A stretch of DNA of 64,000 nucleotides from Phytoactinopolyspora limicola. GTDB lineage: Bacteria; Actinomycetota; Actinomycetes; Jiangellales; Jiangellaceae. The notes beneath the pieces were generated by a model, which was given only the letters and a program-made list of their open reading frames with translations, was not told the origin of the DNA and did no database searches. Within the stretch, counting starts at the first letter, position 1. Every line of letters starts with the position of its first letter. The position numbers were made by a program, and so were the translations under genes. The stretch is from assembly GCF_011320225.1 (NCBI RefSeq), contig NZ_JAAOEN010000002.1, positions 496,584-560,583 on the forward strand. Reading direction: 5' to 3'. Positions 1-64,000 of the stretch are shown in pieces.

Positions 1-1039
1 TGATCAACGCGAGCCGCTCGTCGAACGGGATGAACGCACTCTTCAAGGCATTGACCGTGAACCACCGGAAATCGTCCAGGTCGTAGCCGAACGCTTCGGA
101 CAGCACCGCGAACTCGTGAGACATCGACGTCCCGCTCATCAGCCGGTTGTCGGTGTTCACCGTGACCCGGAAGCGAAGCCGGGTGAGCAGGCCGAACGGA
201 TGCTCGGCAATCGACGCCGCCGCACCCGTCTGCACGTTCGACGACGGACACAACTCCAGCGGTATCCGCTTGTCGCGGACGTAGGCAGCCAGCCGCCCCA
301 GCCGCGGCCGGGTGTCCGCACTCGTCTCGATATCGTCCACGATCCGCACCCCGTGCCCCAACCGGTCGGCACCACACCATTGCAGGGCTTCCCAGATCGA
401 CGGCAGTCCGAACGCCTCACCCGCGTGAATCGTGAAGTGTGCGTTCTCACGGCGCAAATACTCGAACGCGTCCAAGTGGCGGGTGGGCGGGAAACCGGCC
501 TCGGCGCCGGCGATGTCGAACCCGACCACACCGGCCTCGCGGTACCTGACCACCAGCTCCGCGATCTCCCGCGACCGCGCCGCATGCCGCATCGCGGTCA
601 ACAAGGTGGCCACCCGGATCGGCCGTCCGGAGGCGGCCGATCGTTGCTCACCCAATCGGAAACCGTCTTCGACCGCCTGAACAACCTCGTCCAGCGTGAG
701 GTCACCGTCCAGGTGCTGTTCAGGGGCGTAACGCACCTCGGCGTACACGACGCCATCGGCGGCCAGATCCTCGGCGCATTCGGCCGCCACCCGGACCAGC
801 GCCTCACGTGTCTGCATCACGGCCACCGTGTGCTGGAACGTCTCCAGGTAGCGCTCCAGCGACCCCGAATCCGCCGCCGCCACGAACCATTCGCGCAACT
901 CGTCCGGTCCGCTCGCCGGAAGCTCGTGACCGATCTCCGCGGCCAGTTCTACGACCGTCGCCGGCCGCAGGCCGCCGTCCAGGTGGTCATGGAGCACCAC
1001 CTTGGGCGCGGCCAGGATCTCCTCCGGCGTAGGTGTCAT
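1..1039 (-). CDS. add: Adenosine deaminase (C-terminus beyond window)
   Basis: Zinc-dependent hydrolytic deamination of adenosine to inosine in purine salvage. The reading frame starts at an ATG (complement of 1037-1039) and stays open to the left edge, giving about 346 residues, so only a short C-terminal part is missing. The metal-binding motif HDHLDG sits near residues 17-22, HAGE appears mid-protein, and LGHG and an NTD motif follow as expected for the adenosine/AMP deaminase family. It is transcribed divergently from pta with about 75 bases between the starts, so both promoters must lie in that gap. Identity is well supported by motif order. Adenine deaminase is less likely given the HxH-HAGE-NTD pattern and length. 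Confidence 0.92.
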
Positions 1040-1114
1040 GTGTGCGACCGTACACCCCGCACCCGGTGACCAACGGCCCGTGTTGGTCTCAGGTCTGCCC
1101 GATAACCTCGTGGT

Positions 1115-3259
1115 GTGGCGCAAAATGTTTACATCGCCTCGGTCACCGGCGAGACCGGCAAGTCGACCGTCGCACTCGGGGTGCTGACCAGCCTGTCCAG
1201 ACGGATCGGCCGCGTCGGCGTCTTCCGGCCGATCGTGCGCACCGACCGTCGAGCACTCACCAGTGATCTCCCCGGCGGCGGTCACAACCAGGCCGACGAC
1301 CACAACACGTCCGCGGCCCCCACCGCCCCCCGTCGTCGCGACCACGTTCTGGAGCTGCTCCTGGAGCACGCCGGCGTCGACCTACCGTACGAGGTCTGTG
1401 CCGGAGTCACCTACGACGATGTTCACGCCGACCGCGACGCCGCCTTGGAAACCATCCTGCGGCGTTATCACCACATGGCCGAGCGCTGCGCGGCCGTGGT
1501 GATCGTCGGCAGCGACTACACCGACGTCGACAACCCCACCGAGTTCTCGTTCAACGCTCGGATCGCCGCCAACCTCGGCGCCCCCGTGCTTCTGGTCCTC
1601 AACGGCCGCGACCGCCGCCCCGACGAGCTGCGGGCCGTCGCCGACGCCGCCGTCACCGAGCTCAAGGCCAACTCCGGCCATCTCCTGGGCATGGTGGTCA
1701 ACCGGGTGGCTCCGCCGCTGCTGGACGAGGTGCGCACGGCACTCGACTCACCGTCGCCGGTGTACGCGCTGCCCGAGGAACCACTGCTATCCGCGCCCAC
1801 TCTCACCGATCTGCTTGGTCTGGGTGGGCAGCTCTACCGGGGTGACCCGGAGCGGCTCGGCCGGGAGATCCATGGATTCGTCGTGGCCGGCATGACCCTG
1901 CCCAACGTCCTCGACCGGTTGGTAGACGACGCGGTAGCCATCGCCCCGTCGGACCGATCCGACGTGCTGCTCGGCCTGCTCATGGCCCATGCCTCGACGA
2001 CGTTCCCCAACCTCGCCGGGATCGTGCTCAACGGCGGGTTCCCGCTGCCACCGCAGGTGATCCAACTCATCGACGGCCTCGACATCAACCTGCCGATCAT
2101 CACCATGGATGGCGACACGTTCGCCACCGCCACTGCGCTGGCCGGTGTCCGCGGCCGACTCACCAAAGACGCCGTCCGCAAGGTCGAGACCGCGCGCCGG
2201 CTGTTCGACGACCACGTCGACGACCACGAACTCCTCGACCGGCTGGACGTCACTCGCAGCCAAGTGGTGACGCCGCTGATGTTCGAGCATCAGCTGGTGG
2301 AACGGGCCCGAACACAGAGACGGCACATCGTCCTGCCCGAGGGTGAGGAGGAACGGATCGTTCGCGCGGCCGACTCGGTGCTACGCCAGGGCATCGCCGA
2401 CCTGACCCTGCTCGGCCGCCCGGAGCAGGTGGCGGCGGTCGCCACCCGGGCCGGAGCCGATATCGACGACGCGCGTGTGATCGATCCACACCACAGCGCC
2501 TGGCGGGAAGAGTTCGCGACTGAATACGCCCGTCGCCGCGCCCACCGCGGAGTGACCCTTGAGACCGCCCGCGACCACGTGGTGGACGTCTCCTACTTCG
2601 GCACCATGATGGTGCTGCTCGGTTATGCCGACGGAATGGTGTCGGGGGCGGTGCACACCACGGCACACACGATCCGACCGGCCTTCGAGGTGATCAAGAC
2701 CGGCTCCGGGGTGTCGACGGTGTCCAGCGTGTTCTTCATGTGCCTGGACGACCGCGTGCTCGTGTACGGAGACTGCGCGGTCAACCCGGACCCCGACGCC
2801 GAGCAGCTGGCGGACATCGCGATCTCGTCGGCCCACACGGCCGAGGAGTTCGGTGTATCGCCGCGGGTGGCCATGCTCTCGTACTCGACCGGAGAGTCAG
2901 GATCCGGCGCCGACGTGGACAAGGTGCGGTCAGCGACCGTCCTGGCCCGCCAACGCCGTCCCGATCTGTCGATCGAAGGTCCGATTCAGTATGACGCCGC
3001 GGTGGACGCCGGCGTCGCGCGGACCAAACTCCCCGACAGCGACGTAGCCGGCCGGGCCACGGTGTTCGTTTTTCCGGATCTGAACACCGGCAACAACACC
3101 TACAAGGCGGTACAGCGCAGCGCTGGCGCGGTGGCGATCGGGCCGGTCCTGCAGGGTCTGCGCAAACCGGTGAACGACCTATCTCGCGGAGCCCTGGTAC
3201 GCGACATCGTCAACACCATCGCGATCACCGCCATCCAGGCACAGACACCCGACCACTAA
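1115..3259 (+). CDS. pta: Phosphate acetyltransferase
   Basis: Converts acetyl-CoA and phosphate to acetyl phosphate, the first step of acetate overflow or the last of acetate activation. The 714-residue protein has the long two-part architecture: an N-terminal P-loop-like region (GETGKST around residues 12-18), a middle DRTGG-like region, and a C-terminal PTA/PTB catalytic domain from about residue 390 with GSGADVDK and a conserved C-terminal [11 protein letters not shown] stretch. The start is GTG. A 714-residue length matches the long actinobacterial Pta rather than the short type. It shares a direction with ackA about 1 kb downstream, but an oxidoreductase on the opposite strand separates them, so they are probably not one transcript. 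Confidence 0.95.
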
Positions 3260-3303
3260 GAGCTTCGACCGATCTATTGGTGGAAGCTCCAACGTGCCCG
3301 GAT

Positions 3304-4260
3304 TCAGCGCTGGGCGAGTGCCGCGATGTGGTCGATCTGGCCGAGCGCGATGTCAAGATCCCGGGCAGGGTACATGCCGATGCTCTCCACCCCTTCCGCC
3401 TCCAGCGCCTCGACGTGTTCGAGGGCGTCCTCCGCAGTGCCGATGGGAGCGATGTGTGTCCACCACTCCCGTGGCATGGTGACCAGGCTGTCGACCCCGT
3501 GCCGGGTGTACCGGGCCAGCAACTCGTCGACGAACGGCCACGCACGCACACCTGCCGACGGCTCGTCGAGCAGCCCGGCCAGCCACGGCGCCATAGCGCG
3601 GTAGGCGTCCTTGCGCTCAGGCTCGATACAGACGACGGAGAACACTCCAACATGGAAAGGAGAAGGGTGCCCGGCCTGCTCGAGGGCGAGCCGCACGTAG
3701 GAGGGGCTGGCCGGCTCCGCGAGCAACACACCGCCAGCCACCCGACCAGCCATGGCCATCGACTTAGGCCCCCGCACCCCGGCCAGCAGCGGTGGGACGT
3801 CGGCCGGTGGATGATACAACTGGACGTCGTCGAGGTGGACGTATTCGCCGTGTGTGGTGACCTTCTCGCCGGCCAGCAACCGGCCGACGGCCGTCATCAC
3901 CTCGTCGAGGGCGCGCACCGGGGAGCGCGGCCGAGTGCCCATCTGTGCCATCCACGACTGCACACCATGACCAATACCCGGCAACACGCGGCCTGGACCC
4001 AGCCCGCAGAGAGTGGCGATCTCCATGGCGGTGATGGCGGGGTTGCGGGCCACGGCTGGCAGAATGCCGATGCCGACGGTGAGTCGCTCACTCACCGAGA
4101 GCGCGGATGCCGCCAGACTGACACCGGCGGTGTAGAAGCAATCTTCGATCACCCAGAGCTGGTCGACCCGATGGTCGAGGCGGCGAGCGACGTCGACCAC
4201 AGCTGCAGCAGGGAACGTCCGATCGAAGCACATGCCGAGCCGGGCTCGTGTTGTCACCAT
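3304..4260 (-). CDS. LLM-class F420/FMN-dependent oxidoreductase
   Basis: A 318-residue luciferase-like monooxygenase (TIM barrel) that would use coenzyme F420 or FMN. Visible features are the N-terminal strand ARLGMCFDR, the GIGILPAVARNP segment, a GLGPGRVLPGIGHG motif and the C-terminal GTAEDALEHVEALEAEGVESI helix region typical of the F420-dependent branch. The ATG at 4260 is chosen because homology-like sequence begins there; the frame is open further upstream but that part looks non-coding. It lies between pta and ackA on the other strand. In mycobacteria an F420-dependent glucose-6-phosphate dehydrogenase (fgd1) neighbours pta-ackA, so the context is conserved in spirit, but this protein does not look like Fgd itself. 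The substrate cannot be told. Confidence 0.82.
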   Translation of the reverse strand: MVTTRARLGMCFDRTFPAAAVVDVARRLDHRVDQLWVIEDCFYTAGVSLAASALSVSERLTVGIGILPAVARNPAITAMEIATLCGLGPGRVLPGIGHGVQSWMAQMGTRPRSPVRALDEVMTAVGRLLAGEKVTTHGEYVHLDDVQLYHPPADVPPLLAGVRGPKSMAMAGRVAGGVLLAEPASPSYVRLALEQAGHPSPFHVGVFSVVCIEPERKDAYRAMAPWLAGLLDEPSAGVRAWPFVDELLARYTRHGVDSLVTMPREWWTHIAPIGTAEDALEHVEALEAEGVESIGMYPARDLDIALGQIDHIAALAQR

Positions 4261-4326
4261 AACGAGACCGTATCGGTGGACACTGACAGAACCGGGATAG
4301 CACACAGGAATGTTCGGGGTGTTGTG

Positions 4327-5520
4327 ATGAGCGCCAGAGTGCTCGTGCTCAACTGCGGCTCGTCGTCGATCAAGTACCAGCTGATCGACACTGAAGACGC
4401 AGCCGTGTTGGCTCGCGGGCTGGTCGAACGGATCGGCGAGGAGCACGGCGAGGTCCACCACGAATCACGCGGCACGTCCACCAACCACCAGCTCGAGATC
4501 CCTGACCACGAGGCAGGGTTGAAGGCGATGCTGGAGGTATTCGACGCAGCGGGTCCGTCGCTGGCCGACGCCGACGTCACCGCCGTGGGCCATCGCGTGG
4601 TGCATGGCGGCGAGGCCTACTCCGGCCCGGTCGTCATCGACGACGCCGTCGAGGACACCATCGACCAACTGTCCGCCCTGGCACCGCTGCACAACCCACC
4701 CAATCTCGTCGGCATCCGGGTAGCCCGCCAGGTGCTCGGCGACCTCCCACACGTCGCCGTCTTCGACACCGCCTTCCACCAGACCCTGCCGCCGGCGGCC
4801 TACACGTACGCGCTCGACACCGGTATCGCCCACCACCATGGTGTGCGGCGCTACGGTTTCCACGGCACGTCCGTGGCGTACGTCGCCCGTACCGCCGCCG
4901 AATACCTGGAACGCGACCCGCAGCGCACCAACCTCATCGTGTTACACCTCGGCAACGGCGCGTCGGCCACGGCGATCCGAGCCGGCCGGTCCGTCGACAC
5001 CTCGATGGGTCTGACTCCGCTCGAGGGCCTGGTCATGGGGTCCCGCAGCGGCGACGTCGACCCTGGTGTGCTGCTGCACCTACTACGCAGCGGACAGCTG
5101 TCGGTCGACGATCTCGACGAACTGCTCAACCGGCGGAGCGGGATGATCGGCCTGTGTGGAGAGCGGGATCTGCGTACGGTCCACCGGTTGGCGGCCGACG
5201 GCGACGCGGCGGCCCGGCTAGCGCGGGACGTGTACTGTCATCGAATCCGCCACTACGTCGGCGCCTACCTCGCGGTCCTTGGCGAGACACACGCGGTGGT
5301 CTTCACCGGTGGTGTCGGCGAGAACGATGCGTGGGTCCGCTCCCGGTCGTTGTCGGGTCTGCGCGGTCTGGGCATCGAGGTCGACCATGTGCGCAACAGT
5401 TCTCAGATGCGCCGACCGCGGCTGATCTCACCCGACGGCGCCCGAACGGCCGTGCTCGTTGTCCCGACGGATGAGGAGTTGGAGATCGCCCGCCAGGCGG
5501 TCGCCGTCGTCTCTCCTTGA
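4327..5520 (+). CDS. ackA: Acetate kinase
   Basis: Interconverts acetyl phosphate and acetate with ADP/ATP, partner of Pta. The 397-residue length is typical. The N-terminal NCGSSSIKY motif (residues about 8-16), HVAVFDTAFHQ, GNGASATAIRAGRSVDTSMG and the C-terminal FTGGVGEND are family signatures of the ASKHA fold. The start is ATG 4327 (a GTG lies directly upstream at 4324); the frame extends far upstream antisense to the oxidoreductase but that part is not coding. The stop codon TGA at 5518-5520 lies inside a long palindrome, which probably also acts as the transcript's hairpin end. Confidence 0.95.
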   Translation: MSARVLVLNCGSSSIKYQLIDTEDAAVLARGLVERIGEEHGEVHHESRGTSTNHQLEIPDHEAGLKAMLEVFDAAGPSLADADVTAVGHRVVHGGEAYSGPVVIDDAVEDTIDQLSALAPLHNPPNLVGIRVARQVLGDLPHVAVFDTAFHQTLPPAAYTYALDTGIAHHHGVRRYGFHGTSVAYVARTAAEYLERDPQRTNLIVLHLGNGASATAIRAGRSVDTSMGLTPLEGLVMGSRSGDVDPGVLLHLLRSGQLSVDDLDELLNRRSGMIGLCGERDLRTVHRLAADGDAAARLARDVYCHRIRHYVGAYLAVLGETHAVVFTGGVGENDAWVRSRSLSGLRGLGIEVDHVRNSSQMRRPRLISPDGARTAVLVVPTDEELEIARQAVAVVSP

Positions 5521-5571
5521 TCATGTGCGAGTTACACCCCTCGGGGCGGGTGTAACTCGCACATGATCAAG
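5516..5571. repeat. Palindromic repeat, subtype A (copy 1)
   Basis: Perfect inverted repeat with 24-base arms (5516-5539 and 5548-5571) and an 8-base loop. The arms begin CTTGATCATG, followed by TGCGAGTTACACCC. It covers the ackA stop codon and sits between ackA and manA. Related copies are at 21500, 49876 and 58829. It could act as a transcription terminator or be a small mobile repeat; neither is proven. Confidence 0.9.
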
Positions 5572-5632
5572 GGCCTCCGTGCCGCTGCCGGCGACGAGTT
5601 CCCCCTCGACGTGCCGAGTAAAGTGGACCGAC

Positions 5633-6805
5633 GTGGCCGTACTTCTCCAGAACCCGGTGCGCTCGTACGCCTGGGGCTCCCCCACCGTCATTCCCGAACT
5701 GCTCGGCCAGGAGCCGGACGGACAACCGCAGGCGGAGCTGTGGGTGGGGGCCCATCCGGGCTCGCCGTCGATCGTTGCCGGTGACGGCCGCACGCTGGGC
5801 GAATACGTCGCCGCGGCCCCTGCCGGGACCCTCGGCCCGGCTGTTGCGGAGCGCTTCGGCGGCACACTCCCCTACCTGCTGAAGATCCTGGCCATCGAAC
5901 GGCCGCTGTCGATCCAGGCACATCCCACCATCGAGCAGGCCATCGAGGGGTACCACGCCGAGGAACAGGCCGGCGTGCCGTTGAGTTCACCAAAGCGGTC
6001 CTACCGAGACCGCAACCACAAACCGGAGATGGTGGTGGCACTCACCGAATTCGAGGCGCTGCTGGGGTTCCGGGAGCCGGCAGAGGTCGCGGCGGCGTTG
6101 GACCGCATCGGCCGGCCCGAGTTCACCGAGGCCACCACCATGCTCCGGGCGGACGACGGGCTACGTGTACTGGTCAGTCACTGGCTTGCGCTACCAGAAG
6201 CGGAAGCTGACGCCCTCGTGGCCACACTCACCGAGGCCGCGGTCCGGCACCGTGATGACGATCCGTTCAGCGTCGTCAACGAACTAGCCGAGGTGTACCC
6301 GGGTGATCGGGGGCTGCTGCTGGCGTTCCTGCTGCGTCCGGTACGCCTAACCCCGGGGCAGGCGGCGTTCGTCGCGGCCGGTGTGCCGCACGCCTACCTG
6401 TCCGGGGTGGCCGTTGAGCCGCAGGCCAGCTCGGACAACACGCTGCGGGCCGGGCTCACCCCCAAACACGTCGACGCCGCTGAGCTCCAGCGCATCCTGA
6501 AATACGAGCCGGATGGTGGATTACTCGTCGAACCGCGTGCACTACAGCCCGGCGAGCAGCTCTACCCGGTCCCCGGGTTAGACGAATTCCGGCTGAGCAA
6601 GCTAGATCTCACCGGCGCTCCGCTGCGCCCCAGCGGCGCCGGTCCACGGGTGGTCCTCGTGGTCGACGGCACCGCTACCCTGCGGTCCGCCGACCAAGAA
6701 GTGGAGTTGCCCAGTGGGCACGCCGCATTCGTTCCGGCATCCGAACCCGACATCGCCCTCACCGGACCAGCGACGGCGTTCACGGTCACCCCAGACATCG
6801 AGTGA
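5633..6805 (+). CDS. manA: Mannose-6-phosphate isomerase, class I
   Basis: Zinc enzyme interconverting fructose-6-phosphate and mannose-6-phosphate, feeding GDP-mannose for actinobacterial glycolipids and glycans. The 390-residue protein begins at GTG 5633 with AVLLQNPVRSYAWGS, the usual opening of this family; the frame is open upstream but unlike the family. Key motifs are LSIQAHP (zinc ligands), KPEMVVAL (the Glu ligand region), VPHAYLSG and ASSDNTLRAGLTPKHVD. It belongs functionally with manB at 14.7-16.1 kb, from which it is separated by the GH31 pair. Its stop codon is in the outer arm of the nested palindrome that follows. Confidence 0.93.
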   Translation: MAVLLQNPVRSYAWGSPTVIPELLGQEPDGQPQAELWVGAHPGSPSIVAGDGRTLGEYVAAAPAGTLGPAVAERFGGTLPYLLKILAIERPLSIQAHPTIEQAIEGYHAEEQAGVPLSSPKRSYRDRNHKPEMVVALTEFEALLGFREPAEVAAALDRIGRPEFTEATTMLRADDGLRVLVSHWLALPEAEADALVATLTEAAVRHRDDDPFSVVNELAEVYPGDRGLLLAFLLRPVRLTPGQAAFVAAGVPHAYLSGVAVEPQASSDNTLRAGLTPKHVDAAELQRILKYEPDGGLLVEPRALQPGEQLYPVPGLDEFRLSKLDLTGAPLRPSGAGPRVVLVVDGTATLRSADQEVELPSGHAAFVPASEPDIALTGPATAFTVTPDIE

Positions 6806-6921
6806 TCGTTGCCGGATCCGCGCCTCTTCCCTTGGTGATCGAAGTCAAGATCGTGTCGCTATAGCGACACGATCTTGACTTCGATCACCGCGCGCGAGGA
6901 CGCGGATCCGGCAACGATCAC
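6802..6921. repeat. Nested double palindrome between manA and GH31 gene
   Basis: Two palindromes, one inside the other. The outer 21-base arms (6802-6822 and 6901-6921, GTGATCGTTGCCGGATCC plus CGCG-type ends) are exact reverse complements. Between them lies a perfect 56-base palindrome (6834-6889) with no loop, centred on CTATAG. It lies between convergent genes, and the manA stop (6803-6805) is inside the outer arm. A bidirectional terminator is the simplest role. The core differs from the other repeats here, although both levels contain GTGATCG-type ends. Confidence 0.88.
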
Positions 6922-6928
6922 GGAGCTC

Positions 6929-9832
6929 TTAGAACTGGCCGGTGGTGGTCCCGCCGCCGCCCGCCGCCGGGGTAATGGCGACGTTGTTGGCGCCGGGTTG
7001 CCACTCGTCGACGGTGTCCGGGTAGTTCGCCTCCTGCCGCTTGATGCACTTCCATTCCACCGTCGTCGTCGGCGGGAGTTGGCCAACGGTACCGGTCCAC
7101 GTCGGGTAACTGGTCGGTTCTAGCTTCACCGCGCTGGCCGCGGACCACTCACCCAGCTGAGGGATATTCCCGACGACGTACACCGACTGCCCGGGTGTTG
7201 TCTGCCCGCCCTCGCAGACGAAGTCCAACGACACCGGCTGCTCGCCCAGCGTGAACTGGAACGACTTCGCTGTGGCCACACTCAGCGACCCGGACTTCGC
7301 CACCACCAGGTTGCCGCCGGCGTTATACCAGCCGCTCGGCGCGGCGTCGAAATCGGCCTTGGTGGCGTACCTGGTCAGCGGAGTGCCGTTCATCGTCACC
7401 GCCGATGCCTGGGTGTCCTCCACCACCAACTCGACGACGGAGTCCCGGCTGCCCGCCGCGCCGTCGAACGTGCCGCTCGCACCGGCGACGGTGACAGTCG
7501 CCGTCGAACCAGCCAGTTGCTGGGCCAACTGCGTCGTACGGACCGCACCGTCGTGATAGGCGACGGTGGCCCCGTCGTCCTCGTACAGGGTGAAGCTGCT
7601 GGCCGCCTCGTCGGCGTAGACCCGCACGATCAGCTCATCACGTGTGCTGTCGTCGCGCCGTCGCCCGTCGACGTTCATCGTCTGCTCGTCGACGTACATC
7701 CGGGGAATCAATGCTCCGGCGCGGGCGAACGCGGGCAGCCGGAAGTCCCCGTTCACCGACAGCGGGACGTCCTCGATCCACTCGCCGTCGCTGTGGAACC
7801 ACTCGTTGGTGTGGTAGTTGACCCACGATCCCTCCGGGAGGTAGACGTCGCGCTGCCGTTCACCCGCGCCCGCGACGACTCCCACCAGTAGATCCTGGCC
7901 GACCATCTTCTGATGCCCCATCTCTCGCACCACCGGATCGTCCTGGTGGTAGTACACCAGCGGCGGCACCACCGGCTCGCCGTAGCGATGTGCCCGGTGC
8001 GCCAGCGAGTAGTAGTAGGGCGTGAGTTCGTACCGCTGGCGGATGTTGGCTAGATTGCTGGCGACGTCGCCGATCTCGGCCGGTGAGGTCGCTTCGCAGT
8101 TGCACAGGTTCTCCGCGTGCGGCCGCACCGGCACCTCGAACCACGAGCCGTTGGCGAACCACTGCGTATACATCTCATCGAGGTCGGAGTCGAGCATCTC
8201 GCGGCGGAACCCGCCGATGTCCGATCCGTAGTAGTCGATGCCCGACATCGACATGTGCATCTGGGTGTTCTGCTGCGCCGCCAGCGCGGTCAGCTTGGAA
8301 CCGATGTCGGCGGACCACATGGCTGTACCGAACCGCTGCAGACCGGCGGCACCGGAACGGCTGAGCAGAAACGGCCGCCGGGTTTCCTGCGCTTCCGCAT
8401 AGCCCCGGGCGATACTCTCCGCCCACTTGAGGTTGTACATGTTGTGGTAGTCGGCGTGAGCATGTTTACCTGGCAGCACCCCAGCGGTCCAATCCGACGG
8501 GCTGTACATCTCCGGCTCGCCGAGGTCCAGCCAATGGCCGAGCACACCGTCGTCGATCAGCGGCGCCCGCTTGCTCTGGTGCCAATAGTCACCGGCGTCG
8601 TCCTGGGTCCAGTCGATCATTCCGCCCCGTCCCCACCAGTCGTTGTGGGTGAGATAGACGGGATCACAGGTGGAGCAGCCGTCTCGGACCAGGTAACCGC
8701 GCGACGCCAGGTCCGCGTGTTCCGCCAGGGCTCGCCCGATGTAGGACTCTTCGATCGTCATGATGCCGACACCGTCGTCGTCCTCGTACGACGCGATCCG
8801 ACCCGCCGGGTCGGGAAAGGCCGACGTGTCCCAGCTCATCGACCCCATGGCGGTGTGGTCCGAGCCGGGCTGAACTCCGCCGAACCAGTCCAGGTCCAGC
8901 ACGAATCCGTCTACCGGGAACTCCTCGGTACGCAGCGTGTCCAGCCGGTCGTCCACCTCGTCCCAGCTCTCGTAACCGAACTCGGACACCCACAAGCCCA
9001 GCGCCTTCTTCGGCGGCACCGGCGGATGCCCGGTGAGTTCCATGTAGTCCTGCCGCAGATCCGGCAGGTCGGGGCCGGCCATGGTGTACCAGCGGATCTC
9101 GTCACCCCAGGTCCGCACGGTCCAGGGATCGCCGGCGAGATCCCACTCGGTTTTGTACACGTGATCCAGGAAGAACCCGTAGCCGGTGCGGTCCGGCCCG
9201 ATAGCGAACAGCACCGGGATCTGCGTGTTCCCCACCGGGCCGTTGTCGGGGTCGTAGACCATGGCGTTGCCATACTGTCCGCCGGGGGTACGGATCCGGC
9301 CCACCCAGTCGCCGTCCGCGCTGCCGCCGGTGAAGAACTGCTGGCCAAGCCCGTAGGCGTTCTCCATCCCCTCCTTGGTGATGTCCAGACCCTTCCAGCC
9401 ATGGGTGAGATCCACCGGGCAGACAGTGTGCAGCACCACCTCGGGAGTCCGCGTGGTGTCGGTGACCGTGGAACACAGCGTGCTCGAATCAACCTCCACC
9501 CGCAGATCGGCCGTCGCCAGCGTGGACCCGTCCTGGCTGAAACTGCTCGGGCCGGGATAGCCGGTCGCGGCCACCTGTTCGGTGGTGAACAGCGGCGACG
9601 ACGTTCCCGGACTCGGGCTGACACCAGACACCTCGAAGTGCACGAGATCATCGTCGAGCACCTCGACGATCAGGTAGCTGCTGCCCGAACTGAACTCCAC
9701 CCGTTCCACGCCCGCCGCTTGAGCAGCCGGCTGGGCAGCCGCGTCCGTCACCGTCGACGGCAACAACGTGGCAGCCAGCAGCACACCCGCAACGGGCAGG
9801 GCGAGCAGCGACATCGGTCGCGATGCGCGCAT
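6929..9832 (-). CDS. Secreted GH31 alpha-glucosidase/transglucosylase with C-terminal CBM20
   Basis: A 967-residue exported glycoside hydrolase family 31 enzyme. ATG 9832 is preferred over the upstream GTG 9850 because AAGGGAG stands five bases before it. A signal peptide (residues 1 to about 38) precedes the GH31 N-domain; the barrel has DGFVLDLDWFGG near 309-319, the likely nucleophile D436 in HWLDLGEPE and the likely acid/base D509 in MWSADI. The last roughly 105 residues (VYVVGNIPQLGEWS, WTGTVGQLP, EWKCIKR) form a CBM20 starch-binding module. It follows the isomaltosyltransferase-like gene by 14 bases, so the two are co-transcribed. GH31 with CBM20 suggests action on starch or maltodextrin, either hydrolysis or 6-alpha-glucosyl transfer. 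The exact specificity is inference. Confidence 0.88.
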   Translation of the reverse strand: MRASRPMSLLALPVAGVLLAATLLPSTVTDAAAQPAAQAAGVERVEFSSGSSYLIVEVLDDDLVHFEVSGVSPSPGTSSPLFTTEQVAATGYPGPSSFSQDGSTLATADLRVEVDSSTLCSTVTDTTRTPEVVLHTVCPVDLTHGWKGLDITKEGMENAYGLGQQFFTGGSADGDWVGRIRTPGGQYGNAMVYDPDNGPVGNTQIPVLFAIGPDRTGYGFFLDHVYKTEWDLAGDPWTVRTWGDEIRWYTMAGPDLPDLRQDYMELTGHPPVPPKKALGLWVSEFGYESWDEVDDRLDTLRTEEFPVDGFVLDLDWFGGVQPGSDHTAMGSMSWDTSAFPDPAGRIASYEDDDGVGIMTIEESYIGRALAEHADLASRGYLVRDGCSTCDPVYLTHNDWWGRGGMIDWTQDDAGDYWHQSKRAPLIDDGVLGHWLDLGEPEMYSPSDWTAGVLPGKHAHADYHNMYNLKWAESIARGYAEAQETRRPFLLSRSGAAGLQRFGTAMWSADIGSKLTALAAQQNTQMHMSMSGIDYYGSDIGGFRREMLDSDLDEMYTQWFANGSWFEVPVRPHAENLCNCEATSPAEIGDVASNLANIRQRYELTPYYYSLAHRAHRYGEPVVPPLVYYHQDDPVVREMGHQKMVGQDLLVGVVAGAGERQRDVYLPEGSWVNYHTNEWFHSDGEWIEDVPLSVNGDFRLPAFARAGALIPRMYVDEQTMNVDGRRRDDSTRDELIVRVYADEAASSFTLYEDDGATVAYHDGAVRTTQLAQQLAGSTATVTVAGASGTFDGAAGSRDSVVELVVEDTQASAVTMNGTPLTRYATKADFDAAPSGWYNAGGNLVVAKSGSLSVATAKSFQFTLGEQPVSLDFVCEGGQTTPGQSVYVVGNIPQLGEWSAASAVKLEPTSYPTWTGTVGQLPPTTTVEWKCIKRQEANYPDTVDEWQPGANNVAITPAAGGGGTTTGQF

Positions 9833-9846
9833 TCCGGCTCCCTTCG

Positions 9847-12800
9847 TCACGGCCGGCCCACAACCAGGTGGTCGAGGTTGATCGCACCGCTATCGCCGGC
9901 GTCGTAGCCGAGTCGGACCGTGTGCGCCCCAGCGCTGAGACCGACGTCGAACTCCGCGTCGCCCCACTGACTCCAACTGCCCGTATGAGGCAGGGAGACC
10001 GTCCCGGCCGGTTGCCCGTCGATAGAGACGGTACGGGTGGCGGTGGAACCGGTGGCATTGGTGTAGCGGAACCGCAGCCGATGGGTGCCCGAGGTCTCGG
10101 CGTGGACGGCGAATTCCACGGCATCACCCGCCGACTCGAACTGGTCGACAAAGCCGGTGCCGGTATAGCCGCCGTGGTTGTTGTTGGTGCCGGTGTTGAT
10201 GTGTTCGGCGAATTCGGCTTCGTACGGTGCTTTGTGCACGCCGGACACAACGACGGTGCGGGTGCTGCCGCTCACGCCGAGCTTGACGTGGGTCAGCCCC
10301 TGCTCCGGGTCCCAGAACCAGCCATCGGGTGAATTCGCCAGGTCCGCCAGGCTGGACCGCTGGGTCACGGTGCTGCCGCCGACCGTGACCGACGCCGGCG
10401 CCGTGCTCGCCACCTGCAACGTTACCGGCTCACCGAGAGCTGGGACCGAGACGTCGACCTGCTGCCCGGCCCAGTTCTCGGTGACGTCGACGGTCCGGTG
10501 GGAACCCGCGGCGTCGTCGTAATAGTCGTACGACGACGACCCGGACGGGTAGATCCGGAACACCAGGTTCGTATGCGTGTCGACGTCGTTGCCGACACCA
10601 CTGCCCAGCTGATAGTCGTCGGCGAGGTCGAGTGGGATGATCGCGCCGGGCCGGGCGTACACCGGGATGGTGTCAAGACCCGCCCAGTACGTCTTGACAC
10701 CTGGCCCGGTGAACCGGCCGCCGTTCCAGACGTCGTACCACTCACCCTCGGGCACGTAGAACTCTTTGGTGTTCGTGCCGCCATCCGTGATGGGTGCGAC
10801 CAACAGTTGCTCGCCGAACATGTACTGCTCCTCCCAGTCGGCAGCGTCGGCGTCATGGGGGAAGGCGAAGCTCATCGCCCGCATCATCGGCGCACCGGTC
10901 TCCGCGCTACGCACCCCCTCGGTGTAGAGGTACGGCAGCAGATTCATCCGGACGTTCGCGAAGTGCCGGAAGGTCGGAATCACCGACGAGTTGCCGGTGC
11001 GGGCCTGCACGTTCCAGGGTGTGCGCGCCTCCGACGGGCTCGGGTCAGCCTTCTCCGAGTGGTACTGCATCACCGGCGAGAACGTGGCCTGCGCCGTGGA
11101 CCGCAAATACAGTTCAGCGCTGGGGAACGGTCCGGTGAATCCGGCGAGGTCCCACGCCCAGAACGGCACTCCGGACTGCCCAGCGCTCAGCCCGGCCCGG
11201 ATCGCCTCCTGGAAGGCACCGAACGTCGACGTCTGGTCGCCCGCCCAGAAGATCGAGGTCGACTGTGCTCCCGACGTACCGGCCCGGCTGAAGATGGTGC
11301 CGTCGTTGCCGGTCTTGGCCTGCACCTCGTCGTTGTACGCCTCCAGGTAGGAGTTCGGGTACGCGTTGTGCATCTCGGTGCCGTCCCGGCCGTCGGCGAA
11401 GGAGACGTCACGGCCGAAGACGAGTTCGCCGCCGTCGGTCTTGAACCCGTCGATGCCGATGTCGTCGAACAGGTAGGAGCGCTTGCTCATCCACCACTGG
11501 GTGGCGTCGGGGTCGGTGAAGTCCGGCACCAGGCTGTCGCCGAACCACTGTCCACTCGGCACTCGGTAGTCGCCGCCGTGGCCGCTGCCGACGACATACC
11601 CCTGGCTCTGTGCGTGACTCTTGTCGTTCAGGTGCTGCTGGGGAGCGGTGGGCGGGTTGACGTCGAAGTTCTCCTTCAACACGGGGATCTGCCACAGCAG
11701 CACCCGGATGCCCTGGTCATGTGCCTGCTCGACCATGGCCTTCGGATCCCGCCACGCAGTGCCGGAAGGGAAGGTGAGGTCGCTGTAGCTGAGATTGTCG
11801 CCACCGCCGACCGGGTTGTACGTGGCGCCGTGCCAGACGTAGAAGGTGGCCTCGTCGCTCCACTGTTCCAGCACCATCACCGAATGCGGGATGTCGTGCT
11901 GCTCCATGGCGGCCAGCTCGGCTTCGATCTCGTCCTGCGTGTTCCACTCGTTGGCCGAGGCCCACAGGCCAAAGCCCCACTTGGGCGGCAGCAACGGCCG
12001 GCCGGACACGTCGGTGTAGGCGTCGACGATCTCCTCGGGCGTTCCGGTGAAGACGTAGTAGTCGAGGGTCGCGTCCAGGCCGCCGCCGGTGTCCAGGGTG
12101 AACCCGGCCATGTCGCTGAGGTGGGTGCCGATGTTGAAGATCGAGTAGCGGGTGCTCGGGATGTACACGCCGTATCCGGCCGAGTTCAGGAAGAACGGCT
12201 TCGACAGGTAGGTGCGGCTGGTGCTGCCTTGGTCCAGATACTGGTTGTAGACGTAGTTGTGCACGTCGTGGCCACGCTGATCCAGCCGGTCATAACGTTC
12301 GCCGAAGCCCTCGAACCGCTCACCGGCCGGGGTGAGGTAGTGATCCTCGATCCGGGTCACGGTGGTGGCGCCATCGCTGGCCCAGCCGATGTTGTGGAAG
12401 ACGTTGGGGTCGTAGTGGCGGGTGATAAGGGTGGACCCGTCACCCTCGTACACGGAGAGCCGGAACGGCTGCTTCTGGATGGCCAGCACGAGGTCGCTGG
12501 TGGCCAGGCGCAGCTCGTCGCTGGTGTCGATCACGGTGTAGGCGCTGCTTCCGGAGATGCCCAGCCCTTGCCCCGTTGGGGCCACCTGGGCCCGGAAGCT
12601 GTCTGAGCTGGGGAAGGCGAAGCGGATCTTCGGGGTGAAGTCTCCTGCGCTGTCGCCGGTAATGACGTCCACCGAGGTGCCGTTATCGGTCACGGCGACG
12701 ACGTCGGTGACGTTGCTCCACGACGTGACGGTGAACGAGAACGGGCCGGTGTTCTTCTGATTGCCGCCGTTCACGTCGGCGTGCACGGTGTAGGAGATCT

Positions 12801-13179
12801 GGTCGCCACGGTCGAAGCTGCCCAGGTCGACCTGCCAGTAGCTGTTGTTGCCGCTGTTGTACTCCCAGCTCGCGCCGACGGGAGTCTGGTCGATGCCATT
12901 CTTCGTCCACGTCACCCACACTGACTGACCCGATTCGACCGGCCAGGTGGTGGCGTTGACGACGACGTTGTCGCCAGCCATCGGATCACGCGGCGCCCGC
13001 TCGGTGGATTCGGTGGAGTACAGCTCGTCGATGCCGTGGGGATCGTGGTGGATCCCGTCCAGCGCTTGGGCCGTCGTCGTCGGGACGATCATCGCCAGCG
13101 GTAAGAGCAAGGCTGACATCAGGATCGTCCGGATCGGGCGGCGGTGGGTTCGGGCAGATCGTCGTGGCGATGCGGACAT
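9847..13179 (-). CDS. ctsY: Secreted GH31 3-alpha-isomaltosyltransferase-like enzyme with CBM35
   Basis: A 1110-residue exported GH31 enzyme. After a signal peptide (cleavage near residue 39) the mature start DGIHHDPHGIDELY and the TERAPRDPMAGD, TTWPVESGQ and VWVTWTKNG segments match, from memory, the isomaltosyltransferase (CtsY) of Bacillus globisporus, which opens IDGVYHAPYGIDDLY and is also about 1090 residues. The barrel carries VMVLEQWSDE, the likely nucleophile D582 in GFKTDGGE and the likely acid/base D648 in FWAGDQ. The C-terminus is a CBM35 (YEAEFAEH, GYTGTGFVDQFE, INLDHLVV). In the known pathway this enzyme moves isomaltosyl units to form cyclic alternating alpha-1,3/1,6 tetrasaccharide. 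It is the first gene of the pair. Family assignment is firm, exact product inferred. Confidence 0.87.
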   Translation of the reverse strand: MSASPRRSARTHRRPIRTILMSALLLPLAMIVPTTTAQALDGIHHDPHGIDELYSTESTERAPRDPMAGDNVVVNATTWPVESGQSVWVTWTKNGIDQTPVGASWEYNSGNNSYWQVDLGSFDRGDQISYTVHADVNGGNQKNTGPFSFTVTSWSNVTDVVAVTDNGTSVDVITGDSAGDFTPKIRFAFPSSDSFRAQVAPTGQGLGISGSSAYTVIDTSDELRLATSDLVLAIQKQPFRLSVYEGDGSTLITRHYDPNVFHNIGWASDGATTVTRIEDHYLTPAGERFEGFGERYDRLDQRGHDVHNYVYNQYLDQGSTSRTYLSKPFFLNSAGYGVYIPSTRYSIFNIGTHLSDMAGFTLDTGGGLDATLDYYVFTGTPEEIVDAYTDVSGRPLLPPKWGFGLWASANEWNTQDEIEAELAAMEQHDIPHSVMVLEQWSDEATFYVWHGATYNPVGGGDNLSYSDLTFPSGTAWRDPKAMVEQAHDQGIRVLLWQIPVLKENFDVNPPTAPQQHLNDKSHAQSQGYVVGSGHGGDYRVPSGQWFGDSLVPDFTDPDATQWWMSKRSYLFDDIGIDGFKTDGGELVFGRDVSFADGRDGTEMHNAYPNSYLEAYNDEVQAKTGNDGTIFSRAGTSGAQSTSIFWAGDQTSTFGAFQEAIRAGLSAGQSGVPFWAWDLAGFTGPFPSAELYLRSTAQATFSPVMQYHSEKADPSPSEARTPWNVQARTGNSSVIPTFRHFANVRMNLLPYLYTEGVRSAETGAPMMRAMSFAFPHDADAADWEEQYMFGEQLLVAPITDGGTNTKEFYVPEGEWYDVWNGGRFTGPGVKTYWAGLDTIPVYARPGAIIPLDLADDYQLGSGVGNDVDTHTNLVFRIYPSGSSSYDYYDDAAGSHRTVDVTENWAGQQVDVSVPALGEPVTLQVASTAPASVTVGGSTVTQRSSLADLANSPDGWFWDPEQGLTHVKLGVSGSTRTVVVSGVHKAPYEAEFAEHINTGTNNNHGGYTGTGFVDQFESAGDAVEFAVHAETSGTHRLRFRYTNATGSTATRTVSIDGQPAGTVSLPHTGSWSQWGDAEFDVGLSAGAHTVRLGYDAGDSGAINLDHLVVGRP

Positions 13180-13194
13180 CCGACCCCCTATTTG

Positions 13195-13228
13195 GGACTA
13201 AATTTAGAGATAAATTAACGGAGGAGAG
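13195..13228 (-). promoter_or_regulatory. AT-rich leader of the GH31 operon
   Basis: In an otherwise GC-rich region, 13195-13220 is strikingly AT-rich and contains TAAATTTA and TTTAGAGATAAA dyads, directly before a GGGGG stretch that serves as the ribosome site for the gene starting at 13179. This is a likely promoter and operator for the two GH31 genes; no regulator gene is adjacent. Confidence 0.4.
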
Positions 13229-13292
13229 ATGTGCCGTCAATGGTCCGCGGCGATCCCTCGACATAACCCCGGAGCCGACTTATGCCCTCCTT

Positions 13293-13350
13293 CCCATGAT
13301 CATGAACACTTTGCCGTGCGATCGCACGGCAAAGTGTTCATGATCATGGG
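13293..13350. repeat. Palindromic repeat, subtype B (copy 1)
   Basis: Perfect 58-base loopless palindrome centred on GCGATCGC. The arms read CCCATGATCATGAACAC then TTTGCCGTGC. It lies between the GH31 operon promoter and the 3' end of the SIS gene. Subtype B copies also occur at 14651 and 16206. Confidence 0.9.
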
Positions 13351-13380
13351 GACAAAGGAATGGGGTGCGACCCCGACCGC

Positions 13381-14394
13381 TCAGGCGGGGCGGCCCAGGC
13401 CGAGGGCAAGGTAGGCGGCGGCATACCGACCGATGGCCAGCAGGGTGACGAACCGGCCGATTTCGGGTCCATCGGCGACCCGGACCGGATGGATCCGCAC
13501 CGACGACGCCTCAGCCGTCTCTTGCAGCCGCCGTCGCGCCGCGTCGATCATCGGCGATGTCGCGCCGTCGTCGAGGATAAGCAGCGCGGGACCCAGCGGT
13601 GCCGGGCCGTCCTCGAACGGATCGGCGAAAACATCCACCTCGGGGGCATCCGCCAACAAGGGCACCAGTTGGGCGTCATCTCCGGCCACCGCGGGGCGTC
13701 CGCTGGCCCGGCGCAGGTTCTCGGCCAGCCGCCGCGCCGCCCGGGCGGCGAGCACCGAACCACCCCAAACCAGCGGCGTGCTGTCGGCGAGGACCAGGGC
13801 CAATTCCTTAGCGGGGTTCTCGTCCGCGCTCACCGATGGTGCGCAGTTCTCCGCGACCTCGTCGAGCAGTTCGGCAACTGGCTCGGCGTCGACCTCCGGG
13901 CCCAGCCCCAGTCGGTGCAGCGCCGCCAACACCGGCACCGCGAGTGCTGTCGGCTCGGAACTGCCGGCCGGCAGGAAGACGGTTCCGCGGCCAGCCGAGA
14001 TCTCGTGCAGGTTGGACCCCGCCGGGGCAGCGACCAACAAGGCGCAACCACGGCGTCGCGCCTCGTGCACCGCTGACAGCTCGTCGGATCCCGCGTCGTC
14101 CGCACAGACGACCACGACGAGGTCGAGCGGGCCGGCCCATCCCGGTAGCCCTGGATGTGGCCAGGCGACGAACGGCACCGGACAGACCGGCTCGAGGACG
14201 GCTCGGAACAGCCGGCCGTCTGGACCCCCGGCGACGACGGCCCGTGGCCGGTCGCTCGGCTCCAGCCCAGCCAGCGCATCGGCCGCGGCGGTGTTCGCGC
14301 GGCGAACCTGCGCACCCCAACCGGCCAGCTCCCGGAGAACGTCGTCGATGCTGGCCAGGGCTGCCGGATCGTCGAGCGAGGAGTCGAAGAACAT
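13381..14394 (-). CDS. TobH-like SIS-domain protein (putative phosphosugar isomerase)
   Basis: A 337-residue protein that corresponds in position to the M. tuberculosis Rv3256c/TobH-type protein found between manA and manB. It has an N-terminal sugar-isomerase-like half (RAVVAGGPDGRLFRAVLEP, DLVVVVCADDAGSDELSAVHEARRRG) and a second SIS-like half (TPLVWGGSVLAARAARRLAENL). Members are sometimes annotated as bifunctional glucose/mannose-6-phosphate isomerase, but catalytic competence is uncertain here. ATG 14394 is preceded by GAAGG at good spacing; the frame remains open upstream across the Trm112 gene but is not protein-like there. It is probably co-transcribed with trm112-like and manB. Confidence 0.75.
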   Translation of the reverse strand: MFFDSSLDDPAALASIDDVLRELAGWGAQVRRANTAAADALAGLEPSDRPRAVVAGGPDGRLFRAVLEPVCPVPFVAWPHPGLPGWAGPLDLVVVVCADDAGSDELSAVHEARRRGCALLVAAPAGSNLHEISAGRGTVFLPAGSSEPTALAVPVLAALHRLGLGPEVDAEPVAELLDEVAENCAPSVSADENPAKELALVLADSTPLVWGGSVLAARAARRLAENLRRASGRPAVAGDDAQLVPLLADAPEVDVFADPFEDGPAPLGPALLILDDGATSPMIDAARRRLQETAEASSVRIHPVRVADGPEIGRFVTLLAIGRYAAAYLALGLGRPA

Positions 14395-14437
14395 GCTCAC
14401 ACCTTCAGAGGTTCGCGCGGTGGGGACAGCCGCGATG

Positions 14438-14635
14438 TTACGGATCGGTCGGCGTCCGGGCCTCGTCCACCAGCAGCACGGGGACGCCGTCGCGCACCGG
14501 GTACACCCGGGCGCAGCCAGTACAGGCCAGCTCGACGGAGGTGGCGGGTGCGCCGTCGTCAGCGGGTCCGACATCGAGTCGGCCGTGACACGCCGGGCAG
14601 ACGATCACGTCAGCCAGCAATGGATCGAGCTTCAT
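14438..14635 (-). CDS. Trm112 family zinc-ribbon-like small protein
   Basis: A 65-residue protein with a CPAC...CTGC pair of Cys knuckles (residues about 14-17 and 39-42) and a VYPVRDGVPVLLVDEAR tail, which is the Trm112/UPF0434 pattern. In eukaryotes Trm112 is a methyltransferase partner; the bacterial role is not established. ATG 14635 has AAGGAG five bases upstream, so it is preferred over the GTG directly before it. In actinobacteria this small gene typically sits beside manB and the TobH-like gene, as here. Confidence 0.85.
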   Translation of the reverse strand: MKLDPLLADVIVCPACHGRLDVGPADDGAPATSVELACTGCARVYPVRDGVPVLLVDEARTPTDP

Positions 14636-14650
14636 CACCTCTCCTTCCGC

Positions 14651-14700
14651 TGATCATGAACACTTTGCCGGGCTATAGCCCGGCAAAGTGTTCATGATCA
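14651..14700. repeat. Palindromic repeat, subtype B (copy 2)
   Basis: Perfect 50-base loopless palindrome with TGATCATGAACACTTTGCCG arms and centre GGCTATAGCC. It separates manB from the Trm112 gene within one operon and contains the manB stop codon (14698-14700). A complete hairpin here could attenuate or stabilise the transcript between manB and the downstream genes. Confidence 0.9.
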
Positions 14701-16140
14701 TGGGGTGGTCTCGGGGTTTCGGATCACGTCGAGGACATCGTCGCGCACCCGCTCCATGGTGGCTTCGTCGGCACCCTCCACGTTCAACCGCAGCAGCGGC
14801 TCGGTGTTGGACGGCCGGACGTTGAACCACCACATAGGGCTCCCAGTGTGCTCCACCGTTAGCCCGTCGAGGTGGTCGATTCCCACATCGGAGCGACCCT
14901 CGAACATAGCCTGCACCGCGGCGAGCGTGGCCGACGTGTCATCAACCCGGCTGTTGATCTCCCCGGACGCGGCGTAGCGAGTGTAAGGGACGAGCATGGC
15001 TGATAGTGGTTCGCCGACCGTCCCCAGCGCCGCCAGCGTGTGCAGAGCGGCGAGCATCCCGGAATCGGCCCGCCAGAAGTCACGGAAGTAGAAGTGCGCC
15101 GAGTGCTCACCGCCGAACACCGCACCCGTCTCGGCCATCTGCTGTTTGATCAGCGAGTGCCCGACCGGGGTGCGCACCGGCACGCCACCGTGTTCGACGA
15201 CGATCTCCGGGACCGCGCGGGAGGTGATGAGGTTGTGTACCACCACCGAGCCAGGCGCTCGCCGCAGTTCCCGCACCGCGATCAGACCGGTCAGCGCCGA
15301 CGGGGAGACTGTTTCGCCTTGCTCGTCGACCACGAAGCACCGGTCGGCATCGCCATCGAAGGCCAACCCCAGGTCGGCGCCCCGGGCCACCACTTCCCGC
15401 TGCAGGTCGACCATGTTGGCCGGCTCGATCGGATTGGCCTCGTGATGCGGGAAGGTGCCGTCGAGCTCGAAGTACATCGGAATCACCGTGAGGCCGGGCA
15501 GGTCGAGCACGGCAGGCACGGTGTGTCCGGCCATGCCGTTGCCGGCGTCCACCACCACCGTCAGCGGACGGATGTCGCTGAGGTCGACGAGCTGGTGGAG
15601 GTACTCGGCGTAGCCGGCCAGCACGTCACGGCGCTCCACCCGTCCTGGCACCACGGCGTCGCTGTGCAGACTGCGATCGGCCATGCTGGGCAGCTGCGAC
15701 ACCCAGCTGTCGCGCCGGTTCGCGGTGTCGGACAGCTCCCGTTCGGCGTGCGCCCTGATCTCGGCCAGACCGGTGTCGCGGCCCACTGGGACCGCACCGG
15801 ACCGGCAGAATTTGATGCCGTTGTACTCGGCGGGATTGTGGCTTGCGGTGAACATGGCGCCGGGCAGGTCCAACGAACCGCTGGCGTAGTAGAGCTGATC
15901 GGTAGAGGCCAGACCGATGTTGACGACGTCGACACCACGCGCCGTGACGCCGCCGGCGAACGCGGCCACGAGGGCGGGCGACGTCGGCCGCATATCGTGA
16001 CCGACGACGATGGCCGGCGCTTCACCGGCGAGCACGTCGGCGGCGGCTGTGCCGAAGCACCGCGCCACGTCGACGTCCCACTGGTCAGGCACCACTCCAC
16101 GCACGTCATACGCCTTGACGATCGCTCCGAGGTCACGCAC
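14698..16140 (-). CDS. manB: Phosphomannomutase/phosphoglucomutase
   Basis: Interconverts mannose-6-phosphate and mannose-1-phosphate (and possibly the glucose equivalents), between ManA and GDP-mannose synthesis. The 480-residue protein has all four alpha-D-phosphohexomutase parts: the active-site serine loop MFTASHNPAEYNG near residues 97-109, the metal-binding DGDADR loop near 258-263, a sugar-binding GGEHSAH motif and the phosphate-binding RPSNTEPLLRLNVE motif near 450. It heads the run manB, trm112-like, SIS protein, all on the minus strand. Its 3' end runs into the palindrome at 14651. Confidence 0.95.
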   Translation of the reverse strand: MRDLGAIVKAYDVRGVVPDQWDVDVARCFGTAAADVLAGEAPAIVVGHDMRPTSPALVAAFAGGVTARGVDVVNIGLASTDQLYYASGSLDLPGAMFTASHNPAEYNGIKFCRSGAVPVGRDTGLAEIRAHAERELSDTANRRDSWVSQLPSMADRSLHSDAVVPGRVERRDVLAGYAEYLHQLVDLSDIRPLTVVVDAGNGMAGHTVPAVLDLPGLTVIPMYFELDGTFPHHEANPIEPANMVDLQREVVARGADLGLAFDGDADRCFVVDEQGETVSPSALTGLIAVRELRRAPGSVVVHNLITSRAVPEIVVEHGGVPVRTPVGHSLIKQQMAETGAVFGGEHSAHFYFRDFWRADSGMLAALHTLAALGTVGEPLSAMLVPYTRYAASGEINSRVDDTSATLAAVQAMFEGRSDVGIDHLDGLTVEHTGSPMWWFNVRPSNTEPLLRLNVEGADEATMERVRDDVLDVIRNPETTP

Positions 16141-16205
16141 GCGACGACCCTATCGCGCTCCGTGTCGGCCCGACCGCCAGCCGCCCCTCTCCTCCCCCGT
16201 GTCCT

Positions 16206-16259
16206 CATGATCATGAACACTTTGCCGTGTTATGACACGGTAAAGTGTTCATGATCATG
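16206..16259. repeat. Palindromic repeat, subtype B (copy 3)
   Basis: A 54-base near-perfect inverted repeat with CATGATCATGAACACTTTGC arms around TTATGA; one arm base differs (T for C). It lies between the MarR gene stop and the manB start on the same strand, so it could terminate marR transcription before manB. Confidence 0.88.
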
Positions 16260-16274
16260 GGGCGCAGGGGCGGG

Positions 16275-16730
16275 TCAATCGGCAATGCGCCGCAGGAACT
16301 CGGCGAACCGCGCCAACTCCGCCGTTCCCAAACTGTCGATCAGGTACTCGCGGACACCCCGCTCATGGGTGTCCACAGCCTCGTCCAGGCGCTCCTGACC
16401 GGCGTCGGCCAGCGCGGCGTAAGTGCCACGCCCATCCTTTTCCGCCGGGATCCGGCACACCAGCCCTGCCTCGATCATCCGGTCGACCAGACGGGTGAGC
16501 CCACTCGGTGACAGCATGACCATGTCGGCGAGCTGCGACATCCGCAACCGGCACCCATCGGCCTCGGCCAGCCGGGCCAAGACTTCATACCAGGCCAGGG
16601 GCAGCCGATGCAGTTCCATCAGGTCTGCCTCGAGGTGCCGAGCCACGCTGGCATGGGCGCGGTCGAACGCGCGCCAGACCGCCCGCTGTTCGGCGGTGAG
16701 GCGCTCGTCGGAACCGGACGTGATGTTCAT
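16275..16730 (-). CDS. MarR-family transcriptional regulator
   Basis: A 151-residue winged-helix regulator. The recognition segment LRMSQLADMVMLSPSGLTRLVDRMIEAGLV (residues about 60-90) and the wing with EKDGRGTYAALADAG are characteristic. The N- and C-terminal helices would form the dimer interface. It binds DNA in the cytoplasm and usually responds to small phenolic ligands; the ligand and targets are not visible from context. It lies upstream of manB in the same direction but is separated from it by a palindrome. Confidence 0.9.
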   Translation of the reverse strand: MNITSGSDERLTAEQRAVWRAFDRAHASVARHLEADLMELHRLPLAWYEVLARLAEADGCRLRMSQLADMVMLSPSGLTRLVDRMIEAGLVCRIPAEKDGRGTYAALADAGQERLDEAVDTHERGVREYLIDSLGTAELARFAEFLRRIAD

Positions 16731-17031
16731 CGCTCCATGATCATATGACTGATGATTTCAAGATCAATACGGCACTCCTACTGCGAGAACGGCTGACCGC
16801 ATCAGGTACCCTGCGATCCCATTGGCCGCGCCCGGGACCCGGCCGACACCGGCGTCCAGATGCGACGAACGATGGAATCGCAGGCGCATGATCACGGGTA
16901 CCCAGAGGCGGCCCGACCATGTCGGCGAACTCGTCGCCGCCGTCACGATCATCGATCCACGGGTCCGCCCCTGGCCCCGGCAGAAATCCGGCGACGATCA
17001 CCGCGCCATGGCCGGGGGCCGAAAGACCAGC
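16731..17031. other. Intergenic region between lysA and marR
   Basis: About 300 bases with no convincing gene. The part next to the MarR start (16735-16770) is AT-rich with GATCATATGA and TGATGATTTC segments, and probably holds the marR promoter and an autoregulatory site. Further left, CCTGCGAT near 16811 and its complement ATCGCAGG near 16877 form loose inverted arms. Short open frames across the region are Arg/Pro-rich and unlike proteins. Confidence 0.5.
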
Positions 17032-18444
17032 TCAGGTGATATCGAGGGCGAGCAGATCGTCTTCCGTCTCGCGCCGCACGATCACCCGGGCGGCACCGTC
17101 CCGGACCGCTACCACCGGCGGGCGCGGCACGTGATTGTAGGTACTCGCCATACTTCGGCAATACGCGCCCGTACCGGGCACCGCGATCAGGTCACCGGGT
17201 TCGACGTCGGCGGGAAGGAACTCGTCCTTGACGACGACGTCGCCACTCTCGCAGTGTTTGCCGACGACGCGCGCCAGCACCGGCTCGGCGTCTGAGCGAC
17301 GAGACGCCAGCGTGCAGGAGTAGTCGGCGTCGTACAGAGCGGTCCGGATGTTGTCGCTCATCCCGCCGTCCACCGAGACGTACCGGCGCACGGCCCCACC
17401 GTCGAGTTCCACAGCCTTAACCGTGCCGACCTCGTACAGCGTGAACGTGCTAGGTCCCGCGATCGCCCGGCCTGGCTCGATGCTGAGCCGCGGCGCAGAC
17501 AGGCCGTGCGCGGCGCACTCATGGCTGACGATCGCCGCCATCCCGGCCGCCAGTTCCTCCGGCGGCTGGGGGTCGTCCTGGCTGGTGTACGCGATACCGA
17601 AACCACCGCCGAGGTCCAGTTCGGGCAGTTCGACGCCGTGTTCGTCGCGGATCTCGGCCTGCAACGCCAACACCCGGCGGGCAGCTACCTCGAATCCGGA
17701 GGTGTCGTAGATCTGCGACCCGATATGCGAGTGCAGCCCGATCAACTCCAGCGACGGCTCCGCGAGGATCCGCCGAACGGCCTGGGCGGCTGCTCCACCC
17801 GCGATGGAGAAACCGAACTTCTGATCCTCGTGGGCGGTGGCGATGTACTCGTGGGTGTGGGCCTCGACCCCCACCGTCGTGCGGATCATGATCCGGGCCC
17901 GCACGCCGCGCTCGGCGGCCAGCGCTGCCAGCCGGCTGATCTCGTCGAACGAGTCGACGACGATCCGGCCGACGCCGGCGTCCAGGGCCCGGGAGAGTTC
18001 GGCGGCGGACTTGTTGTTGCCGTGTAGCCCGATACGTTCGGCGGGGAAGCCGGCCCGCAGCGCGGTGGCCAGCTCACCGCCCGAGCACACGTCTAGGCCC
18101 AGCCCTTCGTCGGCCACCCAGCGGGCCACCTCCGTGCAGAGGAACGCTTTACCGGCGTAGTACACGTCGGCGCCACCGAACGCGCCGTCGAAGGCGTCGC
18201 GAAACGCCCGGGCCCGAGACCGGAAGTCGATCTCGTCGACGACGTACACCGGGGTGCCGAACTGCTGGGCGAGCGCGGCGACATCCACACCTGCCACCCG
18301 AAGGACGCCGTCATCACCACGGGTGACCGTGGCCGGCCACAGGATCGGTACGAGGGCGTTGACGTCCTCGGGTACGTGCAGCCACGGCGGCCGGCGACGA
18401 TGTCCGGCCCCGGCGTGCAGCGCGCCGGCCTCGTGGGTGTACAT
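17032..18444 (-). CDS. lysA: Diaminopimelate decarboxylase
   Basis: PLP-dependent decarboxylation of meso-diaminopimelate to lysine. The 470-residue protein has the PLP lysine in DVYYAGKAFLCTE, the HSHIGSQI motif, the glycine-rich LDLGGGFGIAY, SIEPGRAIAGPS and the C-terminal GTGAYCRSMASTYN, all typical of LysA. ATG 18444 overlaps the argS stop by one base (TGATG), implying coupling; the N-terminal HEAGALHAG opening is also usual for actinobacterial LysA. The argS-lysA pair is a common actinobacterial operon, which in many relatives continues with homoserine genes that are absent here. Confidence 0.95.
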   Translation of the reverse strand: MYTHEAGALHAGAGHRRRPPWLHVPEDVNALVPILWPATVTRGDDGVLRVAGVDVAALAQQFGTPVYVVDEIDFRSRARAFRDAFDGAFGGADVYYAGKAFLCTEVARWVADEGLGLDVCSGGELATALRAGFPAERIGLHGNNKSAAELSRALDAGVGRIVVDSFDEISRLAALAAERGVRARIMIRTTVGVEAHTHEYIATAHEDQKFGFSIAGGAAAQAVRRILAEPSLELIGLHSHIGSQIYDTSGFEVAARRVLALQAEIRDEHGVELPELDLGGGFGIAYTSQDDPQPPEELAAGMAAIVSHECAAHGLSAPRLSIEPGRAIAGPSTFTLYEVGTVKAVELDGGAVRRYVSVDGGMSDNIRTALYDADYSCTLASRRSDAEPVLARVVGKHCESGDVVVKDEFLPADVEPGDLIAVPGTGAYCRSMASTYNHVPRPPVVAVRDGAARVIVRRETEDDLLALDIT

Positions 18445-20102
18445 CACATCCGCTCCGGGGCGGCAACACCCAGCAGGCGCAGGCCGTTGGCGATGACCGT
18501 CCGGGTAGCTTCCACCAGCCACAGCCGGGCCCGGTGGATGTCGGCTGCCGGCTCGTCACCCATCGGCAACACTCGGCAGACGTCATAGAACCGGTGGAAC
18601 GTCGAGGCGGTGTCTTCCAGGTACCGGGCGACGCGGTGTGGCTGCCGGTATTCGGCGGCGGTGGCGACGATCCGCGGGAACTCCCCGAGCGCCGCCAGCA
18701 GCAACGACTCGCGCTCGTGATTCAACAGCTCTGGTTGTAGCTCCCCCAGCTCGATGCCGAGTTCGGCCGCGTTGCGCAGGATGGACGACAGCCGTGCATG
18801 CGCGTACTGGACGTAGAACACCGGATTGTCCGACGTCTGCCGGGTGATCTGGTTGACGTCCAGGGTCAGCGGCGAGTCGGCCGGGTATCGGCACAGTGTG
18901 TACCGCAACGCGTCGACACCCGCCGCTTCCACCACCTCACCCAGGGTCAGCATGGTGCCGGCCCGCTTGGACAGCCGCATTTCCTGCCCGTCCCGCACGA
19001 TCTTCACCAGCTGGCCGATGGGGATCTCGATGTTGCGGTCGGGATCGTCACCAGCACACGCCGCCATCGCCTTCAACCGGCCGACGTAGCCATGGTGGTC
19101 GGCCCCGAGGAGGTAGACGCAGACGTCGAAGCCGCGCTCACGTTTGTTGACGTAATAGGCGGTGTCGGAGGCGAAGTAGGTGTACGTGCCGTCCTGCTTG
19201 ATGAGCACCCGGTCTTTGTCGTCGCCGAAGTCGGTGGTGCGCATCCACAAGGCGCCGTCGGCATCGAAGACGTGACCTTGTTTACGCAGGACGTCGAGCC
19301 CATGTTCGACCTGGCCGGACTCGTGCAGCGTGCGCTCGGAGAACCAGACGTCGAAATGGGTGCGGAACTCGTCGAGCTGACTCTGCTGTTCGGCTAGCTG
19401 TAGCCGATAACCCTCTTCGCGGAAGGCGGCGAGCTGCTCATCCTCGGGTAGGTCGAGGATCTCTGGCCGGTCAGCGACGATCGCCCGCGCCAACTCGGCG
19501 ATGTAGGCGCCGTGGTAGCCATCCTCGGGTACGTCTTTGCCCTGCGCCCGCGCCATGATCGACGTACCGAACTTGTCCATCTGCGACCCGCGGTCGTTGA
19601 TGTAGAACTCGCGGGCGACGTCCGCCCCCGCGGCCTCGACGACCCGGGCCATGGCGTCACCAACAGCGGCCCACCGGACGTGTCCGAGGTGCAGCGGGCC
19701 GGTGGGATTCGCCGAGATGAACTCCACGTTCACCCGGGTTCCGGCGAGTGTGTTGGTGCGGCCATACGACTCTGCGGCAACAACGATCGACCGGGCCAGC
19801 TCACCCTGCGCCCCGGCGGCGACGGTGATGTTGAGGAATCCTGGCCCCGCCACGTCGACCCGCTCGACCCCGGAGACCTCTCGCAACCGGTGCGCGAGCC
19901 GCTCGGCCAGCTCGCGCGGCGCCGTGCCGGCCTGCTTGGCCAGGCGCATCGCGACGTTGGTGGCGTAGTCGCCGTGCTCAGGGTTACGTGGACGTTCGAT
20001 CAGGACGTGGTCAGGCACACCGCCGGGCAGGGTGATTTCACCGGCCTCGACAGCGGCACCTAGGGCATCACGTACCGCATTGGAGAGTTGCTCTGGGGTC
20101 AC
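18444..20102 (-). CDS. argS: Arginyl-tRNA synthetase
   Basis: Charges tRNA-Arg. The 552-residue class I synthetase has the HIGH-type signature in SANPTGPLHLGHVR (near residue 130), the KMSKS-like loop MRLSKRAGTM and the C-terminal anticodon-binding DALR-type domain (ARLSSILRNA, LPMGDEPAADIHRARLWLVEAT). The GTG start overlaps the stop of the XRE gene by four bases (GTGA). Two tRNA-Arg(CCG) genes lie nearby at 21.3 and 27.9 kb, probably by chance. Confidence 0.96.
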   Translation of the reverse strand: MTPEQLSNAVRDALGAAVEAGEITLPGGVPDHVLIERPRNPEHGDYATNVAMRLAKQAGTAPRELAERLAHRLREVSGVERVDVAGPGFLNITVAAGAQGELARSIVVAAESYGRTNTLAGTRVNVEFISANPTGPLHLGHVRWAAVGDAMARVVEAAGADVAREFYINDRGSQMDKFGTSIMARAQGKDVPEDGYHGAYIAELARAIVADRPEILDLPEDEQLAAFREEGYRLQLAEQQSQLDEFRTHFDVWFSERTLHESGQVEHGLDVLRKQGHVFDADGALWMRTTDFGDDKDRVLIKQDGTYTYFASDTAYYVNKRERGFDVCVYLLGADHHGYVGRLKAMAACAGDDPDRNIEIPIGQLVKIVRDGQEMRLSKRAGTMLTLGEVVEAAGVDALRYTLCRYPADSPLTLDVNQITRQTSDNPVFYVQYAHARLSSILRNAAELGIELGELQPELLNHERESLLLAALGEFPRIVATAAEYRQPHRVARYLEDTASTFHRFYDVCRVLPMGDEPAADIHRARLWLVEATRTVIANGLRLLGVAAPERM

Positions 20103-20395
20103 CTGGCAAGGGTAGCCAGTTCACTTGCCTCGCCGCCTGCGGCGTCCGCTTCCTGGTCCATGACGTGAGACAACAACCGATCGAGCGACAGGTCGAGGAC
20201 ATCGGCGACGGCCGCGACGGTGAAGAACGCCGGGGTAGGGATCCGACCGCGTTCGATCTTGCGCAGTGTCTCCGCCGAGATGCCCGCCGCAGCCGCGACG
20301 TCGCTCATGCTGCGATCTCCCCGGGCACGGCGCAGCGTCTCACCTAGATGCTGCCCACGCTCCCGCTCCGAACCTGTCAGTGGCACACGAACCAT
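20099..20395 (-). CDS. XRE-family helix-turn-helix regulator
   Basis: A 98-residue DNA-binding protein with a classic Cro/CI helix-turn-helix: LGETLRRARGDRSMSDVAAAAGISAETLRKIERGRIPTPAF around residues 15-55, followed by FTVAAVADVLDLSLDRLL. ATG 20395 is chosen because the longer frame runs through the promoter region. It overlaps argS by four bases, so it leads the argS-lysA operon, and it is divergent from map with about 53 bases between starts. Autoregulation through the repeats in that gap is likely but unproven. Confidence 0.85.
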   Translation of the reverse strand: MVRVPLTGSERERGQHLGETLRRARGDRSMSDVAAAAGISAETLRKIERGRIPTPAFFTVAAVADVLDLSLDRLLSHVMDQEADAAGGEASELATLAR

Positions 20396-20399
20396 AAGC

Positions 20400-20427
20400 G
20401 TTATAGTAATGCCGGTATAGTTATTGG
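20400..20427. promoter_or_regulatory. Direct repeats in the XRE/map divergent promoter
   Basis: Within the 53-base gap, TATAGTAAT and TATAGTTATT occur as direct repeats with a 14-base period in an AT-rich island. They probably overlap the -10 regions of both divergent genes and are the best candidate binding site for the XRE protein. Confidence 0.4.
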
Positions 20428-20448
20428 TCACCATCACAATCCCGAAAG

Positions 20449-21222
20449 ATGCCCATGATCGAGCTGAAGACCATTGGTGAGATCGACGCCATGGCCGCCG
20501 CCGGCCGCGTCGTCTCCGCAGTCCATCACGCCGTACGTAGCCAAGCCGCCGTCGGGACCTCCCTTCTCGAACTCGACCACCTCGCCCGCACCGTCATCGG
20601 CGACGCCGGCGCCAGCTCATCGTTCCTCGGCTACCACCCCTCGTTCGGCGCCACACCGTATCCTGGAGTCATCTGCACGTCGGTGAATGGCGTGATGCTC
20701 CACGGGCTCCCCACGTCCTATCGGCTACGTGACGGCGACCTCCTCAGTGTCGATTGCGGTGCACATGTCGACGGCTGGCACGCCGACGCCGCCGTGAGCT
20801 TCGTCGTCGGACATCCGCACCCACAAGATCTGGATCTCATCGACGCTACCGAGCGGATGCTCGCCGCCGGCATCGACGCCGCCCAGCCTGGTGCCCGCAT
20901 GGGCGACATCGGGCATGCGATGTCGCGGGTCGGGCGGGCCGGCGGATACGGCATCCAGACCGACTTCGGTGGCCACGGCATCGGGCGGGCCATGCATGAA
21001 GAGCCATTCGTGCCCAACGAAGGGCGGCCCGGCCGCGGGCTGCGCCTGGTACCAGGTCTGGTCATCGCCATCGAGCCGAGCCTGATGGCCGGCGGACAGG
21101 ACGAATACCGCTTCGACGACGACGGCTGGTCGATTCGCAGCGCGGACGACAGCCGAGGCGCCCACGTGGAACACACCGTCGCCATCACCGAAGAGGGTCC
21201 GCGGATATTGACCGCCAGCTGA
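20449..21222 (+). CDS. map: Methionine aminopeptidase, type I
   Basis: Removes the initiator methionine from nascent proteins. The 257-residue protein shows the pita-bread fold ligands in order: the first aspartate in SVDCGAHVDGWHADAAVSF, the His in FGGHGIGRAMHEEPFVPN, the Glu in VIAIEPSL, and the last Glu near HVEHTVAITEEGP. ATG 20449 is used; ATG 20455 is equally possible because no strong ribosome site precedes either. The length and lack of an N-terminal zinc-finger extension place it among short bacterial type I enzymes. Confidence 0.93.
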   Translation: MPMIELKTIGEIDAMAAAGRVVSAVHHAVRSQAAVGTSLLELDHLARTVIGDAGASSSFLGYHPSFGATPYPGVICTSVNGVMLHGLPTSYRLRDGDLLSVDCGAHVDGWHADAAVSFVVGHPHPQDLDLIDATERMLAAGIDAAQPGARMGDIGHAMSRVGRAGGYGIQTDFGGHGIGRAMHEEPFVPNEGRPGRGLRLVPGLVIAIEPSLMAGGQDEYRFDDDGWSIRSADDSRGAHVEHTVAITEEGPRILTAS

Positions 21223-21296
21223 GGCCTGACCAGAAGCCGGCGACGACGGTTCGGGTTCTACACCGAGGAGCTGGTAACCTGTGGCGTCGGCCCCTA

Positions 21297-21369
21297 GCCC
21301 TCGTAGCTCAGGGGATAGAGCGTCTGCCTCCGGAGCAGAAAGTCGCAGGTTCGAATCCTGCCGAGGGCA
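21297..21369 (+). tRNA. tRNA-Arg (anticodon CCG), copy 1
   Basis: A 73-base cloverleaf with acceptor arm GCCCTCG/CGAGGGC, D-arm AGCTCAGGGGATAGAGC, anticodon stem TCTGC/GCAGA with loop CTCCGGA (anticodon CCG, reading CGG), T-arm GCAGGTTCGAATCCTGC and discriminator A. CCA is not encoded. A -10-like GGTAACCT lies about 30 bases upstream and a strong terminator follows at 21398. An identical gene is at 27944. Confidence 0.97.
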
Positions 21370-21397
21370 CCCACTGTGACGTCACAGGACATCGAAG

Positions 21398-21440
21398 ACG
21401 GCCGGACCTACGCAGGTGTAGGTCCGGCCGTTTGTTGTTT
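21398..21440 (+). terminator. Rho-independent terminator of tRNA-Arg copy 1
   Basis: Perfect 14-base-pair stem ACGGCCGGACCTAC/GTAGGTCCGGCCGT with a six-base loop, followed by the T-rich tail TTGTTGTTT. The second tRNA copy lacks an equivalent. Confidence 0.92.
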
Positions 21441-21499
21441 CCGGGTGGGGCCTGGTGGGCCGCCGGTGCGCGGGTAGATCTTGGTGGGGTCGAGAACGT

Positions 21500-21557
21500 C
21501 CTTGATCATGTGCGGGTTGCACCCACTGCAGAGGGTGCAACCCGCACATGATCAAGG
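21500..21557. repeat. Palindromic repeat, subtype A (copy 2)
   Basis: Perfect inverted repeat with 25-base arms CCTTGATCATGTGCGGGTTG(CACCC) around ACTGCAGA. It lies downstream of the MFS gene (minus strand) and downstream of tRNA-Arg copy 1, between convergent units. It supplies the stop codon of a tiny open frame at 21552-21623. Confidence 0.9.
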
Positions 21558-21623
21558 GGCGACGGTGACGGTGGTCCCGTCGAGCAGGAGTGGTTGGCCC
21601 GCACCTTCTGCGTGGATAGGCAT
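21552..21623 (-). other. Tiny open frame ending inside the palindrome
   Basis: A 23-residue frame (starts MPIHAEG, ends TTVTVAP) directly after the MFS stop codon and in the same frame. Its TGA stop is contributed by the palindrome. It resembles the end of some longer gene that was cut off by repeat insertion, or it may be meaningless. Confidence 0.2.
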
Positions 21624-21632
21624 GATGTCGGT

Positions 21633-22901
21633 TTATTGGACGATGGGACGGTCGGGGTGCCCCTCGTTGTCGGTTCGGTCCGGACGTCGCGCTTCGGCCG
21701 TTCGGTCCTTTCCTCGTTCTGTTCGGCCAACAAGCGCCAACGCGACGAGAAGGATCCCCAACAACGCTGGTAGAACGTAGGCGTCACTCGTCGTGACGCG
21801 GTCCGCCACGGCTCCCGCGGCGGTCGCCCCAACGCTGGTGCCCAAGCCCATTGCCGCCGACGCCCACGCCATCGCTTCGGTCTGAGACCGATCCCCGGCC
21901 CGGTAGGCGATGCGGGCGAACCCGGCTCCCAGGGCAGGAGATGCCCCCATACCCGCCACCAGACACACCGCGATCGGCCACCATCGCTCGTTGCTGAGCG
22001 GAAGGAACGCAACCGATGCCGCCATGACGATCGAGCTGACGATGACCACTTGAGCGGGGCGAAGTGCGGCCAGTCGGGCCCCAGCCAACAACGCCACCCC
22101 GGCGCTCCCGACTGCCCACGCAGAGAGCGCCAGGCCCGCATCAGTCGGGTGTCCGTGCTCTACCGACAACGCGACGAGCAACACTTCGATCGAGCCGAGG
22201 AACATGCCGGCGGCGATAAACCACAGCAAGAAACGCCACAGCGGCTTCAGAACAGACGCGCGCCGGCGGCGCCGTTGCGTAGGACCGTGCCGCCGCCTGC
22301 GAACAGGCCGCGAGACCGGCGCGGACGCGGCCAACGTGGTGGAACCGAACAGCGGACCCATCGTGATAGCCGCGGGCGCCCAGGCCGCACCGAAGGCAGC
22401 CACGAGTGTCACGATCGGCGCCGTGACAATGAAGACTGCCTCATCGACCACTGACTCGAGCATGGATGCGACTCTGCGCTGAGCAGGGTCACGCTCCCGC
22501 AGCGCCCAACGCGCCCTCACCGTGGCGCCGATATCCACACTGGACAGGCCAATCATCATCGACGCACCGGCGATCGCCCACAACGGCGCGTTTCGCAGCG
22601 CCAACAGGCACAGCAGGAGCAATGCGGAGGCTTGGCCGGCAGCGGCGATGAGCAGAACTACGCGCTGCCCGAACGCATCCATCGCTCGGCCCAACTGCGG
22701 CGAGACGACCGCAGCACAGAGCACATAGAGGGCAGCACAGAAGCCGGCAGCCGAGTACGAGTGCCCCGCAGCACTCGTCGCGATGACGATCACCACACCA
22801 GCACCGGCCAACGGCATCCTCGCCGCGCCGCCCGCCAGCAGGTCGATCCACCGGGAACGGCCTCGGAGCAGCAAACGGTAAGTGATCCTAGGTTCTTGCA
22901 T
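21633..22901 (-). CDS. MFS transporter
   Basis: A 422-residue membrane protein with about 12 hydrophobic helices separated by a basic central loop (residues about 205-225, SRPVRRRRHGPTQRRRRRAS) that divides the two six-helix halves. The segment CAALYVLCAAVVSPQLGRAMDAFGQRVVLL matches the MFS loop 2-3 pattern, and the C-terminal tail is hydrophilic. It is probably a proton-driven efflux pump of the type annotated as putative drug exporter; the substrate is unknown. It lies inside the tRNA-flanked cassette. Its start overlaps a decayed frame by 14 bases, suggesting it was once second in an operon. Confidence 0.85.
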   Translation of the reverse strand: MQEPRITYRLLLRGRSRWIDLLAGGAARMPLAGAGVVIVIATSAAGHSYSAAGFCAALYVLCAAVVSPQLGRAMDAFGQRVVLLIAAAGQASALLLLCLLALRNAPLWAIAGASMMIGLSSVDIGATVRARWALRERDPAQRRVASMLESVVDEAVFIVTAPIVTLVAAFGAAWAPAAITMGPLFGSTTLAASAPVSRPVRRRRHGPTQRRRRRASVLKPLWRFLLWFIAAGMFLGSIEVLLVALSVEHGHPTDAGLALSAWAVGSAGVALLAGARLAALRPAQVVIVSSIVMAASVAFLPLSNERWWPIAVCLVAGMGASPALGAGFARIAYRAGDRSQTEAMAWASAAMGLGTSVGATAAGAVADRVTTSDAYVLPALLGILLVALALVGRTERGKDRTAEARRPDRTDNEGHPDRPIVQ

Positions 22902-23012
22902 CGTGCCTGACTGCGGCCACCTGTCGCACCTCAGCTACGAAATGGGTCACCGCGGACAGCGACGAGGAGGGAGCGGCGGCCCGAAACAACTCGACGCAAG
23001 CCCGATGGCTCA
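22888..23012 (-). pseudogene. Possible C-terminal remnant of a regulator upstream of the MFS gene
   Basis: A short in-frame stretch (SHRACVELFRAAAPSSSL then SAVTHFVAEVRQVA) ends at a stop that overlaps the MFS start by 14 bases. It resembles the C-terminal helix of LysR-type regulators (xxAVxxFVxxVRxVA), but no N-terminal DNA-binding part exists upstream, where another gene's remains begin. It is probably the relic of a regulator once coupled to the transporter; the assignment is weak. Confidence 0.3.
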
Positions 23013-23224
23013 CTAACCCACCGCCTGCTTGACGAGTTCGGCGAGCTTTTCCCAGGCCTGCTCGCTCGGCTCGGTCAGCGCATACGACGTCGGCCATAGG
23101 CCCCGACCCGCGCCTTCAGCTCCGTGGCCCGCTCCTTCATCGCGGCACGCTCCTGCGCCGAGAACCCCGCCTCCGAGGACGCCTCCCGGCTATTCCCACC
23201 GGACTTCGACGCGGCATCCATCAT
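23013..23224 (-). pseudogene. DUF1801-type protein remnant with internal deletion
   Basis: The start is intact, with AGGAGG four bases before ATG 23224, and the first 40 or so residues (MMDAASKSGGNSREASSEAG, FSAQERAAMKERATELKA) match the opening of actinobacterial DUF1801/YdhG-like proteins. After about 126 bases the frame breaks; in another frame the sequence continues WPTSYALTEPSEQAWEKLAE then LVKQAVG and a stop at 23013, which is the usual C-terminus. About 70-90 central codons are missing, so this is a deletion pseudogene. Confidence 0.75.
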
Positions 23225-23412
23225 CGATCCTCCTCTGCTCGTATCTCCGTCATCTCGGCGGCCACCTGAGCCGGCTGGTCCAGCATGGCTCGCCTGGGCA
23301 AGGTTCGCGAATCCTACCGAGGACGCAGATTGGCCAGAAGAACGGCCTTCTCCGGCGGACACCGTACTTTCGACCGGTCCTGCCGGAGCTGGATCTTCCT
23401 AGCGTGATCCGT

Positions 23413-23961
23413 ATGAATACTGCGGCTCGGCCAACCACGAGCGGTGTGGTAGCAACCGTCTGGCTCGGCGTCATCTTCCTCCTCGGCAACGCGTTCACCA
23501 CGTTTATGATCATCGATAGCTGGGGCGGGACATACTGGAGGTTCAACCTCGCCGTCGGAGTGGTCGTGTGCTCGCTGGCGCTCATGCGCACGCGATACCC
23601 CATGACGACGGCGGCCGCCGGACTCGCCGTGGCGGCCACCGCGGTCGTGGTGTCATGGGCCGCCGAGCTGCCGCGAGAACCCGGTCCCATCACTGCGCTG
23701 GCGCTCTCCGTGTTGGTCGCCTCCGCGATCAGACGGCTTCCGGCCCAGCCCGCCGCGGCTTTGACGCTAGGTGGACTGGCCGTGGTCGCGGGCGCGTGGG
23801 CGGCCGACCCCGGGAACCCGGTAGTGGTGCTGGCCGCCATGGGATGGATAGGCGCGGTCGTCATCGGACCCGCCCTCCGCTACGTCGACCGGAGTCAGCA
23901 TCGCACCGCTCCTGATGGCCGCACCGCCGGACGTCGCCAAGGATCCACGTCGAGCCGGTAG
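23413..23961 (+). CDS. Membrane protein homologous to the sensor half of the adjacent histidine kinase
   Basis: A 182-residue protein with four or five hydrophobic helices and a basic tail. It aligns directly with the N-terminal membrane region of the next gene: SWGGTYWRFN versus SWGGNYWLWT, GVVVCSLALMR versus ALVVCVLALLR, AAELPREPGPITALALSVLVASAIRR versus LGELPAEPSPALALGLSVLVGAAIRN. It therefore looks like a duplicated sensor domain that never had, or lost, the kinase part. Its stop is one base from the kinase GTG. It might dimerise with or modulate the kinase, or be a decaying duplicate. ATG 23413 is the only plausible start. Confidence 0.6.
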   Translation: MNTAARPTTSGVVATVWLGVIFLLGNAFTTFMIIDSWGGTYWRFNLAVGVVVCSLALMRTRYPMTTAAAGLAVAATAVVVSWAAELPREPGPITALALSVLVASAIRRLPAQPAAALTLGGLAVVAGAWAADPGNPVVVLAAMGWIGAVVIGPALRYVDRSQHRTAPDGRTAGRRQGSTSSR

Positions 23962-23962
23962 C

Positions 23963-25114
23963 GTGAGCACGGTGACGGCGCCGAACCGATGGGTCACCAT
24001 CACGTCGACCACCGGGCTCGCCTCCGTGTTCGCCGGCGTGATCGTGATCCAGGCCGTCGCGATCGCGCAGAGTTGGGGCGGCAACTACTGGCTGTGGACC
24101 ACGGCGGCCGCGCTGGTTGTGTGTGTACTCGCGCTCCTGCGCCGGCGCTGGCCGGGGTGGCCGGTTGTCGTGGCCCTCCTGGTCGCGGCGCTGTCGATAC
24201 TCATCGCGCGGTTGGGCGAGCTTCCAGCCGAGCCGAGCCCCGCACTGGCGCTTGGGCTGTCGGTGCTGGTCGGCGCGGCGATCAGGAACTTTCGCCACCG
24301 ACCAGCCATCGCGGTTGCCGTGGCGGGTCTCGCGGTCGTCGTCGGCAGCGAACTCGCGGCGCGGCCAACGGCTGCCGACATCGCTACCGTGACGGTCATC
24401 AACGCGACCACCTGGCTCGCCGGAGTCGCGGTGGGTTCGTGGCTGCGGATGCTGGACCGACGGGCAGAGGCTGTGGCCGACGACGTCCGCCGAGCCGAAC
24501 GGCTGGACGTGGCGCGGGAACTGCACGACGTCGTCGCCCATCACATCACCGGGGTGCTGATCCAAGCCCAGGCTGCCCGGACGATCGCACGACGCGACCC
24601 CGAACAGGCGATGGATGTCCTCACCGGGATCGAGACGGCCAGTTCCGACGCGTTGGCCGCCATGCGCCGCGTCGTCGGACTGCTGCGGGACGCTGACGGC
24701 GCCCCGATCGAGCCGACCGGCGCCGAGCGGTTGGACACGTTGGTCGACCACTTCAGGTCGCAGGGCCTCGCGGTACAGCTTGACCTGATCGACGACGATT
24801 CGGACTGGCCGCCGGAGGTGAGAAGCACCGTCTACCGGACCGTCCGCGAAGCTCTGACCAATACCCTGCGTCATGCGTCGCAAGCACGTTCGGTGACGGT
24901 CACCGTGGGCCAGGAACAGCAGGCGGTCACGGTCGAGGTGGTCGACGACGGCCCACCGGTCCAGGCGCGGACACACCACCGGGGCGGATACGGTTTGATC
25001 GGTATGCGGGAACGTGTCGAGACACTTGGCGGCACCCTGCACGCCGGCCCACGATCCGGCGCCGGGTGGGCTGTTCACGCCACCGTGCCCCTCTCCGCGA
25101 GGAAACCCCGATGA
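23963..25114 (+). CDS. Two-component sensor histidine kinase (HisKA_3)
   Basis: A 383-residue membrane kinase of the NarL/DesK-type family. About five hydrophobic segments (residues 10-165) precede the dimerisation domain with the phosphoacceptor H188 in ARELHDVVAHHITGVL, then a short HATPase with EALTNTLRHASQA, VEVVDDG and GGYGLIGMRERVETLGG. GTG 23963 directly follows the preceding stop; an in-frame ATG at 23915 would overlap that gene. It is coupled by ATGA to the response regulator and followed by an ABC exporter that it probably controls. The absence of a large extracellular loop suggests sensing within the membrane, as for antibiotic-peptide or envelope stress sensors. Confidence 0.92.
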   Translation: MSTVTAPNRWVTITSTTGLASVFAGVIVIQAVAIAQSWGGNYWLWTTAAALVVCVLALLRRRWPGWPVVVALLVAALSILIARLGELPAEPSPALALGLSVLVGAAIRNFRHRPAIAVAVAGLAVVVGSELAARPTAADIATVTVINATTWLAGVAVGSWLRMLDRRAEAVADDVRRAERLDVARELHDVVAHHITGVLIQAQAARTIARRDPEQAMDVLTGIETASSDALAAMRRVVGLLRDADGAPIEPTGAERLDTLVDHFRSQGLAVQLDLIDDDSDWPPEVRSTVYRTVREALTNTLRHASQARSVTVTVGQEQQAVTVEVVDDGPPVQARTHHRGGYGLIGMRERVETLGGTLHAGPRSGAGWAVHATVPLSARKPR

Positions 25115-25770
25115 CCATCCAGGTGCTGCTCGCTGACGACCAAGCAATGATCCGCCGCGGCCTGCGGCTCATCCTCGAGGACCAGCCCGACATCAGCGTC
25201 GTGGCCGAGGCCGCCGACGGCGCGGAGGCGATTGCCTTGGCCCGTCGGTTGCGTCCGGATGTGTGCCTCGTGGACATCCGGATGCCCAAACTCGATGGCA
25301 TCGAGGTCACCCGGGCGTTGGCCGCTCCGGACCTGCCGGATCCGCTGCGTGTCGTGGTGATCACGACGTTCGATATCGACGAATACGTCTACGGTGCGTT
25401 ACGTGGCGGCGCCGCCGGCTTCCTTCTCAAAGACGCCGGCCCTGCCCTGCTCGTCGAGGCTGTTCGCGCCGCTCACCATGGCGAAGCTCTCATCTCACCG
25501 TCGATCACCTTGCGGCTGCTGCGGCACCTGACGGAGGCCGGAGCGCTAAGCTCCGATATGTCGCCCGCCGCACCCTTATCACCGCGCGAGATCGAGGTGG
25601 TGCGGGCTATCGCCCGTGGCCGCACCAACCACGAGATCGCTACCGAACTGTTCATCTCCCTGAGCACGGTGAAGAGCCACGTGTCAGGTATCCAGAACAA
25701 GCTCGGGGTCCGCAACCGGGTAGAGATCGCCGCTTGGGCCTGGGCGAACCGGATCGTGACGAGCACGTAG
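25111..25770 (+). CDS. NarL/FixJ-family response regulator
   Basis: A 219-residue regulator with a receiver domain (LLADDQAMIRRGL acidic pocket, phosphoacceptor D55 in VCLVDIRMPK, the TTFD switch and the KDAG lysine) and a LuxR-type helix-turn-helix (LSPREIEVVRAIARGRTNHEIATELFISLSTVKSHVSGIQNKL, residues about 155-200). It starts at an ATG overlapping the kinase stop by four bases. The likely target is the ABC exporter starting about 110 bases downstream. Confidence 0.95.
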   Translation: MTIQVLLADDQAMIRRGLRLILEDQPDISVVAEAADGAEAIALARRLRPDVCLVDIRMPKLDGIEVTRALAAPDLPDPLRVVVITTFDIDEYVYGALRGGAAGFLLKDAGPALLVEAVRAAHHGEALISPSITLRLLRHLTEAGALSSDMSPAAPLSPREIEVVRAIARGRTNHEIATELFISLSTVKSHVSGIQNKLGVRNRVEIAAWAWANRIVTST

Positions 25771-25883
25771 CTCGGCCATCGGGCTCGGGTGCACCGAAGA
25801 CCGGCCGAAAGTACCACCGCAGCGCCGGCCTACCATGCTCTGGATCGATGTCTGGGTCACCGCGGCCATTCGACGATGGCATC

Positions 25884-26798
25884 ATGCCAACTGAAGATCG
25901 CTCCTTACTGCTGCACGCCGCGGGTTTGACGAAGAGATACGGCCGCCACCGAGCGTTGAACGACATCCATCTCGCCATCCCGCCCGGACGGATCGTCGGC
26001 CTGGTCGGCCCGAACGGCGCCGGCAAGTCGACGCTGCTACATCTGGCATGTGGCCTGAGCACACCAACGTCCGGCACGTTGCGGATACTCGGCGCCCGCC
26101 CGGCCGCGGACGCGGTACACCTGGCTCGGGTCGGGTTCGTCGCACAAGACACACCAACCTATGCGACGTTGACTGTGGCCGAGCACCTGCGTTTGGGGGC
26201 GAAACTGAACCCCTCGTGGGACCACCATCTCGCCCAGCGGCGCATCACGCAGGTAGGACTGCGGCCACGGCAGAAAGCCGGTCGGCTCTCCGGCGGTCAA
26301 CGCGCGCAACTGGCCCTCACCATCGCCGCGGCCAAACGCCCCGAGTTGCTGATCTTCGACGAACCGGCGGCCGCCTTGGACCCGCTGGCCCGTGACGAGT
26401 TCTTGGCCAGCCTCACAGCGTTCGTCGCGGAGCTGGGCGCCAGCGGCATCTTGTCGTCACATCTCCTCAGCGATGTCGAACGGATCTGTGACTATCTCGT
26501 CGTACTGTGCGCCGGCCGGATCCAGCTAGCCGGTGCGGTCGACGAGTTGCTGAGCAACCATCATCGCCTAGTGCTGCCACCCGGCGAGATCGACCGGCTA
26601 CCGCACGGCATCGAACTCATCCGGCTCGAGCACGTCCATGGGCGCGCAACGGCACTCGTCCGCGCCGACGCCGACGCTTCGCTGGGTCGGTATCCGGTCG
26701 AGCCGGTCACCCTCGAGGAGTTGGCGCTCAGCTACCTGGGTCGCGCGACGACATCCGAATCGCATGGTGTCGACGGAACGGGGGGCGACGCGATATGA
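25884..26798 (+). CDS. ABC exporter ATP-binding protein
   Basis: A 304-residue ATPase with Walker A GPNGAGKST, a Q-loop (VGFVAQDTPTYATLTVAEHL), the signature LSGGQRAQLAL, Walker B ELLIFDEPAAALDP and the H-loop SSHLLSD, followed by a roughly 80-residue C-terminal extension. ATG 25884 is used; ATG 25848 is an alternative adding 12 residues, and neither has a clear ribosome site. It overlaps the permease by four bases. The linked two-component system suggests an inducible exporter for a cell-wall-active compound or peptide. Confidence 0.9.
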   Translation: MPTEDRSLLLHAAGLTKRYGRHRALNDIHLAIPPGRIVGLVGPNGAGKSTLLHLACGLSTPTSGTLRILGARPAADAVHLARVGFVAQDTPTYATLTVAEHLRLGAKLNPSWDHHLAQRRITQVGLRPRQKAGRLSGGQRAQLALTIAAAKRPELLIFDEPAAALDPLARDEFLASLTAFVAELGASGILSSHLLSDVERICDYLVVLCAGRIQLAGAVDELLSNHHRLVLPPGEIDRLPHGIELIRLEHVHGRATALVRADADASLGRYPVEPVTLEELALSYLGRATTSESHGVDGTGGDAI

Positions 26799-27817
26799 GG
26801 TGGTTGACCTGGCGCCAGTTCCGGATACCGGCCCTGGCGGCCGCCGTTCTCCTGATCCTGGCCGGCGGGTACCTGCTGTCGTTGGGCAGCGATATCCGAG
26901 AGGCCTACGACACCTACCAGAGCCATTGCGACGATCCTGGCGACTGTGCCCGCGCCGAGAACGAGTTCCGGGAGTCCTACAAGAACACACTGTTGTTTCT
27001 CGCGGCTGGTCTCAACCTGATCCCCGTAGCCATCGGGACGTTCTGGGGGGCACCCCTGATCGCTCGGGAGTTGGAGACCGGCACTCACCGGCTGGTGTGG
27101 AACCAGACCGTCACCCGCCGGCGTTGGCTGCTGACCAAGCTGGCGATCATCGCCGTTGCCTGCGTGCTTGTGGCGGGTCTGACCAGCGCTATGTTGACCT
27201 GGGCGGCGGCACCGTACGACGAGGTCGCCCAGGATCGGTTCAGCACCCTGGTGTTCGGCGCGCGTCATATCGCTCCCATCGGCTACGCGGTTTTGGCCTT
27301 CACCCTGGGCGCGATCATTGGGCTGCTGATCCGCAGAACGCTCCCGGCCATGGCGGTCACCAGCGTCGTCGTCATCGCCATACAATTCGCGGCGCCCAAC
27401 TTCGTCCGCCCGGAACTCCTCTCGCCGGAGGCCGCGGCGGTGCCCATGACAGCCGAGACGATCAACCAGGCCACGAATCTGGGCAACATCACCGGCGGGG
27501 CCAGCATCGGCGGCGTGCAGGTGCCCGGCGCTCCCGACGCGTGGGTCAGCTCCACCAGCCCCTTACGGACCGCCGACGGCCAGCCCCTCGACAAGGCAAC
27601 GTTCAACGACTGTCTCGACACCCCGCCGGACACCGGTGCTGGGGGAAGGTTCGGCGATGCCGCGGTGTGTCTCGGAGATCTCGATCTCCACGTCGCCATC
27701 GAGTATCAGCCGGGCGAACGTTACTGGCCGCTCCAAGGGTTGGAGACCGGGTTGTTCCTCGCCCTCAGCGCGCTGCTCGCCTCGTTCGGTGTCTGGTACA
27801 TCCGACGTGTGAGCTGA
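26795..27817 (+). CDS. ABC-2-type transporter permease
   Basis: A 340-residue integral membrane protein starting MRWLTWRQFRIPALAAAVLL. It has a first helix, a roughly 50-residue extracytoplasmic loop with two cysteines (HCDDPGDCA), then four helices, and a second large outside loop (residues about 210-305) before the final helix. The cytoplasmic LIARELETGTHRLVWNQTVTRRRWLLTKL segment is the coupling region usual in ABC-2 permeases. It is the partner of the preceding ATPase. Two loop cysteines and a further CLD/VCLGD pair could form disulfides. Confidence 0.85.
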   Translation: MRWLTWRQFRIPALAAAVLLILAGGYLLSLGSDIREAYDTYQSHCDDPGDCARAENEFRESYKNTLLFLAAGLNLIPVAIGTFWGAPLIARELETGTHRLVWNQTVTRRRWLLTKLAIIAVACVLVAGLTSAMLTWAAAPYDEVAQDRFSTLVFGARHIAPIGYAVLAFTLGAIIGLLIRRTLPAMAVTSVVVIAIQFAAPNFVRPELLSPEAAAVPMTAETINQATNLGNITGGASIGGVQVPGAPDAWVSSTSPLRTADGQPLDKATFNDCLDTPPDTGAGGRFGDAAVCLGDLDLHVAIEYQPGERYWPLQGLETGLFLALSALLASFGVWYIRRVS

Positions 27818-27943
27818 CGCAGGACACCCGCACCCGGCGCGCAGTGCGGCCGGCTACCGGGCAACCAGTCGGCGCGGCACCTGGAAACTCGGCCGCCATT
27901 CGGGGTTCCGCGCCGACTGCTGGTAATCTGTGGGCGGTCCCTG

Positions 27944-28016
27944 GCCCTCGTAGCTCAGGGGATAGAGCGTCTGCCTCCGGAGCAGAAAGTCGCAGGTTCG
28001 AATCCTGCCGAGGGCA
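27944..28016 (+). tRNA. tRNA-Arg (anticodon CCG), copy 2
   Basis: Identical over all 73 bases to the tRNA at 21297, with the same CTCCGGA anticodon loop. The shared sequence also includes the CTGGTAAyCTGTGG promoter part upstream and CACCCACTGTGA downstream. No terminator hairpin like that of copy 1 is seen after it. Confidence 0.97.
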
Positions 28017-28144
28017 CCCACTGTGATATGGCTCTTCGGATCTCAGCAGGGGGCGTTGGTGCGCTGAACGCTCGCTGGAAACCGGCAACTGGGCCGATCG
28101 AGCGAGGACTCACCGCACCAAGCCGGTTGCTTCCCAACACCACC

Positions 28145-30346
28145 TCAGGCGACGTTGACATTCCTCCCACCGCCGGTCAGTTCGGGGGTGGTCGAGAGTT
28201 GGTCGCGTAGCTTCTCGCCCTCGACGTCGACGTTCGGCACGACGCGATCCAGCCAGCGCGGCAGCCACCAGGCTCCTTCGCCCAGCAACGTCAGCACGGC
28301 GGGCACGATGGTCATCCGCACGACGAACGCGTCGATGAAGATCGCGAAGGCCAGGGCGAAACTGATCTGCTTGATGAAGCCGTCTCCGAAGATGAACGCA
28401 CCGAAGACGCTGATCATGATGATCGCCGCCGCGGTGACCACCCGGGCCCCGTGCCGGAATCCAGTGACGACGGCCCGGGTAGCGGCCGCGCCGTGGACGT
28501 GTTCCTCGCGCATCCGGGTGACCAGGAACACCTGATAGTCCATGGCCAGCCCGAACACCACGCCGATCAAGACAACGGGCAGCAGGCTGATGATCGGGCC
28601 GGTCTGCTCGACCCCCAGGACGTCGGTGAGCCAGCCCCACTGGAACACCGCTACCGTCGCACCGAACGTGGCGCCCATCGTCACGAGGAAGCCGAGCGCC
28701 GCCTTCAGCGGCACCAGGATGGAGCGGAAGACCAGAATCATCAGCACGAACGACAGCCCGACCACCACCGCCAGGTACGGCGTCAGCGCGTCGCTCATCT
28801 TCTGGCTGAAGTCGATGGTGACGGCCGTCGAACCGGTCACTGACACCGTCGCCCCGGATTGAGCTTCGACCTCGGCGGACAGTGCGCGGATGTCACCGAC
28901 GAGGTCCTTCGTCTCCTCGGCGCCTGGCCCGGTCTGCGCGACGACCGAGATGATTCCCGTATCGCCAGTCTCGTCGACGGCAGCGGGCTCGGCCACCACG
29001 ACGTTGTCCAGCCCGCTGATCGAATCAGCGACGTGCGGCAGCACCGCGTCGACGGACCCGTCTCCGGCGGCATGTACGACGATCACCAGCGGGCCGTTGA
29101 AACCGGGACCGAACCCATCGGCCAGCAAGTCGTACGCCTGCCGTCGGGTGTCGTCCTCGGCGTAGCTGCCGTCATCGGGCAGGCCCAGCTCCATACTCAT
29201 CGCCGGGATCGTCAGCGTGCCGAGGGCTAGGAACGCGACCAGCAGTACGCGTAGCGGATGTGTCGTCACCATTCGCGCCCACGACAGGCCGAGGGTCTTG
29301 CCGTTACCCTCCGGATCGCGGGCCCGCAGACCCGGGATCCGGCCACCCAGGATCCGACGGCCGGCGAACCCGAACATCGCCGGCAGCATCGTCAGCGCCG
29401 TCAGCACCGCGAGGGCGACGGCGAAGGCGGCCGCGAGGCCCATCTCGGTCAGCACCGGGATCCCGACGACGGTCAGGCCCACCAGGGCGATCACGACGGT
29501 CATCCCCGCGAACACAACCGCGTTGCCCGCCGTGCCGACCGCCCGGCCGGCGGCGTCCTCTCGATCCCGGCCGGAGGTGAGTTCATGCCGGTACCGGGAG
29601 GCGATGAACAACGAGTAGTCGATGGCCAATGCCAGTCCCAGCATGAGCGCGAGGATCGTGGCGTCCTCCGACAGGTCGATGAACCGGGTAGCGATCGTGA
29701 TCAGCGAGAGGGTGATTCCCACTCCGACGACGGCGTTCAGCAGCGGCAGCCCAGCCGCGACGAAGGACCCGAAGGTGATGACCAGCACCACGGCCGCGAT
29801 GGCGAAGCCGATGAGCTCACCTATTTCTCCTTCGTCCATCTCGGGTTCGGCCACGCCGCCGCCGACCTCGACGATCAGGCCGGCGTCGCGACCGCTGTCG
29901 ACCACCTCCAGCAGCGCGGCCTGTTCCTCCGAGGTGATGACCGAGGACTCGAACGTGACCTCGGCGTACGCCACGTCACCGGCCGGCGAGATGGCCGCCG
30001 CCTCGAACGGATCGGTCACATGCGCCAGGCCAGGCAACTGCTTGATCTCACCGATCACCGACTCGATCGCCTGCTCGTGGCCGGCGTCGGTCAACGTCTC
30101 GCCGTCGGGCGCCGCGAACACCACCCGGCCGCTCGCGCCGCTCGCGGCCATCTCGGGGAAACGTTCGTCGAGCAGGTCCATCGCTTCACTCGACTCCGTA
30201 CCCGGGATGTCGAACGATTCGACGGGCTCCTCGTCGGTCGCTCCCGCGCCGATCAGCGCCAGTACAAGAAGTATCAGCCAGCCGGCGGCGACCGCCCAGC
30301 GACGCCGGAACGCGAACCTGCCCAGCCGGTAGAGAAAGGTTGCCAT
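28145..30346 (-). CDS. MMPL/RND-family transporter
   Basis: A 733-residue inner-membrane exporter with two similar halves. Each has a first helix, an extracytoplasmic domain (about 45-185 and 400-540) and five helices. The proton-relay motifs are present as ALAIDYSLFIASRYRHEL in the first half and GLAMDYQVFLVTRMREEHV in the second. Such transporters in actinobacteria move lipids or hydrophobic compounds across the membrane using the proton gradient. The divergent TetR at 30481 lies just upstream and may regulate it, although the visible TetR operators are on the other side of that gene. Confidence 0.9.
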   Translation of the reverse strand: MATFLYRLGRFAFRRRWAVAAGWLILLVLALIGAGATDEEPVESFDIPGTESSEAMDLLDERFPEMAASGASGRVVFAAPDGETLTDAGHEQAIESVIGEIKQLPGLAHVTDPFEAAAISPAGDVAYAEVTFESSVITSEEQAALLEVVDSGRDAGLIVEVGGGVAEPEMDEGEIGELIGFAIAAVVLVITFGSFVAAGLPLLNAVVGVGITLSLITIATRFIDLSEDATILALMLGLALAIDYSLFIASRYRHELTSGRDREDAAGRAVGTAGNAVVFAGMTVVIALVGLTVVGIPVLTEMGLAAAFAVALAVLTALTMLPAMFGFAGRRILGGRIPGLRARDPEGNGKTLGLSWARMVTTHPLRVLLVAFLALGTLTIPAMSMELGLPDDGSYAEDDTRRQAYDLLADGFGPGFNGPLVIVVHAAGDGSVDAVLPHVADSISGLDNVVVAEPAAVDETGDTGIISVVAQTGPGAEETKDLVGDIRALSAEVEAQSGATVSVTGSTAVTIDFSQKMSDALTPYLAVVVGLSFVLMILVFRSILVPLKAALGFLVTMGATFGATVAVFQWGWLTDVLGVEQTGPIISLLPVVLIGVVFGLAMDYQVFLVTRMREEHVHGAAATRAVVTGFRHGARVVTAAAIIMISVFGAFIFGDGFIKQISFALAFAIFIDAFVVRMTIVPAVLTLLGEGAWWLPRWLDRVVPNVDVEGEKLRDQLSTTPELTGGGRNVNVA

Positions 30347-30450
30347 GGGCCAACCGTCGTCGTTCTCGCCGGTGGCCGGCGTCGGCCGATCGAGTGATCG
30401 TGCTCAGGTTTCTCCGGGCCGCGTACATCCTTCGATTGACGTGTCAGCAC

Positions 30451-30478
30451 GGCGGGAACGCAGCACGCGTTCCCCGCC
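30451..30478 (-). terminator. Hairpin after the TetR gene
   Basis: Stem GGCGGGAACGC with GCGTTCCCCGCC (one bulged base) and a short loop immediately after the TetR stop codon. No clear T-run is present, as is common in high-GC actinobacteria. It probably ends tetR transcription before the MMPL promoter. Confidence 0.5.
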
Positions 30479-30480
30479 CG

Positions 30481-31047
30481 CTATGGAGTGTCGTCGTGAA
30501 CGTGGTGGCCGTGCAGGAGTGCTTGGGCCATTGCTTTGGCTTGCCGCGCGGGCCGGCTCGATCGCTCGTAGAGTTCGGTGACGGTGGCGCCGTCCATCAG
30601 GAGAAGGAGTTGTCGGGCCAGCTCCATGTCGTCGGGGTAGCCAGCGTCGACGAGCAACGTACGCAGGTAATCGGCGACCGCATCTTTGTGGGCGGTAGCC
30701 ATGGCCCGGATGGTGCTGTCGGGTTCGGCGACCTCGGCGATGGCGTTGATGAAGGCGCAGCCGCGGAAGTCAGAGGTCTCGGCGTGTTCGATGAGTGCGT
30801 CGAAGACCGCCAGCGGGGTGCCGCCGAGGGCGGAGGTTCGTTCGGTGAGCCAGCTGCGGTAGCGCTCGTCGTATCCACGCAGCATGGTCACCACGAGGTC
30901 GTCCTTACTAGCGAAGTGCCGGTAGAACGACGCGCGCCCGACTCCCGAGACGGAGAGCAGCCGCTCCAGGCCGACGGCGCGGATGCCCTCCGCATAGAAC
31001 AGTTTCTCCGCGGCGCGAAGGAGTCGGTCACGTGCGTGGGTGGGCAT
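30481..31047 (-). CDS. TetR-family transcriptional repressor
   Basis: A 188-residue regulator starting MPTHARDRLLRAAEKLFYAEGIRAVGLERLLSVSGVGRASFYRHFASKDDL, the canonical TetR helix-turn-helix, followed by an all-helical ligand domain with GCAFINAIAEVAE, a motif of the AcrR/TetR_C subgroup. AGGAGG precedes ATG 31047. It is divergent from the MFS gene, and two matching operator sites lie between them. The expected action is repression of itself and the pump until a drug-like ligand binds. Confidence 0.92.
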   Translation of the reverse strand: MPTHARDRLLRAAEKLFYAEGIRAVGLERLLSVSGVGRASFYRHFASKDDLVVTMLRGYDERYRSWLTERTSALGGTPLAVFDALIEHAETSDFRGCAFINAIAEVAEPDSTIRAMATAHKDAVADYLRTLLVDAGYPDDMELARQLLLLMDGATVTELYERSSRPARQAKAMAQALLHGHHVHDDTP

Positions 31048-31071
31048 CGGTCGGCCTCCTTTGACATAAAT

Positions 31072-31112
31072 GGGACCGATCGGTACCGTCAGGAACGGAA
31101 CCGATCGATACC
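31072..31112. promoter_or_regulatory. Tandem TetR operators
   Basis: Two near-identical dyads, GGGACCGATCGGTACC (core 31075-31084) and GAACCGATCGATACC (core 31100-31109), lie 25 bases apart in the divergent tetR/MFS promoter. The shared pattern is ACCGATCGxTxCC with dyad symmetry, as expected for dimeric TetR proteins. Confidence 0.75.
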
Positions 31113-31170
31113 ATCCTAGTGCGTGTGGGCTTGCCGGCGCACACCCTCGTGGCGCAGAGAGGCAGAGCGC

Positions 31171-32427
31171 ATGGTCCATTCGCCGAAAACCGAGCCGGAC
31201 CCGCAGGCATCAGCAGCGGGTATGGGGCGCGTCGCCGTACTGGCGCTGGGAGTATTCGCCGTTGGCACCGGAGAGTTCGTGCTGGCCGGCCTGCTACCGA
31301 TGCTGGTCGATGCCTTCGACGTGTCGGTGGCCCGGGCCGGGCAGATCATTACGGTGTTCGCGCTGACCTGTGCGGTGAGTGCGCCGGTACTGACCACACT
31401 GACCGCAACGTGGCGTCGTCGTACGGTACTGGTGACAGCGATCATGATCTACCTCCTCGGGGCCGCCGGCACTGCGCTGGCCGGTTCGTACGGACAGATC
31501 ATCGCCGCTCAGATCGTCGCCGCGGCCGGCGTCGGGTTGTACATCCCGAACGCCTCGGTCACCGCGGCCACCTTGGTTGCTCCACGGCTATACGGCCGAG
31601 CGATCGCGCTGGTAGTGACCGGCTTCACCGCCGCCGTTGCCTTCGGCGCCCCACTGGGTACCGCCCTGGGCGGACTGCTGGACTGGCGGGCCACCATGTG
31701 GTTCACGGCCGCCCTCGCGCTCGTCGGCCTGGCTGGCGTCTTGGCCTTCGTCCCCGGCGACGTGCGGGTAACCTCGGCCGGTGGCTTGCGCGCACGCCTG
31801 CAACCTTTGAGCGATCGCCGCGTACTGGCACTGTTGGCGACGACGCTAGTCGCCTTCACCGCCGTGTTCATTCCCTACACCTACATCGGCGTCATCTACG
31901 CGCCGGCCACCGGTGACAGCGCGGTGGCGCTAGCGGTGCTGATGTTCACCGGCGGCGTTGCCGGCGCCATAGGCAACCTTGCAGCCGGGTTCTTCACCGA
32001 CCGGATCGGCGGGGCCCGTGTGGTGACCGTCGCGCTGATCTGGCTGGCCACGGGCCTCGTCCTGGTGCCGCTAGCGACCTCGCACTTCGGCGCCGCACTC
32101 GCGATGATCGCGTTGTACGTGATGGCCGCATTCGCCATCACCACTCCCCAACAGCACCGGCTGATCGCGGTCCGCCCCGAAGCCACGCCGGTTGTGTTGT
32201 CGTTGAACCAGAGCGTGTTGTACCTGGCGATCGCGATGTCCGGTCTTCTTGGGGCGGCCGGGATCGGACTGGTCGGCGCCCGATACGTCAGTCTGCTCGC
32301 CGCTCTACTGGCGCTGCTGGCTCTGGGGCTGTCCCACATCGCCCATCGACTGGCTGGCGGGTCACCGGACCCGAAAGGAACCGCGACCGTCGACGGGTCC
32401 CTGACATCAACGTCGATGGCTCGGTAG
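31171..32427 (+). CDS. MFS efflux transporter (DHA1-like)
   Basis: A 418-residue, 12-helix transporter beginning with a hydrophilic leader and then MGRVAVLALGVFAVGTGEFVLAGLLPMLVDAFDVSVARAG, the opening typical of the arabinose-efflux/chloramphenicol-type AraJ-Cml subfamily. AGAGAGG lies before ATG 31171. The motif GALGGLLDW-like TALGGLLDWRATMWFTAA matches helix 5 motif C. It is regulated by the adjacent TetR through the operators at 31072-31112. The substrate is unknown. Confidence 0.88.
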   Translation: MVHSPKTEPDPQASAAGMGRVAVLALGVFAVGTGEFVLAGLLPMLVDAFDVSVARAGQIITVFALTCAVSAPVLTTLTATWRRRTVLVTAIMIYLLGAAGTALAGSYGQIIAAQIVAAAGVGLYIPNASVTAATLVAPRLYGRAIALVVTGFTAAVAFGAPLGTALGGLLDWRATMWFTAALALVGLAGVLAFVPGDVRVTSAGGLRARLQPLSDRRVLALLATTLVAFTAVFIPYTYIGVIYAPATGDSAVALAVLMFTGGVAGAIGNLAAGFFTDRIGGARVVTVALIWLATGLVLVPLATSHFGAALAMIALYVMAAFAITTPQQHRLIAVRPEATPVVLSLNQSVLYLAIAMSGLLGAAGIGLVGARYVSLLAALLALLALGLSHIAHRLAGGSPDPKGTATVDGSLTSTSMAR

Positions 32428-32438
32428 GTCCGGAGGAT

Positions 32439-32480
32439 CTTCCGACATCACGGTGGCGATGGCCACCCCGATGTCGGAAG
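32439..32480. terminator. Bidirectional hairpin between convergent MFS and EamA genes
   Basis: An 11-base-pair stem CTTCCGACATC/GATGTCGGAAG with a 20-base loop that contains a smaller inner dyad (GGTGGCGATGGCCACC). It lies between two convergent stops and fits a shared terminator. Confidence 0.7.
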
Positions 32481-32496
32481 CTCCGCGGCCCGGGGC

Positions 32497-33387
32497 TCAG
32501 GTCGTTACCCGCCCAGGTTCATCCTGCGGCTGTGGCCCGCGGTTGCGGGCAGTAGCGATCACCGACCCGGCAAGGATGAGACCGAAGCCGAGTGCGATGG
32601 TCACGGTGAACGGCTCATCGAGAACGAGAACACCGAGCGTCACCGCCACCGCCGGGTTCACGTACGTGATGACGGTGGCCCGCGCCGGTCCCACCTCCGC
32701 GATCAGCCGGTAGAAGACTAGGAAGGCCGTGGCCGTGCAGATGACCGCCAGACCCCCCGCGGAGAGCCACACAGACGTGCTCAACGGCTCGGACGGCCAC
32801 TGGGCCAGCCCTACCGGGGTGTAGAGAAGTGCCGCGATGGTCAGCGACGCCGCCATCACCCCGAGCCCCGGGAGTCCCGCCAGGTACCGGGCCAGGATCA
32901 GCGGTCCTACGGCGTAGCTGATGACCACACCACCCACCGCCGCCACCGACCACAGGTTCGACGCACCGATGTCGAAACCGACGAGGGCCGCAACCCCTGC
33001 GAACCCCACGAGCAGCCCCGCCACTCTGCGGCGATCTACCCGTTCATGGCCGGTGACAGTGACAAGAATGGCCCCGACCAATGGCACGGCGGCGATGAGA
33101 AGGCCCGTCAACGAACTCGACAGCTCTTGCTGGGCATGCCCCAATAAGAACCATGGGATGCAGATCTCGATGATGGTGAAGGCAAGCAGCGGCCGCCAGT
33201 GCTTCAGGACCGGCCGCAGCAGACCCCGGGCTAACGCCACCGGCAGCAGCAGGACAGCGGCTACCGCGGTTCGGGCGAAGACCAACGAGGCGGGCGACAA
33301 CTCTTCGACGGCGACCGCGATGAACAGATAGGGAACACCCCAGATCAAGCTCATCGAGATGAACAGCAGCCACCCGCGACGCGACAT
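32497..33387 (-). CDS. EamA/DMT-superfamily permease
   Basis: A 296-residue protein of ten predicted helices in two repeated five-helix EamA halves, starting MSRRGWLLFISMSLIWGVPYLFIAVAVEE. AGGAG before ATG 33387 decides the start. Hallmarks are FARTAVAAVLLLPVAL in the first half and VGPARATVITYVNPAVAVTLGVLVLDEPFT at the end of the second half, the classic RhaT/YdcZ-like signature. It is a drug/metabolite-type exporter of unknown substrate, alone in its transcription unit. Confidence 0.9.
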   Translation of the reverse strand: MSRRGWLLFISMSLIWGVPYLFIAVAVEELSPASLVFARTAVAAVLLLPVALARGLLRPVLKHWRPLLAFTIIEICIPWFLLGHAQQELSSSLTGLLIAAVPLVGAILVTVTGHERVDRRRVAGLLVGFAGVAALVGFDIGASNLWSVAAVGGVVISYAVGPLILARYLAGLPGLGVMAASLTIAALLYTPVGLAQWPSEPLSTSVWLSAGGLAVICTATAFLVFYRLIAEVGPARATVITYVNPAVAVTLGVLVLDEPFTVTIALGFGLILAGSVIATARNRGPQPQDEPGRVTT

Positions 33388-33542
33388 AACAGACTCCTCG
33401 CTTTCAGGCGCTGGCGCCACCCGTCGGGCGGCCGGGATCAAGCATGCACGACGGCAGCAAAAGTGGCAATGACGCCTGACATAAGTGTTCACCCGTGATG
33501 ATCGGGAGATTTGTTCAGCGTCCCGGAATTCGGATGGACGCA

Positions 33543-33579
33543 GTTCGGCCCGCCCCAGTGAACTCGGGGCGGGCCGAAC
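33543..33579 (-). terminator. Terminator of the LPDTG protease gene
   Basis: A perfect 14-base-pair GC-rich stem GTTCGGCCCGCCCC/GGGGCGGGCCGAAC with a nine-base loop, about 40 bases after the protease stop. It lacks a clear T-run, as usual in this group. Confidence 0.75.
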
Positions 33580-33618
33580 GGTGTAACCGCTGTGGATCAG
33601 CGCCTAAGGCACTGGTCT

Positions 33619-35877
33619 TCAGACGGCGGCGGTGTTACGACGAGCGCGGAGCGCGATCGCGGCGCCACCGGCAGCCAGCAGGCCGACGCCGACCAGGATG
33701 ATCGGCAGCGTGCTCGAACCGGTGTCGGGCAGCTCGGTGTCATCGTCGTCGTCATCGTCGTCCCGGGTGACGACCGTGAAGTCGACCGAGGCCTCCGAGT
33801 CGGTCAGCTCCGGGTCGCCATCCTCGACGGTGGCGAAGGCGGTGAACGTGTACTCGCCGTCCGCCAGCGCCTCGTCGGGGGTGAAGGACCAGTTGCCGTC
33901 CTCGTCGATCTCGAACTCACCTTCCCAGGTGACCATGTCCTCGTCCTCGTCAGCCGGAACGGCTTCGTCGGACGCGGCGCTGAGGGTGGCCTCCTCGTCG
34001 GCCTGGCTCAGGGTGCCCTCGATCTGCAGCCCGATCAGAGCGCCGGGGAACGAGGTGCCCTCGAAGACGACGTCACCAGCAACCTCGTCGCCCTCAGCCG
34101 GGACCGTGATGCTGACCGACGGCAAGGTGATGCCGAGGTCGGACACAACCACGCTCTGCACGTCGTCGCCGGCTACCTGCGTCACGGTGGCGTCGAAACG
34201 CTGACCGCGCGGCAGGTTGGACTCGGGCGAGAGCTCCCAGGTGCCGTCGTCGGCGACAGTGGTGTCACCGAACTCGTTGTCGCCCACCGTCAGCGAGACA
34301 TCGGCGCCGGGCTCACCGGTGCCCTCGAACGGCGGACGCGGGTTGCTGGTGGTCTGGCCGTCGTTCGGCGAGTCCACAACAAGCGGCTCGACGTCGGGCT
34401 CAGGCTCGCCCTCGGTCACCGTGAAGGAGCCGCTGGCGACACCGGACTGCGAGAAGTTGCCGTAGAAGGCCTGCGCCTCGTAGGCGTATTCCGCGCCGAC
34501 CTCGAGCTCGTCGTCCAACGAGATGGCGAAGGTGCCGTTGGCGGTCAGGTCCGCCTCGAAGTCACCCAGCTCGTCGATGCTGACCTCAACCCGGTGGTTG
34601 GCACCAGCGTTGTCGACCGAACCCTCGATGGTGGTGCCGGCCTCGCTCGTCAGCGCCTCGTCGATGGACGGGTCGTTGACGTCGACGTTCAGCTCCCACT
34701 CGGCGCCGTAAAGCCCGAAGGCGCTGAACTCGGAGCCGCCGTCCGGGCCCTCGACCGCGTAACCGATACCCCAGCCGGACTGGTCGCAGCTGGAGAAGGT
34801 GGAGCCGGAGTTGACACCCAGGGCGTAGTTACCAACAACGATGGAGCCACCGCTGTCGCCGCCCAGCATGCAGGCGTCGAAGATGAAGCCGGTGACGGTC
34901 TCGCCGCTACCGAATTCGACCGACCGCTCGGCCTCCGAGATCGTGCCGCAGGTCCAGCCGGAGGTGGCGCCGGACTTGCAGGCCTCGGCGCCAACGACGG
35001 CACCGATGGAGTCATAGACGGTGACGGTCTCGTCGTCAGGGTGGCCAGTGCTGCCGCCCCAACCCGCCACCAGCGGAGCACCCTCCCAGGCGCTGCCGGT
35101 CACGTTGATCAGACCACCGTCGTGGCCGTCGAAGCCCGGGCCGAAGTTGAACGAACCGCCGGCGACCTCACCGACGTGCTCACCCGGGATCTCGCCCCAG
35201 ATGTCGTCATCGACCATGATCGGAGCGTCGAGCTCCAGGTGGTACGCCGGGATGTCGAACTCGTCGTAGTCGTCGTCGACACCACAGTGGCCCGCGGTGA
35301 AGAACTGGTCGGCGCCACCGGAGGTGTAGCCACTGAACCCGACCGAACAACGCAGGAAGCCACCGAAGTGGTCGTCGTCGTCAAGCGGGAAGTAGTAGCC
35401 GTAACCACCCTTGTGGTCGCGCTTCAGCTCCCAGTCGTAACCGGAGTAGTCACCAGACTCGGGCTCTCCGACCTTGACGTTGGCGCCGACCGCTACGGCC
35501 GCGTCGACGTCCGCGTCGGCGGACACGTAGATGGTGACGTCCTGGCCGTCGATGGCCACGCCCTCGATGCCCACGCCGGCAGCACTGAGGCTGGCGGCGA
35601 CCTCGGACGCGGACTTGGCGGCCTCGGCGTTGGCCAGGTACTGCTCGGCCGAGATGCCTAGGTCGCGCTGGATTGCATCTTTGAGGCCGGACGGCAAAGC
35701 CGCCGCCTGCGCAGCGAAGTCCGCGGCCTCAAAGGTCTCTAATGCTGCTTCTGGTGTGGATTCGTCTGCGTACGCGACGCCGGTGACGGCGAATGCGCCC
35801 GTACCGACGAGCGCCGAAGCGGCCACAACGCTGGCCAACCTCCGGGCGCCGCGATAGCGGCCCATGGAGTTACTCAC
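33619..35877 (-). CDS. Secreted S1 (streptogrisin-like) protease with LPXTG cell-wall anchor
   Basis: A 752-residue secreted serine protease. Order: signal peptide (to about 37, AYA-DE), an alpha-lytic/streptogrisin-type propeptide region (about 45-140, LPSGLKDAIQRDLGISAEQY), then the catalytic domain with H197 (TAGHC), D253 (GHDGG) and S342 (GGDSGG). After it come Ig-like/Big repeats rich in Asp and Glu (about 385-690), an eight-Asp run and a sorting signal LPDTG (716-720), a hydrophobic helix and RARRN tail. GTG 35877 has GGAG six bases upstream. The protein would be covalently attached to peptidoglycan by a sortase. A paralogue with a broken active site is directly upstream. Confidence 0.92.
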   Translation of the reverse strand: MSNSMGRYRGARRLASVVAASALVGTGAFAVTGVAYADESTPEAALETFEAADFAAQAAALPSGLKDAIQRDLGISAEQYLANAEAAKSASEVAASLSAAGVGIEGVAIDGQDVTIYVSADADVDAAVAVGANVKVGEPESGDYSGYDWELKRDHKGGYGYYFPLDDDDHFGGFLRCSVGFSGYTSGGADQFFTAGHCGVDDDYDEFDIPAYHLELDAPIMVDDDIWGEIPGEHVGEVAGGSFNFGPGFDGHDGGLINVTGSAWEGAPLVAGWGGSTGHPDDETVTVYDSIGAVVGAEACKSGATSGWTCGTISEAERSVEFGSGETVTGFIFDACMLGGDSGGSIVVGNYALGVNSGSTFSSCDQSGWGIGYAVEGPDGGSEFSAFGLYGAEWELNVDVNDPSIDEALTSEAGTTIEGSVDNAGANHRVEVSIDELGDFEADLTANGTFAISLDDELEVGAEYAYEAQAFYGNFSQSGVASGSFTVTEGEPEPDVEPLVVDSPNDGQTTSNPRPPFEGTGEPGADVSLTVGDNEFGDTTVADDGTWELSPESNLPRGQRFDATVTQVAGDDVQSVVVSDLGITLPSVSITVPAEGDEVAGDVVFEGTSFPGALIGLQIEGTLSQADEEATLSAASDEAVPADEDEDMVTWEGEFEIDEDGNWSFTPDEALADGEYTFTAFATVEDGDPELTDSEASVDFTVVTRDDDDDDDDTELPDTGSSTLPIILVGVGLLAAGGAAIALRARRNTAAV

Positions 35878-36179
35878 GCATGTCTCCAGTTCTTAGTCAT
35901 GAAACATCGTTTCCGGATGCCCTCGCCACCACGGCGGCGCTCCACCGGCACGTGCCGATGAACCGGAACCGCAGTCACGGTACCGGACTAGGCCTGTGGA
36001 TAGCACCTGCCCCCTCGGACCGTTTTCGGTAAACATTTGGTAACGAAGACCCTTGTTGGGGAACCCACACACCATAGCCTGCGAAATGGTAATGGAGTGA
36101 TGAAAGTGCATTAAAGTGATGATATTTGCCGTTATGTCTGATTCGCCCTAGTTCTTGAGGGCTCCGGTTCGAGGGTGCG
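35878..36179. other. Promoter region between the two protease paralogues
   Basis: About 300 bases without a credible gene. The part at 36025-36150 is unusually AT-rich and contains repeated AGTGATGA units (in GGAGTGATGAAAG and AAAGTGATGATAT). The intact protease therefore most likely has its own promoter here rather than relying on read-through from the upstream paralogue. Confidence 0.5.
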
Positions 36180-38561
36180 TCACACGGTCGCGCGGCGGTG
36201 CGCAGTGACGAAGATCACGCCACCAGCCATAAGCAGCACCACCGCAGCCATCACCGGCCCACCCACCACCGAGCCGGTCTGAGCAAGGTCGTCCTCGCTT
36301 GCCGCCGCGTCGGCCCGGGCCGATTCCGTCGGCTGAGCCCCGATCTCCAGCGCCACGGCAGCCGACCGCTCCGATGTGAGGTCGTCTACCGCTTGCACGG
36401 CGCTGACCGCGTACCGACCCGGCGGCAGATCAACCGACTCGACCTTCCATTGGCCGTCCGTGTCCGCCACTGTCACGTGTTCGCCTACCCGTGTGCCAGC
36501 GTCGGCAGCAGAGTCACCCATACCCGGATCTGCGGCCTCCCCGCTGTCCGAGCTGTTGGTGGAGTCGCCCGGCTGGACCCGCACAGCCACCGTGCTGCCA
36601 GGTGCCGCCGTTCCGCGGAAGCTGTAGCCGCCGTCGGGCTCTTCCTCGGAAGCAACGACCATAGGCGCGCCGGGGACGATCCCGATCCGCTCGACGGCGA
36701 CGTCGTCGGTACTCGCGGTGGTTTCCTGCGTGATCGTGGCGTCGAACCGACCCGCTCGCTCGGCCGGGCTGGGAGATAGCGACCAGGTGCCGTCGTCGGC
36801 GACGATCGCGGCCGTGGAAGACCCGTCGAACGCAAGAGTGATCCGTGCGCCTGGGTCTCCCGTGCCCGAGAACCGGGGCTGAGCGGCAGTGGTGGTCTCG
36901 CCGCTGGTCGGCGACTGGACGACAAGGGTGGCGACCTCAGCAACCTCAAAGGAACCTTCGACCGGCGCAGAAGTGACCACCCGCTCGCCACCCACCGGGG
37001 TGTGTGCGGCGGTAATGGTGTAGGTGTGCCGGCCCGGCGTTAATGGTTCCTCGACCGGAATCCGCCAGCTGCCGTCCGCCTTGACCGCCGCCTCGACCGT
37101 TTCGCCATCAATCCGCACGGTGACGTTGGCCCCAGCCGCTGCGTCGATACGACCCCGGAACGTCGGCCTCTGGCCGGTGACGTCGCCGTCGACCGGAGCC
37201 TTCACCTCAGGGGCGCCGACGTGGACGGCCAGCCGCCAGCCGCTTCCATGCAGCGCGCCAACCTTCGGCTCACCACTGGTCAACGGATATCCGACACTCA
37301 CCTGTACGTCCTGGGCGGGGCCGGCACAGTCGGCATCCGTGCGGGTCGATCCGGATACCACACCCACCGCGTAGTAACCCACGACGATCGGCCCGCCACC
37401 ATCGCCGGGCACAGCGCAGGCGTCGAGCAGGAAGCCGGTCACGTCCTCGCCGTTGACCGGTACCGTCGCCTCCGTCGCGACGACGGTGCCACAGGTCCAT
37501 CCGGAGGAGACCCCGGCCTTACACGCCGGGGCGCCGGCCAGCGGCGCGATAGCGTCGAACACCGGCAGGCTGCGGCCTTGCCCGGCCGCGCCGTCGGGGG
37601 CCGCCACCCGGGGTCGTAGCCCGACGTCGTCGCGTAGCACGTCGAGGACGGCCATATCGTGTCCACCGCCGAAAGAGATATCTCGGGCGACGAGGTCGCC
37701 ATCGGTGTTGGGCTCTTCTGCCGACTCGTCGGGCTTCAGCAGCCCGTCGGTGAGATCGTCGAGCAAGGTGTTGTCGTCAGTGTCGGCCTCGTCGGTGCCG
37801 GCCTCGTCGGTGTCATCGGCCACCAACCGGTCCGATCCCGCCACACTGATCGGACCGTCGACACCAGTCGGCCCACCGCCGGCGCAGTGCGCAGCGGTGA
37901 TGGCGGCCGGGCCGGCCTCGGCGGTGGTTCCGTTGAACCCGGCCGAACACGTCGCGAAGCCGTCGTCGTGTTCGGTCACGATCGCGAAACCACCGGAGAG
38001 TCGTTCGGCCCAGGGCCCGATGTCCGGCGCGTCGGAGGACAGAGCCGGCTCGGCGGAGATGGCGGCCTCGACGGGGACGAGGTTGTCGGCGCGGCGGTCA
38101 GCGAAGGCGATCTGTCCCTGTGACCGGGCAGCCCGCACGGCATCGGCCAACGCGTCGCCCACGTGTACGGAGGCGCCGGTGGCGGCGACCACGGCGGTGT
38201 CGCCCCGGTTGTTCACGCTGACGTGCAACGTCTCCCCGTCCAACCATGCCGAACTCACCAGCTCGCCCAGCGAGTCGACGACGTCCACGGCGACTTTGGC
38301 GGCGGCGGCTCGAGCTAGGTAACGCTGCGGGGAGATGCCGAGATCGCGCTCGATGGCAGCGACCAGATCGGCGGGTAGTTCGGCGGCCGGAGCGGAGAAC
38401 TCCGCCGGGTCGAAGTCTCGCATGACGACGTCAGGAACCGGCGCCTCGTCGAATTCTTCGTCGGTGATGGCGGCTGCACCGACACCGGTGGCCGCGGCAA
38501 AGACCAAGGAAGACGTCAGTGTCGCGAGCGTGAGACGCTGCCCGACCGCTCGAGCACCCAT
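36180..38561 (-). CDS. Wall-anchored S1 protease paralogue lacking the catalytic serine (LAQTG)
   Basis: A 793-residue paralogue of the preceding protease. ATG 38561 has GGGAG six bases upstream. It has a signal peptide, the same propeptide-like stretch (LPADLVAAIERDLGISPQRY), H225 (ITAAHC) and D302 (GGGHDMAVL), but the serine motif reads VPGDGGGPIVVG, so glycine 388 replaces the catalytic serine (GGT codon at that place). The cysteines around it are retained. An acidic insertion (about 249-289) lies between His and Asp. Ig-like repeats follow, then LAQTG (759-763), a helix and HRRATV. The fold seems preserved, so a non-catalytic binding role is more likely than simple decay. Confidence 0.88.
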   Translation of the reverse strand: MGARAVGQRLTLATLTSSLVFAAATGVGAAAITDEEFDEAPVPDVVMRDFDPAEFSAPAAELPADLVAAIERDLGISPQRYLARAAAAKVAVDVVDSLGELVSSAWLDGETLHVSVNNRGDTAVVAATGASVHVGDALADAVRAARSQGQIAFADRRADNLVPVEAAISAEPALSSDAPDIGPWAERLSGGFAIVTEHDDGFATCSAGFNGTTAEAGPAAITAAHCAGGGPTGVDGPISVAGSDRLVADDTDEAGTDEADTDDNTLLDDLTDGLLKPDESAEEPNTDGDLVARDISFGGGHDMAVLDVLRDDVGLRPRVAAPDGAAGQGRSLPVFDAIAPLAGAPACKAGVSSGWTCGTVVATEATVPVNGEDVTGFLLDACAVPGDGGGPIVVGYYAVGVVSGSTRTDADCAGPAQDVQVSVGYPLTSGEPKVGALHGSGWRLAVHVGAPEVKAPVDGDVTGQRPTFRGRIDAAAGANVTVRIDGETVEAAVKADGSWRIPVEEPLTPGRHTYTITAAHTPVGGERVVTSAPVEGSFEVAEVATLVVQSPTSGETTTAAQPRFSGTGDPGARITLAFDGSSTAAIVADDGTWSLSPSPAERAGRFDATITQETTASTDDVAVERIGIVPGAPMVVASEEEPDGGYSFRGTAAPGSTVAVRVQPGDSTNSSDSGEAADPGMGDSAADAGTRVGEHVTVADTDGQWKVESVDLPPGRYAVSAVQAVDDLTSERSAAVALEIGAQPTESARADAAASEDDLAQTGSVVGGPVMAAVVLLMAGGVIFVTAHRRATV

Positions 38562-38782
38562 GAACAACTCCCGTGTCCCCGTAATTAGACCCCCGTCATA
38601 TGCATACGAACCGTGACACTACCGGCGCATCGACCACCAGTGCGCATCGGGCCGCTTGCAAACCCGTGACAGATTACCCGGCTTCCGGCCCGCATGCATC
38701 AAGAACCATCAGGACAGCCTCCACGTGGCAGCAAAGGCGCAGGCCAGAGAGCCGCTTCCACGAAACCGCGGCGCAGCGCCGG

Positions 38783-39733
38783 TCAGGCCGCCAACCCGAA
38801 CTGCCGGTGCCTCTGCAGCCAGTCGTGGTACCGCTTGTTGTCGTCCACAGCCGCAAGGTAGGCGCTACGCGCATGCCCCACCACGTCAGCGGAGTCAACC
38901 GCGGCGAAGGAACGGTGGCCCACCATCTGCCGCCAGCGCAGCGGGACCCCGGCGATCGGCACCATCGTCAAGCCCGGCGGAGGCCGAAAGCTGGGTTGGC
39001 ACAACGCCACCGCGCGGCCGGTGCGCACCATGTACACACACGACGGTGGGTCCATCTCGTGCAGCGCCTTCGGGGTAAAACCCGCCCGGGCGCACGCCGC
39101 GGCGAAGCACTCACTGAAGCAGCCGTCGCCCGGCATGGCCACCCACAACGCCTCGGCCAAGTCGGCCAGCTCAACCGATGGCTGCCCAGCCAGCGGGTGG
39201 CCGTCGTCGACCATCACGAAGACGGCGTCGGTGGCGATGGTCTTCCACACGACGTCTTCCCCGGGCGGAGACGCGTCACCGCAGACACCGGTCAACGCGT
39301 AGTCGAGCCGGCCATCGCCGAGCATGCTGGCCAGCTCGTCGGCCGACCATGTCGCGTGAGTGGTGACGGACATCGCGGGCTGTTCGGTGGCCAGCCGATG
39401 CACCAGCGGCCCGAAGATGGGGGTGTTCGTGGAGCCGATGCGACAATGCCGGCTCCGCGCCGACGAATTGGCCAGCCGTGTGACGTCGTTCTGAAGTTCT
39501 TGCGCCGCGGGAAGCAGCATCCTCGCCCGGGACAGAACGATCTCGCCCAGCGCCGTCGGGCGCGCCCCCAGCCGGTCTCGCACGAAGATCGGCCCACCGA
39601 ACAGCCGCTCGATCCTCTTCAGTTGGGAGGTCACGGCAGGCTGAGCCAGGCCGAGCGCCGCAGCGGCCTTCGTCAGGCTTCCGGTCTCGGCGATGGTGCA
39701 AACGATCCGCAGGTGACGCAGCTCGAGCTCCAT
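38783..39733 (-). CDS. LysR-family transcriptional regulator
   Basis: A 316-residue LysR protein with the N-terminal winged helix MELELRHLRIVCTIAETGSLTKAAAALGLAQPAVTSQLKRIERLFGGPIFVR and a two-lobed ligand domain (about 90-300). The tail WLQRHRQFGLAA is short. No divergently oriented metabolic target starts close by except the reductase at 39984, about 250 bases away, so its target is unclear. Confidence 0.9.
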   Translation of the reverse strand: MELELRHLRIVCTIAETGSLTKAAAALGLAQPAVTSQLKRIERLFGGPIFVRDRLGARPTALGEIVLSRARMLLPAAQELQNDVTRLANSSARSRHCRIGSTNTPIFGPLVHRLATEQPAMSVTTHATWSADELASMLGDGRLDYALTGVCGDASPPGEDVVWKTIATDAVFVMVDDGHPLAGQPSVELADLAEALWVAMPGDGCFSECFAAACARAGFTPKALHEMDPPSCVYMVRTGRAVALCQPSFRPPPGLTMVPIAGVPLRWRQMVGHRSFAAVDSADVVGHARSAYLAAVDDNKRYHDWLQRHRQFGLAA

Positions 39734-39983
39734 AAGAAGGAATGTACGGCGTGGAGCAGATGACCGCTAGTGTCACGGACCGCCTGAACTGCCTGGCCGG
39801 GCCGGACCCAGACTGATTGGGTCACCACCGCCTGGCCGCCGACCCCGGCGATTTCGTCACGGGCGACCGCTACCCGTTGAATTTCGCCGCCGTGCTGGAT
39901 CTGTATCTACACAACTCGGCGAGCCTCGTTCACCACGGCCGCCGGGTCCACCCGCCGGGCAGGCACAAGGGACAGGTTCAGGC
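39734..39983. other. Intergenic region between LysR gene and reductase
   Basis: About 250 bases. A frame on the plus strand starting at a TTG (39817) reads FVTGDRYPLNFAAVLDLYLH and looks somewhat protein-like, but it has no ribosome site, matches nothing I recognise, and runs into the next gene. It may be a gene scrap. The divergent promoters must lie here. Confidence 0.35.
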
Positions 39984-40571
39984 ATGGGAAAACTCTTCCT
40001 CTCGATGATGGTGACTCTCGATGGGTTCACCGAAGGACTCGACAGCAACCTCGAATGGATCGACGTCGCCCAGGACGACGAGGAGTTCAACGCCCACATG
40101 GTGAAGGTCTTGAGCGGCATCGACGCCATGATCTTCGGGCGGAGGACCTACGACATGCTGACCGACTACTGGCCGGCGGCCGGGCGGGATTCGGCCGCCA
40201 CGGACACCCAACGAGAAATGGCCCGGTTGATGAACACCGTGCCCAAAATCGTGGTGTCACATGGGGCACCCGACCTGACATGGGGGCCGGCTACCAGGAT
40301 CGGTGACGATGTCGCCGCGGAGGTGACCCGGCTGAAGCAGGAGTCGCGGCACGACCTGGCGTTGTTCGCCGGGGCGCGCACCGCGGCGTCGTTCCTCGAC
40401 CTCGGCCTGGTGGACGAGTACCGCCTCATGACCTATCCCGTCCTCCTCGGAGAGGGCCGCCGGCTCTTTCCGTCTCCTCGGGACCGCCGGGACCTTCGCC
40501 TGGTCGACACCACCACGTTCGTCCGGTCAGGTGTGGTGATCCTGCGCTACGTACCCGGCTCGGCCCCATGA
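39984..40571 (+). CDS. RibD C-terminal/dihydrofolate-reductase-like protein
   Basis: A 195-residue protein starting MGKLFLSMMVTLDGFTEG, the standard first strand and loop of the DHFR-like RibD_C family. Later motifs are GIDAMIFGRRTYDML, the KQESRHDLALFAGARTAASFLDLGLVDEYRLMTYPVLLGEGRRLF region that would bind NADPH, and a C-terminal strand. Members are NADPH-dependent reductases, mostly of unknown substrate and common in actinobacteria in several copies. Its 3' end overlaps the convergent nitrilase gene by 25 bases. Confidence 0.88.
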   Translation: MGKLFLSMMVTLDGFTEGLDSNLEWIDVAQDDEEFNAHMVKVLSGIDAMIFGRRTYDMLTDYWPAAGRDSAATDTQREMARLMNTVPKIVVSHGAPDLTWGPATRIGDDVAAEVTRLKQESRHDLALFAGARTAASFLDLGLVDEYRLMTYPVLLGEGRRLFPSPRDRRDLRLVDTTTFVRSGVVILRYVPGSAP

Positions 40572-41563
40572 ACCGGGACGGGGTCGGTTGAGAAACGGGC
40601 GGTGCGCGGGTCGCGTTCGGTGCCGAACCGGCGGGTGAGGATGTCGTAGAGTTCGGGGCGCCGCCCCTGGATCCAGCGCCGGCCGGTGGCCAGCGGCAGG
40701 AGACCGAGATCGAGGTCGGCGACCACCATGGCGTCGTCGGCGGCCCAGGTTTCGGCCAGGATCCTCCCGTACGGGTCGAGGATCATCGCGTTGCCGGTGC
40801 GCACTTCGTCGTCGTCTGGTCCAACGCCATTGCTGAAGACCAGGAAGAGGCCGTTGTCGTGGGCGCGGGCCGGTAGCCACCGCAAGAGCCATTCTCGTCC
40901 GTTCGGTCCACGGAACTCCGCCTCGATCCGCTGCGGGTCACGATGCCGGGCCTGCCACGTCTCCAACGGGATGGGTTTGGTGGCGTGCGGGCTTCGGGAC
41001 GCCGTGCCACCGGTCTGGTGCGGCGCGAGGAGTATCGATGCGCCATGAAGGGCGGTGGCACGGACGTTCTCGACCAGGTTGTTGTCCCAGCAGATCAACA
41101 CACCGAGACGAACCCCCCATGGGGTGTCGAAAACGGTGTAACGATCCCCGCTGCCAATCGCCTCGTGCTCGAAGGCATGCAGCTTGCGATGCCGGTGCAT
41201 AGTCCCGTCCGGCAGACACACCACGTAGGAATTGAACAGGCGGCCGGTGTCGTCGGCCTCGAGAAAGCCGGCACCAACACCTATCCCGTGCTCCGTGGCG
41301 AGATCACCGACCACACGCACCGACGGGCCGGTCAGCGGCTCGGATAGGGTCCGCAACCGCTCGGCCGGCTGCCGTCGTAGATGCCAGTAGCCGATGAGGC
41401 ACATCTCCGGGAACGCCACCAGGTCGACGCCACCGGCGGCGGCGTCGCGGACGAAAGCCTCGATCCGGCCGAGGTTGTACGTCGTGTCGTCCGGGCGGGG
41501 CTCGAACTGAACCGACGCGGCCCGGATCGTCGTCGTGGTTTCCAGTCCCCGGCCCTCACACAT
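40547..41563 (-). CDS. Carbon-nitrogen hydrolase (nitrilase superfamily)
   Basis: A 338-residue amidase/nitrilase with the full Glu-Lys-Cys set: E in VAFPEMCLIGYW, K in MHRHRKLHAFEHE and the nucleophile C in GVLICWDNNL. The last shows Cys-Trp-Asp rather than the Cys-Trp-Glu of true nitrilases, so an aliphatic amidase or carbamoylase activity is possible. Residues 190-225 form an insert (QARHRDPQRIEAEF). It is divergent from a LysR regulator (start 41684) that probably controls it; a TTATCGGAGTTCTTATAA-like region lies between them. Confidence 0.88.
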   Translation of the reverse strand: MCEGRGLETTTTIRAASVQFEPRPDDTTYNLGRIEAFVRDAAAGGVDLVAFPEMCLIGYWHLRRQPAERLRTLSEPLTGPSVRVVGDLATEHGIGVGAGFLEADDTGRLFNSYVVCLPDGTMHRHRKLHAFEHEAIGSGDRYTVFDTPWGVRLGVLICWDNNLVENVRATALHGASILLAPHQTGGTASRSPHATKPIPLETWQARHRDPQRIEAEFRGPNGREWLLRWLPARAHDNGLFLVFSNGVGPDDDEVRTGNAMILDPYGRILAETWAADDAMVVADLDLGLLPLATGRRWIQGRRPELYDILTRRFGTERDPRTARFSTDPVPVHGAEPGT

Positions 41564-41683
41564 GCCTGATCCTCCGTTCGTCCAGCCGATGTGGCACCGG
41601 CCTTAGCGGCCGCCTCTTAGCGTCACCCCGACGGGATCCATGTGTCCAATGAATCTTTATCGGAGTTCTTATAACGTCAAGGA

Positions 41684-42583
41684 ATGGACCTGCGCTTGCT
41701 CCGAGCCTTCCTCGCGGTCGCTGATCATCGGCACTATGGGGCCGCAGCCCACCAGTTGTCATTGACGCAGCCGGCGCTCACCAAACAGATCCAGACCCTG
41801 GAGCGGCAGCTCGGCGGACACCTGTTTACCCGTGGCCGGCACGGCGCGGCACTGACCGACCTCGGCCAGTCGCTACTCACGGACGCACGTGATCTGGTTG
41901 TCCGGTCCGACCTGCTGGCCAGTCGCGCTGTGCGATTTGCGCAGGGCACGGTTGGGCGGCTGTCCGTCGGATTCGGCCTGTCCAGCATCGAGCTGGCCCC
42001 GTGGTCGGTTGCTGAGTTCCGACGCCGCTGGCCCGATGTCAGCGTCACTCTCGACGATATGTCGTCTCGGGCACAGATCGAACGGATCGCCGCCGCCGAT
42101 CTCGACGTCGGTTTCGTCCGCCTTCCCGCTGGCGCCGGCCTCCAGCAGTACACCCTGCGCCAGGATCGACTCGCCGTCGCGGCCCCGTCGGCCCCAGCAG
42201 GTGAGCTCGGCGCATGGCTACGCGAGCACGATCTGGTTCGCCTGCACCGCGACAAGGGGCCGGGCCTGGCCGGCCACATCGACCGCTTCTGCGCGGCACA
42301 GGCCGCGACGCCCGGCACCGTGCAGGTCGCCCATGATCTCCAGACCGTGCTCGCCCTCGTCGCCGCCGGCGTCGGGCCGGCCCTAGTGCCGGCCAGCGCC
42401 ACCCGCATCGCACCATCCACGGTGAGCGTCACCCCCATCGACGACCCCGGCGCCAGCTGGGATGTGGGTGTGGTCTGGAACCCGGAACACTGCCCACCGG
42501 TGGTGTCCAACTTCCTGAACGTCGTCGTCCCCGGCTCGGTCCGAGCCGGGCAACCGTCGGCGGTCGGTAACGTACGATCATGA
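41684..42583 (+). CDS. LysR-family transcriptional regulator
   Basis: A 299-residue LysR protein beginning MDLRLLRAFLAVADHRHYGAAAHQLSLTQPALTKQIQTLERQLGGHLF, followed by a periplasmic-binding-protein-like effector domain. It is divergent from the nitrilase gene with 120 bases between starts, the classical LysR arrangement, and ends with a four-base ATGA overlap into the GyrA-like small gene. It probably activates the nitrilase when its nitrogen compound is present (inference). Confidence 0.92.
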   Translation: MDLRLLRAFLAVADHRHYGAAAHQLSLTQPALTKQIQTLERQLGGHLFTRGRHGAALTDLGQSLLTDARDLVVRSDLLASRAVRFAQGTVGRLSVGFGLSSIELAPWSVAEFRRRWPDVSVTLDDMSSRAQIERIAAADLDVGFVRLPAGAGLQQYTLRQDRLAVAAPSAPAGELGAWLREHDLVRLHRDKGPGLAGHIDRFCAAQAATPGTVQVAHDLQTVLALVAAGVGPALVPASATRIAPSTVSVTPIDDPGASWDVGVVWNPEHCPPVVSNFLNVVVPGSVRAGQPSAVGNVRS

Positions 42584-42870
42584 ACGTCCTGGACGACGAG
42601 GTCCGCTCCCGCATGGAGGAGCGTCTGGCATTGATGCGGGTGCTAGCCCGCCTGCCGCACCACGCGCACACCTTGATCGACACTCTCATGGGCGCCGATC
42701 ACTCACCCGCGGCGACCATCCGCGAGGTCCTCGACTGCAATCAACGACAAGCCGAACAGATCCTCATCACCGCGATCCAGGTCCTCACCCCGGATCGCCA
42801 ACGGGACATCACCCGCGAGATCGACGAGTTGGAAACCCTGCTCGGCCATCGACAACCAGCGCAGGAATGA
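42580..42870 (+). CDS. Small protein resembling the GyrA/ParC C-gate (tower) helical region
   Basis: A 96-residue protein with no DNA-binding helix-turn-helix. Its segments follow the GyrA coiled-coil layout: EERLALMRVLARLPHHAHTL resembles the EERLHIVEGLLKALDNIDEV helix, then ATIREVLDCNQRQAEQILITAI resembles ALMERFGLSEIQAQAILDMRL, then TPDRQRDITREIDELETLL resembles LEREKIEEELEEL. Only this portion is present; no tyrosine active site or beta-propeller. It is translationally coupled to the LysR gene. It may be a domesticated gyrase fragment that could interact with topoisomerase; the function is unknown. Confidence 0.65.
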   Translation: MNVLDDEVRSRMEERLALMRVLARLPHHAHTLIDTLMGADHSPAATIREVLDCNQRQAEQILITAIQVLTPDRQRDITREIDELETLLGHRQPAQE

Positions 42871-42903
42871 CGGCGGCTTCGTCCGCGGCCCCAGATCTCC
42901 CGG

Positions 42904-43551
42904 CTACAGGGTGATCACCCGCCGCGCCCAGACGTCCAGCAGGTCGGGATCGTGGCTCACCGCCAGCACACCCATCCGCCGCTCGGCCACCTCCTCGTTC
43001 ACGACGCCCACGAGCGCCGCCGACGTCGAAGCGTCGAGCATGGACGTCATCTCGTCGCACACCAGATACCTGGGCTCCGCCGCCAGCGCGCGAGCCAGAC
43101 ATGCCCGCTGTAGCTGTCCGTCGCTCACCTCGTGTGGCCGACGATCGAGCAGATCAGCCGTCAGGTCCACCCGGGTCGCCAGCCGCTCCACGTCGGGGCG
43201 GGCGGCCGCGGTCGATCGTCCACCGGCCCGCAGCGGCTCAGCGATGACGTCGGCCAGGGTGAACCTCGGATCAACGGACCGCCGGGGTGACTGGAACACG
43301 ACGCCGACGGCCACTCGGAGCTCCCTCGGCACCCGGTGCCGGGCCCGTCGCACCGGTTCGTCGTCGATAACCACCCCACCCGACCACGGCGGCAGCAACA
43401 GCGCGAGCACCCGGGCCAGGGTGGATTTCCCGCAACCGCTCGGTCCGGCCAACCCGACCACCTCTCCGGGCTCCACCGCCAGGCTCACCCCGGTGAGCAC
43501 CGGGGTTCCACGTCGATACCCGACCGCTACGTCCCGCGCCATCAGCGACAT
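42904..43551 (-). CDS. Nickel/peptide ABC importer ATPase (second ATPase)
   Basis: A 215-residue ATPase, last gene of the importer operon. Walker A GPSGCGKST, Q-loop VFQSPRRSVDP, signature VSDGQLQRACLARAL (VSDGQ in place of LSGGQ), Walker B YLVCDEMTSMLD and the H-loop SHD are visible. It is short and lacks the C-terminal oligopeptide-type zinc-like extension of its partner. ATG 43551 overlaps the preceding gene by ten bases; ATG 43542 overlapping that stop is an alternative. It pairs with the ATPase at 43542 as the DppF/NikE equivalent. Confidence 0.87.
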   Translation of the reverse strand: MSLMARDVAVGYRRGTPVLTGVSLAVEPGEVVGLAGPSGCGKSTLARVLALLLPPWSGGVVIDDEPVRRARHRVPRELRVAVGVVFQSPRRSVDPRFTLADVIAEPLRAGGRSTAAARPDVERLATRVDLTADLLDRRPHEVSDGQLQRACLARALAAEPRYLVCDEMTSMLDASTSAALVGVVNEEVAERRMGVLAVSHDPDLLDVWARRVITL

Positions 43552-44567
43552 GCCACGGCCCTCTCCCCCGACCACCTCAGTGTCACGTCACCCGAACACA
43601 CCCCAGGGCACCGATGGTGAAACACACAACCCTCCGGCAAGTTCGTCAGCTCCGGCGGCTGGCCGGGAATAGGCACCAGCCCGCCCGCCGGCAACGCACC
43701 CAGCAGACCCCGCGTGTAGTCATGCCAGGGATCGGCCAACACCGCACCTACCGGACCGACCTCCAGAAGCCGGCCGGCGTACATCACGGCCAGATCGTCC
43801 GCGGCGGACTCGGCCGCCGCCAAGTCGTGGGTGATCAACAACACCGACCGGCCGCCGGTGGCAAGCGCCCGGAGCAGGTCCACGGTCCGGTCGACCAACA
43901 CGCGGTCCAACCCCGCCGTCGGCTCGTCGGCGATGACCACGGGCGGATCACCGGCCAGCGCCAGCGCCGTCACCACCCGCTGCGCCATCCCGCCGGACAA
44001 CTCGTGGGGGTAACGGTCCAACTCCGACGGCGCCAATCCAACCTCGGCAGCGAGTTCCTCGACCCGGAGTGCCTCCCGGGAACGGTCCCGCCGCCGTCCC
44101 ATCGCCAACTCCCGCACCACCTCGGCGAGCTGCGCCCGGGCGGTCCGGACCGGGGTCAGGTGGGTGGCAGCGGACTGCGGCACCAGGCCGACCCGGCGCC
44201 CCCGCACCCGACCGGCCAACACCCGCTCGCTGGCCCGCAGGAGCTCCATCGGCTCACCACCTGCGCCACCCAGTGTCACCGACCCCCGCACCTGAGCGTT
44301 GCCCGGCAGCAAGCCGAGGATCGTCGACGCCAGCACCGACTTCCCCGACCCGCTCTCACCCACCAGGGCCAGCACCCGTCCCCGGCGCAACCGAAAGGAG
44401 ACGTCATTAACCGCGCGGACCGTCCGGCCACCGGACAGCCGCAGCCGCACCGACACCGCGTCGGCGGCCAACACCACCTCCGCGTCACGATGACCCCGAC
44501 CCGACGCGGTCCTCCCCGCCGCGGCGAGGACAGCCTGTCCGTGATCGACGTTGGGGCCTGGGTTCAT
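43542..44567 (-). CDS. Nickel/peptide ABC importer ATPase (first ATPase)
   Basis: A 341-residue DppD/NikD-type ATPase with Walker A GESGSGKSV, signature LSGGMAQRVVTALAL, Walker B VVIADEPTAGLD, H-loop ITHDLAAAE and the C-terminal oligopeptide-type region with GCVFHHRCPGVC. The ATG at 44567 overlaps the permease stop by four bases. The arrangement of five genes (binding protein, two permeases, two ATPases) is that of the peptide/nickel uptake family. Confidence 0.9.
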   Translation of the reverse strand: MNPGPNVDHGQAVLAAAGRTASGRGHRDAEVVLAADAVSVRLRLSGGRTVRAVNDVSFRLRRGRVLALVGESGSGKSVLASTILGLLPGNAQVRGSVTLGGAGGEPMELLRASERVLAGRVRGRRVGLVPQSAATHLTPVRTARAQLAEVVRELAMGRRRDRSREALRVEELAAEVGLAPSELDRYPHELSGGMAQRVVTALALAGDPPVVIADEPTAGLDRVLVDRTVDLLRALATGGRSVLLITHDLAAAESAADDLAVMYAGRLLEVGPVGAVLADPWHDYTRGLLGALPAGGLVPIPGQPPELTNLPEGCVFHHRCPGVCSGDVTLRWSGERAVACR

Positions 44568-45505
44568 GCCCACTCCTCCGCCCGCCGCCGTGGCAGCACA
44601 TGGTCCCGCCACGCCGCACCACAGGCGGCCACCGCCAGCGTCGCCACCACAAGCATCAGGGACGGAAACACCAACGTCCACCACGAACCGAGCAGCAACG
44701 ATTCCCGAGCCTCGTCAAGCAGCGTGCCGAGACTCGCCCGGTGCGGCGGCAGACCGAGTCCGAGGAAACTCAACGCCGACTCGTGCCACACGGCGTGTGG
44801 GAGCAGCAGGACCGCCGCCAGCACCGCCTGCGGGATCACCGCCGGTAAGAAATGTCGCCGGATCACCCACCGTCGGGACGCACCCCCGGAAATCGCGGCG
44901 TCGACGAACTCCCGCTGCCGCAACGACAGGACCTCGGACCGAATCAGCCGGGCCACCGGCGCCCAGTGTGTCAACGCGATCGACGCGACGATGGCCACGA
45001 CGCTGCCCCGGTAAAGCGCGACGATGACGATACCCAACAGCAGATGCGGAACCGCGTTCACCGTGTCGACGAGCCGCATCACGATCCGGTCCACCCAGCC
45101 GCCGACCGCACCCGCAACGGCCCCCACGGCCACGCCTAATACGGTGGAGATCACCGCACACAATCCGGCGATCAGCAACGAGACCCGCAGACCGGCGGCC
45201 GTCCGCACGAACAGGTCCCGGCCAGCCTGATCGGTACCGAACGGATGCTCCAACGACGGTGCGGAGCCAGCGGCGGCCAGGTCGACCAGCCGCTCGTCCA
45301 GACCCGCGATGATCGGCACTAGGACGGCATACACCACCAGGCCGGCCAGCACGGCGATCCCGACGAACAGCCGCTGACGGGCGGTCAGCCGGGCTCGCCG
45401 GCGCGATCCCCGGGCCCGAGTCCAGACCCGGCCCGCATCGAACCACCCGCCGAACCCCACACCGCCCGGATCGCCGGTGCGTTCCTTCGTCCGCACCTCA
45501 GCCAT
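44564..45505 (-). CDS. Nickel/peptide ABC importer permease (DppC/NikC-type)
   Basis: A 313-residue membrane protein with an N-terminal cytoplasmic stretch, a first helix, the conserved HPFGTDQAGRDLFVRTAAGLRVSL motif of DppC-type permeases, and the EAA loop EFVDAAISGGASRRWVIRRHFLPAVIPQ that contacts the ATPases. ATG 45505 overlaps the other permease by eight bases. Confidence 0.92.
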   Translation of the reverse strand: MAEVRTKERTGDPGGVGFGGWFDAGRVWTRARGSRRRARLTARQRLFVGIAVLAGLVVYAVLVPIIAGLDERLVDLAAAGSAPSLEHPFGTDQAGRDLFVRTAAGLRVSLLIAGLCAVISTVLGVAVGAVAGAVGGWVDRIVMRLVDTVNAVPHLLLGIVIVALYRGSVVAIVASIALTHWAPVARLIRSEVLSLRQREFVDAAISGGASRRWVIRRHFLPAVIPQAVLAAVLLLPHAVWHESALSFLGLGLPPHRASLGTLLDEARESLLLGSWWTLVFPSLMLVVATLAVAACGAAWRDHVLPRRRAEEWA

Positions 45506-46496
45506 CGGCGGCCACCCGCGGATCCAACACGGTATAGACGACGTCGGCCAGCAGCGACCCCAGCAAGACGACCACCGCAGCAAGTAAGGTCAACGCCGCC
45601 AGCAGCGGGAAGTCCACCTGCATCGCCGACCGGACCACGGCCGCGGCCACTCCAGGCCAGGAGAACACCGACTCCACCAGAATGGCGCCCGTGACCAGTT
45701 CCGGCAGACGGGTGCCGACCAACGTCACGAACGGCAACAGTGCCGTCGGAAGCGCGTGGCGCAACACCACCGTCCGAGCCGGCAACCCACGCGCCCTGGC
45801 GCCGACCACATGATCCTCTCCGAAAGCCGCGATCAGCGACTGCCGCACGTGCAACAACAGCCACGGCAGCTGCGACACCGCCAGCACACCCGCCGGCAGG
45901 ATCAAATGCCGCGACACCTGCCCAACGCTGACCGCCGCACCCGCGTCGGTCAAACCAGCCACCGGCAGCCAGGACAGACCCAAGGCGAAGATACCGATCG
46001 CGGCCAGCGCGACGACAAACGGCGGAACCCCCTCCAGCGCATGTGCCACCGCGGTGACCACCCGATCGGCGACCCCGCCCTGCCGCCACGCGGTCCACAC
46101 ACCGAGCATCAGCGCCGTAGCGACCGCCAGCACCAAAGCCGTTCCGGCCAGCAGAACGGTCCACGGCAGCCGCTCCGCGAGGACATCGGCGACCGGCTGC
46201 CCGTACGAACGCGACGTGCCGAGGTCGCCGCTCAGCAGGGATCCGGCCCAGCGCAGGTACTGCTCGTACCACGGGTCGTCGAGGCCGAGTGTGTCCCGCA
46301 GTTGCTGCTGTTCGGCCGCCCCCGCGGTGAGGTAGCGGTCACCTAGGTAGCCGACGAGCGGGTCGAACGGCGACGCGGCGGCCAGCCCGAACACCACCAC
46401 CGAGGTGAGGACCAGGACCGGCACCGCGAGGAGGAGCCGGCGCACCGCCATCCGGCCAACCGCCCGGCGCCTGTCCCGTCCCAACCGCGTGATCAT
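45498..46496 (-). CDS. Nickel/peptide ABC importer permease (DppB/NikB-type)
   Basis: A permease of about 332 residues, with the typical N-terminal helix VRRLLLAVPVLVLTSVVVFGL, the RDTLGLDDPWYEQYLRWAGSLLSGDLGTS segment diagnostic of DppB-type subunits, and the EAA loop VVGARARGLPARTVVLRHALPTALLP. The start is uncertain: ATG 46496 gives a basic leader, ATG 46451 gives the usual family start, and neither has a strong ribosome site. It is separated from the binding-protein gene by a repeat-rich 270-base stretch. Confidence 0.9.
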   Translation of the reverse strand: MITRLGRDRRRAVGRMAVRRLLLAVPVLVLTSVVVFGLAAASPFDPLVGYLGDRYLTAGAAEQQQLRDTLGLDDPWYEQYLRWAGSLLSGDLGTSRSYGQPVADVLAERLPWTVLLAGTALVLAVATALMLGVWTAWRQGGVADRVVTAVAHALEGVPPFVVALAAIGIFALGLSWLPVAGLTDAGAAVSVGQVSRHLILPAGVLAVSQLPWLLLHVRQSLIAAFGEDHVVGARARGLPARTVVLRHALPTALLPFVTLVGTRLPELVTGAILVESVFSWPGVAAAVVRSAMQVDFPLLAALTLLAAVVVLLGSLLADVVYTVLDPRVAADG

Positions 46497-46500
46497 TGAG

Positions 46501-46793
46501 GCGCCTGGCACGCTGGGGTGTCGTGCCTGGCACGCTGAAGTGTCGCAATCGCGCCCGAAATGCCCGACTTGTGGAGCCCTCCGGCGTGCCACGCTCCGAC
46601 CGGACCAACTCCGCTCACTCGGCGCCTCGCCGTTCCACTCCCAACGTCACGCTCGCCGTCTCCCTCGTCCCTCGTCCGACGGCTCGCCGTTCCCAGTCCC
46701 AACGTCACGCTCGACACCTCACTCACTACGCCGCCAACCTCGTCCCTCGGTTGACAACTCCGCTCACTCGCCGTCTCGCCGTTCCCAGTCCCG
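46501..46793. repeat. Degenerate tandem repeats derived from the 3' end of the binding-protein gene
   Basis: The unit CTCGCCGTTCCCAGTCCC followed by AACGTCACGCTCG occurs at 46626-46655 and 46683-46713. Its first half recurs at 46776-46793, inside the coding end of the binding-protein gene. The flanking AACTCCGCTCACTCG also occurs twice (about 46604 and 46755). A second small repeat, CCTGGCACGCTG with GTGTCG, occurs twice at 46501-46545. The 3' end of the gene appears to have been copied outward. Confidence 0.7.
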
Positions 46794-48386
46794 GAGGTTC
46801 CACCACGGCCCCCACGACACCCCATGAGCGTGCGGTTCGATGATCGGCTGGATGTTGGCCCAGGCGTCGGCGTCCCGGATGACGTACGTGTGGTCGAGGA
46901 ACACGAGCATCACGTACGGCGGATCCTCCACCAGGCGCCGCTGGATCTCTCGGTAGGCGCCGACCCGCTCGTCGTCGTCCAGACTGCGCCGGCCGAGATC
47001 CAGTGCGGCATCGACGGCATCGTCGCGAAACCCCGTCGGGTTGAGGAACGGGTTGGCTTCGTCGTGGTCGGCGAACCTCGAATGCAGAGCGGTGTACACC
47101 TGCGGATCCGGATCGAACGGAAAGTCGCCACCGCCGAGCACCCCGGCGTCGGCCGGAATCCGCGGCCGGAACTCCGGCCGGTCCACCGCCTCCAACGTGA
47201 CCTCGATCCCGATGGAGCGTGCATCGGACACGAACGCCTGGCCAAGGTCGCGGCGCAACGTGTCCTCCGGGAAGTACATAACGGTGAACTCCGCTCGCTG
47301 CCCGTCCTTCACCCGGGTCCCGTCGTCTCCCTGCACCCAGCCGGCATCGTCCAGCAACCGCTGGGCCCTCTCCGGGTCGTATCCGAACACCGCATCCGGA
47401 TCGTGGTAGTCACCGAATACCTCGGGAATCAGCGTGTACGCCGGCACGCCGTGACCGGCCAGCACCGTGCTGATCATCGCCTCCCGGTCGACCGCCAGAT
47501 TCAGCGCCTGCCGGATGTCCGGATCGCCGGTGACGGGGTTGCCGGCCGGCATGGTGACACCGCGCCAGTCCGCACTGGGGTTCGCCACCACCGTCGTACC
47601 GTCGGCGGCGGCGCTGAACGGCGCAGCCAGTTTGGGCGGCAGCCAGGCGCCGTCGAACTCACCGGACCGCATCCGCTGGGCCCGCACGTTGTCGTCCGAG
47701 GCGGACACGATCGTCAACCGGGTGACCTCAGGCTGGCCACCCCAGTAGTCCTCGTAGGCCTCGAGGACCATCCGCTCACCGCGCCGCCACTCCACCAACC
47801 GGTAGGGCCCGGCGCCCATCGGCTCGGTATTCAGCGACGACTCCTCCACGGGCGCCGGCTCCCCGAGTGCAGTGGCCGGGACGATCCCCAGCAGCAGCCG
47901 GGTGTCGAACGGAACGTGCGGGTAGTCGAGGTGGAACCGGACGGTGTGATCATCCACCTTCTCGACCCGATCCACCATGTCGTACGACGACGTCAGCGGC
48001 GACGCGTACGCAGGGTCGAGGATTGCCTCGAAGGTGGCCACGACGTCGTCGGCGCCGAACGTCGCGCCGTTATGGAACGTGACATCGTCGCGTAGCCGCA
48101 CCGTCCATTCCGTCGCGTCGCCGTTCACCTCGGGAAGCTCGGTGGCCAACGCGGGCTCCAGGACGGGCAAGTCGTCGTGCTGAGCGAGCCGCAGCAAGCC
48201 GTCGTAGATCTTGGACGACCCGTCCTCACCGTGCCCCGCGATCGGGTTGAGGTTGTCCGGCTCGTAGGAGTCGGCCAGCACGAGCTCGTATCCAGAGGTG
48301 TCGGTGCCACCGTCGTCGGTGGACTCGCCGCAAGCGGCGAGGAAGAACAACGAGGCGGCAGCGGTACCAGCGAGTACACGATTCAC
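46764..48386 (-). CDS. Nickel/peptide ABC importer substrate-binding lipoprotein
   Basis: A 540-residue SBP of cluster C (peptide/nickel type). GTG 48386 gives the lipoprotein signal MNRVLAGTAAASLFFLAACGES with the lipobox LAAC; an in-frame TTG at 48398 is an alternative. Family motifs include EPDNLNPI, VRLRDDVTFHNGATFGADDVVATFEA, GAGPYRLVEWRRGERMVLEAYEDYWGG and RQALNLAVDREAMI. It would bind ligand outside the membrane and deliver it to the permeases. The adjacent ArsR-type regulator with an operator at its promoter points to a metal (nickel-like) or metal-chelate ligand rather than peptide, as an inference. Confidence 0.9.
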   Translation of the reverse strand: MNRVLAGTAAASLFFLAACGESTDDGGTDTSGYELVLADSYEPDNLNPIAGHGEDGSSKIYDGLLRLAQHDDLPVLEPALATELPEVNGDATEWTVRLRDDVTFHNGATFGADDVVATFEAILDPAYASPLTSSYDMVDRVEKVDDHTVRFHLDYPHVPFDTRLLLGIVPATALGEPAPVEESSLNTEPMGAGPYRLVEWRRGERMVLEAYEDYWGGQPEVTRLTIVSASDDNVRAQRMRSGEFDGAWLPPKLAAPFSAAADGTTVVANPSADWRGVTMPAGNPVTGDPDIRQALNLAVDREAMISTVLAGHGVPAYTLIPEVFGDYHDPDAVFGYDPERAQRLLDDAGWVQGDDGTRVKDGQRAEFTVMYFPEDTLRRDLGQAFVSDARSIGIEVTLEAVDRPEFRPRIPADAGVLGGGDFPFDPDPQVYTALHSRFADHDEANPFLNPTGFRDDAVDAALDLGRRSLDDDERVGAYREIQRRLVEDPPYVMLVFLDHTYVIRDADAWANIQPIIEPHAHGVSWGPWWNLRDWERRDGE

Positions 48387-48402
48387 GGAGCGCAACAATA
48401 GC

Positions 48403-48416
48403 TGAACGATTGTTCA
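48403..48416. promoter_or_regulatory. ArsR-type operator
   Basis: TGAACGATTGTTCA is a perfect TGAAC-N4-GTTCA dyad, the consensus half-sites of ArsR/SmtB-family metal sensors. It lies directly before the binding-protein gene and before the ArsR gene, where binding would block both divergent promoters. Confidence 0.75.
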
Positions 48417-48467
48417 AGCATGAAGATGGGCAGGTCCGCCAGGCCGAGCCGATGGCAAGATGGCCAC

Positions 48468-48815
48468 GTGAACAACAGCCCCGCCATCGACCCCTACAAA
48501 CGCGCCGAGGCCAGCGCCGCGCTGCGGGACGACCACACCATCGACGCCTGGGCGAGACGATTCGCACTGCTCTCCGACCCCAACCGGCTGCGACTTCTGT
48601 TCTGCCTCCATCGCGCCCCCAAGATCGCTGTCACCGACCTGGCCGCCGCCGTCGGGATGAGCGACACCTCGGTGTCACACGCGCTGCGGCTGCTCCGCAG
48701 CAACGGTTGGGTCACCTCACGCCGAGTCGGCCGAACCGTGCTGTACTCGCTCGACGACGACACCATCCATGACATGCTGCATCAGCTCGGGGCAACTCAC
48801 GCCGGCGACCACTAG
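48468..48815 (+). CDS. ArsR/SmtB-family metal-responsive repressor
   Basis: A 115-residue winged-helix regulator: RFALLSDPNRLRLLFCLHRAPKIAVTDLAAAVGMSDTSVSHALRLLRSNGWVTSRRVGRTVLYSLDDD is the family's DNA-binding core. The C-terminal helix is rich in metal ligands (DDDTIHDMLHQLGATHAGDH), reminiscent of the helix-5 Asp/His site of NmtR/CzrA-type nickel, cobalt or zinc sensors, though the spacing is not identical. GTG 48468 is chosen so that the operator lies in the leader; an ATG at 48420 is possible. It is divergent from the ABC importer it probably represses. Confidence 0.85.
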   Translation: MNNSPAIDPYKRAEASAALRDDHTIDAWARRFALLSDPNRLRLLFCLHRAPKIAVTDLAAAVGMSDTSVSHALRLLRSNGWVTSRRVGRTVLYSLDDDTIHDMLHQLGATHAGDH

Positions 48816-48825
48816 TGTCCTGCGC

Positions 48826-49743
48826 CTACAACCCCGAACGCAGATAGTCCGCCACGTCACCGCGCTTGAAATAGTCCGCCCAGCCCGCCGGTGGCAGACC
48901 GTAACGCGAATCCACCGCCTCCGGGTCCGCGCCGTGATCAATCAGGAACCGGACCTCCTCCAGCCGACCCGCGGCGGCGGCGAAATGCAACGCCGACGGC
49001 GACCCCGCGTTGACGTCGAACCCACGTTCCACCAGGAACCGCACCGTCGACCAGTGATGGAGCCCTGCGACCTGCGCGACGAGCTCCGGCCGGGTTCGCC
49101 GCACCTGGTCGACTCGCGTCGGCTCAGCCCCGGCGGCGGCTGCGGCGTCGCCCACCAGGCAGACACCGATCAGCGGATCCTCATGGTCCCGAAAGGCTCG
49201 GTACAAGTCACGCAGCAGGCAGATCTCCGCACCGTGCGCCATCACCTCGCGGTTGACGTGCAGCACAAGCTGCGCCATCGAATAGTCCGCGAAGTCGGCG
49301 CCCTTGGGGCCAAGTGGTTTGCGCAGGTCGGCGTCGCTTAAGGCGGCGATACCGCCGTGCCAGAGGGAGTACGCCTCGTCGAGAAAGGCCAGCGCCTCGT
49401 CCGCCGTGGCCGGCAGCGGCTCGGGCCAGTGCCGCCCGTCGTACATGTCCGCGTCGTCGGGAGCACTGGTGGGCCCGAAGAAAGCCCGCGCCCGGGTGCC
49501 GAAGACTTCGTAGCCGATGTGTACGGCACGCCATGCGATGGTTGTCAGGGGAGGAACCGGAGGCTCCGGTGATTGGCGTTCGAGCTGGGGCCGCCCATTA
49601 TCGCCGGTTCGTAAGCTCCAACTGCCGGGTACTGGCTCCCAGAGGTATTCGTCGTCGGTCAAGCCGTCCAGCCGGGGCCGCAGGTGCACGTTCCAGTAGA
49701 ACTCGAGCTGTTCGAGCAGCTCAGGCCGCCATGTGTTCGTCAT
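48826..49743 (-). CDS. DinB-like protein fused to ankyrin repeats
   Basis: A 305-residue protein. The N-terminal half (about 1-185) is DinB/YfiT-like: ELLEQLEFYWNVHLRPRLDGLTDDEYLWEPVPGSWS, a histidine in RAVHIGYEVF and MAQLVLHVNREVMAHGAEICLLRDLY, the usual metal-ligand places of a four-helix bundle. The C-terminal part has two to three ankyrin repeats (STVRFLVERGFDVNAGSPSALHFAAAAGRLEEVRFLIDHGADPEAVD). DinB-like proteins include thiol-dependent S-transferases; ankyrins bind proteins. It is convergent with the ArsR gene, with ten bases between stops. Confidence 0.82.
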   Translation of the reverse strand: MTNTWRPELLEQLEFYWNVHLRPRLDGLTDDEYLWEPVPGSWSLRTGDNGRPQLERQSPEPPVPPLTTIAWRAVHIGYEVFGTRARAFFGPTSAPDDADMYDGRHWPEPLPATADEALAFLDEAYSLWHGGIAALSDADLRKPLGPKGADFADYSMAQLVLHVNREVMAHGAEICLLRDLYRAFRDHEDPLIGVCLVGDAAAAAGAEPTRVDQVRRTRPELVAQVAGLHHWSTVRFLVERGFDVNAGSPSALHFAAAAGRLEEVRFLIDHGADPEAVDSRYGLPPAGWADYFKRGDVADYLRSGL

Positions 49744-49875
49744 GACACAACGCTAAGAACCAAAGCGGACAGTTCACGTCCTCTTATCGCACCGGTGGGG
49801 GTTGCGATGTTGGCTCCGATAGCTCGCAGTGCCATGCCGGGTGATTGTGTTCGGCTGTAGTGGGGTGCACCCGCA

Positions 49876-49929
49876 TTGATCATGAGCGAGTTTTTCCCCG
49901 CCCAGGGGGTGCAAGTCGCTCATGATCAA
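49876..49929. repeat. Palindromic repeat, subtype A (copy 3, degenerate)
   Basis: Outer arms TTGATCATGAGCGA and TCGCTCATGATCAA pair perfectly; the inner parts (GTTTTTCCCC against GGGGGTGCAAG) are mismatched. It keeps the CCCC/GGGG base near the loop as in the other subtype A copies. Confidence 0.82.
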
Positions 49930-50026
49930 GACGAGCCCAGCGCAGCTGCCACCCGCCTGTGCGATGCCACCCGCCTCTGCGATACCACCCGGCGAGCCAG
50001 CCGATTCCAGGTCGCGCAGCCTCCTA

Positions 50027-50075
50027 GAACCCGCGCGAACAGGGAGTCACCGGGCTCCCCTATTCGCGCGGGTTC
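50027..50075. repeat. Long GC-rich hairpin upstream of the phosphotransferase gene
   Basis: Arms GAACCCGCGCGAACAGGGAG (50027-50046) and CTCCCCTATTCGCGCGGGTTC (50055-50075) pair with one mismatch and one bulge around an eight-base loop. The right arm ends 14 bases before ATG 50090, so it would sit in the 5' leader or end an upstream transcript. It is unrelated in sequence to the TGATCATG family. Confidence 0.8.
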
Positions 50076-50089
50076 CTAAACTCGTCGGG

Positions 50090-51133
50090 ATGACATCGAC
50101 AGGTGCCGGCTCGTTCGACAGACCCGGCGGCATCCCGGATGCCGTGTCGGTGCTGGCCGCGTTCGGCTTGGCCGGCCGCGTCGTCGACCTGACCCCGGTC
50201 TCCGGCGCCTGGTCGAATCGCGTCTACCGGCTCACCACCAGCCGCGGCGTCTACGCGGTCAAGCAGATGCGCAACCCGTGGAGACTCCCCCGCTGGCAGG
50301 ACTGGCTCGACGCCGCGTGGCGGTTCGAGCAGCGGGCGTTCGACGCCGGGATCGCCATGCCGGCCCCCGTCCCGAACCCGCTGGATGGCGGCTGCCTAGC
50401 CTGGGTTCCACCGTCACCCGGATCGGCCCCCGTCCCGGTGCGGGTACACCACTGGGTCGAAGGTCAGGCGCCGTCGCCGCAACCAGTGGATCGGGACGTC
50501 GCGATCTGGGCCGGCCGAACCCTCGCGATGCTGCATCGACTCGACATTCGTAGCGCTGACCGCGAGCTCTACCCGGCGCCCAACACCGATACCGCTGACG
50601 GCTGGGCCGAGCTGGCCGCGGCGGCACGGCGAATGGGGGCTCCGTGGGCAGCGGACCTCGCAGCGGTAACACCACATGTGGAACAGATTGCCGCACTCAG
50701 CCGTCAGGCACGTGATCAGCCGGCCGACGAGACCTTCTCCCACGGCGACATCGACCAGAAGAACCTCCTGCTCACGCCGGACGGACCGATGCTGTGCGAT
50801 TGGGACGTGGCGATGCCGATGGTCCCACGGCGTGAGCTAGCCGACGTGTCGCTCTCACTGGCTGGTTGGCGTGACGTCGAACTCGCCCGCGATGTCATTC
50901 GGGCCTACCGGGTGGCCGGCGGAGGGGACACGGTGATCGAGCCACCGGATCTGGGCCCATCCCTGACATCGAGCCTGGACTGGTTGGCTTTCAACGTCGA
51001 GCGCTCCATCGGTCTACGGACGGCAGAACCCGACGACGTCGATCTGGCCCGCCGGCTGGTACCCCAGCTGATCGCCGCCCTCCCCGGCGAGGTCGGCGCG
51101 GCGTCGCGAGTCCGGGAGATCCTCGCGACCTAG
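50090..51133 (+). CDS. Aminoglycoside-phosphotransferase-family kinase
   Basis: A 347-residue APH/choline-kinase-fold protein. The N-lobe has the VSGAWSNRVYRLTTSRGVYAVKQM lysine motif; the C-lobe has the catalytic FSHGDIDQKNLLLTPDGPMLCDWDVAMP (Brenner HGD-x4-N and DWD motifs). The substrate is unknown; most environmental members are not antibiotic-resistance enzymes. ATG 50090 is chosen at the start of the homologous region; the frame is open further upstream through repeat sequence. No operon partner is visible. Confidence 0.88.
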   Translation: MTSTGAGSFDRPGGIPDAVSVLAAFGLAGRVVDLTPVSGAWSNRVYRLTTSRGVYAVKQMRNPWRLPRWQDWLDAAWRFEQRAFDAGIAMPAPVPNPLDGGCLAWVPPSPGSAPVPVRVHHWVEGQAPSPQPVDRDVAIWAGRTLAMLHRLDIRSADRELYPAPNTDTADGWAELAAAARRMGAPWAADLAAVTPHVEQIAALSRQARDQPADETFSHGDIDQKNLLLTPDGPMLCDWDVAMPMVPRRELADVSLSLAGWRDVELARDVIRAYRVAGGGDTVIEPPDLGPSLTSSLDWLAFNVERSIGLRTAEPDDVDLARRLVPQLIAALPGEVGAASRVREILAT

Positions 51134-51219
51134 CGGTTGGCCCGAACCGGGCTGGGCTCGAGGTGAATACCTAACGTGGCGTGGTCATCGATGCTGCGAA
51201 GCCGGGCCGCCGTGGGCGT

Positions 51220-51606
51220 TCACCAGAGCGTCACGGTCCCGAACTGGGCGAAGGCCGGATCTTTGGTGACGAGGTCCAACTGCTCATGCTCGCTCTGCGC
51301 GGCGAGCATCCGATCGAACGGATCCCGATGCACGACGTCGAAGCTGCCGGCCCGGAGGCTGTGCAGGTGGCTGATCGGCAGATGTTCAAATTGGTCGGCA
51401 GCCACCAGCTCGGTGAATCGCTCCGCTGCCTGTGGAATGGCGCCGAGTTTGCCAATCCGTTGCTTCGTGGCGATCTCCCACGCCGACGCCGCGCTGACGA
51501 AGACGTCATTGGCCGGGTCGGCGATCACCCGCCGTGCAGTGCCGGAGAGCCGGTCGTCGTCGGTGAACCACCACAGCAGCACATGCGTATCCAGCAAGAT
51601 TCGCAT
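51220..51606 (-). CDS. PIN-domain toxin ribonuclease (VapC-like)
   Basis: A 128-residue PIN-domain protein with the acidic residues of the RNase site: D6 in MRILLDTHVLLWW, E in SAASAWEIATKQ, and D in HRDPFDRMLAAQ, followed by LVTKDPAF. ATG 51606 overlaps the antitoxin stop (TGATG). It would cleave RNA when freed from its antitoxin. The WEIATK type corresponds to the PIN group usually paired with Phd/YefM-type antitoxins, as here. Confidence 0.93.
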   Translation of the reverse strand: MRILLDTHVLLWWFTDDDRLSGTARRVIADPANDVFVSAASAWEIATKQRIGKLGAIPQAAERFTELVAADQFEHLPISHLHSLRAGSFDVVHRDPFDRMLAAQSEHEQLDLVTKDPAFAQFGTVTLW

Positions 51607-51839
51607 CAGGCAAAGTCCCATGCATCCAACTCGTCGTCGGGCAGCGACTCGAAGAACTCGTCACCTAGGCGGCCAGATAGCCGACCCGGCTGCCGACCAC
51701 CAGTGTCAGCGGCCAACGGCATCAACCGAGCATACGGAACGCCGGCCTTGGCCACGATGATCTCCTGCCCGGCGTGGGCCTGTGCGAGCAGCTTGGAGAA
51801 GTGTGTCTTGGCCTGATGCACGTTGACAACGACGCTCAT
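51606..51839 (-). CDS. Phd/YefM-family antitoxin
   Basis: A 77-residue antitoxin with the Phd fold opening MSVVVNVHQAKTHFSKLLAQAHAGQEIIVAKAGVPYARLMPL (DNA binding and dimerisation) and an acidic, probably disordered C-terminus ending ESLPDDELDAWDFA that would occupy the toxin's active site. It precedes the toxin with a one-base overlap. It is expected to repress its own promoter through the dyads at 51853-51878. Confidence 0.93.
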   Translation of the reverse strand: MSVVVNVHQAKTHFSKLLAQAHAGQEIIVAKAGVPYARLMPLAADTGGRQPGRLSGRLGDEFFESLPDDELDAWDFA

Positions 51840-51852
51840 GGCGGCTCCTGTG

Positions 51853-51878
51853 GACTAAGTCGTTAGACTAAGTCTAAC
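51853..51878. promoter_or_regulatory. Autoregulatory operator of the toxin-antitoxin pair
   Basis: GTTAGACTAAGTCTAAC (51862-51878) is a perfect odd-length dyad, and its core GACTAAGTC recurs immediately beside it at 51853-51861. It lies 14 bases before the antitoxin start, where antitoxin or complex binding would repress transcription. Confidence 0.75.
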
Positions 51879-51991
51879 ATTCCATCAATCTGTTCGAGCT
51901 GCGAACTTCGGCGTCCCGCTACGCCCCGAGCCGCCCGCCACCGTGGAATTTTCTCCAATCCGCCTGAAGCCAAGGCACCTACCATGGCGCC

Positions 51992-52423
51992 ATGACGGAA
52001 GGCGCGACGCGACCGGCCCGGATCGAGGACGTCCACGAACTCGCGCTGGAGATGCCACACGTCACCATCGACTACTCCACCGGCGAGGACAATCCCGTCT
52101 ACCAGGTGGGCGGAAAGATGTTCGTCTTCTTCCGCAACCCGCGGCCCGATGCGTTCGACCCGGTCACCGGAGAGCGCTACCAGGACGTGATCGTCTTCTG
52201 GGTAGGGTCCGACGCCGACAAACAGGCACTCATCCAGGACGAGTCCACACCGTTCTTCACCACACCGCACTTCAACGGCCACAAGTCCGTACTGGTGCGG
52301 GCCGGCCGCCTTGGCGAACTCACCGTGGCCGAGCTGCGAGAGGTCGTGCAGGATGCCTGGCTGTCACGTGCTTCGACCCGCCGGGCCAAGGAATGGCTGA
52401 GCACACATCCGCCGTCGACCTAA
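51992..52423 (+). CDS. MmcQ/YjbR-family protein
   Basis: A 143-residue protein of the MmcQ/YjbR (DUF419) family, which has a double-wing DNA-binding-like fold. Visible are the start ARIEDVHELALEMPHVTIDY, YQVGGKMFVFFR, FTTPHFNGHKSVLVRAGRLGELTVAELREVVQDAWLSRA with the conserved HFNGH (compare HMNKKHW), and a short tail. The function of the family is not settled. It stands alone, convergent with the flavoprotein gene. Confidence 0.88.
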   Translation: MTEGATRPARIEDVHELALEMPHVTIDYSTGEDNPVYQVGGKMFVFFRNPRPDAFDPVTGERYQDVIVFWVGSDADKQALIQDESTPFFTTPHFNGHKSVLVRAGRLGELTVAELREVVQDAWLSRASTRRAKEWLSTHPPST

Positions 52424-52523
52424 AGGCCGCGCGGCCGGCCACTCCCATTCCGCGCGGCCTCATAGGCACGTGCCGTTGCCGAACACCGCGCCCGAGCGGC
52501 AGCCCGCCGAGCAGCGGGGTGAG

Positions 52524-55370
52524 TCAGCGTTCAGGAAGGTCGTCGTTGGTCGCCGCGTCGAGTAGTTCGAGCACGTGGTGGTACTCCCGGCCGGTGGCCT
52601 GGGTCATCCCCATCTCGCACGTGCGGTTGGACGAGGCGTAGGCCCACACGTCGTGTTCGGCGAGTTCGGCCGCTTCGGCCCGCGTCGCCCCACTCGTCAG
52701 CTCGGGGTAGAACAGGCCACGATCACCCGCGAAGCCACAACAACCCCACGCCGCCGGAACAACCACCCGTTCAGCCGCCGCCTCCGCTACGGCACGTACG
52801 TCGTCGACGGTGCCCATGTGCACGTTGGAACAGGTCGGGTGGATCGCCAAGGACCGCAGCCGCCGGTGCACTCGCAGCTCCGGCAGCACCGACTCGCGGA
52901 CGAACGTCACCGCGTCGAGCACCCGCAGCCGCTCGAACCGCGCGCGGTCGGGAGCGTCGAGAGCGGCCCCGAGGTGGTCCAGTCCGTGAGCACACGAGGA
53001 CGCGTCGCAGGCGACGGGCAACTCCCCGCCACGCGAGGCATCCCAGACCGCGCGGAACACCCGCCGGGCCATCTCTGCGTTTCCACTGGTGAAACCCTTG
53101 GATGCCCAGGGCGTTCCGCAGCAGAGCCCGTCGATCCCGTCGGGGACGGCCACGGCCACCCCGGCCCGCTCACACAACCGCAGGAAAGCCGTCGTCGCTC
53201 CCGGGCCGGCCAACTCGCCACCGGCTGGGCCGAACATCGCCCCCACACACGCCGGGAAGAACACCACCGACGCGTCCGGCGGCGCCTGCGGAGCCGGCCG
53301 CGGCGGCCCGGCCGGCGGCAGCCCGTGGCTCAGCTGAGGGACCAGCCCTGCACCCAGCATCGTGCGGCCGGCCCGGCTAGCGCCGGACAGCACCGGACCG
53401 GGTACCGCCTGCGCAACCTTCAGGCCGGCCCGCACCCCGCGCACCGCACCGGCCCAGTGCCGGGCCGCGGTCAGCCCGGCACGCTGCGCGATCGCACCAT
53501 TCCGATCCGCCCGCATCTCCTTCATCACCGCGCCGGTGTCGATGTTCACCGGGCATGCGGTGACACACAACGAGTCCGCCGCGCAGGTATCGACGGCGGC
53601 GTAGCTGTACTCCGCTTCCAGTTGCCGACGGCGCTCCCCGGTGGCCGCGGCGATCTCGCGCATGAGCACGATGCGCTGCCGAGGTGTGGTGGTGGTGTTC
53701 CGCGACGGGCAGACCGGCTCGCAGTAACCACACTCGACGCAGCTGTCCACCGCTTCGTGGACCGCCGGAACCACCTTGAGGTTCTTGACGTGTGCCTGTG
53801 GATCGTCGTCGATCAGCACGCCTGGGTTGAGCAGGCCGGCGGGATCGAACAGCCGCTTGATCTCCCGCATCACGTCGTAGATCTGATCACCGAACTGGCG
53901 GCGGACGAACGGCGCCATGATCCGCCCAGTGCCGTGTTCGGCTTTGAGCGAGCCGTCGCGGCCGAGCACCAGGTCGACGAGGTCGTCGGTGAACTCCTCG
54001 TAGCGGGCGAGCTCGGCTGGTTCGGCAAGGTTCGGATTGATCATGAAGTGTAGGTTGCCGTCTTTGGCGTGGCCGAAGATCACCGCGTCGTCGTAGCCAT
54101 GGGTGGCGAACAACCCGATCAGCTCACTCACGGTGGCGGTCAGGACGGGAACGGGAACAACGACGTCCTCCAGCAGCGCCGTCGACCCGACGGGCCGCGC
54201 TCCGGCGACGGCAGCGTAGAGGCCTTTACGTACCCGCCACAGTTGGCTGCGGGTAGCGGCGTCGGTGGTGAGGGCAGCTGGTGCGTCGAGGGTGAGCCGG
54301 CCCAACGACACCTGCGCGGCGCCGACCATCTCGGTCAGCTCCACCGCCGTCCCCGCCTGGTACTCCACCAGCAGTGCCGTGTGCCCAGCGACATTCACTC
54401 CGGCGATCGCGTCCGGGACCGCTGGGTCGGCCTGAGCCACCCGCAACGACGCCGCGTCCAGCAGCTCGATGGCCCGGGCGCCGGAAGCGATGAGTGCTTC
54501 CAGCGCGTCGGTGGCCCGCGGCAACGAGTCGAACACCAGCAGGGTGGTGGCCGCGTGCGGCAGCAGCGGTACGGTGCGCAGCGTGGCCTCGGCGACAAAA
54601 CCGAGGGTGCCCTCGCTGCCGACCATCAGATGGGTGAGGATGTCGACCGGCTCGTCGTGGTCGAGCAGGGCGTTGACCCCGTAGCCCATGGTGTTCTTCA
54701 TGGAGAACTGGTGCTCGATGACCGCGCGCATCGCCGCGCTGCCGCGCACCTGATCACGCAGCCGCAACAGGCCAGCGTAAAGGTCTGGCTCCTGCGCCCG
54801 TAGCCGAGCGTCGGCGCCCACCGCACCGGTGTCGACGATGGTCCCGCTGGGCAGCACCACCACCATAGATTCGATGGTCCGGTACGCGGTGTCGACCGTG
54901 CCACATGACATACCGCTCGAGTTGTTCGCGACGACCCCGCCGATGGTGCACGCGGACTCACTCGCCGGATCCGGCCCGAGCCGCCGGCCGTAGCGGGCCA
55001 GCCGCGCGTTGACCTGGCGTAACGTCAGACCGGGTTGAACTTTGACCCGGGCGCCGTCGTCGAGGATCTCCAGACCGGTGAACTGGCGACGGGTATCCAC
55101 CAGCAACCCGTCCGACGACGCCTGCCCCGACAGGCTCGTCCCGGCCGACCGGAACGTGACGGGCAACTCGTGCCGCCGGGCGATGCGCATCGCGTCGGCG
55201 ACGTCGCGTGCACCGCTCGCCTCCAGCACAGCACGTGGGTGTAGCAGGTAGTGCGACGCGTCATGCGCCATCGCGGCCAGGTCGGTGACGGACGTCCGCA
55301 CCGCCTCGGGCCCGGCGAGGTGGCGAAGCTCGGCGACGACAGCATCGTCCGGGGCGAGGGCAGCGGTCAT
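52524..55370 (-). CDS. FAD-linked and Fe-S oxidoreductase fusion (D-lactate dehydrogenase type)
   Basis: A 948-residue fusion. Residues about 30-460 form the FAD-binding_4 and FAD-oxidase C domains (TFRSAGTSLSGQASSDGLLVD, GPDPASESACTIGGVVANNSSGMSCG, MVGSEGTLGFV, HAKDGNLHFMINP). A ferredoxin-type part follows (CVECGYCEPVCP and CAADSLCVTACP), then two CCG-type heterodisulfide domains (GLCCGTPWASKG, AAWGCCGFAGDRG). Such fusions oxidise D-lactate or related D-2-hydroxy acids and pass electrons to the quinone pool. ATG 55370 opens the homologous region. It is divergent from the PLP enzyme. Confidence 0.9.
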   Translation of the reverse strand: MTAALAPDDAVVAELRHLAGPEAVRTSVTDLAAMAHDASHYLLHPRAVLEASGARDVADAMRIARRHELPVTFRSAGTSLSGQASSDGLLVDTRRQFTGLEILDDGARVKVQPGLTLRQVNARLARYGRRLGPDPASESACTIGGVVANNSSGMSCGTVDTAYRTIESMVVVLPSGTIVDTGAVGADARLRAQEPDLYAGLLRLRDQVRGSAAMRAVIEHQFSMKNTMGYGVNALLDHDEPVDILTHLMVGSEGTLGFVAEATLRTVPLLPHAATTLLVFDSLPRATDALEALIASGARAIELLDAASLRVAQADPAVPDAIAGVNVAGHTALLVEYQAGTAVELTEMVGAAQVSLGRLTLDAPAALTTDAATRSQLWRVRKGLYAAVAGARPVGSTALLEDVVVPVPVLTATVSELIGLFATHGYDDAVIFGHAKDGNLHFMINPNLAEPAELARYEEFTDDLVDLVLGRDGSLKAEHGTGRIMAPFVRRQFGDQIYDVMREIKRLFDPAGLLNPGVLIDDDPQAHVKNLKVVPAVHEAVDSCVECGYCEPVCPSRNTTTTPRQRIVLMREIAAATGERRRQLEAEYSYAAVDTCAADSLCVTACPVNIDTGAVMKEMRADRNGAIAQRAGLTAARHWAGAVRGVRAGLKVAQAVPGPVLSGASRAGRTMLGAGLVPQLSHGLPPAGPPRPAPQAPPDASVVFFPACVGAMFGPAGGELAGPGATTAFLRLCERAGVAVAVPDGIDGLCCGTPWASKGFTSGNAEMARRVFRAVWDASRGGELPVACDASSCAHGLDHLGAALDAPDRARFERLRVLDAVTFVRESVLPELRVHRRLRSLAIHPTCSNVHMGTVDDVRAVAEAAAERVVVPAAWGCCGFAGDRGLFYPELTSGATRAEAAELAEHDVWAYASSNRTCEMGMTQATGREYHHVLELLDAATNDDLPER

Positions 55371-55426
55371 GAAGCAACCGTACCGCCTGGTGATTTTCCG
55401 ACCCGACGGCCACCACTGCTTGGCTC

Positions 55427-55486
55427 CACGGGCGAATCCGTTATCAGGACCTTTCTCTGGGCGTTCCGACGACGATTTCGCCCGTG
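55427..55486. promoter_or_regulatory. Inverted arms in the leader of the PLP-enzyme gene
   Basis: CACGGGCGAA (55427-55436) and TTCGCCCGTG (55477-55486) are perfect complements 40 bases apart, ending 25 bases before the GTG of the trans-sulfuration enzyme. They could fold as an RNA leader element. No known riboswitch core is recognised. Confidence 0.3.
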
Positions 55487-55511
55487 AAGCGGCCCCCTGG
55501 ATACTGGCGGG

Positions 55512-56597
55512 GTGGCAGATTCCGACCTTGCACACCCGCTGAGCCCGCATACTCGCCTCGTCACCGCCGGGCGGCCGGCAGCCGAACCCGACGCCCCGCT
55601 CAACGAACCGGTGATGTTCGCATCGACCTACCATGCCGGCGGCGAACGTGGTTACGGCCGTTACGGCAACCCCACGTGGGAGGCGTTCGAGCAGGTGCTC
55701 GGCGACCTCGAAGGTGGCACGGCGCTGACGTTCTCGTCCGGGATGGCCGCCACCAGTGCGGTGTTGTCGCTGCTTCCGGAAGGGGCTGTCGTCGTCGCCC
55801 CCGAAACCGCCTACCTGGGTGTTCTGGATCAGCTCCGGGAACGACGAGACGCCGGGCGGATCCAGCTACGACACGTCGACATCACGGACCCGACCGAGAT
55901 CAAAGACGCCGTCCAAGAAGCCGCCATGCTGTGGCTGGAGTCACCGGCCAACCCGAAGCTGGAGGTCGCCGACGTGGCGTCGGCCAGCGCCGCCGCCCGC
56001 GATGCCGGTGCGATCACCGTGGTGGACAACACGTTCGCCACCCCGCTTCTCCAGCGACCGCTCGCACTCGGCGCCGACATCGTGGTCCACAGCGCGACCA
56101 AACTGATCTCCGGTCACTCCGATGTCGTCCTCGGGGCCACGGTGACCACCAACGATGACACTCGTGGGCGGCTCGAGCGGTATCGCCGGCTGCACGGCGC
56201 GATTCCCAGCCCCATGGACACCTTCCTGGCCCTGCGCGGCCTACGTACGCTCGGTGTCCGGCTGGACCGAGCCCAGGCCAACGCGGCTACCCTCGTCGAA
56301 CGGCTCGGCGCACACCCCGCCGTGACCACCGTCCGCTACCCCGGCTCCGGGACCATCTGCTCGATCGAGGTGGCCGGCGGGGCTGAAGGCGCTGACCGGG
56401 TGGTGGGGTCGGTGCGGCTGTGGGTGAACACGACCAGCCTCGGCGGGGTGGAGTCGACCCTAGAACGACGGCGCCGCTGGCCCAGCGAGAGCGAGACGGT
56501 CGACGTATCGCTGATCCGGCTATCCGTCGGCATCGAAGACGTCGACGACCTATGGGCCGACCTCGCTCAAGCGCTCGACACCGCTGCGGCCCCATGA
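55512..56597 (+). CDS. Cystathionine gamma-lyase/synthase-family PLP enzyme
   Basis: A 361-residue Cys/Met-metabolism PLP enzyme. It has YGRYGNPTWEAFEQVLGDLEGG, the PLP-stacking FSSGMAATSAVL, ESPANPKLEVAD, VVDNTFATPLLQRPLALGADIVVHSATKLISGHSDVVLG with the Schiff-base lysine, and IRLSVGIEDVDDLWADL. The family covers cystathionine gamma-synthase, beta/gamma-lyases and methionine gamma-lyase; which one cannot be told. It is slightly shorter than the usual 380-400 residues, with a compact region around 270-300. The GTG start is followed by a GNAT gene overlapping by four bases. Confidence 0.9.
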   Translation: MADSDLAHPLSPHTRLVTAGRPAAEPDAPLNEPVMFASTYHAGGERGYGRYGNPTWEAFEQVLGDLEGGTALTFSSGMAATSAVLSLLPEGAVVVAPETAYLGVLDQLRERRDAGRIQLRHVDITDPTEIKDAVQEAAMLWLESPANPKLEVADVASASAAARDAGAITVVDNTFATPLLQRPLALGADIVVHSATKLISGHSDVVLGATVTTNDDTRGRLERYRRLHGAIPSPMDTFLALRGLRTLGVRLDRAQANAATLVERLGAHPAVTTVRYPGSGTICSIEVAGGAEGADRVVGSVRLWVNTTSLGGVESTLERRRRWPSESETVDVSLIRLSVGIEDVDDLWADLAQALDTAAAP

Positions 56598-57442
56598 TGC
56601 GCCGCCTCACCACCGTGAACGACGTGGCGGCGGCCAGCGGCCACGACGCCATGGTGTGTTGGGCGGCGCAGCGGCTGCCCGCCGATGGCGCCGCCTTCCG
56701 GTACGGGGCCGCGGTCGCCGTCGCCGCGCCCGCCCTGTTCCGGCGCGACCGGCTGGTGATCCGCGGCCCGGTCGACGACGCGACGACCCTCCTCGAGCAT
56801 CTGCTGCCGTCGCTACCGGACAGCTACGGCCTGCTCTCAGGGTCACCGTTGATCCACGAACTCGCCGGCCGGCTCCCCTCGCTGCAGGTCGTATCGGAGT
56901 TCGGCTGGATGGAGGCGACCTCGCTCGAGCCGGTTCCAGCCGGGGCGGCCGACTGGTTACGTGAGGACACCTATGAAGAAGTGACCGCGCTCATCTCCCG
57001 GGTGTACCCCGGCTCCTACGCGTTACCCGGAGAGTACCCGGACCACCGTTGGGCCGGGGTGCGCGATGACGCCGGCCAGCTGGTGGCGGTGGGGTCGGAC
57101 TCGGGCACCGGCGGTGGGGTCGGCTTCGTCTCCGCTGTGGTCAGCGAACCACAGCTCCGGGGGCGCGGCCATGCCCGGGCGGTAGCCTCGTTCGTCGCCC
57201 ATGACCTGCTCGAACGTTACGGCCGGGTGGCGCTGATGGTCGACGACACCAACCACGCGGCGATCCGCCTCTACGAACGACTGGGATTCGTCGGTGAGTC
57301 CGTCGCCGCGGCTGCCCTATCCGACACGTCGCCGGCCACCCGGCGCGAACTCCACGTGAGCAGCCGCTCCAGCGGTCCACGGCCGAGAGTCAGTCTCCAG
57401 AGCGACGCCACGGCCAGGGTCACCAGGACGAACCACAGGTAG
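56594..57442 (+). CDS. GNAT-family acetyltransferase
   Basis: A 282-residue protein with an N-terminal helical part and a C-terminal GNAT domain: GVGFVSAVVSEPQLRGRGHARAVASFVAHDLLER contains the acetyl-CoA loop (LRGRGHA, the RxxGxG/A pattern) and MVDDTNHAAIRLYERLGF is the final strand-helix. ATG 56594 overlaps the PLP-enzyme stop by four bases. Its last 57 codons lie antisense to the convergent membrane-protein gene; sequence after about residue 238 looks unlike the family, so the functional protein may end in effect before that. The acetyl acceptor is unknown. Confidence 0.85.
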   Translation: MMRRLTTVNDVAAASGHDAMVCWAAQRLPADGAAFRYGAAVAVAAPALFRRDRLVIRGPVDDATTLLEHLLPSLPDSYGLLSGSPLIHELAGRLPSLQVVSEFGWMEATSLEPVPAGAADWLREDTYEEVTALISRVYPGSYALPGEYPDHRWAGVRDDAGQLVAVGSDSGTGGGVGFVSAVVSEPQLRGRGHARAVASFVAHDLLERYGRVALMVDDTNHAAIRLYERLGFVGESVAAAALSDTSPATRRELHVSSRSSGPRPRVSLQSDATARVTRTNHR

Positions 57443-58635
57443 ACCTGGTTCCCGGACATGTCCCAGAGGGACTCCTCGAGCAGTGCGATGGCGACGACGT
57501 GCCCGCAGTAGGCGGTCAGCGCCATCGCCCCGGTGGCGGCGAGCGGGAACACGAGCCACCGCACCCGGTCGGCGACCATCAGGCACAGTGCGATCACCCC
57601 CAGGGCCACGCCGGCCGAGCCCACTACCTCGAACGGGGTGCCCGAGTGTGGTGCGGCGCCACCTAGCGCCCGTAGATCGACGTCGCTCCAGCTGAAGCCG
57701 TCGTCGTCGTAGTCCGGTCCATCGTCATCCCAGTCGCCGGATGGGCCGCCCGGGGGCTCGCAGTAATAGGTGCCATCGCCGTAGTCGAAACACTCCATGC
57801 CGGAGACGTCGATCTGATCGCCCGGCACCCGATCGTCGTCGAACCCGCCGTCGATGTCGTCGAACTCGCCGGCCCCATCCGCGCCATCCGTGACTTCCAC
57901 ACCGTCGGGCATGTCGTCACCGTCGAAGGACTCGGTGGTCGCCGCACCCAACCCGTATCCGACGACGGCCAACATGACCCCCGCGGCCAGCAGCAACGCC
58001 CGCACTCTGGCGGCTGTTAGGTCGAGCCGCCCCACCCCGATTCCCACCAGGGGAAAGACGATCCAGATCAGGGCGGGGTAGGTGCCGGCAACGAGGATGT
58101 CACCGAGCGTCGAGCCCGACTGGTATTGCAGCCATGCCGAGGCCACCAGGTGGAGCACCGGCATCACGACGGCCAGCACGCCAGCCACGATGAAGAGCCG
58201 ACGCGGCCGCCAGGACAGGAACGGCAAAGCCAGCACGAAGAGCACCGCGTAGTACTCGAGGATCACCGCGACGCTGGAGCCGAACGTGTCCAGGATGCTA
58301 CCGAGCGCGAACAGCCAGGCGGCCCGGACGAAGATCCGGATTCGGCAACGTACCAGCTCGGCCCCCTCGTAGACCCGGGTCCGGCCGGACAGGATCGCCA
58401 TGGACACCCCGGCGAGCACCGCGAACAGAATCGACGATCGGCCGTGCGCCACCTCGAGCCAACTCGACGGGTTGAACAGGTTCAGCGACTCCGAGGTGAA
58501 CGCTAGATGCGCGGCGAACATGCCGAGCACGGCAAGGCCCCGAGCCACGTCGAGCCCGGTGATACGAGCGGTGGATCTGGATGCCGGCGACACCGCTGGG
58601 CTACGTGCGGGGTCGGTTTGAACAGCAGACTGCAA
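57271..58635 (-). CDS. DUF418/DUF1624-like multi-pass membrane protein with acidic loop
   Basis: A 454-residue membrane protein with about ten helices. It starts at TTG 58635, supported by AAAGGAA six bases upstream. GLDVARGLAVLGMFAAHL is the typical opening of YeiB/DUF418 or heparan-N-acetyltransferase-like acyltransferases; TAYCGHVVAIAL and the closing WRLTLGRGPLERLLTW match DUF418. Between helices, residues about 230-330 form an Asp/Gly-rich outside segment with a short Cys pair (CFDYGDGTYYC). The 3' end overlaps the convergent GNAT gene by 172 bases. The acyl donor and acceptor are unknown. Confidence 0.83.
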   Translation of the reverse strand: MQSAVQTDPARSPAVSPASRSTARITGLDVARGLAVLGMFAAHLAFTSESLNLFNPSSWLEVAHGRSSILFAVLAGVSMAILSGRTRVYEGAELVRCRIRIFVRAAWLFALGSILDTFGSSVAVILEYYAVLFVLALPFLSWRPRRLFIVAGVLAVVMPVLHLVASAWLQYQSGSTLGDILVAGTYPALIWIVFPLVGIGVGRLDLTAARVRALLLAAGVMLAVVGYGLGAATTESFDGDDMPDGVEVTDGADGAGEFDDIDGGFDDDRVPGDQIDVSGMECFDYGDGTYYCEPPGGPSGDWDDDGPDYDDDGFSWSDVDLRALGGAAPHSGTPFEVVGSAGVALGVIALCLMVADRVRWLVFPLAATGAMALTAYCGHVVAIALLEESLWDMSGNQVYLWFVLVTLAVASLWRLTLGRGPLERLLTWSSRRVAGDVSDRAAAATDSPTNPSRS

Positions 58636-58828
58636 CGAGGGTTCCTTTCAAGCGGCCCCGACCCGCGCCCGTCGCACATGAGTGTGCACCCGGTTATCCG
58701 GTCAGTTCTTCAGTCGGGGTGTCATCCGCGAACAGCAGATCATAACCGGTGTACTCAGCCGATGAGTGAACTGTGAAGAAACGGTTCAGACCAGGACCTT
58801 GGCATCCAGGCGCCGACCGCGCGTGCCT

Positions 58829-58880
58829 TGATCATGTGCGAGCTACACCCCCAATCAGGGGGCGAAGTCGCACATGATCA
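58829..58880. repeat. Palindromic repeat, subtype A (copy 4)
   Basis: Outer arms TGATCATGTGCGA and TCGCACATGATCA pair perfectly, followed by GCTACACCCCC against GGGGGCGAAG with mismatches, around AATCA. It lies between the DUF418 gene's promoter and the 3' end of the ABC operon. The remaining sequence of 58636-58919 holds no gene. Confidence 0.85.
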
Positions 58881-58919
58881 CCTGACGACGTCAGCCCGGC
58901 CGACCGGGCCCTCGCCCGA

Positions 58920-60083
58920 TCACGGCCGGGTCAGAGTAAGCCGCAGCCGCCACGCCGCCAGGCTCATCAGCACCACTGCGAACGCCGCCAGCACGCCCAG
59001 CTGGGGCAGGATGTCGACCAGCGTGCCACCTCGGCGGCTGAGTTCGACGAACGCCTCGTTCGCCCAGGCATGCGGCGTGATGTTGGCGACGGTGCGCATG
59101 GTGCCGCTGAACAGGTCGAGCGGCAACATACTCCCGCCGAGTGCGCCGAGGCCCAGGCCCACCATCACGGTGATACCAGCGGCCTGCTCGTCGTTGTGCA
59201 TCACCGCACCGACCAGCATCGCCGCCCCAGCGGCCACCGCGGCGAACACGGCGAGCAACACGACGGCGGCGGGAATGTTGCCCCAGGACACACCGAACAA
59301 CACGGCTGTAGTGGCCATGATGTAGACCGCCTGGAACATGCCGACACCCCACCGGCCGGCGCCTTCACCAACCACGATGAGCCGCAGACTGGTGGGGGTC
59401 GCGACCATCCGTCGGCTGACACCGTACTGACGGCTCTGGATCAACGCCGACGCTCCGGTTAGCGCGTTGAGGAACGTCATCAGCAGCAGGATGCCAATCG
59501 CGACCTGATCGATGCCGAGGGGTTCGTCGTCGGGGTCCGCGCCCCCGGCCAGAACCCGGTTGATCTCCACCGGCGCCCCGGCAGCGACGGTGCGCTCGAC
59601 CACTTCGCCGATGTCATCAGCGGCCGCGTCGGTCAGCGTGAGCAGGTAACCAGTGACGTCCGCGGCCACCGCCTCGGCCTCGAACGCTCTCATCACCACC
59701 CCCTCGACCTGGGTTGAGCCGTCGCCGGGCCCCAGCATCACCGTCAGCTCAACACCTGCCCCGCCGCGCAGGGCATCTTCGGCGTCGTCGGGAACGGCCA
59801 CCCCCAGCACGACGTCGCGGTCTTCGACCAGGTCGCGGAGCTCCGCGGAACTGTCGACCCGCTGAACCGAAGCCGCACCGGTGTCCTCCAGCCGTTCGAC
59901 ACTCCGGTCGACGAAGGCCCCGGTGCCGGCGACGGCGACGTCTGGGGCATCGTCGTCGTCGGCGAACTGCGAACCAATGACGAACACGATCAGCAGCGGA
60001 AACACCAGCACGAAGAAGAGGTTGGCCCGCTCCCGGAACATCCGGAGCAGGTTGAACGATGCGATCGACAACACCTTGGTCAT
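58920..60083 (-). CDS. ABC-2-type exporter permease (second permease)
   Basis: A 387-residue permease: first helix LFFVLVFPLLIVFVIGSQF, a roughly 150-residue extracytoplasmic domain (APDVAVAGTGAFVDRSVERL on), and a C-terminal six-helix ABC2 membrane part (ILLLMTFLNALTGASAL to AAFAVVLMSLAAWRLRL) with the RRMVATPTSLRLI coupling loop. This YhgE/NatB-like layout is typical of Na+/drug exporters. It overlaps the other permease by four bases and is last in the operon, followed by a palindrome. Confidence 0.88.
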   Translation of the reverse strand: MTKVLSIASFNLLRMFRERANLFFVLVFPLLIVFVIGSQFADDDDAPDVAVAGTGAFVDRSVERLEDTGAASVQRVDSSAELRDLVEDRDVVLGVAVPDDAEDALRGGAGVELTVMLGPGDGSTQVEGVVMRAFEAEAVAADVTGYLLTLTDAAADDIGEVVERTVAAGAPVEINRVLAGGADPDDEPLGIDQVAIGILLLMTFLNALTGASALIQSRQYGVSRRMVATPTSLRLIVVGEGAGRWGVGMFQAVYIMATTAVLFGVSWGNIPAAVVLLAVFAAVAAGAAMLVGAVMHNDEQAAGITVMVGLGLGALGGSMLPLDLFSGTMRTVANITPHAWANEAFVELSRRGGTLVDILPQLGVLAAFAVVLMSLAAWRLRLTLTRP

Positions 60084-61234
60084 GGCCGCAACCTCCTCCG
60101 CAACAACACGGCCGCGGGCACGCCGGCCACCACCGCGATAACGGCCATCGCGAGCACCGGGCGGCCGACCACCGTCCAGGTCGTCGCGTCGGTCAGGTCC
60201 TCCAGTCCGTTGAGGAACCAGTAGTGCGGAGTCATCTTGGCCAGAAGGCCCATCAGCCCCTCACCGCTGACCGGGAACCAGGATCCACCCAGCATGGCTA
60301 GACCAACCGCGATGATCGCCTGTGCGGCGCTGGCTCCTTCGGACGTCTTGGCGATACCCGCAACGATGGCCATCAACGCCACCGCGGTCAGCACGGCGCT
60401 CACCACGAGCGCCGACACACCGAGCCATGGCCCCCAGTCGGCGCCCATCAGGAGGGTGCCCGTGACCATGAGGATCATCGTGGCCAGCACCCCGAGCAGG
60501 AAACTCACCGCTCCTTTGGCCGCGGTAATGGAATCACGTCGGATCGGTGCGGCCAGCAGTCGAGTGAGCGTCCCCGACTTCTTCTCGTCCAGCAGTGTGG
60601 TGACGCCGAATTGCACGGTGAAGAAGACGAACATCACCGCCATGCCGGCCATCATCCGGGCTCCGGTATCGAGCCCTTCGCCGCCCGGCCACACTCGGTC
60701 TAGTTCTATCCCCGTCGCCGGCGGCACCGGAGCGACGTCCAGTCCGAGCTCGTCGGCGGCACGTGCCAGCAGCCGGGCGCGCTCGATATTCGTGGTGAAA
60801 CCGACCACGATCGACTCGGCCACCCCGGCCTGGACCGGCCGGTCCGGGTTCTCCACGAGACCCAGCTCAGGTGCACTCCCGCCGTCGGCCGTGACACGGT
60901 CGCCGAAGTCGTCCGGGATCACGATGACGGCGTCATAACCATCGGCGTCGATCACGGCGTCGGGATCGGCGTCCGCGTCCAGCACGGTTACCTCGAGGCC
61001 ACCTTCGCCGTCGAGACCGGCGATGCCGGCACGGAGCTGGCTAGAGACGACCGAGCCGTCCGCGTCGACGACGGCGATGTCGACCTCCAGCTGTCCTTCG
61101 CCGAGGTCGCCCATGACGAGATCCAGCACGAAGGCGAGGACCAGCGGGGTCAGGATGCCGAGCAGAAAGAACGACTTGTCTCGCAACCGCTCCTTGAGGT
61201 CTTTGGCGGTGATGGTGACGACGGCGGACATCAC
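60080..61234 (-). CDS. ABC-2-type exporter permease (first permease)
   Basis: A 384-residue homologue of the other permease: KDLKERLRDKSFFLLGILTPLVLAFVLDLVMGDL as first helix, a large outside domain (GEGQLEVDIAVVDADGSVVSSQL onwards), then MAGMAVMFVFFTVQFGVTTLLDEKKSGTLTRLLAAPIRRDSI and the C-terminal helices. The DEKKSGTLTRLLAAPI loop is the conserved ABC-2 motif. The GTG overlaps the ATPase stop by four bases. The two permeases probably form a heterodimer. Confidence 0.88.
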   Translation of the reverse strand: MMSAVVTITAKDLKERLRDKSFFLLGILTPLVLAFVLDLVMGDLGEGQLEVDIAVVDADGSVVSSQLRAGIAGLDGEGGLEVTVLDADADPDAVIDADGYDAVIVIPDDFGDRVTADGGSAPELGLVENPDRPVQAGVAESIVVGFTTNIERARLLARAADELGLDVAPVPPATGIELDRVWPGGEGLDTGARMMAGMAVMFVFFTVQFGVTTLLDEKKSGTLTRLLAAPIRRDSITAAKGAVSFLLGVLATMILMVTGTLLMGADWGPWLGVSALVVSAVLTAVALMAIVAGIAKTSEGASAAQAIIAVGLAMLGGSWFPVSGEGLMGLLAKMTPHYWFLNGLEDLTDATTWTVVGRPVLAMAVIAVVAGVPAAVLLRRRLRP

Positions 61235-62184
61235 TCGCGCAGCGCCTTCCCGGTCAAATGCAGGAAGACCGCCTCGAGATCCGGCCGGGCCAGATCGATC
61301 GAGCCGATCTGCGCCCCGGCGCCGGCCAGCCGCTCGATGATCGCCGACAACCGAGCCGACCCGTCATCGGCGAGTACGACGACGGCGTCGTCCTCGGCAG
61401 CCACATCAGTGACGCCGTCGAGCCCGCGCAGCCGGCTGGCCGCGTCGGCGACCTGACCGGTCACCTCGATCCGGATCCGCTCCTGTTCACCGATGCTCGC
61501 GGTCAGCTCGGCCCGGGTTCCCTCGGCGATCACCCGGCCGGAGTCGATGATGCCGATCCGGTCGCACAGCCGTTCGGCCTCTTCCATGTAGTGCGTCGTA
61601 TACAGCACTGCCATACCCTCACCGGACAGTGTCTCGACCGACTCGAGGATGGCGTTGCGCGACTGCGGGTCGACACCGACGGTGGGCTCGTCGAGAATCA
61701 GCAGCCGGGGTGAATGCAGCAATCCGATGCCGATGTTCAACCGGCGTTTCATCCCGCCGGAGTATTTGCTGGTGCGGTCCTTGCGTCGGTCGGTGAGGCC
61801 GATGACGTCAAGGACCTCGGCGATCCGCGGGGCGCTGTCCCGCCGGGACATCCCATACAGGGCGGCGAAGAACTTGAGGTTCTCCTCCGCGGTCAGGTCC
61901 GGGTAGATGGCGAGATCCTGCGGCACCAGGCCGATCGCGGCTCGGCCACGGGTGGAACGTGGGCGGATCCGTTCACCAGCCACCATGACCGTACCTTCGT
62001 CCGCCTCCAGCAGACCAGCCAAGATGGAGATGGTGGTGGTTTTGCCGGCGCCATTTGGACCAAGCAGCCCGTACGTCTCACCAGCGTCGATGTGGAGGGA
62101 GACGTCGTTGACGGCGTGGATGTCCCCGAATGTCTTGTGCAGGCCGCTCGCCTCGGCGAGGCGAGTGCCGGGTATAACGGTCAC
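61231..62184 (-). CDS. ABC exporter ATP-binding protein (DrrA/NatA-like)
   Basis: A 317-residue ATPase with Walker A GPNGAGKTT, signature YSGGMKRRLNIGIGLL, Walker B LLILDEPTVGVDPQSRNAIL, the H-loop TTHYMEEAERLCDRIGIIDSGRVIAEGT and a C-terminal accessory domain ending VFLHLTGKALRE, the classical ending of daunorubicin-type DrrA proteins. The start is GTG 62184. With the two following permeases it forms an exporter, probably for a lipophilic compound or drug. Confidence 0.93.
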   Translation of the reverse strand: MTVIPGTRLAEASGLHKTFGDIHAVNDVSLHIDAGETYGLLGPNGAGKTTTISILAGLLEADEGTVMVAGERIRPRSTRGRAAIGLVPQDLAIYPDLTAEENLKFFAALYGMSRRDSAPRIAEVLDVIGLTDRRKDRTSKYSGGMKRRLNIGIGLLHSPRLLILDEPTVGVDPQSRNAILESVETLSGEGMAVLYTTHYMEEAERLCDRIGIIDSGRVIAEGTRAELTASIGEQERIRIEVTGQVADAASRLRGLDGVTDVAAEDDAVVVLADDGSARLSAIIERLAGAGAQIGSIDLARPDLEAVFLHLTGKALRE

Positions 62185-62214
62185 GACGAGCCACCCTATC
62201 CGGTGCGCCGTCGC

Positions 62215-63966
62215 CTACTCGGCACCCCGTAGCGGAACGGGTTGGTGCCCCGCCGCTGCCCACCAGAGATCCTGGTAGGGGCCCGACACACCCACCAGGT
62301 CGGCATGTCGGCCCCGCTGGACGACCCGCCCGGCGTCCAACACGACCACCTCGTCCACCTCGTCCAGTCCAGTCAGCCGATGGGTGACCAGCAATGTGGC
62401 CCGGCCCCGCGTGGAGGCGAGCAAATCGGCCACTAGATCATCGGCGGTGTCGGGGTCGAGGCCTTCGGTCGGCTCGTCGAGCACCATCAACGGCGGGTCG
62501 GCCAAGAGAGCACGGGCTAGCCCGAGCCGCTGGCGTTGCCCACCCGACAACTGTCCGCCGGCTTCGCCGACCATCGTGTCCAGACCGTCAGGGAGCGAAT
62601 CGACCCAGCTCAACAGGCGCGCATCGGCCAGCGCCGCCCGCAGCCGCTCGTCGTCAGCGGTGGGGTCGGCCAGGCGCAGGTTCTCCCGGACGGTTGTATG
62701 GAACAGGTGAGAGTCCTGGGTCACGCCAGCAATCCGGGCCCGGATGTCGTCACCGGCGTACTCCCTGATGTCGTGTCCATCCACCCGCACCGTGCCGGAC
62801 TCAGGTTCGACGAAACGCATCAGGGCGGCCAGCAGAGTGCTCTTTCCGGAGCCGCTGGCGCCAACGACGGCTACCCGGCGGCCGGGTTCCAGCCGCAGAT
62901 CGACACCGTTCAGCGCCGGCTCGCGGTCGCCGGCATAACGGACGGTCAGCTCGTCGACCTCGATCACAGGGTGGTGTCCTGGCGCCGGCCGGGGATGGTC
63001 AGGATCGGCTACCGGTGGTTCGGCGTCCAGCACGGCGAGCACGCGGGCGGCCGCCGCACGAGCCTCCAGGAGGTGCCGGGCCACTGGCACCAGAGGCAGG
63101 ATCGGCTCGAACGAGATCAGCGCCACCAGAGCGAGCACCGGCACCATCACCGGAGCCAGGGTGCCGGCGGCGGCAGCGGACAACGCCAGGAGCGTGACGG
63201 CCACGGTGGTGGCGCCCTGCACGAGCATGCTGGCCGTTGTTGCCGTCGCGGTGGTGAGCGAGGCCCGGCGCTCTACCCGGGCCAGCTCGGTGCCCGCCTG
63301 TTCGGCTTCCATGAGTGCCTGTTCGGCGGCGCCGAAGACGGCGAGATCGGCACTGCCGTGGAGCAGGTCGACGGTGCGAGCGGCCAACTCCGCGCGGGCG
63401 GGGGCCAGCCGGCGGGCATTACGACGGCTGGCGGCAGCGGTCACCATGGGCACCACGACACCGGCGACGAGCAGACCTATCGCGAGGGTGACCCCCGCCA
63501 TCGGCAGCGTGACGAAGCCGAAGCCCACCGCCAGAGCGGCCACCACGGCTGCCGTCGTGGCCGGCACGAACACCCGCACGACGGCATCCTGAACCGCCTC
63601 GACGTCGGCGACCATCCTGCTCAGCAGATCGGCGCTGCGGAACGACGGCAACCCGGCCGGCGCCAGCGGAACCAACGCGTCGTAGACCCGGCCACGTAGT
63701 GTCGCCAGGGCGCGCAGCGCGGCGTCATGGCTGGCCAACCGCTCGCCATACCGGAACAGACCGCGAGAGACCGCGAACGCACGCACCCCCACGATGGCCA
63801 AGCTGAGTGCGGCCAGCGGCGGCTGCTCGGCCGCCCGTGCGATCATCCAGGCCGCGGTGCCCATCAGTGCCAGCGTGGCCAGCTCCGCGATCGCGGAGGC
63901 GCTGACCGCCAACGCCAGCCGACCCGAGTGCGGCCGGATCAGCGCAAAGAGCCGACGCATCACCAT
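62215..63966 (-). CDS. cydC: CydC subunit of the thiol-exporting ABC transporter
   Basis: A 583-residue half-transporter with an N-terminal six-helix membrane domain (RLFALIRPHSGRLALAVSASAIAELATLALMGTAAWMI, the typical CydC opening, with SRGLFRYGERLASHDAALRAL) and a C-terminal ATPase: Walker A GASGSGKST, signature LSGGQRQRLGLARAL, Walker B LMVLDEPTEGLD, H-loop VTHR. CydDC exports glutathione/cysteine-type thiols and is needed for cytochrome bd assembly. ATG 63966 overlaps the upstream stop (TGATG), so it is coupled to cydD. Confidence 0.92.
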   Translation of the reverse strand: MVMRRLFALIRPHSGRLALAVSASAIAELATLALMGTAAWMIARAAEQPPLAALSLAIVGVRAFAVSRGLFRYGERLASHDAALRALATLRGRVYDALVPLAPAGLPSFRSADLLSRMVADVEAVQDAVVRVFVPATTAAVVAALAVGFGFVTLPMAGVTLAIGLLVAGVVVPMVTAAASRRNARRLAPARAELAARTVDLLHGSADLAVFGAAEQALMEAEQAGTELARVERRASLTTATATTASMLVQGATTVAVTLLALSAAAAGTLAPVMVPVLALVALISFEPILPLVPVARHLLEARAAAARVLAVLDAEPPVADPDHPRPAPGHHPVIEVDELTVRYAGDREPALNGVDLRLEPGRRVAVVGASGSGKSTLLAALMRFVEPESGTVRVDGHDIREYAGDDIRARIAGVTQDSHLFHTTVRENLRLADPTADDERLRAALADARLLSWVDSLPDGLDTMVGEAGGQLSGGQRQRLGLARALLADPPLMVLDEPTEGLDPDTADDLVADLLASTRGRATLLVTHRLTGLDEVDEVVVLDAGRVVQRGRHADLVGVSGPYQDLWWAAAGHQPVPLRGAE

Positions 63967-64000
63967 CAGCGCGCCACCTCCGGACCGGCCACCATGGCCG
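63966..64000 (-). CDS. cydD: 3' end of cydD (rest beyond window)
   Basis: The last ten codons of an upstream gene (reading AMVAGPEVAR then stop) overlap the cydC start by one base. Position and coupling identify it as the partner subunit CydD; the sequence itself is too short to prove this. Confidence 0.6.
   Translation of the reverse strand, partial: AMVAGPEVAR

Follow-up and report, generated by a model that had tools for sequence, protein, structure and literature searches.

The window analysed here, a stretch of 64,000 nucleotides from Phytoactinopolyspora limicola, encodes a protein that, on sequence comparison, is very likely a conserved non-catalytic protein. The whole of the observations is probably best explained by a conserved pseudoprotease of the alpha-lytic/streptogrisin type of S1 proteases, which would bind rather than cut. 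What we describe is a protease look-alike of a soil actinobacterium that lacks the cutting Ser, remains intact yet catalytically broken across the whole genus, and always lies beside an active-looking sister.

The translation of the gene is free of stop codons. The parts of the protein follow each other in the order signal-peptide-like start, prodomain, S1 domain, Ig-like repeats, LAQTG, hydrophobic segment, and basic tail (Table 1). A sequence-only reading of this DNA had listed a 793-codon open frame, the cysteines, a signal-peptide-like start, Ig-like repeats, and a sorting signal, all of which were found; its prodomain-like segment is borne out by hhalign homology to streptogrisin-type prodomains. 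The protease domain contains six cysteines. Consistent with the same reading, codons at 37887, 37656, and 37398 show that His and Asp are kept and that the Ser codon, within PGDGGG, is GGT. Gly388 thus takes the place of the Ser in the Ser-His-Asp triad of an active enzyme, and catalysis by a canonical triad is predicted to be impossible. The triad that had been assigned to the neighbour, H197/D253/S342 with Ser in GGDSGG, is recovered when the sister is translated from GTG at 35877, and Ser342 is encoded by AGC.

Table 1. Features of the putative pseudoprotease gene and its sister in the window
Feature	Position	Strand	Remarks
Pseudoprotease gene	36180..38561	-	793 aa; ATG at 38561; alternative start is TTG 6 bases upstream
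Signal-peptide-like N-terminus, residues 1-31	38469..38561	-	Read from sequence
Alpha-lytic/streptogrisin-type prodomain, residues 49-186	38004..38417	-	hhalign; AlphaFold model
S1 (alpha-lytic-like) protease domain, catalytically broken, residues 187-445	37227..38003	-	phmmer to PDB; Foldseek
His225 (CAC), catalytic, kept	37887..37889	-	Alignment and codon
Acidic insertion in the His-Asp interval, residues 245-286	37704..37829	-	Common to the dead Phytoactinopolyspora clade
Asp302 (GAT), catalytic, kept	37656..37658	-	Alignment and codon
Gly388 (GGT) at catalytic Ser position, within PGDGGG	37398..37400	-	Alignment and codon
Ig-like repeats and linker, residues 446-758	36288..37226	-	Pfam Big_13, E 5.5e-14; NCBIfam Ca_tandemer repeat, E 2.6e-18
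Sorting signal LAQTG, TM segment, and basic tail	36183..36287 (LAQTG at 36273-36287)	-	Sequence
Sister protease, intact triad H197/D253/S342, LPDTG signal	33619..35877	-	302 bases downstream of pseudoprotease gene; GTG start at 35877

In phmmer searches of the PDB, alpha-lytic-type enzymes are returned for both proteins of the pair (window protein against 2ea3, E 1.1e-7). AlphaFold models of prodomain plus protease domain have pTM values of 0.82 for the pseudoprotease and 0.87 for the sister, with pLDDT mostly 92-98 in the prodomain core of the former. Both models match alpha-lytic protease, streptogrisins, and relatives; specifically, Foldseek aligns the pseudoprotease model with alpha-lytic protease 2alp at E 1.1e-10 and TMt 0.86. 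The hhalign alignment to 28 streptogrisin-type proteins spans prodomain and protease domain (E 1.7e-40) and matches the three triad motifs to TAAHC, GHDMA, and PGDGGG, indicating that the absent Ser is not an alignment slip. The Pfam prodomain model PF02983 alone matched neither protein of the pair. By its aligned prodomain and modelled fold, the window protein is an alpha-lytic/streptogrisin-type S1 protein by descent.

LAXTG is the substrate motif of class E sortases (PMC5148588). The window protein carries LAQTG followed by a TM segment and a basic tail, and the host genome encodes four sortases, two of which score over the NCBIfam class E cut-off. From these features, a class E sortase probably attaches the protein to the wall via LAXTG. 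The sorting signals differ within the pair, with LAQTG in the dead and LPDTG (33718-33732) in the active protein. Among the Jiangella orthologues of the upstream gene, nine have no recognisable LAXTG and keep a C-terminal TM-like segment.

The pseudoprotease and its sister are about 36-39% identical in sequence. Across Jiangellaceae, orthologues of the pseudoprotease gene are the upstream member of a tandem pair, and the order of upstream gene and sister on the same strand is kept in nearly every genome wherever the contig allows; in J. rhizosphaerae (G014), the contig ends at the sister gene, so that the upstream position falls outside it. The other neighbours vary while the pair order is kept, indicating that the pair is an inherited unit. 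In P. endophytica (L038, G018), both downstream sister copies (10419-13086 and 13090-15431) are split over two frames and the pseudoprotease frame is intact; the split copies may be frameshift errors (the assembly is 93% complete) or true pseudogenes. Two Phytoactinopolyspora-clade genomes carry, between pseudoprotease and sister, an extra, highly divergent paralogue with intact PGDSGG (L040:7824-9416 (-) and L041:8240-10201 (-)), which falls on a long branch together with a paralogue from Jiangella. An uncultured Microbacteriaceae (L087, 5521-11941) has a tandem pair of larger relatives with CVQPGDSG in both, which suggests that paired wall-type S1 proteases also occur outside Jiangellaceae.

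The comparison set comprised 22 Jiangellaceae genomes (Phytoactinopolyspora, Jiangella, and Haloactinopolyspora). Relatives were gathered by an alignment-based search of genome contigs; a single-protein query had given no matches. In the tree of 57 relatives, 19 upstream genes split from 38 other paralogues with support of 100. Among the 19, six Phytoactinopolyspora-clade genes stand apart from 13 others with support of 100/100, and the same six species form one clade in the rpoB tree. One Jiangella genome (L097/G006, a single 7.7 Mb contig) has repeated rpoB copies close to where the contig ends, and one copy is fragmented; the assembly probably contains an unresolved overlap of a circular chromosome. 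Protein identity within the clade is 48-56%, and the orthologue closest to the window protein (G020) reaches about 56%.

According to alignment and codons, the triad is broken in all six clade genes, in one of the 13 other orthologues, and in none of the 38 other paralogues; H/D/S is intact in the remaining 12 orthologues and in 38/38 other paralogues. Such recurrence within the clade exceeds what chance would give. Specifically, the triad reads H/D/G in the window species, P. alkaliphila, and P. endophytica, R/D/G in P. halotolerans, Q/D/M in P. halophila, and H/S/S in G020; the broken orthologue outside the clade, from Jiangella anatolica, reads H/D/G. The lesions in the clade are Ser to Gly in four of six members (with His to Arg in one of them), Ser to Met with His to Gln, and a displaced Asp, and each of the three triad positions is altered in at least one of the six dead proteins. 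The displaced Asp is that of G020, where the Asp column holds Ser and an Asp lies one residue earlier. With His and Ser retained, G020 might keep weak activity. The catalytic Ser codon is AGC in all intact orthologues and TCG in G020. Conservation of the Gly, which the sequence-only reading had proposed to check, stands in part: triad loss is conserved throughout the clade, but Gly itself is found in four members only, one having Met and G020 Ser.

Ancestral history was derived from parsimony counts only. The fewest changes on the tree are two for the intact or broken state and four for the serine column. Given the minimum of two, the simplest history is that the triad was lost once, early, in the clade and once in J. 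anatolica; separate triad losses may have occurred within the clade. Judged from the sequences, the loss of Ser in J. anatolica is independent of that in the clade. TCG is not one step from AGC, so the Ser of G020 was probably regained after loss. The sequences show that, in an ancient tandem pair of proteases, the upstream gene lost its triad in the Phytoactinopolyspora lineage, while its orthologues are intact in most Jiangella and Haloactinopolyspora. The loss probably began with Ser to Gly near the base of the clade, and His, Asp, and Ser would have drifted later.

His and Asp are separated by 47-55 residues in the 12 intact orthologues. The acidic insertion lengthens this spacing to 77-90 residues in the six dead proteins, and in J. 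anatolica the spacing is 25 residues. Several protease-domain residues that do not vary among the 12 intact orthologues are preserved in every one of the six dead proteins: the six Cys, Gly386, Asp387, Gly389, and, in the substrate-strand SGST, Gly404/Thr406. As far as alignment and model indicate, the dead protein retains its fold and a large part of the cleft.

The frame is open in each of the seven broken genes, over about 750-930 codons. In the codon model, dN/dS of the dead clade is 0.039 for the prodomain, 0.078 for the protease domain, 0.052 for the first two Ig repeats, and 0.054 for the third; the active sister of the same species has 0.031, 0.058, and 0.102 for the prodomain, protease domain, and first two Ig repeats. 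Since dS is saturated, these values are rough, and the only safe reading is "far below 1", which holds for every domain and is the outcome of the comparison of synonymous and non-synonymous rates suggested beforehand. Relaxed selection peculiar to the dead protease domain was also considered. The protease-domain rate relative to the flanks is 1.40 in the dead clade and 0.84 in active orthologues, which looked positive, but the sister has corresponding ratios of 1.46 in dead-clade species and 0.65 in the others. With the same shift in the active sister, the ratio gives no evidence of relaxation specific to the dead protein; nor do these rates demonstrate that binding constrains the dead domain in particular. 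Orthologues with intact Ser together with relaxed selection had been named as grounds for refutation: such orthologues exist in Jiangella and Haloactinopolyspora, but the analysis detected no relaxation confined to the pseudoprotease.

A sequencing or assembly error at the Ser codon has practically no chance of being the explanation. Nothing except the codon of one genome speaks for it, and it is in effect ruled out by the orthologues, with GGC at the same codon in three separately sequenced members of the genus and other lesions elsewhere. The gene might instead be decaying on its way to loss, with catalysis made redundant by duplication and the remainder uneroded so far. Such decay fits the drift of more triad residues in several members (H>R, H>Q, D>S), the remodelled His-Asp loop, and the high protein divergence of the clade. 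It is nevertheless very unlikely, because every broken gene keeps an open frame under low dN/dS in every domain, Cys, Gly, and cleft residues are retained, the conservation of prodomain and Ig repeats matches that in relatives, and the lesion is old, being common to a genus with saturated synonymous sites. The sequences thus argue that the gene is neither an error nor decaying. As expected of a pseudoprotease, essential residues are lost from an intact and conserved protein, all six clade members being broken with open frames. The preserved, non-catalytic pseudoprotease postulated in the sequence-only reading is therefore upheld by the orthologues, their differing lesions, the open frames, and purifying selection; the functions suggested there (substrate binding, decoy, or regulator of the sister) are candidate roles.

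Two other explanations accept a conserved protein and place its function outside the protease domain. The protein could be a wall adhesin or structural protein with functional Ig-like repeats, the protease domain serving as scaffold only. The strongest family matches are indeed to the Ig-like repeats, and the first two repeats are among the more conserved parts of the dead clade (39% invariant columns, compared with 17% in the protease domain). However, the same repeats occur in the active sister, and a mere spacer would not need the protease fold and all the cysteines that are kept, so we regard this explanation as unlikely. Alternatively, the prodomain could be the functional part, serving the active sister in trans as a foldase or inhibitor. 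Alpha-lytic prodomains are foldases and inhibitors, homologous prodomains are present in both paralogues, and, of the sites that do not vary among active orthologues, the dead clade preserves 78% in the prodomain compared with 47% in the protease domain. The sister carries its own prodomain, however, and cross-binding may not occur at the low identity of the pair, which makes a role in trans quite improbable.

For the pseudoprotease that we favour, the following mechanism is proposed. Alpha-lytic-type enzymes remove their own prodomain. Without a nucleophile, self-removal would be impossible, so the protein, from what is known of the family, probably keeps its prodomain; in the dead clade, the prodomain could be removed by another protease, the sister included. 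The uncleaved pro-form would be displayed on the wall via LAXTG and a class E sortase. The S1 fold and Ig-like repeats would bind and not cut, using the cleft, the prodomain, or the Ig repeats, and the protein would most likely capture a polypeptide and/or assist or restrain the active sister. This binding or partner mechanism is drawn by analogy and is tentative, with somewhat less than an even chance. It is conceivable, though doubtful, that the protein is a wall-displayed alpha-lytic-type pseudoprotease from a family in which catalysis was lost at least twice, and an obligate partner (adaptor, decoy, or prodomain-donating regulator) of the adjacent active protease.

Jiangellaceae contain dead and active orthologues of one gene, each beside the same active sister and comparable species by species, and what a protease does after it has ceased to cut is directly testable in this family. 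S1 pseudoproteases are common in animals and few are documented in bacteria; the accessible part of a prokaryote survey gives serine protease homologues as two of 247 S1 proteins from 91 genomes (PMC2605481). Those homologues, like the window protein, are S1 proteins without catalytic residues, but a conserved wall-anchored clade is not described in that part of the survey. No publication dealing with a wall-anchored pseudoprotease of the streptogrisin type came up in our limited literature search, and such a paper may exist.

The window protein shares the fold, disulfide cysteines, GD.GG loop, and prodomain with alpha-lytic protease and streptogrisins (MEROPS S1E type; 2alp, 2pfe, and 2oua), and differs from them by the absence of the catalytic Ser and the presence of the acidic His-Asp insertion, Ig repeats, and wall anchor. 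UmbA lectins of Streptomyces umbrella particles likewise have an actinobacterial trypsin-like domain with an incomplete triad, which binds an extended chain in its cleft and does not cleave it (PMC11062931); by analogy, the window protein may bind in this way. Unlike the window protein, with its prodomain and sorting signal, UmbA binds UmbB in a secreted particle and has lectin domains. Pfam and NCBIfam scans of the window protein gave no lectin match, and none of the ORFs read was an umb-like neighbour. MamO, which is needed for MamE-dependent proteolysis without a triad of its own and evolved repeatedly, is similar in having a bacterial trypsin fold whose triad was lost after duplication, in being kept beside an active relative, and in independent losses in several lineages (PMC4794232). 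MamO is HtrA-like, fused to a membrane transporter, and metal-binding, whereas the window protein has a secreted alpha-lytic-type domain, prodomain, Ig repeats, and wall anchor; Pfam and NCBIfam scans detected no transporter or HtrA-type domain in it, and its best PDB matches are of the alpha-lytic type. The Jiangellaceae pair would be a second bacterial example of a protease pair in which one partner has lost catalysis more than once and, if the dead protein is an obligate partner of its active sister, a Gram-positive surface counterpart of the dead/live MamO/MamE pairing.
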